A stretch of DNA of 64,000 nucleotides from positions 46,438-110,437 of IMG/VR virus record IMGVR_UViG_3300032323_001119; one strand, 5' to 3'. The position numbers and the translations under genes were made by a program. The stretch is from a virus. Positions 1-64,000 of the stretch are shown here, in pieces (the first letter of the stretch is position 1; every line of letters begins with the position of its first letter). The notes under the pieces were generated by a model. That model searched no databases, had not been told where the DNA came from, and saw nothing but the letters and a program-made list of their open reading frames with translations.

Positions 1-2735
1 GCGACTGCTGCTGCGTTAATCGCTGCACCTGCTGCTACAACTGTAGCAACTACCATATCTGTTGCTTCTTCTCTTTCTTCATCTGACATATCAGCGCCAA
101 TACTTCCAAATGCTGCTAATGCTGCTGCTGGATTAGTAAATAATTCTTCTACCAGTGCTCCTGGGTTCTGTAGTAATTCTACTTGAGCAGCGACTTCTGC
201 AGTAATCACAACTGCATTTCCATTTTCATCAGTACGAATATCTACTGGTGTTGATGGTGGCAAATCAGAATATGATACACCTGCTGCTTTTATATCTGCA
301 GATGAAACGGCTTCTCCAGGTTTAATTTCTTCAAGCAGTTTATTTACAACTACTTCTTTTTGTTTTTCAGTTAACTTACCTTCTTCTGCCGCTTTCTTTA
401 ATTCCTCTGCTTCCTTTTTTGCTGCTTCTAATTCTGCAGCTTTTGCTTCAGCTTCAGCTTTTGCATCTGCGGCTTCTTGTGCTTTAGCTTCCGCCTCTGC
501 CTTAGCATCTGCTTCTTCTTGAGCCTTTGCTTCTGCTTCAGCCTTAGCATCTGCCTCTGCCTGCGCTGCCGCTTCAGCCTCAGCCTCTAATCTATCCGCC
601 TCTGCTTTTGCATCTGCTTCAGCTTGTTCTTTGGCTTCTTGTTCTGCCTGCGCTGCTGCTTCTTCTGCTGCTATACGATCAGCCTCTGCTTTAGCAGCGG
701 CTTCCTCTGCGGCTACACGGTCTGCCTCAGCCTTAGCTGCCGCTTCTTCTGCGGCTTTAGCTTCTGCTTCTGCTTTTGCTGCAGCTTCCGCTGCTGTTTT
801 GGCGGCTGCTTCTGCGGCTGCTGCTTGTGCAGCTGCTTGTTGTGCTGCAGCCTCCGCTGCTGCTGCTTCTTGTGCTGCTTGGGCTGCTGCAGCTGCTGCT
901 GCGGCATTTGCAGCGGCTTGTGCTGCTGCTTGTTGCTCTGCATAATAATTAACTGTAACCTGTGCTGCATTTGTCATTGCAGTTACTGCTTCATTTACTT
1001 TAGTTATTGCTATATTAGCCAATGTATCTGCTGTCTGTACAGCTACTGATAGATTTTGATTTGCAGTTGCAAGGTTCTGCTGCTCTGTTGATAAGGTTTG
1101 ATTAGCATTAGTTAAATTTGTTTGAGCAGCTGTTAGGTTTGTTTCTGCTACTACCTTTTCTGCTGTGACAGTTGTTAATACTGCTGTGCTAGCAGCAAGA
1201 TCAGTAGTGGCTGATTGTAATGCTGCTACCTGTTGTGGTGTAGCAGATGATGTTGAGAACTCTGATGCTGGAATTACTTCCCAGGTTGACCCGTTATATC
1301 TACGTAATGATACTGCTGCCCCTCCACCATTTTCGTAATACCACATTTCAAGGGTCTTTCCAACACCAGCAGTAGTTTCAACATCTGCTGTGGATCCTCC
1401 ACCACCCTTGTCAAACCAGTCATTGATAACGGTCTGCCCGTCTAGCTTTAAAAGAACTCCGTCATCTGCAGGTGCTGTAATATATTGCGTTCCAGTAGTT
1501 TGTGGAGTCCAGATACCATCCCATTTAACCTGAAATCCTTCTGTAATTGTTGTAGTTCCTTGCTTAGTTGCAGACACATTGTCTACTCCATAGTAGTCCC
1601 AATTTGCTGGTATATTTATAGATGCAATCTTTTTGCCTTCTGGGGCAGTAATAACTTCTTGATGCACATAGCTAGGGTATGTTGAGTTAACATTATCCTG
1701 AATATTAAAAGTGCTTGTAGTTCCATCAGTGTATGTAACTACTGCATTATGATCTCCATTTTTAGCAAAGACTTGGAAGCTTGCAGCAACTGTATTTGCT
1801 GGCATGGTAATAAGAGTGTCTGCAGTTGATCCTCTAAGAGTTAGGGATGGATCTTGTCCAGGACCAGGAAATCCAATAGACCCAATATATACTTGATTAT
1901 TATTTGTAGTTGAGACTGGAGTTCCATTTACTGTAATTCCTATCTCAGTGTTTAGTCTATTATTAGCAAAGGTTTCGGTTACTGTTGTTGTACCGCCATT
2001 TACTGTCGGTCCTCCACTACCCCACTGCTCATTAATTCCATTTGTATCTTTTCCAGTGTAAACAACTGTTCCTTCTCCAACTGTGGGAGAAGCTCCATTA
2101 TCTGCGCTATCAATAACTGTTATATTTAGTCCAAGAGAGGTATTTGCATTTACTACTGCTGTGGCAGACTCTACAGCTTCTGCCTTTACCTCTACTACTG
2201 CCGTCTGAGATTCAACTGCTGCTGTTGCTGTAGCCAATGTAGTAGTTGCTGTGGCGACTGTTGCTGTAGCTGACTCAACTACTGTTACTGCTGTAGCTAC
2301 CACTGCTGTCTGTGAATCAACATTAGCCTGTGCTGTTGTGGCAACTGCTACGGCTGTCTCTGCAGATTGAATAGCAGTATTCGCTTCTGACACCTTTACT
2401 GTTGCCTCTGCGACTGCTGTGGCTATAGGCTCTTGAGTTGTAGCAATTTGGGTAGCAGTCTGAGTATCTGTGTTTGGAACATTGGATTGAATAGTATTTA
2501 CAATAGCTGTTGCTTGAGTTTCAGCAGCTTGCTGTAGTGTTGTTTCTGCTGTTTCTATTTTAGCTGCAACTGTCTCAACTGTAATAGGAGTGGTTGCTGT
2601 GGCTGTATCTGAAGATGGGTTTGCTGGAGTTACTTGAACGGTAACTTCTTCAGCATGTGCGTTGCTTGGTCCAAAAAGAAAGAGCCAGCCGATTATAAAA
2701 AGGCTGGTTAAAAAATACTGTAACTTTCTAGTCAA
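1..2735 (-). CDS. Exported PA14-like / Ala-Glu coiled-coil protein (3' end cut by window)
   Basis: The reading frame is open to the left window edge, so the C-terminus is missing; 911 codons are visible. I chose a TTG start because AGGAG lies 8 bases upstream and it yields a clear signal peptide: MTRK, a hydrophobic core at about residues 8-21, and an AHA cleavage site near residue 28. Residues 30-215 are Ala/Thr/Val-rich and probably coiled coil. Residues about 215-390 are beta-rich. Residues about 395-490 resemble a PA14 carbohydrate-binding domain (EGFQVKWDGIW, ADDGVLLKLDGQTVI, TLEMWYYENGG). Residues about 598-782 are a TolA-like coil of AEAKADAEEQ-type repeats. A Sec signal is unusual in a virion protein, so it could be a surface or exclusion protein of the infected cell rather than a tail fibre. 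The function is not established. Confidence 0.75.
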   Translation of the reverse strand, partial: MTRKLQYFLTSLFIIGWLFLFGPSNAHAEEVTVQVTPANPSSDTATATTPITVETVAAKIETAETTLQQAAETQATAIVNTIQSNVPNTDTQTATQIATTQEPIATAVAEATVKVSEANTAIQSAETAVAVATTAQANVDSQTAVVATAVTVVESATATVATATTTLATATAAVESQTAVVEVKAEAVESATAVVNANTSLGLNITVIDSADNGASPTVGEGTVVYTGKDTNGINEQWGSGGPTVNGGTTTVTETFANNRLNTEIGITVNGTPVSTTNNNQVYIGSIGFPGPGQDPSLTLRGSTADTLITMPANTVAASFQVFAKNGDHNAVVTYTDGTTSTFNIQDNVNSTYPSYVHQEVITAPEGKKIASINIPANWDYYGVDNVSATKQGTTTITEGFQVKWDGIWTPQTTGTQYITAPADDGVLLKLDGQTVINDWFDKGGGGSTADVETTAGVGKTLEMWYYENGGGAAVSLRRYNGSTWEVIPASEFSTSSATPQQVAALQSATTDLAASTAVLTTVTAEKVVAETNLTAAQTNLTNANQTLSTEQQNLATANQNLSVAVQTADTLANIAITKVNEAVTAMTNAAQVTVNYYAEQQAAAQAAANAAAAAAAAQAAQEAAAAEAAAQQAAAQAAAAEAAAKTAAEAAAKAEAEAKAAEEAAAKAEADRVAAEEAAAKAEADRIAAEEAAAQAEQEAKEQAEADAKAEADRLEAEAEAAAQAEADAKAEAEAKAQEEADAKAEAEAKAQEAADAKAEAEAKAAELEAAKKEAEELKKAAEEGKLTEKQKEVVVNKLLEEIKPGEAVSSADIKAAGVSYSDLPPSTPVDIRTDENGNAVVITAEVAAQVELLQNPGALVEELFTNPAAALAAFGSIGADMSDEEREEATDMVVATVVAAGAAINAAAV
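390..940 (-). repeat. Imperfect Ala/Glu/Lys coding repeats (TolA-like)
   Basis: This GCW-rich stretch encodes degenerate 10-12 residue repeats of the type AEAKADAEEQAKAEA, passing into almost pure Ala/Gln. Such repeats form a long charged helix. It produces spurious Ser/Cys/Ala-rich open frames on the other strand. Confidence 0.7.
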
Positions 2736-2746
2736 CTAGGTATCTC

Positions 2747-2776
2747 CTAAGTAATGCAATATTTTTGCTTACTTAG
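2747..2776 (-). promoter_or_regulatory. 5'-leader hairpin overlapping the Shine-Dalgarno
   Basis: CTAAGTAA (2747-2754) and TTACTTAG (2769-2776) form an 8-bp perfect stem around a 14-base AT-rich loop. In the minus-strand mRNA the proximal arm overlaps the TAGGAG Shine-Dalgarno (2744-2749) of the exported PA14 protein, so folding could limit its translation. Inference from sequence only. Confidence 0.4.
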
Positions 2777-2778
2777 TA

Positions 2779-2787
2779 ATTATAGCA
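2779..2787 (-). promoter_or_regulatory. Extended -10 promoter TGCTATAAT for the exported PA14 gene
   Basis: The minus strand reads TGCTATAAT, a perfect TGn-extended -10. No good -35 is visible. The predicted start of transcription falls at the beginning of the leader hairpin, about 38 bases before the TTG codon. Confidence 0.55.
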
Positions 2788-2802
2788 GAATGTTAGTTTA
2801 AA

Positions 2803-3429
2803 CTAGTTAGATATGTAAGTTCCATTAACATAAATATTTGTGTTTGTTGTTAGCGTTACTGGTTTCCCCTGCTTTAAAATTGCTTCCATAACTGGAGAGT
2901 TTGATCCAGGAATTTGCTTTATGTAATGAAGATCAAGTGTTTGTGTGTTGGGCAAATGATCAGCATTGACAATGATATGTCCAGCTAAGTCTGGGTTAGC
3001 TGTTTCATCAACAAAAACCCAACCTGGGAAATGATTCATAGTTCCCGATAATGGAGCAAATGGTAGTTCTAAATTTAACTGTCCTGTTCCAAAACTTGTT
3101 ACTGTTGAACAGTCTACTGCTATCCAAAATGAAACTAACTGTCCCTGCTTAACATAATAAGAATTGTATGTTGGGTGATTTACGCCTGTTCCAGTAAATG
3201 TTAGTCCAGTTGCTGTAAAGCTTGGAGTCCATCTAACTGATTGAAAAGAAACATCTGCATCTGCACCTGGCTCGCCTTGTGGACCTTGTGGACCTTGTGG
3301 ACCAGGCGTTAATGATACATTCGTTATGGCTTCTGCCAACTCTTTTATTGAGTTTAAATTTGATGGGGCAGCAGCAATTTCTAGCTCCTGTGGAGTAACT
3401 GCTCTATATGCATAAGTTTCTGGTGACAT
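2803..3429 (-). CDS. Collagen-like tail fibre / adhesin protein
   Basis: 208 residues. The N-terminus is short and helical (PQELEIAAAPSNLNSIKELA). Next comes a collagen-type Gly-X-Y stretch of four triplets (GPQGPQGPQGEPG, about residues 43-55), then a beta-rich globular domain of about 150 residues reminiscent of C1q/TNF-like or tail-fibre knobs. Gly-X-Y runs trimerise phage fibres. The gene lies between the exported PA14 protein and a cupin/JmjC-like oxygenase. No Shine-Dalgarno is visible, and a TATAAT box ends 6 bases before the ATG, so the message may be leaderless. A host-binding virion role is inferred from architecture. Confidence 0.65.
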   Translation of the reverse strand: MSPETYAYRAVTPQELEIAAAPSNLNSIKELAEAITNVSLTPGPQGPQGPQGEPGADADVSFQSVRWTPSFTATGLTFTGTGVNHPTYNSYYVKQGQLVSFWIAVDCSTVTSFGTGQLNLELPFAPLSGTMNHFPGWVFVDETANPDLAGHIIVNADHLPNTQTLDLHYIKQIPGSNSPVMEAILKQGKPVTLTTNTNIYVNGTYISN

Positions 3430-3435
3430 ATATTT

Positions 3436-3441
3436 ATTATA
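3436..3441 (-). promoter_or_regulatory. -10 box six bases before the ATG of the collagen-like gene
   Basis: A perfect TATAAT on the minus strand ends 6 bases before the start codon at 3429, placing +1 on or next to the A of ATG. The -35 region is weak. Confidence 0.45.
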
Positions 3442-3455
3442 CCCTATATGCTTGT

Positions 3456-4079
3456 CTAGTAGCTAATCATATCAAATATGAAAGCTGCTCGTATGCTTGA
3501 ATTGTCTATAGAGTGTATCGTGCCCTTTGGCATAAAAAGAATATCATTTTTTTCCATTAAATACTCTTTGTGCTCTCTACCTGTAACATCTATAGGGCTA
3601 CCATATGGGTCATTTTCGTCTGATTCATGAATAACATATCTTGCATTACCTAAAACTTGCGTTAGTAAAACGTGGTGAGGGTCTCTGTGTGGATCTAGCT
3701 GTGGAGTATTTTCTGTCATGTTTACAGCAAGCTTTAAATGGGTATGGAAATCGTCAGAGATGTTAGACAATTCCTGATGAATAGCAAATACTTGATTGTA
3801 TTTTATTGGATCTAGTCCATTATTTCTTTCTAGCAAATCCGTGCAATGAAATGTTAGACCGTGTTTTGCAGCCTGCATTAGGCTTGTAAATTTTTTTTCT
3901 TTGTCATTAAATAGCATTGAGGAGTTTTTATAGCTGTCTCTATGTTCATCTGACAACAAAAAATTGTAAGATATGCTTAAAGTCTTTATTGCATCTTCCC
4001 AATCAAAATTATAATCTAAGCAGGACTTTATAAATACAGGCTTTCCAGTTTTAATTGAATTTTTAATTTCATCTATCAT
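3456..4079 (-). CDS. Cupin/JmjC-like Fe(II)-dependent oxygenase
   Basis: 207 residues from the ATG at 4079, preferred over an upstream in-frame start because AGGAG lies 8 bases before it and the longer form would overlap the FmdB gene. The C-terminal half looks like a double-stranded beta-helix. It has an H-x-D (DPHRDPHHVLLTQVLGNARY) and a later His in FMPKGTIHSIDN, the HxD...H iron-binding triad expected of cupin_8/JmjC-like 2-oxoglutarate oxygenases. The N-terminus is helical with no recognised domain. The substrate is unknown. It belongs to a larger set of Fe/2OG enzymes in this genome but is not of the prolyl-hydroxylase subtype. Confidence 0.6.
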   Translation of the reverse strand: MIDEIKNSIKTGKPVFIKSCLDYNFDWEDAIKTLSISYNFLLSDEHRDSYKNSSMLFNDKEKKFTSLMQAAKHGLTFHCTDLLERNNGLDPIKYNQVFAIHQELSNISDDFHTHLKLAVNMTENTPQLDPHRDPHHVLLTQVLGNARYVIHESDENDPYGSPIDVTGREHKEYLMEKNDILFMPKGTIHSIDNSSIRAAFIFDMISY

Positions 4080-4083
4080 ATAC

Positions 4084-4272
4084 TTAGCTCCTGTGGTCTG
4101 TCTTATAAAATCCGTTACCCTTAAATTGTATTCCAAATGAACTAAAATGTCTAACCATATTTGATTCACACTCTTGGCATAAGTAGCCTGGGTCATCTTC
4201 TGATATTGATCGTGTTACTGAAAGTAGCGCATGGGCATCGTCTTGGCTACACTTGTATTCATATACTGGCAT
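4084..4272 (-). CDS. FmdB-family zinc ribbon protein
   Basis: 62 residues starting MPVYEYKC, the signature of the FmdB/CxxC regulatory-type zinc ribbon family, with a second knuckle CQEC about residues 33-36. AAAAGG precedes the ATG. It lies just upstream of the cupin/JmjC-like gene and downstream of Hsp20. These small proteins occur in bacteria and phages; a DNA- or protein-binding role is presumed, not shown. Confidence 0.8.
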   Translation of the reverse strand: MPVYEYKCSQDDAHALLSVTRSISEDDPGYLCQECESNMVRHFSSFGIQFKGNGFYKTDHRS

Positions 4273-4318
4273 CTTAATCCTTTTGTTTAATGAGCAGTTT
4301 AAAGAGATGCTCAGCTCT

Positions 4319-4364
4319 ATTCTGTTAACTTCCTACGCTATTAGCGCCCACCCACTAACAGAAT
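4319..4364 (-). terminator. Nested hairpin between Hsp20 and FmdB genes
   Basis: ATTCTGTTA (4319-4327) pairs with TAACAGAAT (4356-4364), and CGCTA/TAGCG (4336-4340 / 4342-4346) pairs inside. It directly follows the Hsp20 stop. There is no strong T-run, so it could be a weak terminator, a processing site or a 3'-end stabiliser. Confidence 0.35.
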
Positions 4365-4783
4365 TATTTAATTTTAATTGTTTTAGGCTTCTTTTCTTCT
4401 GGAATAATTCTGTCTACATTAACATGAAGCATTCCATCCTCAATAGTTGCCCCAGTAACTTCCATGTATTCACCCAAAGCAAATGTTCGAGTAAATTTAC
4501 GTGCAGCTATACCTTTGTGCAGATATTCGCCGTCTGTTACCTCAGTTATTTCACCCTTGACAATAAGTGTACCATTTTCTACTGATACGTCAATATCGTC
4601 TTTTGTAAAACCTGCTACTGCTATTGATACCTGAAAGGTATCTTCGTCTAGCTTCAATACGTCATACGGAGGGTATGTCTGTCTTGTGGCTGCTTGATGT
4701 ACTGTAGCCATTCTTTCAAGTTCACGATTAAAGCCAATAAAAAATGGATCTCTAAAAAGATCCATAGCAAACTGTGTTACCAT
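4364..4783 (-). CDS. Small heat-shock protein, Hsp20/alpha-crystallin family
   Basis: 139 residues, typical Hsp20 length. The alpha-crystallin domain covers about residues 35-130: YPPYDVLKLDEDTFQVSIAV, DIDVSVENGTLIVKGE, the A-x-x-x-n-G-x-L motif (ATIEDGMLHV), and a C-terminal K-x-I-x-I/K (KTIKIK). The N-terminus (FRDPFFIGFNRELERM) matches bacterial IbpA-type proteins. It is an ATP-independent holdase. Phage sHSPs, known from cyanophages, are thought to protect or assist capsid and host proteins. It has its own promoter with an inverted repeat across the predicted start of transcription, so it is probably regulated separately. Confidence 0.92.
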   Translation of the reverse strand: MVTQFAMDLFRDPFFIGFNRELERMATVHQAATRQTYPPYDVLKLDEDTFQVSIAVAGFTKDDIDVSVENGTLIVKGEITEVTDGEYLHKGIAARKFTRTFALGEYMEVTGATIEDGMLHVNVDRIIPEEKKPKTIKIK

Positions 4784-4810
4784 TTTGTGCTCCTTTTAAG
4801 CGAGTTAAAT

Positions 4811-4835
4811 TAGTACCCCCATTTGGCAGGTACTA
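4811..4835. promoter_or_regulatory. Inverted repeat TAGTACC-N11-GGTACTA (operator-like)
   Basis: Seven-base perfect arms at 4811-4817 and 4829-4835 straddle the predicted transcription start of the Hsp20 gene. Position and spacing suit a dimeric repressor, though an RNA hairpin in the leader is an alternative. Confidence 0.45.
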
Positions 4836-4839
4836 ACCT

Positions 4840-4869
4840 ATTATATCATTTGGTTGATTAGAACTGCAA
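4840..4869 (-). promoter_or_regulatory. Promoter for Hsp20: TTGCAG-N18-TATAAT with TGA extension
   Basis: On the minus strand TTGCAG (4864-4869) and TATAAT (4840-4845) are separated by 18 bases, with TGA directly before the -10. The leader of about 50 bases ends in an AGGAG-type ribosome site before the ATG at 4783. Confidence 0.65.
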
Positions 4870-4870
4870 G

Positions 4871-5278
4871 CTACTTTTTATTGCTTGATCTTGCTTTTGC
4901 AAGCACTGAAAAGTCTTTAACCTTAGTATCTCCTAGGTATCCCCAGGCATAACCTTCGTCTATCATTTTCTGGTTTATAGATTTATCTGCACCATCTAAA
5001 AAAACCCATCCAAGTATTCGGCCATATTTTTCTGAGGAGTCTATTTTTTCCGTTTTGATTACAATAGTTTTTGCGGAATCAATTGCATTTTTTAAATAAG
5101 CTTTAGATTCTAGACCTAATGCCTTTTCTGCTTTATTTGTTGTTCTGCTTTCTGGCGTATCTATACCAGCAAGCCTAACTCTGGAGCTAAATGAGATATC
5201 AAATCCTAAATCTATATCTACATCTATAGTGTCCCCATCAACTACCTTACTAACTTTTTTGACGTAATATTCAAACAT
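4871..5278 (-). CDS. Thermonuclease (SNase/micrococcal nuclease fold)
   Basis: 135 residues covering one SNase domain: VVDGDTIDV (calcium-binding Asp), RVRLAGIDTPE (catalytic Arg, Asp and Glu), then KYGRILGWVFLDG (second catalytic Arg) and INQKMIDEGYAW. It hydrolyses DNA or RNA in a Ca2+-dependent manner. No signal peptide is visible, so it would act inside the cell, perhaps on host DNA. The ATG overlaps the stop of the upstream GMP-reductase-like gene (TAATG), so the two are translationally coupled. Confidence 0.88.
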   Translation of the reverse strand: MFEYYVKKVSKVVDGDTIDVDIDLGFDISFSSRVRLAGIDTPESRTTNKAEKALGLESKAYLKNAIDSAKTIVIKTEKIDSSEKYGRILGWVFLDGADKSINQKMIDEGYAWGYLGDTKVKDFSVLAKARSSNKK

Positions 5279-6321
5279 TATATTCTGTTACCTGACTCTC
5301 TTAAAGATTGTGGAGATACCTCTATATATTCAAGTGACGACTGCAACTCTTTTATATTGCCCGCGCCTGAATATGTAAAAGCACTTTTTGTATTATTAAG
5401 TATATTCCATAGTCCTTCAAATGCTGGGCCCCTAGACTCTATTTCTCCAGCAACACCTTCAAAATTAAATATAGGATTTTTAATCCCAGACAAACCTTCT
5501 TCTTTTGCAGCAAACTCTTTTGATCCAAGACCTATGAGTGAGTACTTGCCATTCTCAGAACTACACTCATCGTGTCCTGCCAACATATACCCTAGCATTA
5601 CAGCACTTGCACCTGCGCCTAAAGCTTTTACTATATCACCAGATGTTTTTATGCCACCATCTGCAATAATTCCATTGACGCTGTCTTCTTTTACCATTTC
5701 GTATATATTCATAATAGATGATAATGTAGGAGCTCCGAATCCAGTCATTATTCTAGTCGTGCATGCTGCTCCACCCCCGATACCAACCCTAACCGAGTCA
5801 CATCCAGCATCCATTAACATCTTATAGGCACCATATGAAGATACGTTGCCACACATTATATGTGTTGATTTAGGAACAGATTTTCTTAAATGAGATACTG
5901 CATCTGCAACCAGCTTCAAGTGCCCATTTGCAACATCAAGAAGTATTATCTTAATATTGTTTTTAACAATTTTATTTACTGAATCTTGATCGTAAACATC
6001 TTTTATTTTTATAGTTACTGCAACTCTACTAGGATTTACCTCTAATGATTTTTGAATTTTTTCTTCTAGACTGTAAGTCCTAACTGTTGTCCCAATGCAC
6101 CCAGATGTTACCAGTATGGAAAGCATCTCCTTAGAGGAAATGCTTTCCATAGGTGCTGAAATTATAGGGGACTCAAACTCTATAATTGCATCTGGATTAT
6201 TTGGATTACCTATTTTAGTAGTAAGATCAATATGATGTCTACTTAAAAGAGGGGATGAGTCATTTGGAACTAAGAGTATGTCATCAAAACACAATCCGTT
6301 TATGGAAGTATTTTTTTTCAC
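5278..6321 (-). CDS. IMP dehydrogenase / GMP reductase family enzyme
   Basis: 347 residues, GMP-reductase-like in length, with no CBS pair. The N-terminus INGLCFDDILLVPND is typical of the family. The flavodoxin-like (beta/alpha)8 barrel carries the phosphate loop and catalytic loop (SVRVGIGGGAACTTR, Cys retained; most relatives have GIGPGS), IIADGGIKTSGDIVKALGAGA and VMLGYMLAG. It would interconvert IMP with XMP or GMP using NAD(P). The GGGAAC loop departs slightly from consensus, so the exact reaction (GuaB or GuaC) is open. It starts with GTG, 4 bases after the lysin stop. A purine-salvage or pool-shifting role in infection is inferred. Confidence 0.85.
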   Translation of the reverse strand: MKKNTSINGLCFDDILLVPNDSSPLLSRHHIDLTTKIGNPNNPDAIIEFESPIISAPMESISSKEMLSILVTSGCIGTTVRTYSLEEKIQKSLEVNPSRVAVTIKIKDVYDQDSVNKIVKNNIKIILLDVANGHLKLVADAVSHLRKSVPKSTHIMCGNVSSYGAYKMLMDAGCDSVRVGIGGGAACTTRIMTGFGAPTLSSIMNIYEMVKEDSVNGIIADGGIKTSGDIVKALGAGASAVMLGYMLAGHDECSSENGKYSLIGLGSKEFAAKEEGLSGIKNPIFNFEGVAGEIESRGPAFEGLWNILNNTKSAFTYSGAGNIKELQSSLEYIEVSPQSLRESGNRI

Positions 6322-6325
6322 AGAC

Positions 6326-6928
6326 TTATTTCTTTTTGGCTGTTGGTTTTGCTTCTGTCTTTACTGCAGCTTTTTTAACTGCTGGCTTATCTGACTTTGG
6401 CTTAACTGCTTGACCGAATGCTGGTCTTCCAAATCCTACAATAAATACTGGCTGCGACTTACGAAGCTTTGAGCCGTTCTTCTTTTTGTATGCACGATTC
6501 TTTAGGCATGCCTCTCCACCATTTCTCTGATCTCCCTTTTTATCTGGGCTGGTGTTTCCTTCTGCAACATCGACTGTTCCATCTGTATTAACTGCAGTTA
6601 CAATTCCTACGTGAGAAATTCTGTCGACCCCATCATTTGGAAAATCAAAATAGACAATGTCTCCGACTGCAGGTGCTGCTGTCTCTACTGGTTGCCATGT
6701 TCCTGCTTTAATAAATGCTTGTGCTCCTGCTGGAGTGTAAACTGTATTGGGGACTTTTACGCCAGCTTCATTGGCGCACCACATAACAAACGATCCACAC
6801 CAAGGCTGGAAATTAGCTTTTGTAAACTTTCCATACTTTGTTTCATTATCTTTTGGACCCTCTATGTATCCAATTTCGCCTAATGCTACTTCTACTAATC
6901 TTGCTGCTGATCCTTGTACTGCTGCCAT
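6326..6928 (-). CDS. CHAP-domain endolysin
   Basis: 200 residues. The CHAP (NlpC/P60-like) fold covers about residues 8-165: VEVALGEIGYIEGP, QPWCGSFVMWC (catalytic Cys), a Pro-rich PAVGDIVYFD, SHVGIVTAV (catalytic His), and a closing VFIVGFGRP. It would cleave peptide bonds or amides in peptidoglycan. The C-terminal 30 residues are Lys/Ala/Pro-rich (KPAVKKAAVKTEAKPTAKKK), likely a cationic wall-binding tail. No signal peptide is present, so a holin or other export route is needed. AGGAG precedes the ATG, and an extended -10 promoter sits between it and the tRNAs. Confidence 0.88.
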   Translation of the reverse strand: MAAVQGSAARLVEVALGEIGYIEGPKDNETKYGKFTKANFQPWCGSFVMWCANEAGVKVPNTVYTPAGAQAFIKAGTWQPVETAAPAVGDIVYFDFPNDGVDRISHVGIVTAVNTDGTVDVAEGNTSPDKKGDQRNGGEACLKNRAYKKKNGSKLRKSQPVFIVGFGRPAFGQAVKPKSDKPAVKKAAVKTEAKPTAKKK

Positions 6929-6964
6929 TTTATTTCTCCTTAATTATTGGTTGATTACATTATT

Positions 6965-6973
6965 AGTATACCA
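6965..6973 (-). promoter_or_regulatory. Extended -10 promoter TGGTATACT for the lysin operon
   Basis: TGGTATACT on the minus strand, about 37 bases before the lysin ATG and just downstream of the tRNA pair. The -35 is weak. Confidence 0.45.
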
Positions 6974-6993
6974 TTTTTTATTACATAAATGCT

Positions 6994-7069
6994 TGGTGCC
7001 CCTGAAAGGAATCGAACCTCCGACACGCAGGGTAGAAACCTGCTGCTCTATCCACTGAGCTACAAAGGC
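6994..7069 (-). tRNA. tRNA-Arg (anticodon TCT)
   Basis: 76 bases with a complete cloverleaf: acceptor GCCTTTG/CAGGGGC (with G-T pairs), D arm GCTC/GAGC, anticodon stem GCAGG/CCTGC around TTTCTAC giving anticodon TCT, and a T arm with TTCGATT. The CCA end is encoded. It reads AGA, a codon common in this AT-rich genome. Confidence 0.92.
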
Positions 7070-7073
7070 TTAG

Positions 7074-7147
7074 TGTGCCAGGTAGGACTTGAACCTACGA
7101 TTACCGAATTATGAGTTCGGGGCTTTAACCAACTAAGCTACTGGCAC
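7074..7147 (-). tRNA. tRNA with CAT anticodon (Met or Ile2)
   Basis: 74 bases without an encoded CCA: acceptor GTGCCAG/CTGGCAC, D arm GCTT/AAGC, anticodon stem CCGAA/TTCGG around CTCATAA giving CAT, T arm GTAGG/CCTAC with TTCAAGT. CAT can mean elongator Met, initiator Met or lysidine-modified Ile2. The initiator is unlikely, since three G-C pairs at the base of the anticodon stem are absent. The choice between Met and Ile2 is not settled. Confidence 0.9.
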
Positions 7148-7167
7148 CTAAGCTTAATTTTACTATA

Positions 7168-7404
7168 TTAATTATCAGTGTCAATAGCGGAAGCCACTAT
7201 ATCCTGAACATATTCAGAAAAATGCTTTCTTATGCTTCCAGCTGGCCTAGATCCGTAAGATTCCCAAATTCTTTTATACTCTATAACATTGTCATATGTT
7301 GTTGGACATAAAACAATATCGTTATATTTTTTTAATGTGGTTGGAAGCGGAACGTGCTTGGTACAGCATTTACATTCCTTTGCTCTTGCTTGATATTCAC
7401 TCAT
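7168..7404 (-). CDS. Small Cys-containing protein next to the large terminase
   Basis: 78 residues with CKCC near the N-terminus (residues 11-14) and one further Cys in VLCPTTYDN, followed by a basic helical segment. I do not recognise the family. The fold may be a partial zinc site or HNH-like remnant, but the catalytic His-Asn-His pattern is not present. The start overlaps the TerL stop (ATGA), so it belongs to the packaging operon and ends just before the tRNA pair. Confidence 0.65.
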   Translation of the reverse strand: MSEYQARAKECKCCTKHVPLPTTLKKYNDIVLCPTTYDNVIEYKRIWESYGSRPAGSIRKHFSEYVQDIVASAIDTDN

Positions 7405-9206
7405 ATTATCTCCATACTTTCTATAGATCTAGCTAAACTTTCTGGCATTCTTGGTGCACGAATCATGTTTTGGACATACTCTACTTCACCGTCGTTTCTG
7501 TTGGCAAAATCGTTATCGTAACTCATTGATTCGTAATCATGAATCTTTATTTCTTCATCCCTTTTTATTCTACTTCTGCTTATAGCATTATATATAGCCC
7601 CACATACAGCGTCAGCTAAATCTTTAGAGCCTTTTCTTGGGTGATCTACTTTATCTCTCATAATTCTTAATTGAAGTAATTCGTCTATAAGCAAGGGTAT
7701 GTGTGGACCAGATAATCTTTCTTCTAGTACAACCATAGCCATGTCGTCATAATGTTTTTTTGCAACAGAAAGGATTTCTGTATTAATGCCATATGTTTTT
7801 AGTTGCTGCATCATATCGTGAGAATTCCATCTGTCAAATGTACAGACTTTTATGTTGAACCCCCTAGTTTTTAAAGAAAGGATATAGTCTTTTACTTCTG
7901 TAAAGTCTACAGACTTATCTGGTGTTGGCGTCCAAAATCTAACTGCATCAATTTCTACAATAGGTGCTGGCTGGTTATATGTATCTGTCACCTTTATGTC
8001 AACCCATTTATTTACATGTCCCATTGCTACTGCACAATGATCATGCTTTTGAGCTAAGTCTACATGTATAAAGTAATCTTTTCCTTCTTCTGGCTTAAAC
8101 CATTCCTCAAGCCTTCCAAAATTATCTACTGCTAGGTGAGCTTTATTAAATGCCTTTTCAATTTTTTCTCTAGACTTAAAAAATGCATCAACTGCATCTG
8201 ATGGCATGCATGCAAATCTTCCTAGTGCGTCCGCTGGATTTTTATGAAATGCAACAGTAAAATCTGTTATTTTTTTGGTAGGATTAACTTCCCACGTTGG
8301 TCTTTTTAAAGCAAACACTCTTGGATAAACGTAAGAAACTATATGATCCTCTTCCCATGAAACCTCAAACTCATTGCCCTCTGTACCGTCTGGAAGATCT
8401 TGGTCTAGCTTTAATATTTCTGTTCTAATTATTGTTTCTTTTTCTGCTATCACAGACTGATAAAATTTTTGTATAGGGTCATTTTTAAAACGAGGGAAGG
8501 AAAGCAGTATCACCTTACCGAAATCTGGAAAACGAGAATCTACAGATGCACGATACATATCGTATATGGCATCTGCTGTTTTTGCTTGGTCATGGCCGCT
8601 TGTATTCTCTGTTGCAAATCCAGAAATTTCATCAAGGATAACTACAAGAACGTTGTAACCTTCCCAAGCTTCTCTTTCAGAGTGACCTGAATGAACGGTT
8701 ATTGATTTATCAAATTTAATCTCTGATGCTTTATCTGTATATTTTCCAGCAAACCATGGAGACGACTCAATACGCATCTTAAATCCTTTAAAGAAAACAT
8801 TGTTTGCCTGCTGTGCGTTAATTGCAATATTAAGTATGTCTATTGCATCTCTTGGTGGCTTACCATAATATGCTGCTGGATCTTTTAAGCACAGCAATAA
8901 ATAAACAATGTATGCTACGGCAATAGTAGAAGAGTAATCTTTGCCAGAACCTTTTCCTAGCTGAGCAATAACCTCGACACAAGTTTGCCTAAACATCTGC
9001 TTTCCAAGATCTTCTCCGTAAAGTTTTATCAAAGTAGATTCTTTATATATCTGAGAACTTCTTGCAATTAAAGTGTACTGATTTTCAGACAGTGGGGGTA
9101 GGCCTAAATAGTCTGGGCTTGTAACAAAAGTTTTAAGGTCTACTGGCCTTTCTTCAAACTCTTCCCCGTCAAGAATCTCTATAAAATCAGAAAAATCAAA
9201 CGCCAT
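7401..9206 (-). CDS. terL: Terminase large subunit (ATPase-nuclease)
   Basis: 601 residues from the ATG at 9206, preferred over a TTG four codons upstream because GAAGAG lies just before it. It is the DNA packaging motor. Walker A is QLGKGSGKD (about residues 82-90) and Walker B plus catalytic Glu is VVILDEISGF (about residues 186-195). The RNase H-like nuclease half has DYFIHVDLAQKHD, a central Asp in TFDRWNSHD, and the C-terminal DLADAVCGAIYNA. It overlaps the small subunit by 11 bases and the 78-residue gene by 4 bases. Confidence 0.96.
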   Translation of the reverse strand: MAFDFSDFIEILDGEEFEERPVDLKTFVTSPDYLGLPPLSENQYTLIARSSQIYKESTLIKLYGEDLGKQMFRQTCVEVIAQLGKGSGKDYSSTIAVAYIVYLLLCLKDPAAYYGKPPRDAIDILNIAINAQQANNVFFKGFKMRIESSPWFAGKYTDKASEIKFDKSITVHSGHSEREAWEGYNVLVVILDEISGFATENTSGHDQAKTADAIYDMYRASVDSRFPDFGKVILLSFPRFKNDPIQKFYQSVIAEKETIIRTEILKLDQDLPDGTEGNEFEVSWEEDHIVSYVYPRVFALKRPTWEVNPTKKITDFTVAFHKNPADALGRFACMPSDAVDAFFKSREKIEKAFNKAHLAVDNFGRLEEWFKPEEGKDYFIHVDLAQKHDHCAVAMGHVNKWVDIKVTDTYNQPAPIVEIDAVRFWTPTPDKSVDFTEVKDYILSLKTRGFNIKVCTFDRWNSHDMMQQLKTYGINTEILSVAKKHYDDMAMVVLEERLSGPHIPLLIDELLQLRIMRDKVDHPRKGSKDLADAVCGAIYNAISRSRIKRDEEIKIHDYESMSYDNDFANRNDGEVEYVQNMIRAPRMPESLARSIESMEII

Positions 9207-9735
9207 GCGACTCTTCAATTATTGTTATAGGCTCTACTATCCCAGTTATTTGAGACAGGCGTTTTGCCACTTCTATTTTGCAATGACTGCAGCTTGACGT
9301 TACTTCTTTTAATATGCCGACAAGCATCTCTTGCTTTCTTTCTGTTTCTAAAATCTGAGAAGCCATCTCATTGTTTTCTAAAACACCAACAGATTGAAGC
9401 ATAGCTATTCTTTTATTTTCTATGTCCGCAATCAACTTTAATGTGCCAGACTTTACATTTAATTGGCCTTGCGTGTCTGCATCTTCTACAGTCTTCCAGG
9501 CCTCTTTAATTAGCATATCGTAATGTTGATCTGCACCCATTAGTGCTTCTTTGGCTCTGTCTCTAACATTAGTGTCGTTATGGACTACAGACTTCCACTC
9601 ATCAATATATTCAAGTACTTCTTTGCGAGTAAATCCAGTAAGGGTGGCTATTTGTGTTGCTGAGCTTCCCTTGAGTAGCTCTGAAACAACCCTATTCATC
9701 TTGTCAAAGTGTACTGAAGGCTCTATTTCGGTCAT
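9196..9735 (-). CDS. terS: Terminase small subunit (DNA-binding)
   Basis: 179 residues. An N-terminal helix-turn-helix (SATQIATLTGFTRKEVLEYI, about residues 24-43) is followed by a long helical oligomerisation region (residues 60-145) and a C-terminal CSHCKIEV pair of Cys. Its place directly upstream of, and overlapping with, terL identifies it; sequence alone is less decisive. A near-consensus promoter ends 6 bases before the ATG and no Shine-Dalgarno is visible, so translation is probably from a leaderless message. Confidence 0.85.
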   Translation of the reverse strand: MTEIEPSVHFDKMNRVVSELLKGSSATQIATLTGFTRKEVLEYIDEWKSVVHNDTNVRDRAKEALMGADQHYDMLIKEAWKTVEDADTQGQLNVKSGTLKLIADIENKRIAMLQSVGVLENNEMASQILETERKQEMLVGILKEVTSSCSHCKIEVAKRLSQITGIVEPITIIEESHGV

Positions 9736-9741
9736 TTATTA

Positions 9742-9770
9742 AGTATACTTCTAGTTGACTAAAATGTCAA
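9742..9770 (-). promoter_or_regulatory. Strong promoter TTGACA-N17-TATACT for terminase, leaderless layout
   Basis: On the minus strand TTGACA (9765-9770) and TATACT (9742-9747) are 17 bases apart, nearly perfect sigma70/SigA consensus. Only TTAATA separates the -10 from the ATG at 9735, so +1 should coincide with the start codon. Confidence 0.8.
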
Positions 9771-9917
9771 TTAACGCTTTACTTTTATGCCAAATTTTTC
9801 TATATATCTTTGTATTGTCATGGCAGATACACCGCACTCTTTTGATATGTCAACAATATTTTTTTTCTGAATTATATATCTATTGTAAAGCCAAGCCTTA
9901 TCCTGATACAATTTCAT
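9771..9917 (-). CDS. 48-residue helix-turn-helix protein
   Basis: Residues MKLYQDKAWLYNRYIIQKK lead into a classic helix-turn-helix (IVDISKECGVSAMTIQRYIEKFG) and a basic end KVKR. The domain resembles the small HTH modules found beside HNH endonucleases and terminases. The ATG overlaps the RuvC stop (ATGA) and the gene ends just before the strong terminase promoter, which it could in principle regulate. That role is inference. Confidence 0.75.
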   Translation of the reverse strand: MKLYQDKAWLYNRYIIQKKNIVDISKECGVSAMTIQRYIEKFGIKVKR

Positions 9918-10480
9918 CTTTTAGTAAGCTCCTTATTGGCATAATGTGCGATCCCAAATGAATCAGCTACATCAAAATCTTCTATAGATAAATTATACTT
10001 TGAATTAAAATAGTTTGCAGTTCTTTGCTTCCTCATATTTCTTATCTGGTTCTTGTACCATGAGTCTGCATACCCTGGATTAGCTAATCTTATTCCCGCT
10101 TTTTCTTCTTTTGTAGGATTTTTATTTCCTATATATGCCTGCCATGAAGTTGGAGATATTGTTATAACCTTTGCACCAGTTGACATAAGCTCTGCAATTA
10201 CAACTCCATATACATAAGAAAGCTTTATGACGGCATCTGCTGATCTTACTAAAACTGCACCTTCAACTGCAATATAGTCCGCTTGTAATTCATCTAGCAT
10301 AACGCTCATCTTTATTTTTGCATCATATATTTTTTCGTATATGTCGTTACCAGATAAATTTATTTTGCCCCATTTTAAAGGAATGTCATTTTCCATCAAA
10401 CAAAACGCAATAGAGCTTGTAGATGCGTCTATGCCAAGAACTCTGGATGCTTTAGTTTTTACCAGACTAGCCAATGTCAT
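9914..10480 (-). CDS. RuvC-like Holliday junction resolvase
   Basis: 188 residues, RNase H fold: VLGIDASTSSIAF (first catalytic Asp), YIAVEGAVLV (catalytic Glu), SPTSWQAYIG, and FDVADSFGIAHYA (two acidic residues near the C-terminus). It is the length of bacterial RuvC. It would resolve four-way junctions or debranch replicated DNA before packaging. It overlaps the 92-residue zinc protein upstream by 14 bases. Confidence 0.85.
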   Translation of the reverse strand: MTLASLVKTKASRVLGIDASTSSIAFCLMENDIPLKWGKINLSGNDIYEKIYDAKIKMSVMLDELQADYIAVEGAVLVRSADAVIKLSYVYGVVIAELMSTGAKVITISPTSWQAYIGNKNPTKEEKAGIRLANPGYADSWYKNQIRNMRKQRTANYFNSKYNLSIEDFDVADSFGIAHYANKELTKR

Positions 10481-10745
10481 CGACTATTCCCATCAATGTA
10501 TTTTTATTTTTGTTGTGCTTAGACTTTATGCATTTAGCGCAGTACAATTCTGAATTATATCTGCTTAAAAATCCTGGGCAGCCTTTGCATTTTCTGGGAG
10601 CTCCATTTTTGATTGCTTTTTTTTCATAATATTTTTCCATTATTCTTTTATTTGTTGCAACCCTGCAGCACTCGTCAGAACAATATTTTTGATTATGAGT
10701 CTTTGACTCAAAGTTTTTAGCGCACTCAGAATTTAAACAAATCAT
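10467..10745 (-). CDS. Double zinc-finger protein
   Basis: 92 residues with two apparent zinc sites: MICLNSECAKNF...KYCSDECC near the N-terminus and CKGCPGF...YCAKC near residues 52-73, separated by a basic helix (NKRIMEKYYEKKA). This looks like two tandem treble-clef or ribbon knuckles, as in many phage DNA-binding accessory proteins. It sits between the Cas4-like nuclease and RuvC, suggesting a recombination-linked role, but I do not recognise a named family. Confidence 0.75.
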   Translation of the reverse strand: MICLNSECAKNFESKTHNQKYCSDECCRVATNKRIMEKYYEKKAIKNGAPRKCKGCPGFLSRYNSELYCAKCIKSKHNKNKNTLMGIVDDIG

Positions 10746-11533
10746 TACTTCACAACCTTCATTAAATCAATTTCTATTGTGCCAGGATTAGAGCCTTTTG
10801 CCCAGCATTCTTTTTTGACTGGACAATATGTGCAAGGTAGCTTATATTTGGTAGCGCCTTCTGGTCGTTTTGGAAGATCTCCCTCTATAAAGTTGTCCCA
10901 CACATCCCTCATCCACTGAAATGCGTCTTCAATTATCTTTTTATTTTTATCATTCATAGAAATTGGAATGATCAATATCTCTTGAGTATTTTTATTTTCA
11001 TACAAGAAGAAGCCTTCTTTAGCATTCTTTAGCTTCATGTATGTGAGCAACTGAAGCATATGGTTAGGAGAAGACTTCATCTCTGCCTGCCTAGTATCCC
11101 ATACCTCTTGCTTGGCTGTTTTAATTTCACCAATGACTGTCTCACCATCATACTCCATGATCAAGTCTATAAAGCCACGGATTGGAGGGTATTCGTTTAT
11201 AATTTCTTCTTCTTCTGCCCGCCACTCTGGCATAGTCTTAATTAGGTTCTGTAGCCTCTCATGAGCTTGTGTTCCCTGAGCCATATTGGCTACAGCAACA
11301 GCATCGTTGTCATCAATAAACACTGCACCAGTAAATGCCATATACCAATATCTTGGACAGGTTCCGTGACCATAACCTAGAGAGCTTGGACTAAAAGATT
11401 TTTTAGTGGTGTCTCCATCTGGACGTTTTGTATTTCTATAAGACTCATCAAGCAGTTGTGCAAATCTTTCTGGGTCAAAGAAGTTGCCAGTATGTTTTTT
11501 AAACTTAAGGTTCTTTACAATATCTCTAGCCAC
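10745..11533 (-). CDS. Cas4/RecB-like PD-(D/E)XK exonuclease with Fe-S cysteines
   Basis: 262 residues, GTG start. The nuclease core is GFIDLIMEYDGETVIGEIKTAK (Asp, then E-x-K) followed by HMLQLLTYMKL (QxxxY motif of RecB-type nucleases). One Cys near the N-terminus (GHGTCPRYWYMAF) plus three at the C-terminus (PCTYCPVKKECW) make the four-Cys 4Fe-4S pattern of Cas4/AddB proteins. It would resect DNA ends for RecA-type recombination. There is no CRISPR array in the window, so it is not an adaptation Cas4. Confidence 0.85.
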   Translation of the reverse strand: MARDIVKNLKFKKHTGNFFDPERFAQLLDESYRNTKRPDGDTTKKSFSPSSLGYGHGTCPRYWYMAFTGAVFIDDNDAVAVANMAQGTQAHERLQNLIKTMPEWRAEEEEIINEYPPIRGFIDLIMEYDGETVIGEIKTAKQEVWDTRQAEMKSSPNHMLQLLTYMKLKNAKEGFFLYENKNTQEILIIPISMNDKNKKIIEDAFQWMRDVWDNFIEGDLPKRPEGATKYKLPCTYCPVKKECWAKGSNPGTIEIDLMKVVK

Positions 11534-11872
11534 TTATGAATTATACCTAACGACATATTTAAGTGCATCTACGAGTTTGTCTATGGACTCCTTAACTGAG
11601 TAATAAATATTCTTCTTGTTATTATTAACTGTACCAGCCTTGTCTTTAGCAATTGTTGAATATACTGACGCAAGCACAGCAAATTTTGTAGACATGGCCT
11701 GAAGCTCCATAATTAAATGTGGAGCTTTTGCAGACGGAACATCAGGATTCATTAGAATCTTTACAACAATAGCAAGAGCTTTATCAAGATGCTCGTCATG
11801 CATGAATTCATGCAGATCATTAAACTCTGTGATATCACTAATTAGCTCTAAAGTGTTTTTATCTTCTGGCAT
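11534..11872 (-). CDS. Hypothetical helical protein upstream of the Cas4-like nuclease
   Basis: 112 residues, all predicted helical, acidic N-terminus (MPEDKNTLELISDITEFNDL) and a basic C-terminal part (NNNKKNIYYSVKESIDKLVD). No motif recognised. It ends directly before the GTG of the nuclease and starts inside the end of the small membrane protein gene, so it is part of the same operon and may be a partner of the nuclease. Confidence 0.7.
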   Translation of the reverse strand: MPEDKNTLELISDITEFNDLHEFMHDEHLDKALAIVVKILMNPDVPSAKAPHLIMELQAMSTKFAVLASVYSTIAKDKAGTVNNNKKNIYYSVKESIDKLVDALKYVVRYNS

Positions 11873-11975
11873 CTTTAATCCTTCTATCTATCTTGTCTAT
11901 AAACAGCCCTAGGCCATATCCTAGTGATACACCAATTAAAAATCCTAGAAAAAATGGGTAAACGCTAGACATCAT
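11859..11975 (-). CDS. 38-residue single-pass membrane protein
   Basis: MMSSVYPFFLGFLIGVSLGY and onward: one hydrophobic glycine-rich helix (about residues 5-27) followed by a strongly basic tail (DKIDRRIKDARR). GGAAGGGG precedes the ATG pair. The 3' end overlaps the next gene by 14 bases. A small membrane protein with a charged cytoplasmic tail could be a holin, anti-holin or membrane anchor, but its place in the recombination operon gives no support for lysis. Function unknown. Confidence 0.65.
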   Translation of the reverse strand: MMSSVYPFFLGFLIGVSLGYGLGLFIDKIDRRIKDARR

Positions 11976-11980
11976 AAATG

Positions 11981-12916
11981 CTACCCCTTCCAAGTTTCAA
12001 CACTTTTAGGGAAAAAGGGTATTCCGTTGCCATGCATTCTTTCATGAACTGAAACCCCTGGAAGATAAACATCTTTTTGGTATAGCCCTAGCAGGTCTTC
12101 AGTTTCTCTAATTATTTCTTGCATTGCTTCCCATTGCTCTTTACCAAACTTTGCTTGACCCTCTTTGTATCTATCTGATCCAGAGTGGTACCATAACAAA
12201 AAGTTTCTAATAAGGTATTTATCTTTATTTTTTAATGGAAAAGCTGCATGAAAGAATGGTTTTGCAGACGGGAATATAATCATATCCCCCTTTTCTGGTT
12301 TATAGTTTACTATGGTGCTATCAAATTCGTTTAGGAAAGATATTTCTCCACCTTCATAATCATCATTTAAATAAATTGTTCCAGTAATAATAGCCTTTGG
12401 TCCAGCTGCATCTTTTGAATTAAATGCATCTAGATGATATCCAATAGCAAGCTCAAGGCCTTCTATTTGGTGATCATGCCTTAAAAATTCAACTGATCCT
12501 TTTAACCAGCCCTCTTCTCCTTCGCTTCCACTAAACTTATCAAAATTTTCCCAGTCGCTTGCAAATTCTCCAAAGACATACTTCCAGTCGTCATGATATG
12601 TTGCATTTGGATTTATATACTTTTTAATTATATCGTCGTGAACCCATTCTGATATATAATCTTTGTAGCCAGAAATTAATGTGTCATTAACTGTGTTATA
12701 CACCTCTAGATGCTTTTTTTCTTCTTCAGTTAAGTTATGATTCCCACTAAAATTCATTCTAGTTCTTGTGCCTAGCTCATACCATGGCTCCCACTCTAAA
12801 AATATATTAGATGTATTGAAGCTTTTAACTGATTCTAAAAGCCCATCTACATCTTCAAAAACGTTTTTATATAGATTAACAAAAGGTATGATTGTTTTTT
12901 TATTAGATAAGTTCAT
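11981..12916 (-). CDS. 2OG-Fe(II) oxygenase, prolyl 4-hydroxylase type
   Basis: 311 residues, the largest of this family here. The catalytic core carries the complete site: H-x-D in AIGYHLDAF, the family motif YLNDDYEGGEISF, the distal His in KPFFHAAFP and the 2OG-binding Arg in YLIRNFLLW. It would use Fe(II), O2 and 2-oxoglutarate to hydroxylate a substrate, commonly Pro in proteins, though phage substrates are unknown. It overlaps the Hjc-like nuclease gene by 14 bases. It sits with a second paralogue (13222-14028) inside the recombination region rather than in the main cluster at 54-58 kb. Confidence 0.85.
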   Translation of the reverse strand: MNLSNKKTIIPFVNLYKNVFEDVDGLLESVKSFNTSNIFLEWEPWYELGTRTRMNFSGNHNLTEEEKKHLEVYNTVNDTLISGYKDYISEWVHDDIIKKYINPNATYHDDWKYVFGEFASDWENFDKFSGSEGEEGWLKGSVEFLRHDHQIEGLELAIGYHLDAFNSKDAAGPKAIITGTIYLNDDYEGGEISFLNEFDSTIVNYKPEKGDMIIFPSAKPFFHAAFPLKNKDKYLIRNFLLWYHSGSDRYKEGQAKFGKEQWEAMQEIIRETEDLLGLYQKDVYLPGVSVHERMHGNGIPFFPKSVETWKG

Positions 12917-13214
12917 TGTTTTTCTCCCAAAATTGTATTAGTTCTTCTAGTACTGCCCACTCTATTATACCAAGTCTTACCTTGGATTCGCTTCCTATTA
13001 TTATTTTTAAAGCTGGGTGCATGTCCCTATTAACTTTAAATGTATCTGTACAAATCTTTGCCCAAACTTCTTTATTTAAAGTAAATGATTTGTTGGCCTC
13101 CTTGTAGTCTACAAGGAACTGATTCCACTGGGCATCACCTTTTTGATAATCTCCCCTTCCAGAATTTTTTTGGGCTTTTGCCCCATCTCTTTTTACTTCA
13201 GACCTTTCAGACAT
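12903..13214 (-). CDS. PD-(D/E)XK-type nuclease, Hjc-like resolvase candidate
   Basis: 103 residues. The pattern QKNSGRGDYQKGDAQWNQFL followed by VDYKEA fits the PD-(D/E)XK nuclease core seen in phage and archaeal Hjc-like junction resolvases (Gly-rich motif, Asp of GDA, then D-x-K), followed by a helix and a beta strand (PALKIIIG). It would give the phage a second junction- or branch-cutting enzyme besides RuvC. The family call rests on motif memory and needs a profile search. It lies between two oxygenase genes. Confidence 0.5.
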   Translation of the reverse strand: MSERSEVKRDGAKAQKNSGRGDYQKGDAQWNQFLVDYKEANKSFTLNKEVWAKICTDTFKVNRDMHPALKIIIGSESKVRLGIIEWAVLEELIQFWEKNNELI

Positions 13215-13221
13215 ATAAATA

Positions 13222-14028
13222 CTATTCCACTATGCTTTCTACAGGTGTTACTTTTATAAGCTGCAGATCATTTCTTACATACTCTTCTTCCTTTTGCTTT
13301 ATTTTATTCCAGTCTAGCATTTCTCCTGGAATATTTTTTATGCTATATTCAAAAAATGATCTTAAGAAATACCTGCTATGATTTCTGTAAGATTTAACTG
13401 CATGGTAAAATGGATATGTCGAAGGCATAATTACCGCATCGCCAGGTCTTGGCTTATACTGATAGCTTTTATTTGACAATGAATCATACATACAAATTTC
13501 TCCTCCGTCGTACTCATCATTAAGATAAAAATTAATTGTTGCAACTTCCCTTGACTCTTTAAACTGACCTGGAATAATAAACTCGTCTACATGATATGGC
13601 ATCATTATTTGATCTTTATCGAGCTCTGAGCTTGTGTGAAGTGTGTATTTAAAATAATCAATATACTTTGTTCCAGGGTATTGATCAAAAGCAGACCAGT
13701 CGTTTATATACTCTGGCCATATACCATTGCTTGCTTTAAAATCATTAAAGTAGTCTTTGTATATAAACTCTAGGCATCTTGATATTTCATCCATAAAAAA
13801 TTTTTCTTTTTTTAGTGGTTCTGGACTTAAATCATTAACCTCTGAGTAGTAGCTATATGGAACATCTTTTCTAATTCCTTGCCCATACCATTCTCTCCAT
13901 TTTGAAAACTTAGAATTCTCTGTGTCTTCTTCAAGAAGCTCTATTAAGCTATCGCTGTACTTAAAAATGTTTTTGTATATAACAATTTGAGGTGCTACTA
14001 TAACTTTTTTTATTTCAGAGTAATTCAT
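13222..14028 (-). CDS. 2OG-Fe(II) oxygenase, prolyl 4-hydroxylase type
   Basis: 268 residues from the ATG at 14028, which follows the upstream stop by one base; a start 11 codons earlier would overlap the zinc-ribbon gene and lacks a ribosome site. Active site complete: H-x-D in MMPYHVDEF, the motif YLNDEYDGGEI, distal His in YPFYHAVKS, and Arg in YFLRSFFEY. Paralogue of the gene at 11981-12916. Substrate unknown. Confidence 0.85.
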   Translation of the reverse strand: MNYSEIKKVIVAPQIVIYKNIFKYSDSLIELLEEDTENSKFSKWREWYGQGIRKDVPYSYYSEVNDLSPEPLKKEKFFMDEISRCLEFIYKDYFNDFKASNGIWPEYINDWSAFDQYPGTKYIDYFKYTLHTSSELDKDQIMMPYHVDEFIIPGQFKESREVATINFYLNDEYDGGEICMYDSLSNKSYQYKPRPGDAVIMPSTYPFYHAVKSYRNHSRYFLRSFFEYSIKNIPGEMLDWNKIKQKEEEYVRNDLQLIKVTPVESIVE

Positions 14029-14029
14029 T

Positions 14030-14227
14030 TTATCCAATCTTGTGCACTGTTTCATGTCCATCAGAGCATGTCCATGACATTATTAAATTTTCAGGATCCC
14101 ACAACCCACCATCCACATCAATATTACATTTAGAACAAGGCCGCAAGCCAGGTAAGACCTCAAATGTGGAATTAAGATCTTTTTTTTCTTGAGTTTTTTT
14201 ATTTAAAAACTCATTCAAATTTGGCAT
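14030..14227 (-). CDS. Small zinc-ribbon protein
   Basis: 65 residues. A basic Gln/Lys N-terminus leads to a zinc ribbon: RPCSKCNIDVDG ... MSWTCSDGHET (two Cys, then Cys and His). The start overlaps the RecA stop by 17 bases. It probably binds nucleic acid or a replication partner; no named family recognised. Confidence 0.75.
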   Translation of the reverse strand: MPNLNEFLNKKTQEKKDLNSTFEVLPGLRPCSKCNIDVDGGLWDPENLIMSWTCSDGHETVHKIG

Positions 14228-15215
14228 TTATTTCTTTTTCTAGTGCATGTAATACATCTGGATTCTCTTTAATGTATTGGACTGCCTTAGCCCTTCCTTG
14301 TAAGCGCTCACCATTTACTGTATACCAGGCTCCACCTTTTTCTATAACGCCACACATTTCTGCAACATCTAACGTTTCTCCAACTCTATCTACACCAAGA
14401 GCTTCCCCTTGGTAGTAAAAGTCATATTGTCCTGATAGATTTGGGGGGCCGAGTTTGTTGTAATCAATAATCCAGTTAACTGGCCTTCCGACCCTTTGCT
14501 CAATAATCTTGTCGCCAACTTTAATGCCAGCCTTGATAGCATTAGCCTCAGCTTCAGACGACCAAAGCTTAATGACGGTGGAAGAAAAGAACTTGACTGC
14601 CATGCCACCTGTTGGGATGTGACTAGCATGCATAGATCCAAACTGATTTCGTTGTTGAGATATGAGAACAAGTAGTGTGTTTTTGTTTGCATAGTTTAAC
14701 ATTTTGACTGCGTGGGTCATATCCTTTGCTTCTGCGCCTATCTGCTTGGTATCCTGCAAATCTTTCATTTCATTCCCATCTTTTTCAAAATAGATGGCTG
14801 GGAGTAAGGCTGATATTGAGTCAACAACAATCATGTCGACTCCTGCATCCATAAGTTTTGTAGCAACATCAACCATATCGTTTACTGTTTTAGCTGGAGA
14901 ATAAATAAGGGAAGACGAATCTACTCCAAGAAGCTCTGCCCATGACTGATCGTATGAAGCTTCTGCATCAATCCATGCACATGTCTTGCCTTCTTTTTGG
15001 GCCAAAGCAATCATCTGTAAGCAAAACGAGGACTTTCCAGCTGATTTATTTCCCCACACTAATACCTGTCGACCATATCCTAGACCGCCTTTAAGAGCCA
15101 TATTCAGTCCTATACTAGGTGTTAGTTGTTTTTCAACTTTTACATCTTGTGCAGACTGCACCCTAGATCTTGTTTTTGGGTCTAGCTTAGATAATATATT
15201 GTCTATAGCTATCAT
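14211..15215 (-). CDS. recA: RecA-like recombinase
   Basis: 334 residues. Walker A is GNKSAGKSS (about residues 54-62), Walker B MIVVDSISALLP (about residues 130-141), with the RecA signature region near ALLVLISQQRNQFG-like residues (LVLISQQRNQFGSM). It forms a filament on single-stranded DNA and performs strand exchange. The C-terminal domain of cellular RecA is reduced. The ATG overlaps the previous stop (TAATG). It works here with the Cas4-like nuclease, RuvC and the Hjc-like protein. Confidence 0.93.
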   Translation of the reverse strand: MIAIDNILSKLDPKTRSRVQSAQDVKVEKQLTPSIGLNMALKGGLGYGRQVLVWGNKSAGKSSFCLQMIALAQKEGKTCAWIDAEASYDQSWAELLGVDSSSLIYSPAKTVNDMVDVATKLMDAGVDMIVVDSISALLPAIYFEKDGNEMKDLQDTKQIGAEAKDMTHAVKMLNYANKNTLLVLISQQRNQFGSMHASHIPTGGMAVKFFSSTVIKLWSSEAEANAIKAGIKVGDKIIEQRVGRPVNWIIDYNKLGPPNLSGQYDFYYQGEALGVDRVGETLDVAEMCGVIEKGGAWYTVNGERLQGRAKAVQYIKENPDVLHALEKEINAKFE

Positions 15216-15592
15216 TAGTTTTTGTAAAGAGGGCTAGTGTGATCAACAAATCCTACTTCGGTTTTGTTTCTTGTGCATGTATATCCAACTAAATCTACTG
15301 GGTCATCATTATCCATGCTGTATCTAAGCTCAAAGCCAAATTCATCTGTATTTGGGTTGTAGGTTATTGCCATTGATGAGCCGTGATTGTAAATAAAATC
15401 GTTTGGCCAAAGCTGCTCGACCTCTGCCAATTCCATTAAATTTTTTCTTGGAACAGTAAGCTTTCCATAATGAGCTAAGATAGCAACTAGTGTGTTCGTT
15501 CCTTTTAGATTTGATGCAATTTTTCCGTTTAGGTCCCAATCCTCTTGAGACACATTATATCCGTTTTCATAAACAACGTCATGATCTTTCAT
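15215..15592 (-). CDS. Hypothetical protein, paralogue of the adjacent 65-residue protein
   Basis: 125 residues, no known domain. The central part (NTLVAILAHYGKLTVPRKNL ... SMAITYNPNTDEFGFELRY) follows the same pattern as the downstream-encoded 65-residue protein: a helix, a Gly-x-[LI]-x-x-P turn, then two beta strands around a Tyr-Asn-x2-Asn turn. This suggests a tandem duplication. It has its own extended -10 promoter and an AGAAGGAAG ribosome site and starts the RecA operon. Confidence 0.7.
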   Translation of the reverse strand: MKDHDVVYENGYNVSQEDWDLNGKIASNLKGTNTLVAILAHYGKLTVPRKNLMELAEVEQLWPNDFIYNHGSSMAITYNPNTDEFGFELRYSMDNDDPVDLVGYTCTRNKTEVGFVDHTSPLYKN

Positions 15593-15616
15593 AATTTCTT
15601 CCTTCTTCTCTGTATT

Positions 15617-15625
15617 AGTATACCA
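15617..15625 (-). promoter_or_regulatory. Extended -10 promoter TGGTATACT upstream of the RecA operon
   Basis: TGGTATACT on the minus strand about 25 bases before the ATG at 15592. The -35 is poor, as expected for a TGn promoter. Confidence 0.5.
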
Positions 15626-15656
15626 TTTTAAAATAGACTTGGGAATAGAATTTTCA

Positions 15657-15854
15657 TTAATCTTTTAATTTTAATTTAAAAGTAAATGTTCCATTTTCTT
15701 GATTATAATCAACTTGAAGCTCTTTATCCTCATTTGTAGCGTTTAAAAAATCTGTAACTGGTAAAGATATTTCACCAATGCTTTGAATTGTTGCAACTAA
15801 AATCTTGGCAACATTAAGCTGTGCGTACACCTCTTCAATATTTAAATCACTCAT
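15657..15854 (-). CDS. Hypothetical protein, short paralogue of its neighbour
   Basis: 65 residues: a helix (IEEVYAQLNVAKILVATIQS), G-E-I-S-L-P, a second helix and a beta hairpin (LQVDYNQENGTFTFKLKLKD). The order of elements matches the 125-residue neighbour. It starts with ATGA overlapping the DnaE stop, so it is coupled to the polymerase. Possibly a small replication accessory factor; function unknown. Confidence 0.7.
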   Translation of the reverse strand: MSDLNIEEVYAQLNVAKILVATIQSIGEISLPVTDFLNATNEDKELQVDYNQENGTFTFKLKLKD

Positions 15855-18800
15855 TTTATTTCCTTTATATTTAAAGTTCCATCATCTAGTTTAGATAGAA
15901 CAACCTTGCATTTCATTCCTTCACGCATCTTAGCAAGAGTCATTTTATACATTGTAGGGAATGCAATTGCTCTAGTCAATTCTTTATTTCTATTTGAAAG
16001 GACTATGTGGCTCATTGTCTTTCCTGCTTTTGTTGTGTATGGCGTAAAGTTAACAACAATATATTCATCTTCTTCTAAATCATATTCTTTTCTATATAAA
16101 TAATCTACAAACATATCTTTTGATGATGGATCAATATCTGACACCTTAATATATCTAGCAATTCTATTGTCTCCAACTAGAATAAAATACATCTGACCAA
16201 CTTCAATTTGTGTTTGTTCATTATGGAAAAGTCCAATTGATCCAGTTTCATCTACAATCTCTACTCTTGCCCATCCAGAACCACGCTTAATTCCCTTGAC
16301 CATTCCGAACATAACAAAAGAGCCGAGATCGTCAAATTCTTCAATGGGTCTAGCTTGTGCTTTAACTCTAGGGGGTATTCCCTCTAAGTTAAATGTTGGG
16401 ATACCTAAATATTCATAGTAGTTATCCTTTTCATTGCCCTGTCTTGGGTTATCCTTAAATGCTGCTGCACCAATTGCATTTAGGGAGCTTACTGCCCTGC
16501 TGTTAATGCCGCTTCCTTTAGACGAAGCAACTGAAACAAACTGGTTGTAGTTGTCGTAAGGTCTATTATCAATAATTTTATTTGCAATGTTATCAGAAAT
16601 AAATTTAATTTCAGATAAACCAAATCTAATAGCATCTTTTTGCAATGAAAAATAAAGATCAGATTCATTAACATGTGGAAGAAGAACTTTTAGTCCTAGT
16701 CTTTTAGACTCAATAAGGTACTCTGTTCTCGCATCTTTATCATTTTCATTCTTAAGGATTGAAAACATGAACTCAAGTGGGTAGTAAAACTTAAGCCAAG
16801 CAGTATAATAGCTAAGCATAGAGTAAGCAACAGCATGGGAACGGTTAAAAGAATAGCCAGCATGCGCTTCAAAATCGTGCCATAGCGCCTCTGCTTTTTT
16901 CTTAGTAATGTGCTCTGAAGCCCCAGTAACAAACCTATCTTTGAACTGGTCAAACTCTTTTGCATCTTTTTTCTTTCCAATAATCTTGCGGACCTTATCA
17001 GCCTCTGCCCAAGTCATACCACCCAAGTGTACGCATGCCTGCATAACTTGCTCTTGATATATAATAACACCATATGTGTTCTCGGTAAATGGCTTCATAA
17101 TTGTATGCATGTAGTCTACTGCTTCATCCCCATGCTTACGCTTGATGTAGGCAGCTCCAACAGTATTCATGGCTCCTGGTCTTACCAAAGCGTTTGAAGC
17201 AACTAAATCTTCAAACTTGTCTGTACCCATTTTAATTAAAAGATTTGTGTAGGGTGTAGCTTCTGCCTGAAACACGCCCTTAGTGTAACCTTCGCTAAGC
17301 ATTTTATAAACTTCTGGATCATCTAATGATATATCTGACAGTACTATGTCCTTGCCAGTTCTGGACTTAATAGACTTAATTGTGTCTGATATAACAGAAA
17401 GAGTTTTTAGTCCCAAAGCATCGAGTTTAATAAGACCAATATCTGCAACAGTGTCCATGTCATATGCAACTACTGGTATTCTGCCAGATACTTTATCCTG
17501 TGCATCTTCTCTGGATTCAACTGGAGCAAACTTTCTAAGGTCATCCTTTGCAACTACAACTCCTGCTGCGTGTACACCAACTGATCTAATACGACCACGA
17601 AGTCTATCTGCAAGCCAAACTACTTCTGGATACTTGGCTCTAAATTCTTTTGTGTTAGGGGAAGTAATAAAATCTTCAAACGTATCAATTGATTTCATTG
17701 CACGGTTAACTTCTTGCAGTGGTACCATAAATATTCGTGCTGCATCACGAATTACACCTTTATCTTTAAAGTATGTATATGTAGAAATAGATGCAACATG
17801 CTTAAACTTTTTCTTAAGATATTCTTTTACTTCTTTACGACGTCTGTCTTCAAAGTCTGTATCAATATCTGGGAAGTCATTGCGCTCTGGATTAATAAAT
17901 CTAAAGAATAGAAGATCGTATTTAATGGGATCGACATCTGTAATTCCTAAAGAATAGCAAACAAGTGAGCCTGCTGCAGAACCACGACCAGGCCCAACAC
18001 GAATATCATTTGTCTTTGCCCAGTTAATCATATCAGCAATAACTAGAAAGTATGATGCAAAATTCTTTGAGGCAATAACGGAAAGTTCTTCTTCAACCCT
18101 ATCGATATAAACTTGATTGTCAGATAATCCTAGACTAGAAAGCCCTTGGTAAGACATTTCACGCAACTTATCGTCAGCATCTGTTTTTGGAACTGGCAGA
18201 AGATCGAGACCCTGATAGAAATCATATTCCTCAACTTTGTCTGAAATCTCCATTGTGTTTTCGTATATATCTGTACGAGAAATGCCAGAAGCATTAAAGT
18301 CAGCCTCAATTTCTGAACGTGATTGTATAAATAGATTATAGTCCTGAAAAGAAATTCTACGATCAGGATAAAGATAGTTAAATCTTTCCATCATGTCTTT
18401 AATGTTTCTAGACATTTCAAAGTCTGAATCTTTATCAATCTTTGGAGATGTAGACAGAATGAGAAGTGCTTCTTCTAAAACTCTGTCTTCTTCTTTAGCA
18501 AAGTGAGCATCTCCTGTAGCAACCGCTTTAATTTTTAGCTCGTCTGCTAATTCAAGAAGCTTATCGTTTATTTCTTTTGGGTTATGAGACTGTACTTCAA
18601 CATAAAAATCATCACCGAAAGTTTTTTGAAAATCCTTGAGAACCAATTTAGCTTCACTAAACTCGCTCCTTTCGATAGCCTTAGAAATAAGACCATTAAG
18701 GCAGCCAGAAAGGACAATAATACCCTCTGCATACTCTTTTAATACCTCTCTATCAATACGTGGCTTATGATAAAAACCTTCATTCCAGGCAAGCTCCTGA

Positions 18801-19120
18801 AGTATGTTAATATTCTCCAACCCCTTTTTATTCTTCGCTAGCAAAATAATATGGTTATAGGCTTGTATAGATTTATCTGTTTTAGAAGATCTATCAAATC
18901 TATCTGTTGGAGAAATGTACGCCTCAACACCAAGAATCGGCTTAATGCCAGTTTCCTTTGCGGCAATCTGCATATCTCTGTGTGAAGAGAGGGTACCATG
19001 GTCTGTGATTGCAATCGCTGTCTGTCCAGCATCTAACGCTGCTTGACATAATTCTTTAGGTGAATTTAGTCCATCCATTAATGAATAATAGGAGTGAACA
19101 TGTAAGTGCGTAAAACTCAT
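15851..19120 (-). CDS. dnaE: DNA polymerase III alpha subunit (DnaE type, PHP domain)
   Basis: 1089 residues from the ATG at 19120, which overlaps the upstream stop (TAATG) with AGGCGG at good spacing; an in-frame ATG six codons earlier lacks this. The N-terminal PHP domain (about residues 1-270) keeps all nine metal ligands of proofreading DnaE1 proteins: HVH, MDG, TDH, GVE, NH, SGC and GDAH. The C-family catalytic site is GRGSAAGS followed by FPDIDTDF. Helix-hairpin-helix and OB-type segments (WARVEIVDETGSIGLF) follow. It is the phage replicase. Confidence 0.95.
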   Translation of the reverse strand: MSFTHLHVHSYYSLMDGLNSPKELCQAALDAGQTAIAITDHGTLSSHRDMQIAAKETGIKPILGVEAYISPTDRFDRSSKTDKSIQAYNHIILLAKNKKGLENINILQELAWNEGFYHKPRIDREVLKEYAEGIIVLSGCLNGLISKAIERSEFSEAKLVLKDFQKTFGDDFYVEVQSHNPKEINDKLLELADELKIKAVATGDAHFAKEEDRVLEEALLILSTSPKIDKDSDFEMSRNIKDMMERFNYLYPDRRISFQDYNLFIQSRSEIEADFNASGISRTDIYENTMEISDKVEEYDFYQGLDLLPVPKTDADDKLREMSYQGLSSLGLSDNQVYIDRVEEELSVIASKNFASYFLVIADMINWAKTNDIRVGPGRGSAAGSLVCYSLGITDVDPIKYDLLFFRFINPERNDFPDIDTDFEDRRRKEVKEYLKKKFKHVASISTYTYFKDKGVIRDAARIFMVPLQEVNRAMKSIDTFEDFITSPNTKEFRAKYPEVVWLADRLRGRIRSVGVHAAGVVVAKDDLRKFAPVESREDAQDKVSGRIPVVAYDMDTVADIGLIKLDALGLKTLSVISDTIKSIKSRTGKDIVLSDISLDDPEVYKMLSEGYTKGVFQAEATPYTNLLIKMGTDKFEDLVASNALVRPGAMNTVGAAYIKRKHGDEAVDYMHTIMKPFTENTYGVIIYQEQVMQACVHLGGMTWAEADKVRKIIGKKKDAKEFDQFKDRFVTGASEHITKKKAEALWHDFEAHAGYSFNRSHAVAYSMLSYYTAWLKFYYPLEFMFSILKNENDKDARTEYLIESKRLGLKVLLPHVNESDLYFSLQKDAIRFGLSEIKFISDNIANKIIDNRPYDNYNQFVSVASSKGSGINSRAVSSLNAIGAAAFKDNPRQGNEKDNYYEYLGIPTFNLEGIPPRVKAQARPIEEFDDLGSFVMFGMVKGIKRGSGWARVEIVDETGSIGLFHNEQTQIEVGQMYFILVGDNRIARYIKVSDIDPSSKDMFVDYLYRKEYDLEEDEYIVVNFTPYTTKAGKTMSHIVLSNRNKELTRAIAFPTMYKMTLAKMREGMKCKVVLSKLDDGTLNIKEIK

Positions 19121-19326
19121 TAATATCCGCCTGTGCATTCATTTCTTGTATGATAAAGTCTAATCTTAGTCATAGTCTTTTTATTTGGTGCATATAAATC
19201 TTCTTTACAACAGCTGCATTGCATGTGCCACTCTCTTGCAAAGAAATCATAGAGCATGCCTTTGTAGTCTCTATACTTGTTAGAAACAAAAGTTTCAAAC
19301 GGGTCTGGTATTTCGTATGAGATCAT
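19120..19326 (-). CDS. Small zinc-binding protein upstream of DnaE
   Basis: 68 residues. Motif HMQCSCCKEDLYAP ... LYHTRNEC looks like a Cys-Cys...His/Cys knuckle in the C-terminal half; the N-terminus is helical and aromatic. It is translationally coupled to dnaE. A TAAAAT box ends 6 bases before the ATG and no Shine-Dalgarno is visible, so the message is probably leaderless. Possibly a polymerase accessory; no family recognised. Confidence 0.7.
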   Translation of the reverse strand: MISYEIPDPFETFVSNKYRDYKGMLYDFFAREWHMQCSCCKEDLYAPNKKTMTKIRLYHTRNECTGGY

Positions 19327-19332
19327 TATGCT

Positions 19333-19361
19333 ATTTTACTAAATAAAGCAGGGGCAGTCAA
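19333..19361 (-). promoter_or_regulatory. Promoter TTGACT-N17-TAAAAT for the dnaE operon, inside a terminator
   Basis: On the minus strand TTGACT (19356-19361) and TAAAAT (19333-19338) are 17 bases apart. The -35 lies in the stem of the SSB terminator hairpin, and the -10 is 6 bases before the ATG at 19326. Confidence 0.6.
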
Positions 19362-19374
19362 TAGACTGCCCCTG
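19349..19374 (-). terminator. Rho-independent terminator after the SSB gene
   Basis: CAGGGGCAGTC / GACTGCCCCTG, an 11-bp perfect GC-rich stem with a 4-base loop, followed on the minus strand by CTTTATTTAG. It starts 12 bases after the SSB stop. Confidence 0.75.
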
Positions 19375-19385
19375 ACGATAATTAG

Positions 19386-20063
19386 TTACCAGACCAGGTT
19401 GCTATCTGAATCTGATGAAGCTGGTGCTTCTTGGTTTCCGCCTTCACCATTAAAGAAAGCTTCTTGCTCTGTGTATGGTAAGTCACGAATTGCGGTTGTT
19501 TCTAAGTCATACAGCTCAAGTGCTGATGAATCAAATGGCGTTTCATCTTTAGCCAAAGGAATGATTGTGTAGCTTGTGTCTGTCTTTGTACCAGTACGCT
19601 TAATACGCCACATCAAGTTTGTAATGCTTCCCATTTCGCCAGCATACTCAATAAGGGTTGGCGTAATTGTTTTTCCACTTGATCCTTGTGAAAGAATTGC
19701 TACATATGGCTCTTCCTTGCCATCATCAATAAGCACGTTCATGTAAAGTCGTGAACGACCTTTCCATCCTGCCTTATAATCTTTACGGTGTTGTTCGCAA
19801 CCATAACACTTGCCCTGATCTTCCATTGAGCATAGTGCCTTGCGCTTATAGTCTTTCGGGTTTGTATGCTCTACAGCAATAAATCCCAGTCCTTTAGACT
19901 CATCATATGTTGGTGAGTCTGGGTCAAGCTCTTGCAAGAAACGAACTTTTACGCTCTCTGCATCTTCTAGCTTTGCCCAACGTGCTTTTGTTCCATCGTT
20001 TTCGCTGTACGAAGGCTTGTCCATGACTTGATTAAGTCCTTTTAATCCTTTTACAATACCCAC
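19386..20063 (-). CDS. Single-stranded DNA-binding protein (gp32-like, zinc-containing)
   Basis: 225 residues, GTG start with GAGGAT upstream. An OB-like core with a zinc knuckle (CSMEDQGKCYGCEQHRKDY, about residues 77-95) recalls T4 gp32-type and actinophage SSBs. The C-terminal 30 residues are acidic (EGGNQEAPASSDSDSNLVW) and end in hydrophobic residues, the usual partner-docking tail of SSBs. It is flanked by its own promoter and terminator, allowing higher expression than the replication enzymes. Confidence 0.75.
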   Translation of the reverse strand: MGIVKGLKGLNQVMDKPSYSENDGTKARWAKLEDAESVKVRFLQELDPDSPTYDESKGLGFIAVEHTNPKDYKRKALCSMEDQGKCYGCEQHRKDYKAGWKGRSRLYMNVLIDDGKEEPYVAILSQGSSGKTITPTLIEYAGEMGSITNLMWRIKRTGTKTDTSYTIIPLAKDETPFDSSALELYDLETTAIRDLPYTEQEAFFNGEGGNQEAPASSDSDSNLVW

Positions 20064-20112
20064 TTGTATCCTCTTTTCCTATAGTTGATGGTATAGATCC
20101 ATCTGTTGTTTT

Positions 20113-20141
20113 AGTATATCATATCCAAGAACGATATTCAA
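20113..20141 (-). promoter_or_regulatory. Promoter TTGAAT-N17-TATACT (TGA extended) for SSB
   Basis: TTGAAT (20136-20141) and TATACT (20113-20118) with 17-base spacing and a TGA extension, lying in the last codons of the primase gene, about 50 bases before the SSB GTG. Confidence 0.6.
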
Positions 20142-21114
20142 TATCTGATACTGAATTTTTTATACATGTTTTTATTTCTTGCTCAGTTAAATCACCAGCA
20201 TCTTTTGCTTTATTTGGATATATCTCTTTGTAACTAAATGAAGCCCAAGAAATATCTTTGTTTCGAAGCTTACTAGAAATAGACCTACCTAGTTCTCTGC
20301 CTGCCTCATCTGCATCTGTCATAATTATAATCTTATTAAAATATCTATTTAACAGAGACTGTTGCTCATTAGAAAGGAATCCTCCTAATGTAGCAACAAC
20401 ATTTGGAAACCCAGCCTGATGTATTCTTATTGCATCAAAATTAGATTCGCATACTATTACCTGCTCACCAATCTTTTTGGCTCTATGAATATTAAATAAA
20501 GTTTTGCTTTTTGGAAGGCTCGTACTATTTTTAAATGTTTTACCTTCAATAGACCTGCCAACAATTCCTATTGGAATTGAATCTGGGCTGTGTACTGGAG
20601 TAACCACCATATTCATTGCTGTAGAATATCCAAGTTGAAAATGCTTCATAGACTCAATGCTTATTCCTCTTGACTCAAGGTAATCCCTTGCATTCTTATT
20701 GCCTGCAAGATCTGCGTGTAGCCTATCTAGAGTTTCTTGAGGAAATTCTTGAAAGACTGGCTTGTCAGCAAGCATCTCCTCCATAACCTGGTCAAAGTTA
20801 TTAAGGACTTCTGTTTCCTTGCTAGCAATTAATCTTAAAGACTGAAAGTCATTCTTGTCCATAGTTCTTTTGATAAGATCAATCAGTGTTCCAGTTTCAC
20901 CACATGCTGGGTTAAAGCATATAAACGCACCAGAAGTTTGGCTTACGCTAAAGCTAGATGTATGTCTATTAGAATGAAATGGGCAATAGCATAGAAAGTC
21001 ATTGCCTGTCTCACCAACAATATTCAGTCCAATTTCTTTTAAGACTGATTTGATGTGGCTTGGGGCATATTCCTTGGTATCAATCTGTTTTGAGTTGTAC
21101 CCTCTAATTGCCAT
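20119..21114 (-). CDS. DnaG-type DNA primase (CHC2 zinc finger + TOPRIM)
   Basis: 331 residues from the ATG at 21114, chosen because AGGAAAG lies 8-9 bases upstream; an ATG at 21165 is the alternative. CHC2-type zinc finger: CYCPFHSNRHTSSF then ICFNPACGETG. The TOPRIM domain has VIVCESNFDAIRI (acidic Glu) and IIIMTDADEAGRELG (DxD). It makes RNA primers for DnaE. Shorter than bacterial DnaG (about 580), it lacks most of the C-terminal helicase-binding domain. It overlaps the 100-residue upstream frame. Confidence 0.9.
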   Translation of the reverse strand: MAIRGYNSKQIDTKEYAPSHIKSVLKEIGLNIVGETGNDFLCYCPFHSNRHTSSFSVSQTSGAFICFNPACGETGTLIDLIKRTMDKNDFQSLRLIASKETEVLNNFDQVMEEMLADKPVFQEFPQETLDRLHADLAGNKNARDYLESRGISIESMKHFQLGYSTAMNMVVTPVHSPDSIPIGIVGRSIEGKTFKNSTSLPKSKTLFNIHRAKKIGEQVIVCESNFDAIRIHQAGFPNVVATLGGFLSNEQQSLLNRYFNKIIIMTDADEAGRELGRSISSKLRNKDISWASFSYKEIYPNKAKDAGDLTEQEIKTCIKNSVSDIEYRSWI

Positions 21115-21341
21115 GCCTTCTTCTTTCCTACGTATATTCCATGGAGAGTCATTAAGAACTTCCATGTTTCTCCAGTAAACTCAATTGAGAATGCTGGGTC
21201 TATATCCAATACTCTTACATATCCTTTGCCACGCATATCTTGCACTAGCAAATTTTCATATTGAGGCCTTAAGCTTATGAGTTGTGCATTGTCATAAAAC
21301 TGTACCTCAATTTGAAATCTTTTAATTCTTTTGTGAGTCAT
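21039..21341 (-). CDS. Hypothetical protein between helicase and primase genes
   Basis: 100 residues with an alternating beta pattern (RFQIEVQFYDNAQLISLRPQ; GYVRVLDIDPAFSIEFTG), then a polar C-terminus. It covers the space between helicase and primase, which supports it. However, no ribosome site is evident and its last 76 bases overlap the primase, an unusually long overlap. It is kept because the first 60 residues look protein-like. Function unknown. Confidence 0.55.
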   Translation of the reverse strand: MTHKRIKRFQIEVQFYDNAQLISLRPQYENLLVQDMRGKGYVRVLDIDPAFSIEFTGETWKFLMTLHGIYVGKKKAWQLEGTTQNRLIPRNMPQATSNQS

Positions 21342-22569
21342 TGGCGAAAGGATTTTCGTAAATCTCTTTGACGATACCCCTATTGATATCCCAATCTAGG
21401 AATACGCCAAAGTCGTGTCCATGTCTATTCTTTCTGGATACAACCTCAATCATGTCAGTACCCTTATACTTATGAATTGCCATAGCCATATCAGCATCGT
21501 ACTCAATTGCTTTAGACCATGCAACTTGACTCATCATTGGTGGATTGTCTTGATCAGTAATATCATCTGCTGTAGCAGCAGTAATATCAATAATTGGAAT
21601 ATTATTTCTTACTGCTAAGTTTTTAAACTCACGAGAGATATTCATATTACGTTCTGTTGGAGCTTTTGAGTTATTGTTATCTGTAAATAGCTGGTGATAA
21701 TCAAGAATAACGATGTCTGGCTTATGCTGATCGATCTTTGCCTGAATAGCATTAGGGGTTACATTACCAGAGCCTTCATTAGAAACTAGAATAAACTTAT
21801 TCTTATCCGCAAACTTTTTACTAGACCAGCTACGGAAGTCATCGATATTAATGTCTCCCTTTGCAAAGTCGCTGGCCTTAAATAGACCTGAACCAAGCAT
21901 AGTATAAATACGGTCACGCATATTCTCTGGAGTCATTTCAAGAGAAACGATCATAGGCTTAAATCCCTGTTCCCAAGCCTTACAGGCTAGGTAGGATGTA
22001 AACCATGTCTTTCCACGTCCTGGCCATCCAATGGCTACTATAAGGTGTCCTGGAGCCATTCCAGTAGGGTATGCTAGGTCGATTGACTGGAACCCAGTCT
22101 TAATACCTGGAGAGCCACCCATCTCGGCTGTACGGACCTTGAGAGCCTCTAAATGCTTGATTGCATTATCTGAGTCGGTTACGTCTAGGTCACGAACATT
22201 ATTAGTATATTTATTTAAACTGGCAAGCTGAGATTGTAACTCTCCAATAACTCTTGAGGCCACATCTTCTTTAAGCATAGAGCCACCACGAATTAAAATA
22301 CTCTTTAGTCTGCTAGCCAAGAATTCATTCTTAAGATTATCTAGGTAGTATGCTGTTTCAGCAGTAGCATTAAGGTCTGGCTCAAAGTCTTTAAACTTTT
22401 CTTGCAGGATTCCTACCTCTGGGATTGCCTTAAACTGATTATAATATGATTTAAGTCCATTCCAAACATCTCCATGTGAAGTAAATAATTCATCAACATT
22501 CTCAGCCATAACCGTACTAATATCTTTATTCTTGCATATAGCAGAGATCAGTGTTGCTTCTGTATTCAT
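21322..22569 (-). CDS. dnaB: Replicative DNA helicase (DnaB-like)
   Basis: 415 residues. Helical N-terminal domain, then the RecA-like motor: Walker A AIGWPGRGKTW (about residues 180-190), Walker B DIVILDYHQLFTD (about residues 280-292), and the DnaB C-terminal signature DADMAMAIHKYKG...SRKNRHG. It unwinds DNA 5'-3' as a hexamer at the fork. GGAGGAAGG precedes the ATG. It lies next to the primase and a possible loader gene. Confidence 0.93.
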   Translation of the reverse strand: MNTEATLISAICKNKDISTVMAENVDELFTSHGDVWNGLKSYYNQFKAIPEVGILQEKFKDFEPDLNATAETAYYLDNLKNEFLASRLKSILIRGGSMLKEDVASRVIGELQSQLASLNKYTNNVRDLDVTDSDNAIKHLEALKVRTAEMGGSPGIKTGFQSIDLAYPTGMAPGHLIVAIGWPGRGKTWFTSYLACKAWEQGFKPMIVSLEMTPENMRDRIYTMLGSGLFKASDFAKGDINIDDFRSWSSKKFADKNKFILVSNEGSGNVTPNAIQAKIDQHKPDIVILDYHQLFTDNNNSKAPTERNMNISREFKNLAVRNNIPIIDITAATADDITDQDNPPMMSQVAWSKAIEYDADMAMAIHKYKGTDMIEVVSRKNRHGHDFGVFLDWDINRGIVKEIYENPFANDSQKN

Positions 22570-22886
22570 AGTCCGCCTTCCTCCACCATCTTTTTAGTTT
22601 GCTCTCTTAGCAAACGACGAGTTTCCATATCTCTTTGAAGCTCTACTCTAGCCTGCTCCATCTTGTCAAAATTATAATAAAAAAACTGTAGCGGGTGCCC
22701 AAACTTTTCTAGAGAAAAGTAATAGTTCATAAGATCAATAGCCTTATCAAGACCAACACTATCTATTACATCTTGCATTGCCCATTTTTCTCTGAACTTA
22801 TTTAGAGTAGCAGGCTTTTTATATTTCTCTAAATAAAGATTCTGATATATGGTCATCAGGACATATGGCTCTTTATTATTTGCCAC
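22566..22886 (-). CDS. Helical protein, possible helicase loader
   Basis: 106 residues, GTG start, almost entirely helical (IYQNLYLEKYKKPATLNKFR ... EQARVELQRDMETRRLL). It overlaps the helicase start by 4 bases (ATGA), and its position fits a helicase loader or adaptor like those beside DnaB in many phages. There is no ATPase motif and the call rests only on context and fold impression. Confidence 0.6.
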   Translation of the reverse strand: MANNKEPYVLMTIYQNLYLEKYKKPATLNKFREKWAMQDVIDSVGLDKAIDLMNYYFSLEKFGHPLQFFYYNFDKMEQARVELQRDMETRRLLREQTKKMVEEGGL

Positions 22887-23079
22887 TCTTAAGCTCTTCT
22901 TCTACCTCGGCTGTTTTTTGAATTAGCTTACCTTCAACAAATGCATACACTCTTTCTGTAGCAGAGTCTACAGTTTCTCCTTGACGAACATCATCCTCTA
23001 CGCCAACATTTATCTTGATGCTTTCGTAGTTGCCTAAATTCCTTGTAAAGGAAAGATCTACCTTAACTCGTGTTGTCAT
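22876..23079 (-). CDS. Small conserved-looking protein (beta then helix)
   Basis: 67 residues. The beta-rich N-terminus (VKVDLSFTRNLGNYESIKIN) is followed by a helix and a charged tail (KTAEVEEELKSGK). No family recognised. The first codons overlap the upstream zinc-finger gene (ATGA) and the last overlap the putative loader, placing it firmly in the replication operon. Confidence 0.7.
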   Translation of the reverse strand: MTTRVKVDLSFTRNLGNYESIKINVGVEDDVRQGETVDSATERVYAFVEGKLIQKTAEVEEELKSGK

Positions 23080-23189
23080 TTGTGTTCCGCCTTCTTGTGT
23101 CTATTTAATGTATCATTTGCAAATATACCCCAGCGCACAACGATATCTTTGCTACAGATGTCGCAGGTAACGACTCTACCTTTTTCCAT
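23076..23189 (-). CDS. 37-residue C2H2-type zinc finger
   Basis: MEKGRVVTCDICSKDIVV... ending NRHKKAEHK: C-x2-C, 17 residues, H-x4-H, a single classical zinc finger. The ATG shares its A with the upstream stop (TAATG), and the stop overlaps the next start. It probably binds DNA or RNA, or serves as a protein adaptor. Confidence 0.8.
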   Translation of the reverse strand: MEKGRVVTCDICSKDIVVRWGIFANDTLNRHKKAEHK

Positions 23190-23671
23190 TACTCCGCCTT
23201 CCATACTGGTACAAAGCCACCTTCTGTCTTAGTATACAATATAAAGCTATGTTTGAGAAGGGCCAGCAGCTCCGCCTTAGAAGGAACATTTTTGGAGTGG
23301 CCAGCCTCTAATATATATTCATGAAGGTCTAATATATCTTTATCACTAAACATATACTTATACCATGTTTCTTCTGAACTATTACCTATAGGATAAATTT
23401 TTTGTGGAGTTTTAATTTTGCCTTCTAGAATATAGTCCTGTATCGTAACCCTATGCTTATTCAACATATCGGCAACCTGAACAATACTATAGGCGTTACT
23501 CATATTTTTATCTACTTCTGAGTACGGATACAAAATTCTTTTTTTATCTAAATAAGACCAAGCAACTATTTGATCCTTGGCTCTAGATAAACTAAGAGTT
23601 TTATGTATTTTTTCGTTTAAGAAGAAATACCGTACTTCTTTGAGTGATCTTCTTCTAGTGTCTCTAGCCAT
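23189..23671 (-). CDS. MerR/excisionase-type helix-turn-helix protein
   Basis: 160 residues. The N-terminus is very basic (MARDTRRRSLKEVRYFF). A winged helix-turn-helix follows at about residues 59-85 (AYSIVQVADMLNKHRVTIQD, YILEGKIKTPQKIYPIG), then an acidic helical part. The motif resembles excisionase/MerR DNA-binding domains. It may regulate early transcription or mark an origin. It overlaps the upstream zinc-ribbon gene by 55 bases. Confidence 0.75.
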   Translation of the reverse strand: MARDTRRRSLKEVRYFFLNEKIHKTLSLSRAKDQIVAWSYLDKKRILYPYSEVDKNMSNAYSIVQVADMLNKHRVTIQDYILEGKIKTPQKIYPIGNSSEETWYKYMFSDKDILDLHEYILEAGHSKNVPSKAELLALLKHSFILYTKTEGGFVPVWKAE

Positions 23672-23805
23672 TTACCCAACCTGTTTGTATTCTTATTCAT
23701 CATCCAGCGCTTTCCGCACATGATGCAAAACAATTCCATATGCATCTTCTGGGAGAATACTCTATCCACAAATACTCTTCCTCCGCATTTATTACACTTT
23801 ATCAT
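23617..23805 (-). CDS. Zinc-ribbon protein
   Basis: 62 residues from the ATG at 23805 (ATGA overlap with the phosphoesterase stop; a start 10 codons earlier is possible). MIKCNKCGGRVFVDR ... ELFCIMCGKRW is a two-knuckle CxxC zinc ribbon with a charged C-terminal tail. It is likely a nucleic-acid- or RNA-polymerase-binding factor; the family is not identified. Confidence 0.75.
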   Translation of the reverse strand: MIKCNKCGGRVFVDRVFSQKMHMELFCIMCGKRWMMNKNTNRLGKWLETLEEDHSKKYGISS

Positions 23806-24602
23806 ACCTGAAATAACTTTCCGTCCACAACGCATGAGTATTCTGGTGACACATGAATCATCTGAATATGTGGATAATCATTTACAATGTGAGCGATAGC
23901 AAAACCTTTTTGCCAATCGTGATGTTGCGTGTACTTCATTCCTGGTCCCTTTTCGTCACACATGTGACCAATTTCATATCCACGAAGAGTTTCTCCAGCT
24001 CCATTATTTCTTAACTCATATGTAACCATGTGAGAAGCAATTCGGTGTGAGTGTCCTCTGATCAAAGATATCTGCATATCCTCCATGTCTTTTCTTGCTG
24101 ACCCTGTTGCTGCAATGGACAATCCATGGTGAACGTGAATATCTCCAAAACGGCGCTTAGGAAGTTCATCGTAATAAATGTACTCATATCCAAGTGAGTC
24201 TAGTGACCACAATGCTTCTGGTGTTACTTCATTAATATAATCTGGAAGCTTAGCGTCCACATAATTAAAGATACGGATATCATGATTTCCTAAAGCAGAA
24301 AATAGCTGTGCGTTTGGAAGCATTTCTCTAGTCTTTGAATAGAAGTCTCTTGCACCCTTTGCTTCATGTCTCATCATAGGAACAATTAAATCCTTGCTGT
24401 CATTCTTATGCAACTGCATAAATTCAGCAGAACGACCTTCTGTATATTTACTATAACAGGCTTGATCATCTGTGTCACCTAGGTAATCAACGACATCTGG
24501 CTTAAACCACTTCATTACCTTAAACCAAAGCTCGATCATCTTATCGTCTTGATAAGGGAATTGCTGGTCGGATGAAAGCATCCATTTTAAATCATTTGAC
24601 AT
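23802..24602 (-). CDS. Calcineurin-like metallophosphoesterase
   Basis: 266 residues. Metal motifs appear in order: SSDQQFP (variant of DxH), VVDYLGDTDDQ (GDxxD), FSALGNHDIR (GNHD), DIHVHHGLS, and RGHSHRIASH (GHxH). It hydrolyses phosphoesters, perhaps nucleotides, DNA ends or RNA caps. It is the first gene of the replication operon, behind a strong promoter and a 24-base palindrome. Confidence 0.9.
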   Translation of the reverse strand: MSNDLKWMLSSDQQFPYQDDKMIELWFKVMKWFKPDVVDYLGDTDDQACYSKYTEGRSAEFMQLHKNDSKDLIVPMMRHEAKGARDFYSKTREMLPNAQLFSALGNHDIRIFNYVDAKLPDYINEVTPEALWSLDSLGYEYIYYDELPKRRFGDIHVHHGLSIAATGSARKDMEDMQISLIRGHSHRIASHMVTYELRNNGAGETLRGYEIGHMCDEKGPGMKYTQHHDWQKGFAIAHIVNDYPHIQMIHVSPEYSCVVDGKLFQV

Positions 24603-24620
24603 TATTTACCTTAATGTTAA

Positions 24621-24644
24621 TAGGCCATGAATATTCATGGCCTA
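24621..24644. promoter_or_regulatory. 24-base perfect palindrome in the replication-operon leader
   Basis: TAGGCCATGAAT followed by its exact reverse complement. It starts about 7 bases downstream of the predicted +1 of the promoter at 24658-24685 and ends 19 bases before the phosphoesterase ATG. It could be an operator, an attenuator or a processing hairpin; the missing loop favours a DNA-binding site. Confidence 0.6.
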
Positions 24645-24657
24645 AGAGATACATCAA

Positions 24658-24685
24658 ATTGTAGCATACTGATTTAGATTGTCAA
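24658..24685 (-). promoter_or_regulatory. Promoter TTGACA-N16-TACAAT (TGC extended) for the replication operon
   Basis: Perfect -35 TTGACA (24680-24685), 16-base spacer and TACAAT (24658-24663) preceded by TGC. It drives the phosphoesterase-helicase-primase operon. Confidence 0.75.
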
Positions 24686-24692
24686 TACCTAA

Positions 24693-25112
24693 TTAGGCTA
24701 CTGCAATCCATTGAACAAAAACTTCACCATTTGCAGTTGCACCCATAGGAAGCATTGAAATTGTAAACTCGGTGCTGCTTGCAGTTGTAACAACTGGGCT
24801 ATATTTATGCTTTAAAAAATTTGCTGTGCTTGCTTGCCAAATTGTGCAAACAATATTAGGTCTAGAGGCAAAAGACTTTGCAAACTTTACTGTTGCTTTT
24901 CCAGTTCCAGCAGTATTGCATGGAACCTTTAGTCTGCCAGACTCAATTACTACTTGTCCACTAGGTGCACCATCTGCACCACCAGTATTGTTATTGACAA
25001 CGCTGTTAGCCATACTATTAATAATATTAATATTAGAAACTATGCTTGCCATCAATTCAGAGGTTATAGGATCCCCTGGATTAACTGACATAGGCTTTAG
25101 TTGTTCTGCCAT
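24693..25112 (-). CDS. H-type lectin-like tail protein
   Basis: 139 residues. The N-terminal part resembles phage fibre attachment sequences (ITSELMASIVSNINIINSMA). The C-terminal 80 residues follow the H-type lectin pattern (ATVKFAKSFASRPNIVCTIW ... TEFTISMLP ... VFVQWIAVA), a six-stranded sugar-binding trimer. It probably forms a receptor-binding tip. It ends the tail-fibre operon, with a good ribosome site in the preceding coiled-coil gene. Confidence 0.65.
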   Translation of the reverse strand: MAEQLKPMSVNPGDPITSELMASIVSNINIINSMANSVVNNNTGGADGAPSGQVVIESGRLKVPCNTAGTGKATVKFAKSFASRPNIVCTIWQASTANFLKHKYSPVVTTASSTEFTISMLPMGATANGEVFVQWIAVA

Positions 25113-25115
25113 TTT

Positions 25116-25265
25116 CTATTTCTCCTCTGGCTCCGCAGTATTTTGACCTTGCTGAAGCTGTGTAATTTCTGCACGAAGAACTGCAATATGGGTCTCATAT
25201 TGTGAGACTAGTTCTCCGATTCTTTGCTGTAGCGCAGCTACAACTAGTTCTAACTTGTTATCCAT
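25116..25265 (-). CDS. 49-residue coiled-coil protein
   Basis: MDNKLELVVAALQQRIGELV with heptad Leu/Ile/Val spacing through residue 38, then a charged Glu/Pro tail. AGGAG lies upstream and a TTGACG-N17-TATACT promoter precedes it. The position between the large S74 fibre and the lectin-like protein suggests a trimerisation or chaperone element of the fibre. Confidence 0.75.
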   Translation of the reverse strand: MDNKLELVVAALQQRIGELVSQYETHIAVLRAEITQLQQGQNTAEPEEK

Positions 25266-25287
25266 TATATCTCCTTGATAGATTTAC

Positions 25288-25316
25288 AGTATACCATTAC
25301 GGTTCAAGTGCGTCAA
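25288..25316 (-). promoter_or_regulatory. Promoter TTGACG-N17-TATACT (TGG extended)
   Basis: TTGACG (25311-25316) and TATACT (25288-25293), 17-base spacer, TGG extension, in the last codons of the upstream S74 fibre gene. It drives the coiled-coil and lectin-like genes. Confidence 0.65.
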
Positions 25317-27873
25317 TCCTTGAAGAAAGTATGTTTATTTTTTCAGAAACTTCTTGTATTGCCAAAACTAAAGATGCGGTTAATCTATCGTAGGCTATGC
25401 CGTCTGGCTTATTTTCTTCATTATAATTAACTACTGTTCTAAGTTGTGGTATTTCATGAAGCTCTTCAGCAATGAGGCCAGAAAGAGTTCTAGGTTCGCC
25501 ATTATATCCAGTATCTCCAATATAATTATAAGTTACGGGCTTTAATGAATTAATTATGTCTAGGTACCCAGATTTGTTAATTTCAATAATATTTTCCTTA
25601 TATCTTGAGCTAGAAACCTGTACCCTTAAAAACCCTGCATCTTGAACTATAGAGTTTCCAGAACCAGTACCTAAAGTATTTGCAAATATTCTGCCATTAG
25701 AAAAAAGCCTTGTTACGTTACCACCAAGGTCTATATAGGCGTCTGTAGCAACTCCGTAGTTACCATTTCCTATTAATAATCTTCTCCATCTGAAGCTGTC
25801 TAAGCCTAAATCAGATCCGCCGTTATAAAATGGATAGCATGAGGTTACCCACCCGCTGGTAGAGGTGCTAACAAAAGCTATGGCATTTACTGCTGTTGAA
25901 ATAACCTGACCAGAGTCTACTGGGCCAGATCTTAAATAAGATGTTTTAAATCTTCCTGAGCTTGAATCTGTAGAAATATCAATATTAACACCTGTAATCA
26001 TTCCTGCCCGAATTTTTTCTGCATCAATAAATCCTGAATAAACATATGTTGAAACTACGTTATCTGCTATAACAGTTCCAGCTTCTAATACACCGCCATT
26101 AATAAAATTTCCATTTGTGCTATTATTAATTTTTCTAATTACTTCAGCTTTACTGAAATTAACTGCAGGCAATGCTGCATCAGCAGTTGTTTTAGCAGAA
26201 TTTGCTGTAGAAGCAGCAGAAGTTGCTGTAGCAGCAGCAGAAGTTGCTGTAGCAGCAGCAGAAGTTGCTGTAGAAGAAGCATTAGTGGCTTTTGTATCTG
26301 TAGCAGCTAAAGCACTAGTCGTTGCATACCCAGAAAGAATTGTTCCAGAACCAAGTACTGCATTTTGTGCATATAAAGTTCCGTCAGCAGCAACTCTGAA
26401 CTTAGCATTTGCATCGGGTGTATTATTGCCAGCCCACATAACAAATGATGTTCCTCCTGAAGAAGCTGTTTGTAAATAAATGCTGTTGGCGGCTGTAGAA
26501 CCAACCTGTATCTTTCCTGAGCTATCTAAAATAACATTGTTTTTGGATAACGTGGTATCATCTAGTGTCCATCCAGCAATGCTTCCACCATTTGCAGTTA
26601 TGTTTCCAGTCTCTGCGGAAATTGTTACAGACTTTGTCCCATTTGCAACCTTAAGTCCTTTTGAGTTTAAGGCAAATCCGTTTCCAGTTAAGTTTCCAGT
26701 AGATGTATCTATGGTTCCACTATATATCGATGCCCCAGTTGTAGACATAAATATATTTCCGCTAAATGTTCCACCTCTTGCAGTTACATTTCCATCTATT
26801 GCAAATGTGGACCCGTCCCAGAGAAGATAATTACTTGTTGCTCCGCCAACTTTTAGTCTTGCACTATTGGTTGCATTAACATACCAATAATTACTAGCAT
26901 CAAAGTAGAGTCCTTTATTTGTTGAAACAGATCCAACACCCACTCCGAATTGGAATGGACCCCCTGTTATATAATTTGAAACAGATGGCGTACCTTCAAC
27001 TCTAACATCTGATGCAGATATGTATGCAGATGAAGTGTTATTGTATTCGTCATACGTAGCAACAGCTATCTGATAGGTTGAGCCAATTGCAAGTCCTGCA
27101 AGCTTATATGTGGTTCCAGTTCCTGGAGAATCAACATATGAGTATGTTGCCCCATTATCGTTACTAAATCTAATTCTATATCCTCTTATGCCACCTCCAG
27201 TTACTGCTGGCCAAGAAACATTTGCAAATGCATTAAAGCCAAGGTAGCCGCTTGTGTCTATTCCGCTTGTAGTGGTTACAGAGGTAACGTTTGCTGGGCC
27301 AACTGTGTCTACCGTAATTGGATCAGATGCTTTAAACGGACCAAAGGTAACACTTTTTTTTCTATAGTCTTGGTCTCTTGTATCTACACGAATCCACCTA
27401 TTTGCTGTATTGGAAACAAGTATCGTTGCTGAATTGCCGTTTCCATTCCATACTAAATATTCTTCTCCTGAAAATGCTCCTGTAAGGCTTTCGTATATTT
27501 GTATGTCTATAAGCCACTTGTTTGCGGGCAATGCTTTGTCTATCAAGTCCCACTTAACACCATAAGAAAGAAGTCCTGGAGTTACAGAAAGATTTGTAAC
27601 AGGCTGTGTTAAATCTGGAGTTTGAAGAGTAATTAAAAAGTTTGCTGATCTTGGGCCCTGTATTGGTTGCGATGGATTATCTGGATTGTCATACAAATAG
27701 GCAAATGAGAATGGGTAGGTTCTATTTACAACTACGTTGTAGCCGTCATCTGTAACAACAAAAGTATCTGGAGATGTTTGAGATGCAACCCTTGCAGCAT
27801 CTGTTGGGTTTGCCTGTAAATCTGCAGACCTTCTGTTAAGAAATCTATCGATTGCGTCGTTGTATCCTGCCAT
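25297..27873 (-). CDS. Tail fibre with fibronectin III domain and S74 endosialidase-type chaperone
   Basis: 858 residues. N-terminal tail-binding region; a fibronectin type III domain at about residues 190-300 (VSWPAVTGGGIRGYRIRFSN); beta-helical repeats (GNITANGGSIAGWTLDD); an Ala/Thr coiled-coil stretch; and a C-terminal intramolecular chaperone (Peptidase S74, about residues 750-858) with SSRYKENI, carrying the Ser/Lys self-cleavage pair, and LSGLIAEEL. The chaperone folds a trimeric fibre and then cleaves itself off. The start overlaps the upstream stop (TAATG). Confidence 0.85.
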   Translation of the reverse strand: MAGYNDAIDRFLNRRSADLQANPTDAARVASQTSPDTFVVTDDGYNVVVNRTYPFSFAYLYDNPDNPSQPIQGPRSANFLITLQTPDLTQPVTNLSVTPGLLSYGVKWDLIDKALPANKWLIDIQIYESLTGAFSGEEYLVWNGNGNSATILVSNTANRWIRVDTRDQDYRKKSVTFGPFKASDPITVDTVGPANVTSVTTTSGIDTSGYLGFNAFANVSWPAVTGGGIRGYRIRFSNDNGATYSYVDSPGTGTTYKLAGLAIGSTYQIAVATYDEYNNTSSAYISASDVRVEGTPSVSNYITGGPFQFGVGVGSVSTNKGLYFDASNYWYVNATNSARLKVGGATSNYLLWDGSTFAIDGNVTARGGTFSGNIFMSTTGASIYSGTIDTSTGNLTGNGFALNSKGLKVANGTKSVTISAETGNITANGGSIAGWTLDDTTLSKNNVILDSSGKIQVGSTAANSIYLQTASSGGTSFVMWAGNNTPDANAKFRVAADGTLYAQNAVLGSGTILSGYATTSALAATDTKATNASSTATSAAATATSAAATATSAASTANSAKTTADAALPAVNFSKAEVIRKINNSTNGNFINGGVLEAGTVIADNVVSTYVYSGFIDAEKIRAGMITGVNIDISTDSSSGRFKTSYLRSGPVDSGQVISTAVNAIAFVSTSTSGWVTSCYPFYNGGSDLGLDSFRWRRLLIGNGNYGVATDAYIDLGGNVTRLFSNGRIFANTLGTGSGNSIVQDAGFLRVQVSSSRYKENIIEINKSGYLDIINSLKPVTYNYIGDTGYNGEPRTLSGLIAEELHEIPQLRTVVNYNEENKPDGIAYDRLTASLVLAIQEVSEKINILSSRIDALEP
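26212..26279 (-). repeat. Tandem 21-24 base Ala/Thr/Ser repeat in the fibre gene
   Basis: About three near-identical copies of AGAAGTTGCTGTAGCAGCAGC encode ATSAAAT repeats, a short coiled-coil spacer. Such repeats can vary in number by slippage. Confidence 0.65.
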
Positions 27874-28760
27874 TATAAGAACCCTAAATTAATTTTGTAT
27901 TCTATATCCATTTCAACACCAAGCTTTTTTACAATAGGGTTTGCTAAAACAGATCGGCTAATTAATCCGTACTGGGGATTATATCTGTCGTCATCGTTTA
28001 TTCTTAACCCATCTAAAAGCACTATAGTTGATCCAGTAGATTTTGCTTTTCCTCCGACTTCTATTTTAGTGATAGAAGAAAAGTCTATGGCGTCACCAGA
28101 AGAAAAAGAAGAATTGAATAAGTCAGATAGTTTAGCGGTAAGAATTTTTTCTCCAATAGTGCTTGATGCTGCAAACCTTACTTCTTTGTAGTCAGTAGGA
28201 GAGCTATAAAAACGAACGTAAACATAGTCTAGATTTAAATCTATTTGATAAAAAGCAATAGTTAAGCTATCGTCCACTCCGTATCCAGAAATGTCAAACA
28301 CGGTATCTAGAGAATAAGATTTAGATTGATTCATCGGTGCAGAAATTTTAAAGTAAGAAGATCCTATTCTGGGCTGTGGGCTAGAAACTTTTTCTGCTTC
28401 ATCTCCATTTGAATCTCTCCAAGAATATGAGTTCTCAAATGAAGATATGTATTGAGAAGAAAAATCTGTATTCTGAAGTGCTGCTGTTGGGAAAATTCCT
28501 ATTTCACTGATTACGCCTTCAACGTCTGTAGGCAGTGTGGTTTTATAGACAACCGAGTATGTAGTTTCTCCAGTGGCCGTATTGGTTTGAATATCAGAGC
28601 TTCCTAAAAATACACCAGATCTATAAAACTCAAACTGCATATCTGTATCGTTTGCTGACTCTGCTCTATTGCCTATGCCAATAGCAATATCTTTTTCGTT
28701 AAAGTTGAGTCCATTTGCCATATAAGAAGTTATAAATCTTTTACCAAATTTTGTTATCAT
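27873..28760 (-). CDS. Minor tail protein
   Basis: 295 residues, beta-rich. N-terminus MITKFGKRFITSYMANGLNF and a central carbohydrate-binding-module-like part (SLDTVFDISGYGVDDSLTIA ... YVRFYSSPTDYKEVRF). Found between the Gly-rich minor tail protein and the S74 fibre, overlapping both. A tail-tip or fibre-connecting role is inferred from order; no catalytic motif seen. Confidence 0.7.
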   Translation of the reverse strand: MITKFGKRFITSYMANGLNFNEKDIAIGIGNRAESANDTDMQFEFYRSGVFLGSSDIQTNTATGETTYSVVYKTTLPTDVEGVISEIGIFPTAALQNTDFSSQYISSFENSYSWRDSNGDEAEKVSSPQPRIGSSYFKISAPMNQSKSYSLDTVFDISGYGVDDSLTIAFYQIDLNLDYVYVRFYSSPTDYKEVRFAASSTIGEKILTAKLSDLFNSSFSSGDAIDFSSITKIEVGGKAKSTGSTIVLLDGLRINDDDRYNPQYGLISRSVLANPIVKKLGVEMDIEYKINLGFL

Positions 28761-29161
28761 ATTAGAACTACCCCTTTTACTATTTCCCCAACGCTATTTT
28801 TTACTTCAAACTTGACTCTAAGGAATCTATTGTTATTAGAATCATAGTATATTTCTGGGTCAGTTATAGTTTGTCCCGAAGAATATCTCTTACCAGTAGC
28901 TCCAATTAAAACAATGTCTTCTAAGTTAGGTGCAGCTAAACCTGTTTCTCCTTCGCCACCTTCTCCACCCTCGCCACCTTCTCCGTCTCCATCTCCTGGA
29001 ACAGTAGGCACATAGGTTTTATCAACAGTATTGGTATATAAATTAACAACGTCATACTGATCTGTTTTTAGTATGCCAATAAGTGGAGAGTCTACTGGTA
29101 GTTGTACCTTGACTCCACCAGCTACTTGTGAGCTACCTATTTTTGGATTCTTTTTAACCAT
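28757..29161 (-). CDS. Minor tail protein with Gly-Glu linker
   Basis: 134 residues: N-terminal beta part (GGVKVQLPVDSPLIGILKTD), an acidic Gly linker (GDGDGEGGEGGEGGEGETG, about residues 55-75), and a second beta part (YYDSNNNRFLRVKFEVKNS). It is likely a two-domain baseplate or tail-tip piece joined by a flexible arm. TGGTAGAAT ends 6 bases before the ATG and no Shine-Dalgarno is visible, indicating a leaderless start. Confidence 0.65.
   Translation of the reverse strand: MVKKNPKIGSSQVAGGVKVQLPVDSPLIGILKTDQYDVVNLYTNTVDKTYVPTVPGDGDGEGGEGGEGGEGETGLAAPNLEDIVLIGATGKRYSSGQTITDPEIYYDSNNNRFLRVKFEVKNSVGEIVKGVVLI
29068..29076 (-). other. No separate element called here; within minor tail gene
   Basis: Placeholder-free note: this short stretch is ordinary coding sequence of the minor tail protein and carries no independent signal. 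Confidence 0.05.
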
Positions 29162-29167
29162 ATAAAG

Positions 29168-29176
29168 ATTCTACCA
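29168..29176 (-). promoter_or_regulatory. Extended -10 promoter TGGTAGAAT, leaderless layout
   Basis: The minus strand reads TGGTAGAAT, then CTTTAT, then the ATG at 29161. The -10 match is imperfect (TAGAAT) but the TGG extension and 6-base spacing repeat the pattern seen at other starts. Confidence 0.45.
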
Positions 29177-29181
29177 TTTCA

Positions 29182-32100
29182 TTAAACATAAATCGACCTA
29201 CACACTATAGTAGTAGAAGGGGAATCACTGTATCCCTGCTCTATATTTAATACTATATACTTGCCAGCCGTAAAACCAGTATCTTCTGATGAATACACTA
29301 AGTTGCTTGGATATGATATTTCAACGACATCCCCTGTTTCCAAAGTAGGGTTTGGAAACACTTCTAGAGTTAAAACGGTCTGCTGTTTTGACCACTGAGT
29401 TCTCATCCATTCAGACAAAGCCTTTGCCTCGGACTCTTTTTGAATCCAAGTGGATTCAAATGCTACCTGCTCTTCTGCCTTAGTAGAAGAAAGATCAGGA
29501 TCTATGTATTCAAATGGATCTAAGGGGGCTATTGTTTCTCCAACTACAATAAAACTTTTTTGTCCGCCGTCAGCCAAATCAATAAAAGCACCAGTATTAT
29601 TTAATATGTAGGCATCAATACCAAATGACGTTGCATCATATCCAAGTAGTGTTGCGTTTGGGTTTAGTATTATTTGAGGGTACTTAACAAACCCTGGCCT
29701 AGTAGCATATCTGGTAGATATCTTTTTTATTTCTCTAGCAACTGGCCCGAACTCTTTAATCCAGGAAGGAGCTGTAGAGGTAGAGTCTGTGCCGCTTGAA
29801 AGAAATTCTCCAAATACATTTTTTAAAGAAGTTGCAGACCCTACATATGATGCATAGTTGTCGTAATCATAAGAGCCTTCAAACTCTTCTTTCTTTAGAG
29901 TTGAAGAGTAAACATAATCGAAGGCTGACTCTCCCTGTATTCCTAATAAAGCAATTTTATTTGATAAAGCAATTGGAGATGAATCAGTTGCAGTAATAAT
30001 TTGATTATTAAATTTAATCTTAAATATAAGTTTACCAGCTACTGCCTTAGAAACTTTTACATCTACTCTATAAAATTCTCCACCAGATACCCCAGTAATA
30101 GAATTGTCTTCAGTTTTTTGTGTATCCGATATGACAGTTTCTACTCCATTTACAAGTTTAAATAACTGAACGTCTCTAGAGTTTAAGCCTTTGTTGGCTA
30201 CATTTTGAGATGTTGCAATTTTTAATATGTATCCGTTTAAATTATTTGATGAAAGTCCTATTCCTAATCCAGCTGAAACTGGTTGCTCTCCAGTAACCCT
30301 ATTATTGCTATCTCGTGCAAGCTTAAAGAATAGAGCTGTTCCAATGGAAAAGTAAGTTTTATCGGCGAAGTCTAGGCCAGCAGATATGTTGGCGCAGTAG
30401 TATTCTTTTGAAGCAGGGGGTGCAACTATAGTCAAAAGTGATCTGGATATCGATGTTCCAGATCCATCCGTCTGTTTTAAGAAAAATACAGATTCATCAC
30501 CTGCATTTGTTTTTGCAGACAAATTAAGTCTGGAGCCAGACCACTCTTGTTTTAAAGCATCTACGTTGACTAAATGCTCATCTCCAATACCTATACCCTT
30601 ACCAGTTGCATTAAATGCATTTCTTTGTTTAATCCTAAATCTAAGAGTAGGTGCAAAAGAATTTATTTTGCTTTCTCCTAAATACTTTGCAATATCAGAG
30701 TCAGAAGTTATCCATTTTTTTACTGTGGTGCCTGGCGCAGATAAAGGTTCATATCTAAATTCCATTGCGTCGTATTCTATTATTTCATTATTGAGTAAAA
30801 AGTAACCAGATTTATTGTAGAATGAATTGTCTGCTAATCCACTATAAACAGTTATTGGTGCTAAGCTAACAACACCTAAAGGTGCATTTGTTTCTGCAGT
30901 TGCTGATGCAGGCAAAGTGGTTTGCAAAGCTGCTGCTCCTAGAGCAGCTGGAGGGGAAACATACAGGTTATCTGATGATCCTTTATAGTTAGTGCTAATT
31001 ATAGGAGTGTATATAACCTTTACTGCTTTTACAGATGGAACAGTTTCTTTTGTTAAAGATATGATGTTTGGTACGTTAGATCCTTTTGTTGCACTTCTAA
31101 ATTTAAAGCTAGAAGTTCTTGACTTGTCAAACAAATAGTCTCTAGGGTAAAATTGCAAGATATCATTATTGTCAAAAGTAGCAATCATTTGTGTGTCTCT
31201 GCATAAATCTTGTATGTGCTGCCAGACAGTTTTAGTATCTTCTGTGTACCAATACAATGGAACTATAGTTGCGGAGTCTGTTTTATTTGGATCCGCCTTG
31301 CCATAAGTATTAAAATTATAACTAGTAAATCCAATACTGTCTAGCAGCCTTCTTACAATAGCTTGGGAAGGAGCATTCTGAATAACAATATCTGGAGCCA
31401 ATATTTCTTGCAAAAATTTAGCACCATCTAATCCTTGAATATCCATGTCTCCAAATTCTGATATAGTAAAAGAATCTATGTAAAAAACTCCCTGTGGGAT
31501 TACATCATTACCTATCTTATTAAATGGCATCACCTTAATATTTTTATATAAGTTTATATTGGACTTATTAAACGCTAGTGTTTTATCATACTCTATTCCT
31601 CTCCTGTCAAATCCCTCAAGTGAGATAGACAGGGAATTTGAAGTTACAGATCCTACTGGAACAATGCCAGACGAATCATCAGAAGAATTTTTTGAAACAT
31701 TAAATGAAACTAATCTATCTGATACATCCTGTATATACCTCGCTCCCACCTCTATTACTCCAAGGAACGAGTTGGCTACATTTATTGTGTTAACGCTAAC
31801 AATTATTTTTTTAATATTAACAGGTGCGGATGGTGTTGTAAACTTTGTTGTAGACCAAGATGAGCCATTATAGTATAGTTGGAATACTCCATCTGTAGGC
31901 ACAACACCATTTGTTGATATTGTAGACTCTACACCAGCATGATCTTGTATTTTAATATTCCAGTTAGCTGGCTTAGAGTAAGATGTTTCAAATTTAACAA
32001 CTATTGTATTTGCTACAGCAGTTTTTGCTACTGGATAATCTACTGTAAAATTACAATTAGATAATGAATTTCCAGATGCTTGTGGAGAAAGCCAGAACTT

Positions 32101-32445
32101 GTATTGAGTTTTTGTACTAGAAAAGTATGTTCTAATTGGCATGTCTGACGAAACGTTGTATTTTGGTATTTGAGTAATTACGTTTGGATTTAAAACGAAA
32201 TAGTTTATACCAGCAAAAGATGGTCTTCTTGGATCAATAATATTTTTTAGCGGGAATAGCTTTTTAAAAGGCTGGTAAGACTTTTTAGTAACTGGATCTA
32301 TTATGGTTGCAGTTTCTACTGGAGAAGATATAGACACCCCATCAATTAGGTCATTCATATTATATTCAAGCCAGCATCCGCCAGACATAGAGTATGAAAT
32401 AGACTGATTTATTTTAGTTAGTGTGTCCTGGCTTACTGGCAGCAT
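29182..32445 (-). CDS. Large minor tail / tail-tip protein
   Basis: 1087 residues from the ATG at 32445, which overlaps the upstream stop (TAATG); an earlier in-frame start would add 11 residues inside the neighbouring gene. N-terminal part MLPVSQDTLTKINQSISYSM with repeated beta domains, a carbohydrate-module-like middle, and a C-terminal region rich in beta strands (LEVFPNPTLETGDVVEISYP). Size and position after the Dit-like protein fit the tail-tip (Tal-like) baseplate hub of siphophages. No peptidase or lysozyme motif identified. Confidence 0.75.
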   Translation of the reverse strand: MLPVSQDTLTKINQSISYSMSGGCWLEYNMNDLIDGVSISSPVETATIIDPVTKKSYQPFKKLFPLKNIIDPRRPSFAGINYFVLNPNVITQIPKYNVSSDMPIRTYFSSTKTQYKFWLSPQASGNSLSNCNFTVDYPVAKTAVANTIVVKFETSYSKPANWNIKIQDHAGVESTISTNGVVPTDGVFQLYYNGSSWSTTKFTTPSAPVNIKKIIVSVNTINVANSFLGVIEVGARYIQDVSDRLVSFNVSKNSSDDSSGIVPVGSVTSNSLSISLEGFDRRGIEYDKTLAFNKSNINLYKNIKVMPFNKIGNDVIPQGVFYIDSFTISEFGDMDIQGLDGAKFLQEILAPDIVIQNAPSQAIVRRLLDSIGFTSYNFNTYGKADPNKTDSATIVPLYWYTEDTKTVWQHIQDLCRDTQMIATFDNNDILQFYPRDYLFDKSRTSSFKFRSATKGSNVPNIISLTKETVPSVKAVKVIYTPIISTNYKGSSDNLYVSPPAALGAAALQTTLPASATAETNAPLGVVSLAPITVYSGLADNSFYNKSGYFLLNNEIIEYDAMEFRYEPLSAPGTTVKKWITSDSDIAKYLGESKINSFAPTLRFRIKQRNAFNATGKGIGIGDEHLVNVDALKQEWSGSRLNLSAKTNAGDESVFFLKQTDGSGTSISRSLLTIVAPPASKEYYCANISAGLDFADKTYFSIGTALFFKLARDSNNRVTGEQPVSAGLGIGLSSNNLNGYILKIATSQNVANKGLNSRDVQLFKLVNGVETVISDTQKTEDNSITGVSGGEFYRVDVKVSKAVAGKLIFKIKFNNQIITATDSSPIALSNKIALLGIQGESAFDYVYSSTLKKEEFEGSYDYDNYASYVGSATSLKNVFGEFLSSGTDSTSTAPSWIKEFGPVAREIKKISTRYATRPGFVKYPQIILNPNATLLGYDATSFGIDAYILNNTGAFIDLADGGQKSFIVVGETIAPLDPFEYIDPDLSSTKAEEQVAFESTWIQKESEAKALSEWMRTQWSKQQTVLTLEVFPNPTLETGDVVEISYPSNLVYSSEDTGFTAGKYIVLNIEQGYSDSPSTTIVCRSIYV

Positions 32446-32894
32446 TATACTTCTTCCAGTGAAATAGATACATCCCAAAATGCCTGTGGAGCATCAGATA
32501 TTTTTTCTTTTACATTTCTTTTAATTAAATTAAATGAGCAGGCTGTAAATGACGCAAGGAATTCCTCTGTTCTTGTAGAGTTATATGCAATTCGTACATT
32601 AAAAGTTCCCTGCCCTTTAGCGCTTAAATAAAATGTTCTTAGGTCTTCTGCCCCCCAAAAGCCATCTACGGTCATTGTAGAGTATGATGGAACCGTGCTC
32701 CATGAGGTAGATACAGTCTTCTTATCGGCTATAAACAGCTTTCTAAGGCTTCCATTGGCCATCCTAGCAGTTCTTTCAAACCTTTGTGTATCTATAGATA
32801 TAGGGGATCTATTATGTTCTGTTAATTGACGCCATGCGTTAGTAGAGTCTTGTATAAACAAGGCTGCACCTACTGGTAAAATTAAAGCTGGCAT
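32445..32894 (-). CDS. Distal tail (Dit-like) protein
   Basis: 149 residues, beta-rich (TVSTSWSTVPSYSTMTVDGF, YNSTRTEEFLASFTACSFNL, FWDVSISLEEV). It directly follows the tape measure and precedes the tail-tip hub, the usual place of Dit. Its end overlaps the hub start. The assignment rests mostly on gene order. Confidence 0.65.
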   Translation of the reverse strand: MPALILPVGAALFIQDSTNAWRQLTEHNRSPISIDTQRFERTARMANGSLRKLFIADKKTVSTSWSTVPSYSTMTVDGFWGAEDLRTFYLSAKGQGTFNVRIAYNSTRTEEFLASFTACSFNLIKRNVKEKISDAPQAFWDVSISLEEV

Positions 32895-35800
32895 TATATA
32901 TTCTTCCCCTGTCCTACCATTTTAACATTAATCTTAGCTTTTTGTCCAATAACAACCTCAGCCTTTTTAACAATCATATTAGACAATGCTTCGACATCCA
33001 TTCCTTCTGATGCGTAAATATTTTGGTTAACAACATAAGAGTTGCCTGAAACAGCACCATCTCTTACATTATACTGAGCTTGGTTAAAATTATATCTTGG
33101 CGATGCCGCTGCTAATGTATTCATTACATCGTTTGGCATAATATTTGCTTTATTCTTTAAGTGTACAAACTCTGGTCCTCTTTCTCCAACCAGGAACATT
33201 CCGCTTGCATTTTCAACACCAGTGGCAGCCTTACCTGCAAAGACTATGTTACCGTCTTTTTTGCTTCTTGAATATTTTTGTCCATTCCAAATAAATGTTT
33301 CGCCTAGCTGCAAGTCTAGTCTATCTTTAATTGCATCACGAGCCTGTGCATTAAGAACCTTTATCTTTTTACCATCAAATTCTTTTTCTTCCAGCTGGTT
33401 GCTGTAGTTACCAGTAACCTTTATATTTCTTCTTAGCGTAGGATCTCCATTTGCACCCTTTATGGCATTTACAACATCCTTAAGAGTTGCCCCACCCTTA
33501 ATACTATTTGCGAGTGCTTCATTAACTCCTGCGCCAGTTCCAGATTTTAATAGAAGGTCTAGTGCATTTTGTTGTGGAGAAACTGGAACCTTAGTTGTAG
33601 TTGTAACTGGGCCAGTAGATGTTAATTCAGTAGTAGTTTTTGTTGTATATCTTGGCATTTTTTCGCCAGTTACGGCTTCCATTGCAGCCACAAATCCTGC
33701 TGCTGCTTCTTTATTTTTCTTCACATACTCTTGAATTGATTGTCCAGCTGCAGCTGCATTTCCGTAAAGAGCAGTCATAGAATCATTAACCTTTTTAATA
33801 GCAGCTTCCTGCTTATCATATCTAGACTTAAGCTTATCTAAACTTTCTCCAGCAATTGCTGCCGAATCAGAAAGTTTTTGCTGCTTATCTCCTAGCGCTT
33901 CAGCGGCTGCTTTAAGAGGCTTGTTAGCTGCTTCTGTAGCTTTATCTATTGCTCTCATCTGTGCTTCTGTTTGTTGCTGAGAAGTTAAAGACTCTAAATC
34001 AATTCTTAAGCTTTGCGCCTTCTCAGTGTCTCCAGTTGCGGCAGCATTTTGCATTTCAATTCTAGTTTTTTCAATTTGTCTTCCTAGATCTGCGTCTTGC
34101 TGTGCTGCCGACAAAGCCTTCTTTCTTGCTTCTGCAAGCTTATTGTTTGCATCTATTTGCTTGTTTAAAGCCTTTAGTCTATCTCTATCAGAAATTTGCT
34201 GAGCAACAGTCTGTCCCTTAAGGGCCTTTGTGTAGTTTGCAATTTGGCCCTTTAGTTTATCTAGGCTTGCATACTGCTCTTTTAGTATTCCAGTTCTATT
34301 TGTAGACTGTACTGAATCTGATATTGCTGCAAAAGAGTCTGCGATTACTTTAGTTTGTGCTGCGTTTAATGCAGAAAGATCTCCGTTAAATCCTTGTGCT
34401 TGAAGTCTAATTTTTTGCCAAACACTGACAATGGTGTCAGAACCATTAATCATCTTCTTTACTTCAGGATTTGTCTTAGCCATTTCATTAATAGTGCCTT
34501 GTGTAATTGCTGTACCAGCTTCTCTAGACTTGTTTATTTTGTCTATCATTATCTTTTCAGCTTCTGCATATGTAAGAGACTTTGTCTTACCGCTTAAATC
34601 TTTAGCAACAAGTCTTTCTCTTTTGGCAATTAAATCATTGATTCCAGTTTCAGTTGCCATAAGAGCAGTATTTAAAGATGCCGCCTTTTCTTTATTTCCC
34701 TGATCTCTTGTATCAGCACCAAAGCTAGTAACTGCTGAAACTGCTGCAGATTGTGGATCGGTAATTGCTTTGAACTGTGCATTACCCATTGTTGCAGTAA
34801 TTGATTGATCTTTTTTATTTGACAGCTGAAGCATAGTATAAACTTTTTTAGTTGCCTCATCTGCAGACATTCCAGCTGCAATTAGCTGCTCTTTAATTCT
34901 ACGTACAGCATCAGGCACCTTGTTTGAAGGCTGTCTATCTAGTGCTTTAATCTGCTCTCCAAAAGTTTCTTTTACTTCTTTCTTTAATTCTTTGTATTCT
35001 GCAATTGTCATCTGGAATGGAGTCCCGCCATCTTTCATGCTTTCATACACAAGCTTATTTGCAGCCGCCATATCCTTGGCATCCTGAATAGTATCTTTAA
35101 TTTTTGATCCGAAGTCTGTAAATCTTAGGTTAGCTTTTTTAGCTGCTTCTGCAGTCATTCCAAATGTAGATATATTAAGTTCTTGTCCCTTTTTGTAGTT
35201 CTGCCACATCTTGTATCCAGCAATACCTGCTAGAGTTACTGCTGCTAGTGGGGCAACTAGTCCTGCTGCTGCAGCTGCGGTTGCACCAAATCCAGCTGAT
35301 GCCATTCCTGCTGTTGCTGCACTTGCTGCAGCACGTTTTGCAACCATTCCGCCTATGCCTTTTATAAGAGATGGGCCAGCCATTGATCCAACCATTGAGC
35401 CCATCATCATTCCATTTTGTCCACCAAGGGCATTTCCTATTGCTCCCCCTGCTGCCATTCCACCCATAGTGCCAAGCATCATGCCTCCAGCGCCTTGGCC
35501 TAGTTCTGGGTTTACGACACCCTTTGCTCTCATATATTGAACTGGATGTAACATTGCTGATGTAGAATAACGAGCATTTGCCATAAACGATCTTCTAATT
35601 GCATTATCTGCTCTGGATGCTGGAACTTCATTGCCACGTCTATCTATATATGCTGGATTAAAAATTGCTCCTGGAGCATTAGCAGCTATTGATCTTTCTT
35701 CTCCAATTTTATTTTTGCGATTCTGTATCATCCCAGCAGTTCTATATCCTGAATCTTTTATTCTAGTCCCAAGTGAGCTTATACTTGATGATATATCTGA

Positions 35801-38800
35801 AGCTGCAATTCTAGCACTTGTTATTAATCTTGTAGATGCTGCCTTAAGTCCATTAGAGATAGAAGAAAATGCTGAATCTATTGCTACGTTAGCTCTTTGT
35901 AATGGAAGCTTTAACCCTGGCATGTAAGGCAAAGATCCTTGCAGTGTAGGAACATTTGTCACTACACCCTTTCCACCAACAAATGAAGTTGTCCCTACAG
36001 ATAGTGGCCCAGGCTTAGGTGGAGTAGTAGCAACTGGCATCGGTGCTCTTGATGCATTAAGGTTGTTTAAATAAAGCTGTCCTATTGCCCTCTGACTTGG
36101 ATCTCCTGATTTTAAAAGACGGTTAGCATGCTCTTTAGATGTAACTTGGCTAACATCAGAAACCTTTTCGCCATAACCTATTTTACTAGATTTGACTATA
36201 CCGCCTAGCATAAATCCTGGAATTATCTTGCCGCTCTGTTGTGGGCTAAATATTTCTGGACCCTTTTCTCCAACTAAATAGCTTTGTCCTGGAGATACTG
36301 GTCCTCCCATTTCTCTTTTACCATCAATGCCAAATATCTTTTTCTTAAGATCGTCTGTAATTGGTGTATTCTTTTTTGAATCCCAATTTAAGTATTTTTT
36401 CTTTAAAATATCTTTATCTATTGGAGAAAGTTGTTTTAAAACATTTCTGTCTGAAATCATATCGCTGGCAGCAGATCTAATTACTGCATCTAAAGCGTCT
36501 GGCTCAAGTCCATTCTTCAGTGTGCCGTCTGGCATCTTTACATAGCCATAAGGCTTTTCTTTTGCTAAAGCTGCTGCAAACTTATCGTATAAAAGCTTTT
36601 GAGTATTTTTTCTTAATCCAGTTCCAGCAAACAGCGTTTCTGCCATTTTAATTGATAAGGAGTTTACTCCCCATGGAGCAGATTCATACATGCTAGGTTT
36701 AGGGGCACCAGTTGGTCCAAAACCTGCACCTATTCTTCTCATGGCTATACCCTTTAAGACATTGCCAATTATTCCTCCACCATTAAATCCGTTTAGAGGA
36801 GTCTTAAAAGAATTGTCGCTTAGAGATATTGCATGACCTCTTTGACGTATTCTTAATTCAGCTTCGTCTTTTAACTTCTTTAATGCTGCTGGTGTAAGTG
36901 CCTTAGCTTTTGCAATTTCAACAGAAGAATGAATTCCATGGAACTCTTGCCAATTAACTGCTCTTCCATCTTCTAGCCTTTTAATCATTGCAGCATAAGC
37001 TTTAGCTTCATCTGGAGTTAAATCAAATCTTGATATGGTAGTCTTTAGTCTTGGTAGAACTGCATCAATTTCATCAATCATTGCTTTATGATATTGATCT
37101 GGAGTCATACCCTTTGGAATTGACAATGTGGACTCTGCAAAGAATCTCTTTGCTCCGCCCTTTACTCCGAGCAAGTTAATACGTGCCTGCTCTTTCATCG
37201 AAATCATTTCTTCTTCATAGGCTCTTTTACCAGAAGCCATCTTAAATACTCCAGCCGTTCCAACATCAGCCAATGTGCTTCCAGAAAGATTATCTCTACT
37301 TAAATCTCTATCTCCTCTTAAATTAGCTGCAACTAATTGCTTAAAGTAATCTTCTCGTGTAAATGATCCTGACTTATTTACAAATGCTTCGTCATAAGGA
37401 GACTCTAGTACAAGCAGCTTTCTCTTTCCAGTTGGATCTGTAGGGTCAAGCATGGTTCTAATTTCTTGTCTTGGAGCATTTAATCCATGTGCATCTCTTG
37501 CAATAATAGTTGCACGTTGCTCTGCTAGGGCTGCAGTTTCATCCATTACTGGTTTAACAAATACTTTAGTTCCATCTGGTTTTTCATAAACTCCACCAAT
37601 TCCAGAAACTGGGAAGCTTCTTCCAGATGAAGGAGAAATTAGTTTTCCAAAGTCTGTTGGAGGCATTGAAGCAAATCTGCTTGTACTCAAAGATTGGCTT
37701 ATTTCATCCATCTGCATTCTTGCGTTTCTTTGTTGCTCTACAGCTTTAAATGATCTAGGCATTCCAAGGAAAAGCTTGCCGTATCCGTACTTGCCTTTCT
37801 TTACCATACCGCCGATCATACCGCCAGCATTAGCAGCTCTAAGTCTTCTTCCTCCAACCATTGCAAACATCTGTCTCTCAGCTTTTCTAGGTTTTGCTGG
37901 AGTTCCAGACTCTCTAAATATTTTCATGTCAGCACCCAATGCTCTGACTAAGCTTTCTGGTATAGGACCTTTACCAGTCCATCTGCCAGTAGAAATCCAT
38001 TTTTCAATAACTGGTATATGTCTTTTAAAATCATCTACATCTTTAAATCCAAATGAAGTTGCAAGCCTGTGTGCTCTAGCTATAGCCTCATCTTTGGTAA
38101 GCGGAACTACGTCATCAATAATTTTTCTTTGCTCTAACCTGTTTCCAAATTTGTTAAAGTCATCATGGGCAGCTTCTCCGTAATAGCCTCGTGCAGCTAT
38201 AGGCCCAGACATTCTTTCTATATGTGCACGATCCCAGCCTGGATTTATGACAGCACCAGGGAACTTTGCTTTTAAAAGATTAAGTATTTGAAGCTTTGCT
38301 CTATTATTATTTTTTGCTGCACCTGCTTTTGCCAGCTTCCAATCTTTGTCTGTTTGTCCTGGCTTTCTTTCAAGCACAAGATCTGGGAAATTCTTTTGCA
38401 TGTAGGCTCTTTGTGCCTCAACATAGCTCATTCCTTTACCAGTTCTTAGATACTCTTCATGACTTGCCAAGGCAAGTCTTACGGCTTTTTCTGCTTCTGC
38501 AATTGCTCTTGAAGGAGTCATATTCATGTCTTTTGAATACTGCAGTATTGCAGTTGCATCATTTTGAATTAAGTTAGGAACAATATGATCTACATAAGGA
38601 GTTCTAACTCCAGTTAGATGATCTATGTACTGAGATGCTTTTTGAAGCTCAGACATCCCTCTTGCTGGACCGTCAAACATGTCTTGCATCTTGCCATAAT
38701 TTCTAATTCCTCTTGTTACCATGCCACCCAAAATTCCGCCATTATTTCTTAGTTGGACTCTTGATCCACTATTAGCTTTATCTAGCAAAGGCTTGTTGGC

Positions 38801-41755
38801 TGCTGTAAACTCTGGGTCGAAATAAGTTTCTCTAGGTGTGAGAATCGCATCTATAACTTTGCCCCCACGATTGTATCCATTTGATGCCATTCTAACTAAA
38901 TCAGGATTATTACGTGAAGCTTCTTGATTCAATATGTAGCTTCCTTCTGGAAGTCTTGCTGGAACCATATCATAATCAATATTTGATGGGCCTGGGACTA
39001 TTGAACCATGCTTTGATGGATCATAAACTAATCCTCCAGTATTTAGCTGTCTAGGTTTTGTAGTCTGAATACTATACCCTGCGCCTGATGTTCTAACGCC
39101 AAGCCCACGAGCAATTGAATCTACAAGCTTAGAAGTTTCTGTTTTGTGAAAAAGCTCTTTCATGTTTGACTTGCCTGCTGCGCTTACAACTGGCTGTGTC
39201 GTTAATGGAACTGTAGTTAAACTCAAGGTTCTTGCCTGTGCTGTTGCAACACCTTGAGCCGTTTGAACCATCATTGCTTCTACTTGTGCATTTAATGCAA
39301 ATATTTTTGCTCTTGCTGCTTCTACTGTAATCTTACCAGCTTGCAACTGTTTAACAATTAATGCTGTTTCGTCTGCCGCTAAAGATGTTATCTTTGTCAT
39401 TTGTGGCAAAAGTGCCTGATATGAATCTGATAATGATGCGGTTACTGTACCAGTTGCTGCTATTTCAGTCTTAAGTGTTGCTAATTCTGCTTTTGACTGC
39501 ATAGCAATTGCTGCTGTCATTGAGTGCCACTTAGCAGCTTCTGCTGCAACTACACCAGTAGATACACCGTTTACAGAACTCAGCCCTTGAACTCTTGGCA
39601 GATCATCTGACATGTAAAGTTGTGGGGCATTCGAAATTCTTTGATTTACTGGCTTTGGACCTGGTACTGTAGAGAATATTGTTTCTTCTGCTCTTTGCTG
39701 TGGCGTCTTTGATCCAGTTGGAATCATGTGAGACATGTCTCTAGAATATGCTCTACCTACAAGAGGATTATTCTTATCTACTATTCTTCCTCCGCCTGCC
39801 ATTACTGGGTTTCCAGCAACAGTAGACATACTATTGGATGTAGCAATAGTCGAACTCATTGCGCTTTGCTTTAGTCTATCAAATGATGCCGCAAGGGTCA
39901 TTACTGCATCTGAGAATGTAGCAGCAGCTTTTGTATCGCTATAGAATGATTGCTCTACTGTTTTGGCAGCAGCAGATGCTGCCATTAATTCTGGTGTTAA
40001 TAATTTAAAGCCAGTCCCACCCTTACCGATGTTCTTAAGGGCTAATATTCCTTTTATTATATATCCGAAGAAGTTTGCAAGCACACCAGTAAGCATGATT
40101 ATAGGACCAGCAATTGCTGTAAGTCCACCAATAAATCCTAGAACAGCTTTAATTGGACCTGGCAGATTTCCAATAAACTTTAAAATTCCATCTATAGCAT
40201 TTAATACAAATGCACCAATTTTTAAGAATTGTTCTCCAACTACCGCAAGTTCTGCTTTTACAGATTCAAGTGCTCTTCTGTATTTACCAGATGCAGATTC
40301 TGTAAGCGCTGTTAATTCTCGTGCTGAAATTGCTGCTAAGTCTTGTGTGCTTGCTTTCATCAGGTCTAAAACTTGAAGAGTCTGGCTTCCTTCTTTACCA
40401 AGGTTTTCAAACAATGCGTTGATTCTAGCAAATTGAAATTTACCGAATAGCTGTTCAATTGCTCTTGCTCTTTGTAGAGGCTCAAGTGAATCTAGGGAAT
40501 CCTTGAGTGCCATAATTGTTCCAGTTAGATTTCCAGCATTTTTATTTACAATGCCAGACAAGTCTATTCCGAATCCCATAAACATTTCTTTGGCAACCTT
40601 TGTAGGGTTAATTACAGATGCTAAAGCTGACTTTAATGCGTTGGCACTTTCTGATGCGTTAATTCCACCTTCACGCATAGCAGTTAGATAAAGAGCAAGG
40701 TCTTGTACTTCTCCACCAAGTGCTTTTACTACTGGGCCTGCTTTTGGAATAGCAGTTACTAAATCATCTAGAGTAGTAGATGTCTGGTTTTCAACTGCGT
40801 TCAAGAAGTCGATTGACTCGGCAAGTTCCATTGTATTTTGTCCGAAGGCTGTTTGAATAGCAAGCGTAGCCTTCATAGCTTCTTGTCTATCTACTTCACC
40901 AAGAATTGCAAGTCTAGTTGTTTGTCTTGTAGAGTCTATAAGATCTGCGCCCTGTTTTCCAGTAGCAGCAATATCTGCGGCAAGTGCAATAGTTTCTGTA
41001 AAGTTTGCTCCTAATCCAGAAGCTAATTCTCTAGATACTGCCATAACATCTTTACGAACCTGAAGAAGATCGGCACTTGATGTTGCAACTAATCCGCCAT
41101 AAACCTTTGTAAGTCTTACAAGCTCTTCATCTGCTTGTCTAAATGCTTTTGCTGCAGCCATACCAAACGCTGCAAGTGGCACAGTTAATCCTACTGTTAA
41201 CTGGCGACCAGCCCACTGTGTATTCTTACCCCAATTGATAAGCTGATTCGATCCATCCATCATTACCTTGTTCATGATGGCAAGTTCTTGTCTTAGAAGA
41301 GCTGACTTATTTTTTGTAACGTCTAGTCCAGATTGAACCATTACGTTATATTGCATTAAGCCTTGTGCATTTTTACCAAGCGGCTGGATAATTGAATTCT
41401 CAAGCATTACCTGCTGCTTAGCAAGGTCTCGAACTAAATTGCTAGTCTTCTGTGTATGTCCTTGCCATGTTCTGAAGTACTGGCCAAGCTTCATTCTGCC
41501 GCTGTCTAAATTTTGTCCAAACTTAGATACGTCTGATGTAAGAGTTACGAAGTGTCTAGAAAACTGGCCAGTGGAGCGCATGGTTTCGTCAAACTGACGA
41601 TTCATGACTCCAACCTGGCTAGTTAGGTTTTTATTTAAACCAATTGTTGTAGCTTGGAGTTTTAAGAGTTGCGAAGTAACCGCTTGTAACTGCGCTGTTA
41701 GGCTAGAAAAATTAGCCGTCGCAGTTATGTTGGTTACTATATTTTGATCTGCCAA
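32894..41755 (-). CDS. Tape measure protein with inserted modules
   Basis: 2953 residues, TTG start with AGGAG 6 bases upstream. Coiled-coil N-terminus, a TP901-type PhageMin_Tail core (about residues 200-400: ELASGLGANFTETIALAADI), hydrophobic membrane-like segments (about residues 520-570 and 2120-2190), TMP motifs YLVGEKGPEIF and FLVGERGPEF, and a long coiled-coil end. Unusually, residues about 1010-1860 hold three globular inserts separated by glycine-rich joints (GGMVTRGIRNYGKM, GGMVKKGKYGYGKL, GGGIIGNVLKGI, GGIVKSSKIGYGEK); the second looks kinase-like. It sets the tail length and probably helps DNA entry. Confidence 0.93.
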   Translation of the reverse strand: MADQNIVTNITATANFSSLTAQLQAVTSQLLKLQATTIGLNKNLTSQVGVMNRQFDETMRSTGQFSRHFVTLTSDVSKFGQNLDSGRMKLGQYFRTWQGHTQKTSNLVRDLAKQQVMLENSIIQPLGKNAQGLMQYNVMVQSGLDVTKNKSALLRQELAIMNKVMMDGSNQLINWGKNTQWAGRQLTVGLTVPLAAFGMAAAKAFRQADEELVRLTKVYGGLVATSSADLLQVRKDVMAVSRELASGLGANFTETIALAADIAATGKQGADLIDSTRQTTRLAILGEVDRQEAMKATLAIQTAFGQNTMELAESIDFLNAVENQTSTTLDDLVTAIPKAGPVVKALGGEVQDLALYLTAMREGGINASESANALKSALASVINPTKVAKEMFMGFGIDLSGIVNKNAGNLTGTIMALKDSLDSLEPLQRARAIEQLFGKFQFARINALFENLGKEGSQTLQVLDLMKASTQDLAAISARELTALTESASGKYRRALESVKAELAVVGEQFLKIGAFVLNAIDGILKFIGNLPGPIKAVLGFIGGLTAIAGPIIMLTGVLANFFGYIIKGILALKNIGKGGTGFKLLTPELMAASAAAKTVEQSFYSDTKAAATFSDAVMTLAASFDRLKQSAMSSTIATSNSMSTVAGNPVMAGGGRIVDKNNPLVGRAYSRDMSHMIPTGSKTPQQRAEETIFSTVPGPKPVNQRISNAPQLYMSDDLPRVQGLSSVNGVSTGVVAAEAAKWHSMTAAIAMQSKAELATLKTEIAATGTVTASLSDSYQALLPQMTKITSLAADETALIVKQLQAGKITVEAARAKIFALNAQVEAMMVQTAQGVATAQARTLSLTTVPLTTQPVVSAAGKSNMKELFHKTETSKLVDSIARGLGVRTSGAGYSIQTTKPRQLNTGGLVYDPSKHGSIVPGPSNIDYDMVPARLPEGSYILNQEASRNNPDLVRMASNGYNRGGKVIDAILTPRETYFDPEFTAANKPLLDKANSGSRVQLRNNGGILGGMVTRGIRNYGKMQDMFDGPARGMSELQKASQYIDHLTGVRTPYVDHIVPNLIQNDATAILQYSKDMNMTPSRAIAEAEKAVRLALASHEEYLRTGKGMSYVEAQRAYMQKNFPDLVLERKPGQTDKDWKLAKAGAAKNNNRAKLQILNLLKAKFPGAVINPGWDRAHIERMSGPIAARGYYGEAAHDDFNKFGNRLEQRKIIDDVVPLTKDEAIARAHRLATSFGFKDVDDFKRHIPVIEKWISTGRWTGKGPIPESLVRALGADMKIFRESGTPAKPRKAERQMFAMVGGRRLRAANAGGMIGGMVKKGKYGYGKLFLGMPRSFKAVEQQRNARMQMDEISQSLSTSRFASMPPTDFGKLISPSSGRSFPVSGIGGVYEKPDGTKVFVKPVMDETAALAEQRATIIARDAHGLNAPRQEIRTMLDPTDPTGKRKLLVLESPYDEAFVNKSGSFTREDYFKQLVAANLRGDRDLSRDNLSGSTLADVGTAGVFKMASGKRAYEEEMISMKEQARINLLGVKGGAKRFFAESTLSIPKGMTPDQYHKAMIDEIDAVLPRLKTTISRFDLTPDEAKAYAAMIKRLEDGRAVNWQEFHGIHSSVEIAKAKALTPAALKKLKDEAELRIRQRGHAISLSDNSFKTPLNGFNGGGIIGNVLKGIAMRRIGAGFGPTGAPKPSMYESAPWGVNSLSIKMAETLFAGTGLRKNTQKLLYDKFAAALAKEKPYGYVKMPDGTLKNGLEPDALDAVIRSAASDMISDRNVLKQLSPIDKDILKKKYLNWDSKKNTPITDDLKKKIFGIDGKREMGGPVSPGQSYLVGEKGPEIFSPQQSGKIIPGFMLGGIVKSSKIGYGEKVSDVSQVTSKEHANRLLKSGDPSQRAIGQLYLNNLNASRAPMPVATTPPKPGPLSVGTTSFVGGKGVVTNVPTLQGSLPYMPGLKLPLQRANVAIDSAFSSISNGLKAASTRLITSARIAASDISSSISSLGTRIKDSGYRTAGMIQNRKNKIGEERSIAANAPGAIFNPAYIDRRGNEVPASRADNAIRRSFMANARYSTSAMLHPVQYMRAKGVVNPELGQGAGGMMLGTMGGMAAGGAIGNALGGQNGMMMGSMVGSMAGPSLIKGIGGMVAKRAAASAATAGMASAGFGATAAAAAGLVAPLAAVTLAGIAGYKMWQNYKKGQELNISTFGMTAEAAKKANLRFTDFGSKIKDTIQDAKDMAAANKLVYESMKDGGTPFQMTIAEYKELKKEVKETFGEQIKALDRQPSNKVPDAVRRIKEQLIAAGMSADEATKKVYTMLQLSNKKDQSITATMGNAQFKAITDPQSAAVSAVTSFGADTRDQGNKEKAASLNTALMATETGINDLIAKRERLVAKDLSGKTKSLTYAEAEKIMIDKINKSREAGTAITQGTINEMAKTNPEVKKMINGSDTIVSVWQKIRLQAQGFNGDLSALNAAQTKVIADSFAAISDSVQSTNRTGILKEQYASLDKLKGQIANYTKALKGQTVAQQISDRDRLKALNKQIDANNKLAEARKKALSAAQQDADLGRQIEKTRIEMQNAAATGDTEKAQSLRIDLESLTSQQQTEAQMRAIDKATEAANKPLKAAAEALGDKQQKLSDSAAIAGESLDKLKSRYDKQEAAIKKVNDSMTALYGNAAAAGQSIQEYVKKNKEAAAGFVAAMEAVTGEKMPRYTTKTTTELTSTGPVTTTTKVPVSPQQNALDLLLKSGTGAGVNEALANSIKGGATLKDVVNAIKGANGDPTLRRNIKVTGNYSNQLEEKEFDGKKIKVLNAQARDAIKDRLDLQLGETFIWNGQKYSRSKKDGNIVFAGKAATGVENASGMFLVGERGPEFVHLKNKANIMPNDVMNTLAAASPRYNFNQAQYNVRDGAVSGNSYVVNQNIYASEGMDVEALSNMIVKKAEVVIGQKAKINVKMVGQGKNI

Positions 41756-41758
41756 CTC

Positions 41759-42121
41759 TTACTCCTTTTTGTATCCGAGTCCCGCTCCGATACCAAACCC
41801 TGCTTCTGATGCAAACTGACCTTGTAATGAAACAATGTCAGATGGATCTGCAGTTATTCCAAGAGCCTTTCGTCTTACGTCTTCAAAGCTCTTGCTTTGT
41901 TGTTCTTCTTCAGCGCTATCAAGTTCTACGCCTTGTATTGCGGCCAAAAATTTTCTTTTCTCTGATTCAGTCTTTTGCATAGATTTAAAAGTTTGAATCA
42001 ATTCTGGCATTGAAAGACTGTCTTCCAATTCCTCGTAATTCTTATAGTTTCCTATTAGAAATACTTCTCCTTCTAATGCAGCTAGATCTAGTTCTGACCA
42101 GCTAGAACCGCTGCTGCTAGC
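41759..42121 (-). CDS. Tail assembly chaperone, frameshift (T-type) extension
   Basis: 120 residues read after a -1 shift at 42121-42127: WSELDLAALEGEVFLIGNYK then LEDSLSMPELIQTFKSMQKT and a charged end. It lacks its own start in the -1 frame near the shift (an internal ATG at 42028 has no good ribosome site). Joined to the upstream protein it gives a 220-residue GT-type fusion, the form that recruits the tape measure and tail tube in lambda-like tail assembly. Confidence 0.8.
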   Translation of the reverse strand, partial: ASSSGSSWSELDLAALEGEVFLIGNYKNYEELEDSLSMPELIQTFKSMQKTESEKRKFLAAIQGVELDSAEEEQQSKSFEDVRRKALGITADPSDIVSLQGQFASEAGFGIGAGLGYKKE

Positions 42122-42420
42122 AAATTTGGATCATCCATCTTAATGCCACCGCAAACTTCAAGGATACGATTAATTGTTGGTACATCTAATACGTCCTCAA
42201 ATGCATCTCTATCTGCTACCAATTCTGGAAGCTGCTTTTCTAGTGCTACTGCACAAGCATCGATTAGGATGGTTAATGTTTCGTCTTCTGTAGTTACTTC
42301 TGCTGTCTTACTGATAGCGGCCATAAACTTTCTAAGCTCTTTAATGGTTAAAGGCTTCAGCTTTACTGTTGCGCCATTTTGTAGTTGAATCTCTTCTACA
42401 TCATATACTGTTGTTGCCAA
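42088..42420 (-). CDS. Tail assembly chaperone (G-type)
   Basis: 110 residues, TTG start behind AGGAGG. The N-terminal beta part (YDVEEIQLQNGATVKLKPL) and helical body (TIKELRKFMAAISKT ... EDVLDVPTINRILEVCGGI) match siphophage tail assembly chaperones, as does the position between the major tail protein and tape measure. The last 10 codons overlap the frameshifted extension. Confidence 0.85.
   Translation of the reverse strand: MATTVYDVEEIQLQNGATVKLKPLTIKELRKFMAAISKTAEVTTEDETLTILIDACAVALEKQLPELVADRDAFEDVLDVPTINRILEVCGGIKMDDPNLLAAAVLAGQN
42121..42127 (-). other. -1 programmed frameshift site A AAT TTG
   Basis: The heptamer AAATTTG on the minus strand lies in frame as A AAT TTG. Both tRNAs can re-pair after slipping back one base (AAA TTT), a perfect X-XXY-YYZ site. 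The -1 frame is open upstream of the site by only a few codons and downstream for 120 codons. Confidence 0.8.
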
Positions 42421-42450
42421 TTTAAATCCTCCTAGGATCTCGTCTTAATT

Positions 42451-42479
42451 ATTGTATCATATCAGTAATACCAACACAA
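42451..42479 (-). promoter_or_regulatory. Promoter TTGTGT-N17-TACAAT (TGA extended) before the chaperones
   Basis: TTGTGT (42474-42479), 17-base spacer, TACAAT (42451-42456), TGA extension. It follows the major tail protein terminator and restarts transcription into the chaperone and tape measure genes. Confidence 0.6.
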
Positions 42480-42483
42480 TGCT

Positions 42484-42513
42484 AAAACCCCCCTAATTTC
42501 TTAGGGGGGTTTT
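42484..42513. terminator. Strong bidirectional terminator after the major tail protein
   Basis: AAAACCCCCCTAA / TTAGGGGGGTTTT, a 13-bp perfect stem with a 4-base loop and T-runs on both strands. It insulates high expression of the tail tube gene from the tape measure. Confidence 0.88.
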
Positions 42514-42530
42514 ATTAATTAATAAATTAA

Positions 42531-43211
42531 TTATGCTGTGACGACACGGTCAATAATTAGTCCGTATTCAGAGCCACCCTTGTTACCGTCTGGAAGCAAA
42601 CGGAATGTTACTGGGAATGTTGTTGCTGCGTTACGAGCAAGTGAGAACTGAGATTGCTGTACTGAAAGAACTCTACGTCCGTAGTATACTCTCTCTGTTC
42701 TTGTGATGTTTGTTCCTGACTCAGAAACAGTTGGTGCTGCACCAACTGCAATCAGCTGACGCTCTGTTGGCTGTACGCCAAGAGCACCTGCTTCAAGACC
42801 TAGAGTGTCGATGTCATCTCCTCTGTCTAGAGTTGATTGACCCTGTCCGAATACAGCAAGAATGTTCTCAAGTGTACCTTCAGACATTTCTGTTGCAATC
42901 ATAACTTCCATTGACTCCTTGAAAAGCTTTGCTGTATCAAGAAGCTGATCTACTGTAACTGAACCGTATGATGGGTTGTAAGTAATCTGAAGACCGTTAT
43001 TTGTAAAACCTACGTTGCGGAACTTAGGATTAAGTCCTGCTGCTGCTGTGTTGAGGGTATCTGTGTAAGATGTTCCATCAACAAATGCTACTCCTGCTGT
43101 CTCATTTGGTTCCATGTTTTCAGTGTAACCTGAAACAGTTGAATCCTTTACTGACAAGAACAATGGAGAAGCTCCAACAAGAATATTTCTTGCGTTGTTA
43201 AATGTTGCCAT
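42531..43211 (-). CDS. Major tail (tube) protein
   Basis: 226 residues, beta-rich: MATFNNARNILVGASPLFLSV, NVGFTNNGLQITYNPSYGSV, and a C-terminal TFPVTFRLLPDGNKGGSEYG. Length, the strong AGGAGG site and a following strong terminator indicate an abundant structural protein, and the position before the frameshifted chaperones is that of the tail tube. The fold is typical of actinophage tube proteins. Confidence 0.85.
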   Translation of the reverse strand: MATFNNARNILVGASPLFLSVKDSTVSGYTENMEPNETAGVAFVDGTSYTDTLNTAAAGLNPKFRNVGFTNNGLQITYNPSYGSVTVDQLLDTAKLFKESMEVMIATEMSEGTLENILAVFGQGQSTLDRGDDIDTLGLEAGALGVQPTERQLIAVGAAPTVSESGTNITRTERVYYGRRVLSVQQSQFSLARNAATTFPVTFRLLPDGNKGGSEYGLIIDRVVTA

Positions 43212-43323
43212 TGGTAAAACCTCCTGTTAAATAAATATATATATATTGACTTACTTTAAATTAAGCTGGCTAGGCTCTTTTCCTCTTGGTATAAGTTTAT
43301 CTTACAATCAACTAAAAGGCAAA

Positions 43324-43830
43324 CTAGTCAAATCTGCCGTTTTGTCCCACTGTCCTTGAATACTTTACCTCTAGGATGACATCTGCTGCCAGGAATCCTG
43401 CTAGCTCTGTAGATGGTTCAGTTGGGGACATTTCGAGTATAAGGGTATTGTGAAATATTATCTTGTCTGTAGACTTTGACATGTTTAGGTCTCTAGCTGA
43501 ATCATCCATTCTTCTAAATACGTCAATCATCATGTTTCGGATTATATTGATTTCAGCAAAGTCTACTGAGTATATAGTAAATGATATCTTCTCGCAGCAT
43601 ATCATCCAGTTCTCCTCATAAGTGCTGCCTATCTTGTCATAGACTATATGAGTCTTTCCGCTCAAGAATTGATTCATTTCTGGCGCTTGTTGAACTGGAA
43701 TAATTGGGATAATTGATTCACCGAGATTATCGCTATAGTAAGCATTTTGATCAATTATGTTGTTTGACAAAAGCTCTTGCCAAAGATGCTTTCTTATGTC
43801 GTACATAGCGTCTATTCCATAATTAGTCAT
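43324..43830 (-). CDS. Tail terminator-like protein
   Basis: 168 residues: an N-terminal helix (IDAMYDIRKHLWQELLSNN), beta strands (KTHIVYDKIGSTYEENWMIC, ISFTIYSVDFAEINIIRNMM), a helix, and a C-terminal beta hairpin (LAADVILEVKYSRT), the alpha/beta layout of gpU-type terminators. It is the last gene before the tube protein, and its ATG overlaps the previous stop. Tail-terminator identity is supported by order more than by motif. Confidence 0.7.
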   Translation of the reverse strand: MTNYGIDAMYDIRKHLWQELLSNNIIDQNAYYSDNLGESIIPIIPVQQAPEMNQFLSGKTHIVYDKIGSTYEENWMICCEKISFTIYSVDFAEINIIRNMMIDVFRRMDDSARDLNMSKSTDKIIFHNTLILEMSPTEPSTELAGFLAADVILEVKYSRTVGQNGRFD

Positions 43831-44624
43831 TAAAATACTCCTCCGAATTTTTCTGTTAGTGCCGCCTCGGCCTGTAGTCTAATTGTACCTGGACTAAAGG
43901 AATAACGCACCTTGGCAATAGATGAAGGAACTTTCATTGCTCTTTCAAACTTAGCCCCAAATAGGTTCTGGAATCCAGACATCTTTATTGAGTTGCTAAC
44001 CATTGGTCCACTAAAGTATCTACTATATGTTAAATCAAATTGATTTGTAGACGCCCTTCCTCCAGGGCTTTTTACTGTAACGGACTTGCCCTTTGGCATA
44101 AAAACTGTTTCTCCGTCAATTTCAAAAACTAATCTCTCAGCCGACTTTGGTCTAATTACAACTGGCATTCCCTTTTCCATGACATATGCTTTTCTTTCAA
44201 AAACATATCTGCTGGTCTGCTCTCTATTCTTAGATGGAACTGATGATTTAGAAAGCTTAAACTCATAATTAATTCTAAATGATAATCCAGCCCCGTCCAT
44301 TTGGTTTAACTTAAAAAGACGACTAGAAGTTTGCCCTGTCTTATTCCACTCATAAACATGGTGCAATGACTTTGGCTTTGTCCTAGCTTGAGAATCAATG
44401 AATAGGCCAAAATCTTTTTCTATCTGATTAAATATTGTTGTTTTAAATAGTCTTTGAAATGCTTTGTTAGACTCTAGTCTGGCTGCTACGTTTGCCTGAT
44501 AGTATAAGAATGCAGATATTTGAGCAACATTGCTATCTTTTAAAACGCCAGCCTGAGATGATCCTACCATCAATCTCTCTAGACCAGAAGAAGCTTGAAG
44601 TAGTGCTACTCCACTAGTCTCCAA
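43830..44624 (-). CDS. Neck / tail completion protein
   Basis: 264 residues with a TTG start inside the end of the previous gene (11-base overlap). The N-terminal half is helical (FLYYQANVAARLESNKAFQR), with beta strands later (AERLVFEIDGETVFMPKGKS). The location between head-closure and tail-terminator genes matches HK97 gp10-like or related neck proteins. It is longer than the usual gp10 and I cannot name the exact family. Confidence 0.65.
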   Translation of the reverse strand: METSGVALLQASSGLERLMVGSSQAGVLKDSNVAQISAFLYYQANVAARLESNKAFQRLFKTTIFNQIEKDFGLFIDSQARTKPKSLHHVYEWNKTGQTSSRLFKLNQMDGAGLSFRINYEFKLSKSSVPSKNREQTSRYVFERKAYVMEKGMPVVIRPKSAERLVFEIDGETVFMPKGKSVTVKSPGGRASTNQFDLTYSRYFSGPMVSNSIKMSGFQNLFGAKFERAMKVPSSIAKVRYSFSPGTIRLQAEAALTEKFGGVF

Positions 44625-45042
44625 TTAATTGACTCTCTGATCTTTTAGCAATTGAGTTGTAAGCCATTAAATTACCGAATGGGTCTGTTATCGGTGTTGA
44701 GCTTGTTATTTCAAATACGGTTGGGGTATCATTTGGATAATTTAACTCTACCCATATTGGGTTATTAGAGCTGTCTCTAATGTTTGTTACTTTCTCTCTG
44801 TATGTTAATTTTGTTTCTGTTCTAATTTCAATAGTCTGATTATCTACATACTTAACAGAAATTGCTCTATTATCTCCACCCCTGCTTGTTGCAGAGTTGG
44901 TTATTATTCCTTTTGCAAAGCACGGTATGGTTCTTTGGTAAATCCAAGACTTTTTTATTGCGCCAGTATTTTGGTCTTGATAATCCTCTTGAGCATAAAC
45001 ATCTATTTTCATGCTAAGAATAGAGTCTACGATTCTGTTCAT
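44614..45042 (-). CDS. Head closure (stopper) protein
   Basis: 142 residues: N-terminal IDVYAQEDYQDQNTGAIKKS with a beta barrel following (IPCFAKGIITNSA, QTIEIRTETKLTYREKVTNI, PTVFEITSSTPI), like the SPP1 gp16-type closure fold. It lies directly after the adaptor gene and overlaps it by one base. Function inferred from fold and position. Confidence 0.7.
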   Translation of the reverse strand: MNRIVDSILSMKIDVYAQEDYQDQNTGAIKKSWIYQRTIPCFAKGIITNSATSRGGDNRAISVKYVDNQTIEIRTETKLTYREKVTNIRDSSNNPIWVELNYPNDTPTVFEITSSTPITDPFGNLMAYNSIAKRSESQLIGD

Positions 45043-46022
45043 TATATCAAAACCATTGTACTTAAGACATATGCTGACAAAAGCTGGTCTGCGTAGTTGT
45101 TTCCAGTGCCGCTAAATGTTGCAGTGTCATATTCAAACTGCCAGTCAAATGTCTGTATGCTCTTTAGGTACTTGTTTCTCCAGTCTTTATCTTTAGAGAA
45201 GAAGTCTTTCATTAGCTCTATAGCTGCTAATTGAACTTCATGAGGGACTTCATCCCAACCATATCTTCCTTCAATTCTATAAGCCCCGCCATTAACAAAT
45301 GACCCATTGCCGTAATCATTAATGCTTGGAGGAATCATTCCGTTAGCTGTATAAACAACATTGTCTAATAAGCCAGATTTATTGACCTTTATCCCGAATC
45401 CACTAGAAGATATTTCTACTGGAACATTCCAGTTATCAATGTTATTTAATCTATCTACTAAAAGAATATCGTTTAGGTGTATTGAGTGTATTTCATTTAT
45501 CTTGTATGGCAAAGGAAGAACCTCTGAGCCAGTAGCATAAATTATATTAACATCATCATACAAATAAAATTCTTGTCCAGTGTAGCTTTCAATTAGCTTT
45601 CTTGCATATCTTTCTGCAGCAGCTAAATCGGCAAATGTCTTGTAGTTAGGATCAGACTGATCAAAACCAAATCCTAATGTCTCTGCGGCTTCTGTTAAAT
45701 CAACATATGGCTTTACGACATCAAGCAAGTGCTCTTTTGTTACACTTTCTTCATCTACTTCATATTCCCAAACTAGCCTCAATGTCCTTGGTCTATCTGT
45801 TAAAGATATTGGAGGATATACCAGATATACGCCCCTATCTGTTTCTGCCTCTTCGGCAGTTTGGGTTAGAAGTAAAGTGTTTGGATTTATAGAAGGCTCT
45901 ACTGATGGATCATTTGTTACATCATAAAATTTAACAGTAGGCAAAGAGTCTGCTTGGGCTATCCCGCCCTTCCAAAATACTCTTTGCTTTACTGGTGAGT
46001 TTGTTCCTACTATAATTTCCAT
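45042..46022 (-). CDS. Head-tail connector (adaptor) with N-terminal Ig-like extension
   Basis: 326 residues. The first about 115 residues form a beta domain (GVYLVYPPISLTDRPRTLRL). The adaptor part has AERYARKLIESYTGQEFYLY, the helix-plus-aromatic motif of gp6/gp15-type connectors, then a beta domain and the C-terminal helices VQLAAIELMKDFFSKDKDW. It binds the portal and starts the neck. It is longer than most adaptors (about 100-200) because of the N-terminal domain. Confidence 0.8.
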   Translation of the reverse strand: MEIIVGTNSPVKQRVFWKGGIAQADSLPTVKFYDVTNDPSVEPSINPNTLLLTQTAEEAETDRGVYLVYPPISLTDRPRTLRLVWEYEVDEESVTKEHLLDVVKPYVDLTEAAETLGFGFDQSDPNYKTFADLAAAERYARKLIESYTGQEFYLYDDVNIIYATGSEVLPLPYKINEIHSIHLNDILLVDRLNNIDNWNVPVEISSSGFGIKVNKSGLLDNVVYTANGMIPPSINDYGNGSFVNGGAYRIEGRYGWDEVPHEVQLAAIELMKDFFSKDKDWRNKYLKSIQTFDWQFEYDTATFSGTGNNYADQLLSAYVLSTMVLI

Positions 46023-46037
46023 TTGTTGCGTTTAAGC

Positions 46038-46433
46038 TTAGCCGTAATATTCCTGAACTTCCTTTGGTGTGGCTAAACGAAAACCCTCCTCTTTATCAAA
46101 AATTTGTTGAGCTGAGTCTTTATGCATTGCTACAAACGGATGAGTCTGAGTAAATGTGTGACCCATAATATCGTATCTATGGTTTGCTCTTGTCATCATG
46201 ACCAATACTGTATCTTCTGTGCGCTCTGCCTTTGGATCAAATATTGGAAGAATCTCAACCTCTTCTTTTGCATCTTCTACGTCTTTTAGTGTTTTTTCAT
46301 ATACTGCATATGTAACACCTTCTTCTGCTAGTGCTGCAATTATATCCTGCTTGTTCTTAAGTCCGTCTGTTTCGACTGCAAACTCTTCTGCAATCGCCTT
46401 TAGTTCTCCGACCTTTAATGTGTCAAAAGACAT
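46038..46433 (-). CDS. Small head protein with SAP/HeH-like N-terminus
   Basis: 131 residues. Residues 5-40 (LKVGELKAIAEEFAVETDGL, NKQDIIAALAEEGV) form a helix-extension-helix of the SAP/HeH type; the C-terminal half (DTVLVMMTRANHRYDIMGHT) is beta. Such proteins follow the major capsid gene in many actinophages and may be decoration or connector proteins. It has its own extended -10 promoter behind the capsid terminator. Confidence 0.7.
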   Translation of the reverse strand: MSFDTLKVGELKAIAEEFAVETDGLKNKQDIIAALAEEGVTYAVYEKTLKDVEDAKEEVEILPIFDPKAERTEDTVLVMMTRANHRYDIMGHTFTQTHPFVAMHKDSAQQIFDKEEGFRLATPKEVQEYYG

Positions 46434-46460
46434 TTATTACTCCTTTTTCTAGGTAAAACC

Positions 46461-46469
46461 ATTATAGCA
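46461..46469 (-). promoter_or_regulatory. Extended -10 promoter TGCTATAAT for the neck operon
   Basis: Perfect TGCTATAAT on the minus strand, 28 bases before the ATG at 46433 and just past the capsid terminator. The -35 is weak. Confidence 0.6.
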
Positions 46470-46485
46470 TTGTATAATTAAAATG

Positions 46486-46516
46486 AAAAGCCCCCAAATT
46501 TAATTGGGGGCCTTTC
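46486..46516 (-). terminator. Terminator after the major capsid gene
   Basis: GCCCCCAA (46490-46497) pairs with TTGGGGGC (46504-46511), 8 bp, with flanking AAAG/CTTT, followed on the minus strand by CTTTTCATTTT. It is 17 bases after the capsid stop. Confidence 0.8.
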
Positions 46517-46532
46517 TTAGATTAATTCCTAA

Positions 46533-47582
46533 TTAGGAAGCAACCTTAACGTTCTTTACAACTACCCAAGCATCTGCCTGTTCGATTTGAACGCCAACAC
46601 GAGTATACATTGTGTACTCGATTGAGTCCTTACGTGGCCAGAAGAATCGGTAAACAGTTACGTCACGCTTAACACCAACAACAACGTTGTTAGGGAATGT
46701 CAAGTGAACATCTCCGTGTGATCCTGTAGCCTGTGAGTAGTCACCAGTCTGTGTCTCTGGAAGAAGTGGAACTTCAACGATTGGAATACCGAAAGCGTAT
46801 GGAGCTACGTATCCTGCTGGTCCACCTAGAGGGGCGACATCTCCACGGATGATGCCTGAAGCAATATCCTGTGGGTTAACATTCTGGATGTTTTGTGATG
46901 TTGCGTATAGGTAATCCTGGATCAAGTTTGATCCTGCAAGGAAGCGTAGGTCTGTGCGACGCTGCTTGTACTTACGTGGAAGTGCCTTAAGTGCTGAGTT
47001 AAATACAGCACGTGAAAGTCCTGCACCTGCTGCGTCTACGACGTGTGCATTTGCCTTGGCCTTCTTTACAACACCGTCAAATGCCTTGTAAAGAGCATCT
47101 GATGAAAGTGCTGTGTTACCGTTAAGTAGAACGTCTTCAATGTCGTTACCAGCCTGAGTTGCCATCATACGTGCGATGTGGTCTTCTAGATCTGGACCTT
47201 CGATATTGTCTTCTAGTGACTCTGTTGAGAGCTCCCAGTCAAGACGTAGCTTCTTTGTTGTGAGAGAGATCTTTGAGAATGTGACTGCTGAATTTGTACC
47301 AGTGTTGTCACCTTCTGTAGCGAGCTTCATAAGCTTCTCGCCTACTCCGATTCTATCAATTTCTGTTGTGTCAGACTTCATTCTGACTGTACGTGCGACT
47401 TTTCCAATTACGGTTGCGTCGAACATATAGTCTAGGAAACGAGCTGATTGCTCTGGGTTGAGAAGACCACCATTGCCGTTTTCAGACGCAGTGTGAATTC
47501 CATCTCCACCAGTTGTTGATGCGAAAGTTCCTGTAGCTGTTGTTCCAGCTGCGATTGCTTTCTCTAATGTTTCATTACTCAT
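46533..47582 (-). CDS. Major capsid protein, HK97 fold
   Basis: 349 residues: a variable Gly/Thr-rich N-terminal arm (about residues 1-45, possibly trimmed by the protease), the E-loop and spine helix region (FSKISLTTKKLRLDWELSTE, EDHIARMMATQAGNDIEDVL), the P-domain, and the C-terminal YTRVGVQIEQADAWVVVKNV strand typical of HK97-like capsids. AGGTGA precedes the ATG. Codon choice is noticeably more GC- and C-ending (CGT, GAC, ACC) than neighbours, typical of very high expression. Confidence 0.92.
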   Translation of the reverse strand: MSNETLEKAIAAGTTATGTFASTTGGDGIHTASENGNGGLLNPEQSARFLDYMFDATVIGKVARTVRMKSDTTEIDRIGVGEKLMKLATEGDNTGTNSAVTFSKISLTTKKLRLDWELSTESLEDNIEGPDLEDHIARMMATQAGNDIEDVLLNGNTALSSDALYKAFDGVVKKAKANAHVVDAAGAGLSRAVFNSALKALPRKYKQRRTDLRFLAGSNLIQDYLYATSQNIQNVNPQDIASGIIRGDVAPLGGPAGYVAPYAFGIPIVEVPLLPETQTGDYSQATGSHGDVHLTFPNNVVVGVKRDVTVYRFFWPRKDSIEYTMYTRVGVQIEQADAWVVVKNVKVAS

Positions 47583-47597
47583 ATTATTTCACCTACC

Positions 47598-48968
47598 CTA
47601 GTTAAATATTTCGTTTACGGAACCGAGGAAAGAACCGTTCCATTTTGATTTGTTTTTTGCTAATACCTCAGACCCGCCAAGGTCAGAGGACTTCTTAATT
47701 GCTGTATCGCCTTCTACGGCATCTACACGCTTTTGAACACCATCAATGGTGCTCTTTATTTCTGAAACAGCTGCACTAAGTGCGCTGTGCTTTTCTGCTA
47801 ATTCTGTAATTTGAGCGTTAACGCCCTTGCTAAAAGTCTCTACAGTTTCCTTGATTTCTGAAACCTGCACTGCATTTGCCTCTGTAGCCTTGCTAAGAGT
47901 ATCTGCAAAGAATCCCTTTAGGTCTACTAACATTTTTGCAAAATCAGGCTCTTCATTTTCTACTGCAGTATCTGCTGGAAGAGCATCAACCGACTTAAAG
48001 ACATCTACAGAAGCAGAGTCTGCATCTTCTGCTGAATCAGCAGCTGGTGCATCTTCGACAACAGGAGCATCAGATGCTACTACGGTCTCTTCAACGATTG
48101 CTTCGACAGCTGGTGCTTCTGCAACTGGTGTTGCTTCTACAACTGCTGGATCTTCAGCTTTTACGTTTAGTTTTTCCACTTCATTACCTCCTTGTACGTT
48201 TGCCTGTTTTGCGATTGTTTGTGTTGCAGGCAACGAAACTCTTGACTTCTGAAATGAAGCAAGAATCTTATCTATCTCTTTTGATTTGTTTGTGTCTGAG
48301 CTTTCAACCCATCCAATTAGCGCTGCATCTTTTCCAGTAACTGGAGAGACGTATGTTTTTTCTGTCGAGATAAAAACAGAATCGCTTTCTTCGCAATAAA
48401 AAATATTTTCAGTAACTACATCTGCAGCCATGCCCTTAAATATAAGTTGGCCATTCATTTTTTCAATTGATACAATATTGCACATTTCATTAGCTGGTGA
48501 ATCAACAATAGAAAGTTCAACAAGGTCGTACTCTTTAATAAATCTTACAGTTTGTCCTGTAGCCTTATTGATCTCGTTGTCTGATTCTTTAATCTTTCCG
48601 CCGATTGAAAAACCAGTGAGAGTGCCATCTAAAACTTTTTCCCAAGTATCTTGTGCGCCTTTTGAAATGTAAGAAGTTACATAAACTCCGTTATAAAATT
48701 CTTTAGACTTTACGTCATAAAATGTTTCTGGTTTAAATGAAACAACTTTACCTACGGCCAATGGCTGATGCATTTCTCTTAAGTTTCCTCTAAAACTTTC
48801 AAATGCTTTTAAGCTTGCTTCAGCAGTTACGACGTCTCCTGTTTGGTCTACGTTATCAAGTGTAGCAAAACCAGAGACTGTTCTTGTCTCTCTGTTTACT
48901 TTTGTAAATGGGACAGAGAGGTGTATATTTTGGCCTTCTGAGGACCATTGAGATTTTTCAATGTTCAT
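47598..48968 (-). CDS. Prohead protease-scaffold fusion
   Basis: 456 residues. The N-terminal 170 residues form an HK97 gp4/U35-type serine protease: VSGFATLDNVDQTGD, LREMHQPLAVGKV (catalytic His) and YDLVELSIVDSPAN (catalytic Ser). Residues about 260-330 are an Ala/Glu/Val acidic linker. Residues about 350-435 are a coiled coil (AVSEIKSTIDGVQKRVDAVE) likely to be the scaffold. It cuts itself and the capsid arms during prohead maturation. A promoter TTGCAT-N17-TAAAAT ends 7 bases before the ATG. Confidence 0.88.
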   Translation of the reverse strand: MNIEKSQWSSEGQNIHLSVPFTKVNRETRTVSGFATLDNVDQTGDVVTAEASLKAFESFRGNLREMHQPLAVGKVVSFKPETFYDVKSKEFYNGVYVTSYISKGAQDTWEKVLDGTLTGFSIGGKIKESDNEINKATGQTVRFIKEYDLVELSIVDSPANEMCNIVSIEKMNGQLIFKGMAADVVTENIFYCEESDSVFISTEKTYVSPVTGKDAALIGWVESSDTNKSKEIDKILASFQKSRVSLPATQTIAKQANVQGGNEVEKLNVKAEDPAVVEATPVAEAPAVEAIVEETVVASDAPVVEDAPAADSAEDADSASVDVFKSVDALPADTAVENEEPDFAKMLVDLKGFFADTLSKATEANAVQVSEIKETVETFSKGVNAQITELAEKHSALSAAVSEIKSTIDGVQKRVDAVEGDTAIKKSSDLGGSEVLAKNKSKWNGSFLGSVNEIFN

Positions 48969-48975
48969 ATGCTTA

Positions 48976-49004
48976 ATTTTATACGTGTCTATCTAAAAAT
49001 GCAA
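48976..49004 (-). promoter_or_regulatory. Promoter TTGCAT-N17-TAAAAT before the protease-capsid operon, leaderless layout
   Basis: TTGCAT (48999-49004) and TAAAAT (48976-48981) with 17-base spacing. TAAGCAT separates the -10 from the ATG at 48968, so the transcript should start at or within one base of the codon. Confidence 0.6.
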
Positions 49005-49021
49005 ATAGCAGTTGATTAGAT

Positions 49022-50605
49022 TTAGTCGACCCTATTTCCTTCACCTTTAGCATTTCTTCCTTCTCCAACTTTATCTGAAGAAGCGGCAGATCTTTCTGAG
49101 TCCCTGGCTCTTGTCTTGCCAGCATTAGCTCTTTGATCGGCAGCCTGCTGAGGCTTTAGCTCTACCATTTCATCTCCGCCATCTACGGGAATCATGCCTT
49201 TTCTAATTCTTACCTCATTAGGGGTAATTACCTGCATTCTAAGATATCTTTCATCTATCTGAGATTGCGTATCTTCATCGGTCAATGTAAGCTCTTCGAA
49301 TTTAATCTTTAGGGCGTCAGTCTTTTCTTCAATTATTGCATTAATTCTTTTTTCTAGTCTCATTTGTGCTGGACGGCAAACCTGCTCTTTAAATGTCTTG
49401 TCTGCGTCCCTTGCAACTGCTAAATTAACTCCCTCTGGAGTTCCAATTTTATTAATTGGGACACGGTGAGCTAAAAGTATTTCATCTCTATTAGATTGTC
49501 TATATATATTAAATGAAGATTCTTGAGCACCAGCTTCAACTGGCTCCATCTTAAATTCAACTTTATTGTCTGGAGTATCTGCTGGAAGTGGGATATACAA
49601 GGATCTATGATTCTTGCCTTTTAATCCAACCTGAAAAAACTCTAGTAGTTTTCTTTCTGACTCTGGAGAAAGCTTTGCTCCCTTTACTGTAATAATATAT
49701 CTTGGGACCGCCTTGTTTTCAAAGTAGTCAAGGTTATATCTTCCAGCAAACTCGTTACCAGCCAAAGACATCTGTGCAGCAACTATATCTGGAATTCCAT
49801 AATAGTTGTTCATTGGTGTGTACTTCTTTAGATGAATAATTTCATTTGGACGATCTTCAACATCGCCAATTGGATTAGGTGTATCTAAGTCTCCAAAGTT
49901 TCTAAAGAATACAGCCTTGCCGTAAAGCAACTGCATAAAGCCATCACGAAGTCTTCTTACTCGCATTGTCTTTGCTGGTATATGACCGATATATCCTATA
50001 TCTCCTGCTGTTGTTCTACCAATTTCAATATAGCCATTTCCTGTAGCCTCTAGATCAGTGTAAACCTTTATTAGTGTTTCAGTAAAAGTATCTTCATCAT
50101 TAGTGGTATCAAGCCACTCTTGCAAATCCTGCTTTAGCTTGTTAAGCTTTCTTCTAGCTCTTTCTAATTGCTTTGTATCTGTTATGGCATCTATAGCGTC
50201 ATTAGTTTTTCTAGTCTCTGTAAATGAGTATCCTAGACCAACAATGTTTGCCACCTTTGCATTGATTGCAGCATAATTGTATGTTGAAACTTCATAAATC
50301 TGAGATAAGTATTCCAAATTATATATTGGCTGAACAAGATCAAACATTGCATAGCCAGTAACGGCTTGCTGAAGAAGATTCTGCTGTGTTGCTGCTCCAT
50401 CTTTACCAGTAAATGACTTTGCAAAATCTCTATTTACTTTTCTTTTAAAATTGGTGCCAAGCCCTCTTACCTTTTTTAGCTCATCCATTCCAATGGCAAA
50501 CGGATCTACGTGCTCTTTTTCTTTTTTAAATGAAAAAAGATCTGAGCTATTTTTTACAGAAACCTCATATGTATCTTCTGGACCATCTTCTAGAAACTGT
50601 GTCAT
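49022..50605 (-). CDS. Portal protein
   Basis: 527 residues of the HK97/SPP1-type portal family: helical wing and stem with VQPIYNLEYLSQIYEVSTYN, the conserved DLEATGNGYIEIGR, EIIHLKKYTPMNNYYGIPDI, AGRYNLDYFENKAVPRYIIT, and VPINKIGTPEGVNLAVARDA. The C-terminal tail is charged and disordered. The dodecamer forms the DNA entry vertex. AGGAGG lies upstream and its start overlaps the 112-residue gene. Confidence 0.93.
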   Translation of the reverse strand: MTQFLEDGPEDTYEVSVKNSSDLFSFKKEKEHVDPFAIGMDELKKVRGLGTNFKRKVNRDFAKSFTGKDGAATQQNLLQQAVTGYAMFDLVQPIYNLEYLSQIYEVSTYNYAAINAKVANIVGLGYSFTETRKTNDAIDAITDTKQLERARRKLNKLKQDLQEWLDTTNDEDTFTETLIKVYTDLEATGNGYIEIGRTTAGDIGYIGHIPAKTMRVRRLRDGFMQLLYGKAVFFRNFGDLDTPNPIGDVEDRPNEIIHLKKYTPMNNYYGIPDIVAAQMSLAGNEFAGRYNLDYFENKAVPRYIITVKGAKLSPESERKLLEFFQVGLKGKNHRSLYIPLPADTPDNKVEFKMEPVEAGAQESSFNIYRQSNRDEILLAHRVPINKIGTPEGVNLAVARDADKTFKEQVCRPAQMRLEKRINAIIEEKTDALKIKFEELTLTDEDTQSQIDERYLRMQVITPNEVRIRKGMIPVDGGDEMVELKPQQAADQRANAGKTRARDSERSAASSDKVGEGRNAKGEGNRVD

Positions 50606-50940
50606 TTAACAGATCCTCCTCTTAATACTGAATCTTTGTACTCTCCTATATCAAGAGGGTCTGGCGTCAGCCCCCACTTAAGTCTTTGATTCTGATATTC
50701 AAACTCTTCGTCGTCAATCTTTCTTCTTCCAGACAAAAACTTAGGCTGGCCCTCATAAATTCCATAGTGTCTTACTGCATCTGCTAACAAAGCCATTCTG
50801 GAACGGTTTCCTTTTTTAGAAGTTATTGAAAGAAAGTTTCCGTCGTCGTCGCCAATCCATCGTCCGTCTGGCATTTCCCATACGTATATTCCGAGAGTGG
50901 TTTCCTCGATTACTTGGCTTTTTTGGTTTAAGATGTCCAT
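50602..50940 (-). CDS. Hypothetical protein upstream of the portal
   Basis: 112 residues: beta N-terminus (TLGIYVWEMPDGRWIGDDDG), helix (RMALLADAVRHYGI) and a Lys/Glu/Asp-rich end. Small proteins of this kind often precede portals in actinophages, but I do not know a function. An extended -10 (TGGTAAACT) lies 9 bases before the ATG and no Shine-Dalgarno is visible. Confidence 0.7.
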   Translation of the reverse strand: MDILNQKSQVIEETTLGIYVWEMPDGRWIGDDDGNFLSITSKKGNRSRMALLADAVRHYGIYEGQPKFLSGRRKIDDEEFEYQNQRLKWGLTPDPLDIGEYKDSVLRGGSVK

Positions 50941-50949
50941 ATGTTAAAT

Positions 50950-50958
50950 AGTTTACCA
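50950..50958 (-). promoter_or_regulatory. Extended -10 promoter TGGTAAACT before the portal operon
   Basis: TGGTAAACT on the minus strand, 9 bases before the ATG at 50940, predicting a leader of only 1-3 bases. A short palindrome AAGTGACACTT lies upstream at 50993-51003. Confidence 0.45.
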
Positions 50959-51024
50959 TTGTTCTTAGCAAAAGTCCAGCTTATGTACAAACAAGTGACA
51001 CTTTTTACAAATTGTGGTAGCAGA

Positions 51025-52827
51025 TTAGTCAAAAATTCTTACAAAGTTAGGGGTACTGTCAATTCCAGTGTTGCTTTCAGATATGGTAATGCCTGGGTCA
51101 TCCACTAGGAAAGAATTGTCTGAGCAATATAGCTTGTAGTTATGCTGAGCTTCTGACTCAGTAAAGTCTTTTACATAAAACGCTATATTGTTATATGTGC
51201 TTGATGAGCCATATACGGAGCCAGATTGATTTTGATTAAACTTAATATTATCTGCTGCTGAGTCCAAAACAATAACTATATGGTGGGATACTCCCTCAAG
51301 AAGAAATGATGATATATTTGTCTCGTCTGTACGATCTACTCCATTTACATATATTGATTGAATTCCTGTTTTACTAATTAGGCCTGCGCTTGACCATGAA
51401 ATCTCAGATGAGCTTGATGAGAATAATACGTTGTTTGTGCCTCTTGGCGAAAAGAACAATTCTACTGTTTTTGGACTTATTGGAAGATCTACAGAAAATC
51501 CATGACCGTCGTACATTGAAAGTCCATTGTACTTGTTTTGTATTCTGACTGGATAGTTGTAGTAGCCTAAAGAATAGTCATAGTCGGAATATATTTTTGC
51601 GCCAGAATTGTCGGCATAAAGATCGTTATTAGAATATAAATCTATTTCCAACCCATCAAAATATGGTAGGTCGAAAGAAGAGTCTGCTGTTGTCATGGTG
51701 ACACGAATATCTAGTATTGGGCTATTTAAGTTTTCATTTTTATTAAAGTATGGGATAGGAGAATTGTTGTGACAAACTGCCCACTCTTGTCCTGGAACAC
51801 TAACTTCAACTAAAATATTTTTAACATCTTGGCCATATTTAAGTCTAGATGAAACTATTGACTCTGGGTTTGCAACATAAAGTCTTTCTTCAAATGAAAA
51901 AGTTTTTTCTTCTGGCGTTTCCGTTAAAGCAAACTCTATTCTATTTAGTGCTGGGTTGTAATATGCATCTTCTGATACTAAGTCTTCCAATAACTTTATT
52001 CCAGGATATCTATAAGATATGTCTGGTCTTATTGTTAAAGAATTTAAAGAAAACAGGATGCCTTCGTTGGAATAAACAATTTGAGAGTACTTTGTTTCTT
52101 TGTACCCAGCTTTATAATGTTTGTTGGCTATCTCTTCATTAATTTCATAATCATATATGGCTGCTGAATCTACAATAAACCTTTTACCAATATTTGATGG
52201 GCCAATATTTAAGCTAGCGGACTCATTAGTAAACTTAAAACCATTTTCTATAAACTTTTCTGAGGCCAGCTTGCCATCAACATATAGGGACAACTTGTTT
52301 TTTGAAAATACTCCAGCAACATGCATTGCTTGTGTTTTAGTAATTTTGTGGTTTACATATACATCTTCTGAACACTTAAATATAATATTTTCATTTAGAT
52401 AAAATAATCCTATTTGATTTTGTAGGTCACCTAGCACTAAATATTCTTCTAGATCATTCGGGCTTGGGCTAAACCATATTTCAAATGAAAATGGGCTGTC
52501 TGGTCTTTTGTTTGTTGCAACCCCTAAAGCTTTTAGTTGTATTACTGTGTCTTCATTGATTTCAGTTCCTCTAACTCCCGCTCCAATAATAGGGAGAACC
52601 TCCATGTCAGATGTGTTTAGGGCATAGCCTTCCATAGCATTTCCAGAATAATCTATTATGGGCAAACCGCTAATGGCTGCATAAGAAATTCCATTATCTT
52701 TTAAATCTTGATATGTAGAATATAACGTTGTTAAATTAGAGTATACGCCAACTTCACCAGAACGAACTTCGTCTAGCAAAAAAAATGCAAGTGGGTTATC
52801 CTGTAAGACAGTGTATTTATATGACAT
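51025..52827 (-). CDS. LamG/concanavalin-like structural protein
   Basis: 600 residues. Two beta-sandwich stretches resemble LamG-type lectin folds: about residues 90-215 (SPFSFEIWFSPSPND, LSLYVDGKLASEKF) and about 455-560 (KTVELFFSPRGTNNVLFSSS, IQSIYVNGVDRTDETNI). It begins YKYTVLQDNPLAFFLLDEVR, a start often seen in phage surface lectin proteins. It probably binds host or environmental glycans as a head- or tail-attached protein. It follows the collagen/S74 gene by 3 bases. Confidence 0.75.
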   Translation of the reverse strand: MSYKYTVLQDNPLAFFLLDEVRSGEVGVYSNLTTLYSTYQDLKDNGISYAAISGLPIIDYSGNAMEGYALNTSDMEVLPIIGAGVRGTEINEDTVIQLKALGVATNKRPDSPFSFEIWFSPSPNDLEEYLVLGDLQNQIGLFYLNENIIFKCSEDVYVNHKITKTQAMHVAGVFSKNKLSLYVDGKLASEKFIENGFKFTNESASLNIGPSNIGKRFIVDSAAIYDYEINEEIANKHYKAGYKETKYSQIVYSNEGILFSLNSLTIRPDISYRYPGIKLLEDLVSEDAYYNPALNRIEFALTETPEEKTFSFEERLYVANPESIVSSRLKYGQDVKNILVEVSVPGQEWAVCHNNSPIPYFNKNENLNSPILDIRVTMTTADSSFDLPYFDGLEIDLYSNNDLYADNSGAKIYSDYDYSLGYYNYPVRIQNKYNGLSMYDGHGFSVDLPISPKTVELFFSPRGTNNVLFSSSSSEISWSSAGLISKTGIQSIYVNGVDRTDETNISSFLLEGVSHHIVIVLDSAADNIKFNQNQSGSVYGSSSTYNNIAFYVKDFTESEAQHNYKLYCSDNSFLVDDPGITISESNTGIDSTPNFVRIFD

Positions 52828-52830
52828 GTC

Positions 52831-53940
52831 TTAGATCTCTTCTAGTGCTTTAACTCTCGCTGTAAGCTCTTGTACCGCTTTAATTAATGGTGCTATAAAT
52901 TCTTCATACCTTAATGCTTGCTCAGAGTCTGGATCTTCTTTGTTTAAAAGCACCCATCCTCCAAAATCAACTTGAGCTTCATCAAGTACTTCTTTTACTT
53001 CTTGTGCTATTAGGCCATAGTGTGTTCTTGAGCCAGGAATAGAAATAGCATCTCCGTCAACTATTTCTTTACCGCCTTCTATAAACTTATAGCTTACTGG
53101 ATTTAAATTGTTTATAAAGTCAAGCCCAAGTGCTGACTGAGCAATTTCTGTTTTTAATCTTTGATCTGATGTGTTAATTGTTCCAGTATTGGAAAATATT
53201 GTTTTCCAAAATCTATTTGATGTTACTCCGTTTGGTGTGTCTATTGGCTGACCAAGATTGTAAAGATTGTTAAATGTTGGGTACCAACTAGAGTTTACGC
53301 CTAGCCCATTTGAAGTTGGTATGTTTAAAGATATTGTTGTAGGCACTGGATCTATTGTTGCACTTGAGCCAGGAATTCCTTGTGGGCCTTGAGGGCCCGT
53401 TAAGCCAGTTGCACCTCTAGGAATTGTAAATGCAAAAACTGCATTTGAAGCCGTACCAGTATTTGTCACTGAAGCATTAGTGCCTGCGGCACCTGTTGTT
53501 GTTGTTCCAACTGCTAAAGTTGTAGGACCCTGCGGACCAGCAGGACCCTGCGGACCAGCAGGCCCCTGTGGCAAGACAAGGTTGAGTGTCTGAGATGGGC
53601 TAGTGCCAGTAATAGTTGCAGATGCAGAACCACCTTGCTCAACGCTCCCAATCGACAAAACATTAGCTGGTCCAGGACCGCCAATTATTCCATCCACACC
53701 TCTTGGTAATGTTAAGTTTAATATTGCAGCTGATGCAGTTCCAACATTTACAACTGAAGCTGGAGTGCTTGCGCTAACGGTTGTTACAGAGCCTATTTCT
53801 AAGGTCCCTGCAGGCCCCTGTGGGCCTGGATGATCATCTAAGTATGCATCTACGTCGGCAGCTAGGTACCCAAGGTCCCTAGGGACATCTGGAGTATCTG
53901 TGTATTGAGGATATCTAAATCCTTTTCCTGTTTCACCCAT
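52831..53940 (-). CDS. Collagen-like fibre with S74 C-terminal chaperone
   Basis: 369 residues. Three Gly-X-Y stretches (GPQGPAG near residue 36, GPAGPQGPAGPQGP near 129, GLTGPQGPQGIPGSS near 180) alternate with beta repeats (ASTPASVVNVGTASAAILNL, LNLTLPRG-type). The C-terminal 110 residues are a Peptidase S74 intramolecular chaperone (SDQRLKTEIAQSA with Ser/Lys, HYGLIAQEV) ending in a coiled coil. The mature protein is probably a trimeric fibre. TGGTATAAT lies 6 bases before the ATG, a leaderless layout. Confidence 0.85.
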   Translation of the reverse strand: MGETGKGFRYPQYTDTPDVPRDLGYLAADVDAYLDDHPGPQGPAGTLEIGSVTTVSASTPASVVNVGTASAAILNLTLPRGVDGIIGGPGPANVLSIGSVEQGGSASATITGTSPSQTLNLVLPQGPAGPQGPAGPQGPTTLAVGTTTTGAAGTNASVTNTGTASNAVFAFTIPRGATGLTGPQGPQGIPGSSATIDPVPTTISLNIPTSNGLGVNSSWYPTFNNLYNLGQPIDTPNGVTSNRFWKTIFSNTGTINTSDQRLKTEIAQSALGLDFINNLNPVSYKFIEGGKEIVDGDAISIPGSRTHYGLIAQEVKEVLDEAQVDFGGWVLLNKEDPDSEQALRYEEFIAPLIKAVQELTARVKALEEI

Positions 53941-53946
53941 TTTTTT

Positions 53947-53955
53947 ATTATACCA
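53947..53955 (-). promoter_or_regulatory. Extended -10 promoter TGGTATAAT, leaderless layout
   Basis: A perfect TGGTATAAT, then six A bases, then the ATG at 53940. It lies just before the last codons of the upstream oxygenase gene. Confidence 0.6.
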
Positions 53956-53960
53956 CCTAA

Positions 53961-54611
53961 TTACTTAATATATACGTGTGCTGGGCTCATGTATCTTGTG
54001 CCAGATATAATTGGCTTTACTTCATGAATGAATGGCTCCTGAGAAGGGAACATTATCATACTGCCAGCTTTAGGCTTTATTGTTATGTTATGATTTGGAA
54101 AACTAATTTCTCCACCTTCATAGTCATCATTAATATATGCCACAAGCGAGAAAGCTAACTCTGTATGTCCATCTTGTCCATCAAAGTGCGGTCCCATTGA
54201 CTGCCCTTCATTCCAGGCCTTAATTTTAACATTATTTATGTCTAAATTATATTTGCTTTTGTCAAGCCCTTGACCATCGAGGTACCTATCTGTACACATT
54301 TCAAAAGCCATTAAGAAGCTATTTGCTATGTAAAGAGTTTTTTTGTCTACTATATCAGAGCCAGTAGATGTTTTTAGCTTAGAGCGATCTATATTTTTTG
54401 TTTTACCATAAACTAAGCTTGTATCATTGCTAGCTGTCCAATTTTCCCACTTAGATATTCTAGAGTAAGACAGTGGCTCTTCATCGATCTTGTCTATAAA
54501 TGATTTTAATTCTACTGGAAAACTTAAAGTGTTTTCCCAATACCAAATCTGTGGAGAAAGCACTTGAAGGTCAAACATTATAAATTGTTTAAACTCTACA
54601 TTTTTTTGCAT
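53961..54611 (-). CDS. 2OG-Fe(II) oxygenase, prolyl 4-hydroxylase type
   Basis: 216 residues. Complete active site: H-x-D in MGPHFDGQD, YINDDYEGGEISF, distal His in EPFIHEVKP, and Arg in GTRYMSPAH. Start overlaps the previous stop (TAATG). Last of a run of five such genes and the one next to the collagen-like fibre. Confidence 0.88.
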   Translation of the reverse strand: MQKNVEFKQFIMFDLQVLSPQIWYWENTLSFPVELKSFIDKIDEEPLSYSRISKWENWTASNDTSLVYGKTKNIDRSKLKTSTGSDIVDKKTLYIANSFLMAFEMCTDRYLDGQGLDKSKYNLDINNVKIKAWNEGQSMGPHFDGQDGHTELAFSLVAYINDDYEGGEISFPNHNITIKPKAGSMIMFPSQEPFIHEVKPIISGTRYMSPAHVYIK

Positions 54612-55360
54612 TACTCAACTTCCTTAGCTGGATATTTTTCTCCCTGTGGAGTTATTCTTAGTCCTTCTTCTCTGATAGCTTCCCATTCGGCAGCCTCTGT
54701 TTTTTGATATGCTCTTACTTCAGCAAGCTCAGCTGCCCATTCATCTCTTAATTCTTGTGGATAGTCTGACTCTTCTCTGTCATCCCAAAAAGATCCAAGA
54801 GTGTATCGAATTGCTTTCTTTACAGTTGTGACTTCATGAGTATTTTCAAATCCTCCAGCAAATGTTGCCATCCTTCCAGTTTTTGGAACAATAGTCAACC
54901 CATGCTTAAAGTTTAAAACCCCATCTTCAAAATCATCATTTAAATAAATAAATGTTGCATATCTACTTCTTGTAAATGCGCCAGACTTACCTTCGTTATC
55001 TGTATTGTCTGAATGCATATTTGCAAATGCACCTGGTGCCCATCTTTGAGAGTGCCAACTAATTTGTGACATCTGCTCAGGTTTTTTACCAGCCATATCG
55101 GCTGTTGCATCGATAACCCTCTGTCTTAAAACCTGAAAAAAATCTCCTGGTAATCCACAGGCGATTGTGTCTGGGTCATTTACTTCTGGCATTCCAGATG
55201 AATATGATTCGTAAAAAGAAATAGGCATCCATTTTAATTCTTCTTTTTGCATTTTTATGTCTAGGACTTTAATAACTGCAGCGCACTCTTCTGGAGTAAG
55301 GAAGTTGTCATAGACAACAATGTCTGATTTATGTCTTGTTATTTCCATATCTCTTTCCAT
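54611..55360 (-). CDS. 2OG-Fe(II) oxygenase, prolyl 4-hydroxylase type
   Basis: 249 residues. N-terminal IVVYDNFLTPEECAAVIKVL is the typical P4H entry; the active site has H-x-D in ANMHSDNTD, YLNDDFEDGVLNF, His in ENTHEVTTV and Arg in AIRYTLGSF. The C-terminal 45 residues are a charged helix. Among the group it is closest in pattern to prolyl 4-hydroxylases. TAATG overlap with the gene before it. Confidence 0.88.
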   Translation of the reverse strand: MERDMEITRHKSDIVVYDNFLTPEECAAVIKVLDIKMQKEELKWMPISFYESYSSGMPEVNDPDTIACGLPGDFFQVLRQRVIDATADMAGKKPEQMSQISWHSQRWAPGAFANMHSDNTDNEGKSGAFTRSRYATFIYLNDDFEDGVLNFKHGLTIVPKTGRMATFAGGFENTHEVTTVKKAIRYTLGSFWDDREESDYPQELRDEWAAELAEVRAYQKTEAAEWEAIREEGLRITPQGEKYPAKEVE

Positions 55361-56175
55361 TATTTGTTTTCTCCCTTTATATTTGCAAGGTCGTCGTAGA
55401 GTGTCGGTACGCCATTTTCTAAGTACCTCATGTTTCTTGGGTCCTCATACTTTATTCTTTCTGCTTCCATTTGAGCCCACTTGTATGCACCAAATCTTTT
55501 TTGGCTTTCAAGCCACTCTTTTGTTCCATCAAATGGGATCATTACAAAATTTCTTACAAAGAACTTTTCATTTTTTTCAATGGTTTTTACGCCGTGGTAA
55601 TATGGTTCTACTGATGGGAATACTAAAATATCTCCAGAAACTGGCTTATGATTAATAAGCTTTCCATCAACATAAAACTCTATGTCTCCACCATCATAAT
55701 CATCATTTATATACATGGTGCATGTTATAAAAAATTTATCTCCAGGCATATCTTTTTGAGAAGTTATATGGTCTGTGTGATATTGCATTGTCATGTTGTT
55801 GTCTAATGTATTAATCTGAGGATTATATTTTGAATAAGAGCATCCACTAAATCTCCATCCATCTGGCAACTCTATTCCATGCCTATCAACATAGTCCATC
55901 AAAACTTTAGTGTATGCGTCTTCTACTTCATCTACAAAGTTTTTTTCTTTAATAAACATTTCTTCAGACTCTTGGCCCGCTACTATTTCTTGAGGATTCT
56001 TTTTTTGAGTATAGGTACCAAAATGTGCCCATGGATCCCAAGTTTTTAAAAAATGCTTGCCTTCTGAAGTTCTTTCAGATTCTTTCATGACCTCATACAT
56101 TTTTTGTGGGTCAGCAAGAACATCTCTGTAAATTTCTACCTTTGGATAAATCTCTATATAGTTTAGCTTGCTCAT
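55360..56175 (-). CDS. 2OG-Fe(II) oxygenase, prolyl 4-hydroxylase type
   Basis: 271 residues. Active site: H-x-D in MQYHTDHIT, YINDDYDGGDIEF, His in PYYHGVKTI, and Arg in FFVRNFVMI. The C-terminal 40 residues (RFGAYKWAQMEAERIKYEDP) match the tail of the enzyme at 11981, suggesting these two are the closest pair. It overlaps the preceding gene by 4 bases. Confidence 0.88.
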   Translation of the reverse strand: MSKLNYIEIYPKVEIYRDVLADPQKMYEVMKESERTSEGKHFLKTWDPWAHFGTYTQKKNPQEIVAGQESEEMFIKEKNFVDEVEDAYTKVLMDYVDRHGIELPDGWRFSGCSYSKYNPQINTLDNNMTMQYHTDHITSQKDMPGDKFFITCTMYINDDYDGGDIEFYVDGKLINHKPVSGDILVFPSVEPYYHGVKTIEKNEKFFVRNFVMIPFDGTKEWLESQKRFGAYKWAQMEAERIKYEDPRNMRYLENGVPTLYDDLANIKGENK

Positions 56176-56846
56176 GGTTGTCTTTCTCCTGTGTGCTTAG
56201 ATATCGTCCAAAAGAATGGAGATGTAAATCGATTTCCAGATTTTACTGGTCTTACCCCGTGTGTATAATGCATGTCACCTGGGAAAAAATATGCCGCTCC
56301 AGCTACTGGCTGAAACTCAATTCCATGTTGAGGAAAATAAAGTTCTCCGCCCTCATAGTCATCGTTAAAATAAAAAAGTCCAGCTAAGTCGTACCAGGGA
56401 AAGTCGTTTGGCCTTCCCTTTTCTGGTCCAGAATGAAACTCTTTGTCTGCATGAGGTTCTTGTCTTGCTCCAATTGGCCACTTAACAATTGCTGGACCAG
56501 TTTCTTTTGCGTCAACATCAAAAAACTTATCTACCTCGATTTTTAGCCTGTCAATCATGCTATAAATAAGATCTAGTATTGTTGGGTCTGACTCTCTTAA
56601 AGAATTGATGGTGCAAACTCTGTCTTCCCATACCTTGTGGTCATACAAAACAAGTCCGTCTTCATCTACGTGTGTTTCTGTTATATCCCAAATTTTGTTC
56701 GATAATGCAAAATCCATTAGACGCTTTCTTTCTTCTAATGAAAGAAAATCTTTAATCTCAACTATGTTATCTATAGAATTGCCAAAAAAACCAGAAGGTG
56801 TAATAGATACTGGTCTGTCGTTATTCCATGCATTCTGTGTTTTCAT
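56172..56846 (-). CDS. 2OG-Fe(II) oxygenase, prolyl 4-hydroxylase type
   Basis: 224 residues. Active site: H-x-D in QEPHADKEF, YFNDDYEGGELYF, His in HYTHGVRPV, and Arg in GNRFTSPFF. The start has AGGAAG upstream and an extended -10 promoter. It is the first gene of a four-oxygenase operon that runs to the collagen-like fibre. Confidence 0.88.
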   Translation of the reverse strand: MKTQNAWNNDRPVSITPSGFFGNSIDNIVEIKDFLSLEERKRLMDFALSNKIWDITETHVDEDGLVLYDHKVWEDRVCTINSLRESDPTILDLIYSMIDRLKIEVDKFFDVDAKETGPAIVKWPIGARQEPHADKEFHSGPEKGRPNDFPWYDLAGLFYFNDDYEGGELYFPQHGIEFQPVAGAAYFFPGDMHYTHGVRPVKSGNRFTSPFFWTISKHTGERQP

Positions 56847-56869
56847 TTATTCCACTTCCTCTATAATTA

Positions 56870-56878
56870 ATTTTACCA
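56870..56878 (-). promoter_or_regulatory. Extended -10 promoter TGGTAAAAT for the oxygenase operon
   Basis: TGGTAAAAT on the minus strand, 23 bases before the ATG at 56846, in the short gap after the DUF6065-like gene. The -35 is weak. Confidence 0.5.
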
Positions 56879-56880
56879 CA

Positions 56881-57591
56881 CTATTTTTTGTCTTTTATGG
56901 GATTTACCGATAGCCTTAGTGCCTTTACCTGATGCTTGCCTATAGAATTTTTTAAATGGTCAACTGCATCTCTATAAAAATTTGACCAGGTGCCTGATCT
57001 ATTTAAGTCGTATATTATCTCAGAATACTTGTCTGAATCAAACTGGGATTCTGGAAGATTTTGCATTGGCTCAAAGTTAATTTCTGACCCCTGAAGATCT
57101 TCTAAATTTATTGGAAGTATCGTTATAATTGGTGTTCCAGCCTTTATTGTTATAACTTCATTAGGCTTTGTAATCATCCATGCTACTGGCAACTCTCCTC
57201 TAAAAAAAGAAGTGCTAATTAAAGTAGTAAAAGGAACTGCACCATCAACAAACAAATTAGGAACTGGCATAGAAAGCATTGTTATGTTTTCTTCAGTTTT
57301 AAACATTAAACCAGTATTAAAACTAATCGTACCATTTGCTCTTCCTGAGTAAGCATACTTTTCTCCAGATAAAATCTTTACGTGATCTGGGCTAGCATCG
57401 CTTATTCCGTCCCATATAAAAGATATGTCTTCTGGGAATGAGATTGACCATCCAAGTTGATTAGTTAGTCCAACTGGGAAACACTTATACGCATGAGCCT
57501 CCCAAGTGTCGTCCATCCATTTTCTTTTTATAGATAAAGGCTCGACTATGCCATAGCCATCTCTTATCTCAAAAGCTTTTATATCATACAT
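56881..57591 (-). CDS. DUF6065-like protein
   Basis: 236 residues. KCFPVGLTNQLGWSISFPED, ISFIWDGISDAS, ISFNTGLMFKT, PVAWMITKPNEVITIKAGTP and the C-terminal WSNFYRDAVDHLKNS match my recollection of the DUF6065 family, beta-sandwich proteins of unknown function found in marine bacteria and phages, often beside Fe/2OG oxygenases. There is no HxD iron site, so it is not itself one of the oxygenases. It lies inside their cluster, overlapping the next oxygenase gene by 8 bases. Confidence 0.65.
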   Translation of the reverse strand: MYDIKAFEIRDGYGIVEPLSIKRKWMDDTWEAHAYKCFPVGLTNQLGWSISFPEDISFIWDGISDASPDHVKILSGEKYAYSGRANGTISFNTGLMFKTEENITMLSMPVPNLFVDGAVPFTTLISTSFFRGELPVAWMITKPNEVITIKAGTPIITILPINLEDLQGSEINFEPMQNLPESQFDSDKYSEIIYDLNRSGTWSNFYRDAVDHLKNSIGKHQVKALRLSVNPIKDKK

Positions 57592-58297
57592 ATGAATTTT
57601 TACCAGACTTGGCGTCTTCCTCTACCCATTTAGATCTCATTTCCATAAACTCTTGTCTATGGGCATGATCATTATAGTCTAGCATCGTAACAATTGAAAA
57701 TTTCATTCCAGATTTTACTGGCATTGCTCTATGAGAAAAAAGATATGTGGATGGAAATATGTATAGGTCACCAGCTTTTGGCTTTATGTCTAGGCCAATT
57801 TTTGGAAAATATAAGTTGCCGCCTTCATAATCATCGTTTACATAAGCAACAAGTGAGACGGTGGCGCTATATGAAAATCCATGATCTGCATGTTCTTGGA
57901 AGTGTTGCCCTTCTCCATATCGAATGCAATTCATAACTTCCCAGTAATTCATCTTAACATTAAATTTTGCACAATAATCTTGTACTGCTAAATCTTGAGA
58001 ATATTTAAGGTCTTTCCATAGTTCGGAAACAAGCTTTTCTGTTTCTGTTCTTGGATTAGGAATATCTCCTACCTTTATATCTTCGCAATCTCTATAGTCT
58101 GGTCTTTTTTCACTATAACCTACAAAGCCAAATGTCCATAGAAATCTAGAATCATTGTCTTTTATAGCAGACTCCCCTATTTGATTGAGTCTTTCGATTA
58201 CATTTAGTTCTTTTTTAATTACGTCTCTGTAAACCCATACCCCTGGAAAAAGCTCTTCTTTTGAAGAAAATTTAAATTTATCTATAATGTTATTCAT
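57584..58297 (-). CDS. 2OG-Fe(II) oxygenase, prolyl 4-hydroxylase type
   Basis: 237 residues. Iron ligands H-x-D in FQEHADHGF and His in LFSHRAMPV are present, with YVNDDYEGGNLYF. The usual 2OG-binding Arg is replaced by Lys (SGMKFSIVT), so cosubstrate binding may differ. A promoter TTGACA-N18-TACAAT ends 7 bases before the ATG. First gene of the oxygenase/DUF6065 island. Confidence 0.86.
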   Translation of the reverse strand: MNNIIDKFKFSSKEELFPGVWVYRDVIKKELNVIERLNQIGESAIKDNDSRFLWTFGFVGYSEKRPDYRDCEDIKVGDIPNPRTETEKLVSELWKDLKYSQDLAVQDYCAKFNVKMNYWEVMNCIRYGEGQHFQEHADHGFSYSATVSLVAYVNDDYEGGNLYFPKIGLDIKPKAGDLYIFPSTYLFSHRAMPVKSGMKFSIVTMLDYNDHAHRQEFMEMRSKWVEEDAKSGKNSYV

Positions 58298-58304
58298 GAT
58301 ATTT

Positions 58305-58334
58305 ATTGTACCATTTACAAATTCACATTGTCAA
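58305..58334 (-). promoter_or_regulatory. Promoter TTGACA-N18-TACAAT (TGG extended), leaderless layout
   Basis: Perfect -35 TTGACA (58329-58334) and TACAAT (58305-58310) with TGG; 7 bases separate the -10 from the ATG at 58297. It lies directly after the Hint-protein terminator. Confidence 0.72.
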
Positions 58335-58339
58335 TAAGA

Positions 58340-58366
58340 AAGAGGGGGCAGATGCTGCCCCCTCTT
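58340..58366 (-). terminator. Terminator after the FFPP-Hint gene
   Basis: AAGAGGGGGCAG / CTGCCCCCTCTT, a 12-bp perfect stem with a 3-base loop, followed on the minus strand by TCTTATT. It is 17 bases after the stop codon of the Hint protein. Confidence 0.82.
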
Positions 58367-58382
58367 ATGTACTAATTTAAAA

Positions 58383-59705
58383 TTAGTTTCTTATTATAAA
58401 CGACTCTCCTAGTACCAAAACATCTGGGTCTGTGTAGAATCGGTATACTGTAGATGGTTCGTTTACTTCATCAACTGAATTTACCTCTAAATACTGAGAT
58501 TCTTCATCTGATGCGTAGACAATCTTGTCTCCAGCCTTTATGTCTGCTGGTGTCATAAACTTATAAACACCATCTCTTAAGACTATAAGTTCTTCTTGAA
58601 GAGAGAATCTTGCAGAGCTGTCTCCATTAAACATAAATGTTTTATTCTGAAGTGTAGATTGGATAGAGAATATCTCTGCCTCAATACTTTTAGCCTTTCC
58701 AAGATTTGAAGATGTCCAAGTCTTTGGATCATAGTCACCCTCGTTTGGAAGTCCCTCAAATATTAAGCTTGACAAAATATCTCCGAGCTTTATATCCTTG
58801 GCCTTTTTGTATCCACTTGTAGTTAGAATTAAAGTATCTTCGTTGATACATCCAAATCTAGGTGGTGAAAAGAAGCCAGGTGGGAAGAACGGTGGTGCGA
58901 AGAAGAACGGTGGGAAGAATGGTGGGGCGAAGAAGTTAGGTGGGAAGAATGGTGGGAAGAATGGTGGTGCGAAGAAGCTAGGTGGGAAGAATGGTGGGGC
59001 GAAGAAGTTAGGTGGGAAGAATGGTGGTGCGAAGAATCCTGGTGGGAAGAACGGTGGGAAGAATGGTGGGAAGAACGGTGGGAAGAACGGTGGAAAGAAT
59101 GGTGGGAAGAATGGTGCCTGAGTAGTAACTTCATTAGTGTTATTAGAAGCTGCAGACCGTCCGTTTGCATTATCTGCGTAAACGTTGTAATACTGTGATG
59201 TATTAGCTGAATCGCTAATTGTAACAGAATTACCTGTTGTGTTTCCACTTGTTCCATCGTTACCAGCTACATAGTAGTTGGTAATGGCTTTTCCTCCATT
59301 TGCTGGAGTTTGCCACTGAATTGTATTTTGATTTACTCCAGCAGTTGCCGTAGCACTTATTGGTGCTTGAGGTACTGTTGTGGCTGTAAAAGCAGCTGAT
59401 GTTGCAGCTGGAGAATTTCCTACGGCATTTTTTGCAACTACTGTTACTGTATATGAAGTATTTGACAAAAGACCAGTGATAGTTGCACTAGTAGTAGATA
59501 CATTTGTTGTAGTTGTTGATGGTGTAGTTGTTATATCATAGCTTGTAGCAGCTGGTGAGTCTGCTGGCAATGTCCAGGAAACTGAGGCTGCTCCATTGTT
59601 ATATGGACGATTAGTGCCTACATCAGATGCGGAAAGTCCTGTTACTTCTTTTGGCTCTAAAAAGTTATCTTGAGCTGATGCTCTTCTACCTATATTTTTT
59701 GACAT
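58383..59705 (-). CDS. Two FN3 domains, FFPP repeat and C-terminal Hint domain
   Basis: 440 residues. Fibronectin III domains at about residues 18-110 and 112-195. Residues about 197-282 are almost only Phe and Pro (FFPP tetrads with GFFAPP/NFFAPP variants). Cys286 then begins a Hint (intein/hedgehog-type) domain: CINEDTLILTTSGYKKAKDI, KLGDIL, then DIKAGDKIVYA and LGESFIIRN ending at the stop. The block B position that normally has T-x-x-H reads SLQEEL, with no His. The last residue is Asn with no following extein. It may self-cleave or bond covalently at Gly285-Cys286, but the missing His makes this uncertain. Surface protein likely. Confidence 0.8.
   Translation of the reverse strand: MSKNIGRRASAQDNFLEPKEVTGLSASDVGTNRPYNNGAASVSWTLPADSPAATSYDITTTPSTTTTNVSTTSATITGLLSNTSYTVTVVAKNAVGNSPAATSAAFTATTVPQAPISATATAGVNQNTIQWQTPANGGKAITNYYVAGNDGTSGNTTGNSVTISDSANTSQYYNVYADNANGRSAASNNTNEVTTQAPFFPPFFPPFFPPFFPPFFPPFFPPGFFAPPFFPPNFFAPPFFPPSFFAPPFFPPFFPPNFFAPPFFPPFFFAPPFFPPGFFSPPRFGCINEDTLILTTSGYKKAKDIKLGDILSSLIFEGLPNEGDYDPKTWTSSNLGKAKSIEAEIFSIQSTLQNKTFMFNGDSSARFSLQEELIVLRDGVYKFMTPADIKAGDKIVYASDEESQYLEVNSVDEVNEPSTVYRFYTDPDVLVLGESFIIRN
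58861..59117 (-). repeat. Tandem DNA repeat encoding FFPP tetrads
   Basis: About 20 units of a 12-base motif (plus strand GGTGGGAAGAAY) mixed with GGTGGGGCGAAGAAG variants. It could expand or contract by slippage, changing the length of the Phe-Pro stalk. Confidence 0.85.
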
Positions 59706-59723
59706 TTTATATCCTCTTTCCTA

Positions 59724-62399
59724 TTATGCCTTTAGATCTCCAGCTAACAACCAAGTTGTTGCTGCAACCTTAGTGGCTGTTACTGATGAAGCTGTTGTTC
59801 TTAATGTTGACCCAGGAGTTGAAAGAATTGTTATTCCAGATCCTGTTATATTTGCACCAGTACCTGATGACTGGTAGAAGCTGATTGAAGAACCGATTGC
59901 ATATTTAGCGTTTCCTGTTGCTTCAAAGCTTATGTTTACTGCACCAGCTAGCGGTACCAAGGAATCTCTTACTTGAGCATCTGTTCCTAGTGCATCAAGT
60001 GTTGTATTTGATGACCGTTCTGTTGCTATGGTTGTAAGTGATGGAACACCAGCCCGTGTCTGAGTTTTATCAGAGAAAACAATTCCTGCTGCAACCAAGT
60101 TATTAAGCTCAAGGTTATCAAGAGATCCTTGTGCAAAGTTGACTGTGGTTGTTGGTTCTGATGTTACACCTTTAAAGAGCTTCCATTCATCATCAGATAC
60201 GTCTCTTACAAGACCTGAGTGCTTTGCTGCTCCATCATTGTAAGCAACAACAAGACCTAGGTCTACTGTGTTGCCTGGATTTTGATGAGACAGCTGAAGT
60301 ATATTATCTTCAATTGTAATAGATGTTGCAGAAGCATTAAATGTTGTACCATTTACAGTAAGGTCTCCCTGAACTGTTAAAGCTCCATCTAATGTTGTAG
60401 ATTGAGAATCTGTTTTAACCAACTTGGATGTATCTGCGATTCCATGTACATCTGTTGTGTCTGCAGAGTGTGTAGAAATTGCAGATGCAGATGCTGTTGC
60501 TGCTGCTGAAATTGCTGCAGTCTGAGCTGCGTCAGACTTTGTAGTTGCATCTGTTGCTGCTGCATTAATTGCTTCGGTTTTTGCTGTAGCAACATTTGCT
60601 GTAGTTGCAAGCAATGATGTATCTGCAATTCCGTGAACATTTGTTGTATCTAAAGCATGATCATTTAGTGCTGTTTCAGCTGCTGCTATTTGTGACTGTA
60701 CAGAAGATGTTATTCCGTCAAGGTATCCTATTTCTGTTGCAGAAAGATTTCCAATTGATGTTGTGCTTGGCAAAACTACTGTTCCTGTAAATGTTGGACT
60801 ATCTTTGCTAGCTAAAAGATCTAGGTCTGATTCAAGATTAGCAATTTTTGACTGGCTAATATTCGCATCAGACTTTACATTAGCGTCTGAAATTGAATTT
60901 GATGCAAGCTTGTCTGCGTTGACAGAGCCATTTGCAATTTTATTTGAATTAACTGAACCATTTTCAATCTTGTCAGATGTTACTGAGTTATTTGATAGGT
61001 GTCCTGCAAGGATAGACCCATCTTCAATTTTACTTGAAGTAACTGAGCCATTTGCAATTTTATCAGATGTTATTGCAGAAGAAACTAATTTTTCAGATGT
61101 TATAGAGTTGTCAGATATTTTGCTGGTGGTAATTGAGCTATCTGCAATTTTACCCTCTGTAACAGCAGCTGAAGCAATTTTATTTTCTGTAACAGCTGCA
61201 TTGTTAATTTTATTTTCTGTAATATTTGAATCTAAAATTTTTGCAGTTGTAATTGCATCATCTGCAATTTTTTCTGTTGTTACTGCTTCATCAATTATTT
61301 TATCAGTAGTTACTGCATCGTCTGCAATTTTCGCTGCTGATATTGAGTTGTTTGCTAAATGATTTACAAGAACAGCTTCGTCTGCAATATTTTGAGAAAT
61401 AATAGATGAATTTGGAAGAGTTACTGCCCCAGTTAATGTTGGGTTGTTTATTTCTGCTTCGCTTGCTTCAAATCTTCCAACTTGAAGTGCATCTAGTGAA
61501 CCTTGGGCAAAGTTAACTGTAGTGGTAGGCTCATCAATAACATCTTTAAACAGCTTCCACTTATCTTCTGATGCGTCACGCACAAATCCAGTGTGATTAA
61601 ATACTCCAGTGTTATGTCCAGCAACAAATCCTAGGTCAAGCATTCCTGACTGATTTGTATTTGCCATCAATAACAAAGTATCTTCAATTGCAAAGTTTTC
61701 TGTGTTAATTGTTGTCATTGTACCGTTTACCGCAAGGTTTCCAGTAACAGTAACGTTATTTGCACTTAAGTTTCCAGTTGTTGCAATGTCTGCTGTAAAT
61801 GATCCTAATGGAAGCTCTGACTGCAAAATCTTAGAATTAGAGTCTAGTGATGCTACTCCGCCTGCTGCCCCTCTTTCTCCTACTTCAAGATAACCAGACA
61901 AAGAGTTATTTACTGAGTTTATTGCTGTGTCTGTATAATCTTCTGCAGCCAATAAAGCGTCATTTGCTTTTGTAGAAGCATCTGTTGCAGCTGCAGCGAT
62001 AGCAGCTGATTGTGCTGCTCCAGCTTTTGCGGTTGCATCTATGGCAGCTGCAGCGATAGCAGCTGATTGTGCTGCAGTAGAAGAAGATATCGCAAATTCT
62101 TTTGTTGAAACCACATCTGTGTCAACAGTTATAGTGATTGTGTTTGCGCCATCGTTATAAGTCTTTGTTAAACCCGCTCCTAATGAAAGGGCGTTATTAA
62201 TAGCGTCTTGGGAAATTTCACCAATTGCTACATCTGAATTGTTGGCATATGGGAGGGCTGTCCAAGTAGCGGTTCCGTTACCAAATTTAAATAAATTAGT
62301 GTTTGTTTCAACACCCATTTCACCTGCTGCCAAAATTGGATTTGCTGTAGTCCATTCTGAAGCTAAACCTCTGCGTACTTGAATTCTTACTGTTGACAT
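59724..62399 (-). CDS. Repetitive tail fibre / structural protein
   Basis: 891 residues. N-terminus MSTVRIQVRRGLASEWTTAN is typical of phage fibre attachment. About residues 190-300 and 675-785 are two copies of one module (NLAVNGTMTTINTENFAIED and VNGTTFNASATSITIEDNIL; both end DEPTTTVNFAQGSLD or SEPTTTVNFAQGSLD). Between them about residues 335-510 carry a string of some 15 ten-residue repeats such as NSVTSDKIENGS, likely beta-solenoid or coil. It resembles large structural proteins of T4-like cyanophages. A ribosome site AAAGGGG and a TGCTATAAT promoter precede it. Confidence 0.82.
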   Translation of the reverse strand: MSTVRIQVRRGLASEWTTANPILAAGEMGVETNTNLFKFGNGTATWTALPYANNSDVAIGEISQDAINNALSLGAGLTKTYNDGANTITITVDTDVVSTKEFAISSSTAAQSAAIAAAAIDATAKAGAAQSAAIAAAATDASTKANDALLAAEDYTDTAINSVNNSLSGYLEVGERGAAGGVASLDSNSKILQSELPLGSFTADIATTGNLSANNVTVTGNLAVNGTMTTINTENFAIEDTLLLMANTNQSGMLDLGFVAGHNTGVFNHTGFVRDASEDKWKLFKDVIDEPTTTVNFAQGSLDALQVGRFEASEAEINNPTLTGAVTLPNSSIISQNIADEAVLVNHLANNSISAAKIADDAVTTDKIIDEAVTTEKIADDAITTAKILDSNITENKINNAAVTENKIASAAVTEGKIADSSITTSKISDNSITSEKLVSSAITSDKIANGSVTSSKIEDGSILAGHLSNNSVTSDKIENGSVNSNKIANGSVNADKLASNSISDANVKSDANISQSKIANLESDLDLLASKDSPTFTGTVVLPSTTSIGNLSATEIGYLDGITSSVQSQIAAAETALNDHALDTTNVHGIADTSLLATTANVATAKTEAINAAATDATTKSDAAQTAAISAAATASASAISTHSADTTDVHGIADTSKLVKTDSQSTTLDGALTVQGDLTVNGTTFNASATSITIEDNILQLSHQNPGNTVDLGLVVAYNDGAAKHSGLVRDVSDDEWKLFKGVTSEPTTTVNFAQGSLDNLELNNLVAAGIVFSDKTQTRAGVPSLTTIATERSSNTTLDALGTDAQVRDSLVPLAGAVNISFEATGNAKYAIGSSISFYQSSGTGANITGSGITILSTPGSTLRTTASSVTATKVAATTWLLAGDLKA
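60950..61390 (-). repeat. Degenerate 30-base repeats in the fibre gene
   Basis: Successive copies encode [ND]-[SG]-[SIV]-[TN]-[TS]-[DES]-K-[IL]-x-[DNS]. DNA identity is moderate, so the array is old or selected at protein level. Confidence 0.7.
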
Positions 62400-62429
62400 T
62401 ATGCCACCCCTTTAATTTGATATATTGAA

Positions 62430-62457
62430 ATTATAGCATTAAACTGATTATTGATAA
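62430..62457 (-). promoter_or_regulatory. Extended -10 promoter TTATCA-N16-TGCTATAAT
   Basis: TATAAT (62430-62435) with TGC extension and a fair TTATCA at 62452-62457, 30 bases before the fibre ATG. Confidence 0.6.
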
Positions 62458-62460
62458 GCG

Positions 62461-62823
62461 TCATGCTACTAACGCTCCTGAGTCAAAAGTCATACCGAAT
62501 TCAGTTGTTGATGGGTCTCCACCAGAAACGAATTTACTTGTTCCTGTTGGGGTAACTCCATTTGCCTGAATTATATATGTTGGCTGGCCATTGTAGTCAA
62601 TTGCCAATCCGACATCCATGAATGAGAGCATTAGTGCCTCATTAGGAATTTCTGAGTATAAAGCTATAGGCTGCCAAGTTCCATCAATCTGAACCTGTAG
62701 CCTATTTGTTTGTGTATCAAAAGATATTGGGGCTGTACCTAAAACTATATCTGTGCCAAATGTCGCTGTACCAGCTACATCTAACCCATTCTTTACTTTA
62801 AAATTCTTATCGTTTGTTGCCAC
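62461..62823 (-). CDS. Small structural protein
   Basis: 120 residues, GTG start. N-terminal NDKNFKVKNGLDVAGTATFG is the 'virtual fibre' opening found in many cyanophage-like structural proteins, followed by LQVQIDGTWQPIALYSEIPN. It could be a fibre tip or connector between the flanking long fibres. No enzyme motif. Confidence 0.75.
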   Translation of the reverse strand: MATNDKNFKVKNGLDVAGTATFGTDIVLGTAPISFDTQTNRLQVQIDGTWQPIALYSEIPNEALMLSFMDVGLAIDYNGQPTYIIQANGVTPTGTSKFVSGGDPSTTEFGMTFDSGALVA

Positions 62824-62842
62824 TTAAGTTCACATATCCCCT

Positions 62843-62887
62843 AATTGTTTTGGTGGGGGATTTTTAAGGAATCCCCCAAAACCTTTA
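62843..62887 (-). terminator. Hairpin between two structural genes
   Basis: GGGGGATT (62855-62862) pairs with AATCCCCC (62870-62877), extended by GTTTT/AAAAC arms across a 3-base bulge. It lies right after the stop at 62893. The minus-strand side lacks a clean T-run, so this may be a partial terminator or an mRNA-stabilising hairpin. Confidence 0.5.
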
Positions 62888-62892
62888 TTTAA

Positions 62893-64000
62893 TTATTTAA
62901 GAAGTGTTCCAGTTACTTTAACTGTTGAGCCATTTGTTGGGTTAACTGTTATTGCAACATTTGAACCTATAACAGCTGCAGAGATTGTGCCTCTTGAGCC
63001 ATTTGTTCCAACGATTGCATATTCTGTAATTGCAATCTGGTCTGCTGAATCTAGTGTTAATAAGATTTCTGATATTTCATTGTGTGTTCCGTTATCAACC
63101 TTGACAAGGAACTTACCTGAGCGGTAATCCGCCTTTGGCCATGAATATACAGTTGATGCAGATCCTACTGCTATAGTAGATGTTGCTGCAATCTGCTTAG
63201 CCTCATCATTTACGTTAATTTCTGTAAATGCTGTTGTTGCATCTAGAACATTGTTAAGTGCTGCTTGAGCTGTTGCTTCTGCATCTGATTGTGCATCTGC
63301 TGCTGCTGAGTCTACATCACCTATTGTTGCAATCTTTGTATCTGAATCTGGTGTGCCAAGGTAAGCGTTGCTTGAGTTTGGAGCAATAACTACGTTATTG
63401 AATAGTGATCCAAGAACTAAATCTCCTGCTTTAGCTACGACATTAAGGGCGTGGCTTACTGGCTGAACTCCGATTTCTGCTTCATCAGCAAGTGTGTTGG
63501 ACTCTGTAAACTTAAGACCATCAACAATTGTCTTGCTTGAGAGGTTTTGGATATCTGTAGTTCCAACTACATCTCCGTATACACCGTGTGCAGATGAGTC
63601 ATTGATGTGGTCTGTTAGGTCATCTGCTACTGCTGCTGCTGCACCTGCTACATCATATGATGCTGCTGTTGCAAGATTGGCTGCGAAGTTAAAGTCTGAT
63701 ATGTCTTGTGAATTAAGACCAGTTACAGAGATTATGTCATCTGTAATATCAATGTTTGCGCCTGGTGTTAATGTATTTTGCTTTCCTGCTGCAATACCCT
63801 GAAGATCAGAGATAATATCTGGATTATCCTGAAGTGCTTCAGCCAACTCATTAAGAGTGTCAAGAACTGCTGGTGCACCATTAACAAGTGCTGCTACTGC
63901 ATCATCTGCGTGATCCTTTGCTCTTTCTTCTGCAAGACCAATCTCTGTACTTGTCTTGTATGATGACCAAGTTGTTGTTGATGTTGTTTGAGAATCTTGA
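62893..64000 (-). CDS. Tail fibre / structural protein (5' end cut by window)
   Basis: The frame is open to the right edge, so the N-terminus is missing; 369 codons are visible. A TTG at 63846 could be read as a start but the frame continues upstream with clear protein features (STTTWSSYKTSTEIGLAEER, HADDAVAALVNGAPAVLDTL), so it is internal. AVLDTLNELAEALQDNPDII is a common motif in long fibres of T4-like and cyanophage-type viruses. The rest is beta-helical with SAAADAQSDAEATAQAALNN coils and a Gly/Thr C-terminus. Confidence 0.82.
   Translation of the reverse strand, partial: QDSQTTSTTTWSSYKTSTEIGLAEERAKDHADDAVAALVNGAPAVLDTLNELAEALQDNPDIISDLQGIAAGKQNTLTPGANIDITDDIISVTGLNSQDISDFNFAANLATAASYDVAGAAAAVADDLTDHINDSSAHGVYGDVVGTTDIQNLSSKTIVDGLKFTESNTLADEAEIGVQPVSHALNVVAKAGDLVLGSLFNNVVIAPNSSNAYLGTPDSDTKIATIGDVDSAAADAQSDAEATAQAALNNVLDATTAFTEINVNDEAKQIAATSTIAVGSASTVYSWPKADYRSGKFLVKVDNGTHNEISEILLTLDSADQIAITEYAIVGTNGSRGTISAAVIGSNVAITVNPTNGSTVKVTGTLLK

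What the first reader, a model, noticed from the sequence alone, without database searches (positions are those of the whole stretch)
36830..37640. Kinase-like domain inserted in the tape measure protein
Residues about 1370-1645 contain a P-loop-like beta hairpin (GIGGVYEKPDGTKVFVKP with a candidate ATP-binding Lys), a hinge-like strand, then RGDRDLSRDN followed by LADVG. This matches the D-x4-N ... D-x-G catalytic layout of PI4K/HipA-type kinases. A kinase fold carried inside a tape measure would be delivered or exposed during DNA entry.
Basis: partly seen in the sequence, partly recalled or inferred. Interest (0 to 1): 0.75.

Follow-up and report, generated by a model that had tools for sequence, protein, structure and literature searches.

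The report
Swappable kinase module in tape measure
A virus of (probably) actinobacteria carries, spliced into the long protein that sets its tail length and leads its DNA into the cell, a well-conserved kinase-shaped enzyme module that related viruses gain, lose or replace, which suggests the tail delivers enzymes as well as DNA.

Summary
Residues about 1345-1647 of a 2953-residue tape measure protein (TMP) form a compact domain with the named Lys, D-x4-N and D-x-G residues. More than 360 viral contigs encode relatives. In 106 distinct relatives Lys1401, Asp1484, Asn1489, Asp1497 and Gly1499 never vary. In a 55-sequence alignment Lys1401 and Asn1489 are the only invariant Lys and Asn. AlphaFold2 gives a confident two-lobed kinase topology (pLDDT 94.8, pTM 0.92). 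Almost all of the top 50 PDB fold matches in two searches are kinases, best CtkA (HipA-like) and Fam20C, but global similarity is low (TM at most 0.42). No sequence or profile match to any known kinase family was found, so PI4K/HipA membership is not shown. Among close TMP relatives, 25 have the module and 36 lack it; one lacks exactly this module. Other TMPs carry ADP-ribosyltransferase-like or APH/ABC1-like modules. Best reading: a catalytically competent, divergent kinase-fold cassette in a modular TMP, ejected with the TMP and acting on a host or defence protein in the cytosol. Delivery and substrate are inferred. Injected multi-domain phage effectors and tape-measure-derived effectors are known; I found no report of a kinase inside a phage TMP.

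The parts
32894..41755 (-). Tape measure protein ORF, 2953 aa (TTG start as called)
   Evidence: PF10145 and phrog_10030
36815..37723 (-). Kinase-like module, residues 1345-1647 (confident core 1345-1610)
   Evidence: AlphaFold2 models; fold searches
37553..37555 (-). Lys1401 (VFVKP), candidate ATP-binding lysine
   Evidence: 106/106 identical; on the third strand of the model
37520..37522 (-). Glu1412, candidate helix-C glutamate pairing with Lys1401
   Evidence: 104/106 Glu, 2 Gln; in helix 62-77 of the model
37289..37312 (-). Catalytic loop D1482-R-D1484-L-S-R-D-N1489
   Evidence: Asp1482, Asp1484 and Asn1489 106/106, Leu1485 105/106
37259..37267 (-). D1497-V-G1499, DFG-like metal-binding motif
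   Evidence: Asp and Gly 106/106
37754..37831 (-). Gly-rich linker before the kinase module (AGGMIGGMVKKGKYGYGKLFLGMP, about residues 1309-1334)
   Evidence: similar linkers recur at 1006, 1660 and 1851
36740..36790 (-). Gly-rich linker after the kinase module (NGGGIIGNVLKGIAMRR, about residues 1656-1672)
   Evidence: in L184 this linker directly follows the upstream part, kinase module absent
37826..38668 (-). Neighbouring module A, residues 1030-1310, function unknown, replaced in relatives
36320..36733 (-). Neighbouring module C, residues 1675-1812, function unknown, absent in L191
39896..41278 (-). Conserved TMP N-part, residues 160-620, used as lineage marker
   Evidence: 38% identical to Streptomyces phage Karimac TMP over residues 157-597
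40037..40147 (-). Hydrophobic segment, residues 537-573 (candidate membrane segment)
   Evidence: hydropathy
35222..35278 (-). Hydrophobic segment, residues 2160-2178 (candidate membrane segment)
   Evidence: hydropathy

Best explanation
The region is a divergent member of the protein-kinase-like fold with an intact catalytic set (Lys1401, Glu1412, Asp1484, Asn1489, Asp1497-x-Gly1499). It is one of several exchangeable cassettes between Gly-rich linkers in the middle of the TMP, between two hydrophobic segments. Shown: conservation, confident predicted kinase topology, modular gain and loss. Inferred: the domain is stowed in the tail lumen with the TMP, probably unfolded or elongated; it is ejected when the tail opens; it folds on the cytosolic side where ATP is available; and it phosphorylates (or otherwise ATP-modifies) a host or defence protein at the start of infection. 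The module is optional for tail assembly, because close relatives lack it.
For: 106 distinct relatives keep the catalytic positions. AlphaFold2 pLDDT 94.8, pTM 0.92 with kinase strand and helix order. In two PDB fold searches almost all of the top 50 matches are kinases: CtkA E 1.1e-3, prob 0.99, TM 0.36; Fam20C TM 0.38-0.42; JNK E 3.5e-4; HipA prob 0.93. Viral fold matches include large phage proteins annotated as ADP-ribosyltransferase or portal. Modularity: TMPs with N-parts 68-100% identical to the window split 25 with and 36 without the kinase; L184 lacks exactly residues 1326-1656; L182 and L183 swap neighbouring modules; kinase and N-part identities disagree, e.g. 98% vs 48% and 43% vs 67%; at least 7 presence/absence changes on the N-part tree. 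Other TMP cassettes look like enzymes: R..SSWS..ExE ADP-ribosyltransferase-like in 5 of 144, and an APH/ABC1-like HGDMHPGN motif in L167. No relative was found in annotated phages or bacterial genome contigs.
Against: Foldseek E-values are modest and TM-scores are below 0.5 with large rmsd, so the fold match is remote. No sequence or profile match to a kinase family was found. Nothing shows that the domain enters the cell, folds there or binds ATP. A folded 30-kDa domain is hard to fit in a tail lumen. Part of the N-part/kinase discordance could be rapid divergence rather than exchange.
Confidence: 0.6

Rival explanations
1. The kinase acts in the infected cell that makes the virions (late in infection, before or during tail assembly), for example on tail proteins or host factors, and is only passively packaged.
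For: TMP is produced in the cytosol with ATP present; the TMP lies in the late structural gene block.
Against: Optional gain and loss among closely related TMPs argues against a required assembly role. A late cytosolic enzyme would not need to be fused to the TMP, whereas fusion makes sense for delivery.
Confidence: 0.17
2. Kinase fold used for a different ATP-dependent chemistry (for example AMPylation as in SelO, or small-molecule phosphorylation as in APH).
For: Remote fold match only; Asp1482 stands where ordinary kinases have the HRD histidine; kinase-like folds are known from established literature to catalyse other transfers.
Against: All canonical positions of phosphotransfer are present and conserved.
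Confidence: 0.2
3. A catalytically dead scaffold or spacer domain that only lengthens the TMP.
For: TMPs tolerate large length changes; kinase-bearing TMPs are longer (median 2973 vs 2216 aa).
Against: A spacer would not keep K, D, N, D-x-G invariant across sequences as little as 34% identical.
Confidence: 0.06
4. A true member of the HipA or PI3/4-kinase families.
For: VKP after the strand and D-x4-N resemble HipA; CtkA and HipA appear in the fold matches.
Against: No HipA or PI3_PI4 kinase Pfam family seen among the matches and no hhalign match to E. coli HipA (single template, low power).
Confidence: 0.12
5. Not a kinase fold at all; the motifs coincide.
For: TM below 0.5; no family match.
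Against: Strand and helix order, motif spacing, conservation and kinase-dominated fold lists agree.
Confidence: 0.08

Closest known systems
CtkA / HipA-like atypical kinases
   Same: Best PDB fold match by E-value (3akl_C); lysine strand ending in KP, D-x4-N and a later Asp
   Different: No detectable sequence relation (for HipA); located inside a phage TMP; D-x-G only 8 residues after the Asn
Fam20C (Golgi casein kinase)
   Same: Highest TM-scores, 0.38-0.42
   Different: Eukaryotic secreted kinase; no sequence match
Kinases of phage and plasmid polyvalent proteins (PMC5512222)
   Same: Kinase-like domain in a large multi-domain phage protein presumed to be injected; exchangeable cassettes
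   Different: Those lack the C-terminal subdomain and have an insert between catalytic His and Asp; found mainly in Verrucomicrobia-Chlamydia and Bacteroidetes elements; the word 'tape' does not occur in that paper
MuF/portal-fused ADP-ribosyltransferases and T4 Alt (PMC9503650)
   Same: Enzymes fused to virion structural proteins and delivered with DNA
   Different: Head proteins rather than the tail tape measure; different enzyme class (though ART-like modules occur in related TMPs here)
Tape-measure-related effectors Tme and Sle1 of Streptomyces contractile systems (PMC11126660, PMC13277306)
   Same: Tape-measure-like carrier with variable functional domain, in actinobacteria
   Different: Contractile systems of the bacterium itself; functional domain at the C-terminus (nuclease for Tme); the word kinase is absent from the Sle1 paper
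Tape measures of Stanwilliamsviridae (e.g. Streptomyces phage Karimac)
   Same: Homologous N-part, 38% identity, similar gene neighbourhood
   Different: 2099 aa, no kinase-module match

Membership tests
Tape measure protein | Tape-measure N-terminal domain and gene order major tail protein - TMP - minor tail protein | tested here: met
   PF10145, phrog_10030; flanking phrog_2175 and phrog_10359
Protein-kinase-like fold superfamily | Two-lobed fold: five-strand N-lobe with helix C, hinge, helical C-lobe | tested here: met
   Predicted topology; fold lists dominated by kinases; a prediction, and remote: TM at most 0.42
Protein-kinase-like fold superfamily | Conserved Lys, helix-C Glu, catalytic Asp, Asn and D-x-G | tested here: met
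   (Glu 104/106, others 106/106)
Protein-kinase-like fold superfamily | ATP binding and phosphotransfer | not testable with these tools
   needs purified domain
HipA family | HipA_C sequence profile | tested here: not met
   no HipA family among Pfam matches; no hhalign match to E. coli HipA
PI3/PI4 kinase family | PI3_PI4_kinase sequence profile | tested here: not met
   no such family among Pfam matches
Polyvalent-protein kinases (PMC5512222) | Loss of the whole C-terminal subdomain | tested here: not met
   Helices follow the D-x-G up to about residue 266 of the model
Polyvalent-protein kinases (PMC5512222) | Insert between catalytic His and Asp | tested here: not met
   D-x-D, no His and no insert
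[quoted passage not shown]
   An invariant Gln (Q86 of the domain) borders the next-to-last strand, not the last
Virion-delivered effectors | Presence in virion and transfer into the cell | not testable with these tools
   inferred from being part of the TMP

The most novel reading that the evidence does not exclude
Tape measures of a large group of phages are polymorphic effector carriers: a conserved measuring and membrane part plus interchangeable enzyme cassettes (a new kinase family, ART-like, APH/ABC1-like and many unknown), so that the tail is an enzyme-injection device tuned to host defences.
Probability: 0.45. Interest if true: 0.85.

Novelty: new variant of a known kind. Interest (0 to 1): 0.72.

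Why it matters
Enzymes riding in phage tails are known mostly as cell-wall hydrolases; enzyme effectors are known mostly from heads. A conserved kinase-fold family embedded in tape measures, gained and lost as a cassette, would add kinases to tail-delivered cargo. It also bears on two open points: how a folded domain is stowed in a tail tube, and whether tape measures are really mosaic. A 2023 survey (PMC10684548) could not confirm genuine recent tape-measure mosaicism. Tape measures are met by defences at the moment of entry (SNIPE, PMC13190303), so an entry-time kinase would be well placed to act on such systems.

Tried and rejected
Pfam, PHROGs and PADLOC scans of the domain and single-sequence and profile searches of PDB sequences gave only chance-level matches. 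tblastn in phages, even with a consensus at E up to 10, gave nothing real. Two genome-contig scans gave no relatives; these scans rely on short patterns, so bacterial homologues are not excluded. hhalign to E. coli HipA: no match, single template, low power. Sequence searches for the ART-like modules in Pfam/PDB found nothing, so that label rests on the motif pattern alone. The 'kinase domain' of phage MinS1 in the literature is a separate 95-aa ORF, not its TMP.

Full report
What is there. The window is part of a 110,437-base virus record. The ORF at 32894-41755 on the minus strand encodes 2953 residues and is a tape measure protein by Pfam and PHROGs. It lies between a protein with an Ig domain at the major-tail-protein position and a minor tail protein. 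Its N-part is 38% identical to the TMP of Streptomyces phage Karimac over residues 157-597, and other relatives are mostly Streptomyces, Gordonia and Rhodococcus phages. An actinobacterial host is therefore likely but inferred; the protein at 51025-52827 has only Streptomyces phage matches.

The domain. A search of viral contigs gave 42 relatives with the single sequence, 233 with an alignment and 366 with a second alignment (at most 80 fetched each time). Every kinase copy found in a complete large ORF lay in an ORF that also carried the TMP N-part. In 106 distinct sequences, with pairwise identities down to 34%, Lys1401, Asp1482, Asp1484, Asn1489, Asp1497 and Gly1499 are invariant and Glu1412 is Glu in 104. 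In a 55-member alignment, Lys1401 is the only invariant lysine of 20 and Asn1489 the only invariant asparagine of 6. Because these residues were named from one sequence before any alignment was made, this is a fair test of the reading.

Fold. AlphaFold2 with 22 sequences gave pLDDT 87.4, pTM 0.83. With 55 sequences and a trimmed end it gave pLDDT 94.8, pTM 0.92. The order is strand 27-31, strand 44-47, strand 53-58 (with the Lys), helix 62-77 (with the Glu), strand 87-92, strand 102-109 ending in a hinge-like L-E-S, helix 123-136, the D..N loop, D-x-G, then helices to 266. That is the kinase order. In both PDB fold searches almost all of the top 50 are kinases or kinase-fold proteins. Best in the second search are CtkA (E 1.1e-3, prob 0.99, TM 0.36) and, by TM, Fam20C (0.38-0.42). 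In the viral library the best matches are large phage proteins, several annotated as ADP-ribosyltransferase or portal protein. The similarity is remote: TM stays below 0.5 and rmsd is large.

Family. No Pfam, PHROGs, PADLOC or PDB-sequence match exceeds chance (for only 25 of 29 families were listed). E. coli HipA gives no profile match. The polyvalent-protein kinases of PMC5512222 are described as lacking the C-terminal subdomain and having an insert between His and Asp; neither fits here. So it works like a kinase by layout and fold, but it is not shown to be a member of a named family.

Modularity. TMPs whose N-part is 68-100% identical to the window's fall into 25 with and 36 without the kinase among those that could be scored. 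L184 follows the window up to residue 1325 and resumes at 1657, so the kinase module alone is missing there. L182 has one different module of about 240 aa in place of module A and the kinase; L183 keeps the kinase and has that other module in place of A; L191 keeps the kinase and lacks module C. Gly-rich linkers recur at these borders. Over 109 TMPs with a kinase, N-part and kinase identities correlate only moderately (r 0.48), with pairs at 98% versus 48% and 43% versus 67%. On the N-part tree (FastTree) presence changes state at least 7 times in 92 with and 33 without. Related TMPs carry other candidate enzymes: five have an R..SSWS..ExE pattern typical of ADP-ribosyltransferases (motif only, no family match), and L167 has HGDMHPGN...DWG with sub-threshold ABC1 and APH matches.

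How it most likely works. TMPs leave the tail ahead of or with the DNA and insert in the membrane (discussed in PMC13277306 and PMC11126660; lambda TMP meets inner-membrane proteins at entry, PMC13190303). The cassette region lies between two hydrophobic segments, residues 537-573 and 2160-2178. If these span the membrane, the cassettes could reach the cytosol, where ATP allows the kinase to act. This step, the substrate and the timing are inferred. The alternative that the kinase acts in the producing cell is not excluded.

Novelty. Injected multi-domain phage proteins with kinases and ARTs are known (PMC5512222, PMC9503650), and tape-measure-derived effectors of contractile systems are known (PMC11126660, PMC13277306). 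Literature searches of the held library found no kinase in a phage tape measure; most subscription papers and preprints were not covered. PMC10684548 reports a mosaic signal in TMPs but could not confirm genuine recent cases; the L184 comparison is a candidate case.

Noticed in passing
L186 TMP residues 1341-1625; also L198, L254, L197; L152 about 1049-1145: ADP-ribosyltransferase-like module (RG, SSWS, ExE) in tape measures, mostly those without the kinase; no Pfam or PDB match
   Followed up: partly
L167:14203-15333 (TMP residues 2900-3276): Second kinase-type module (HGDMHPGN...DWG; ABC1 E 4e-4, APH E 2e-3, both below cut-off) in a TMP that also carries the kinase module
   Followed up: partly
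window 37826-38668 (module A) and 36320-36733 (module C): Two further modules without any family match, replaced or absent in relatives
   Followed up: partly
144 distinct TMPs of the set: Well over a hundred further stretches of 110 aa or more not matched by the window TMP; Pfam hits in single members include HAD acid phosphatase, CHAP, GNAT and LPD3 (the last two weak)
   Followed up: no
TMP lengths: Complete TMPs with N-parts at least 68% identical mostly range from about 2040 to about 3790 aa, which questions a simple length ruler if the modules lie in the tube
   Followed up: no
window 5278-6321; 3456-4196; 11981-12916: IMP dehydrogenase/GMP reductase, JmjC-like and 2OG-Fe(II) oxygenase genes in the phage
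   Followed up: no
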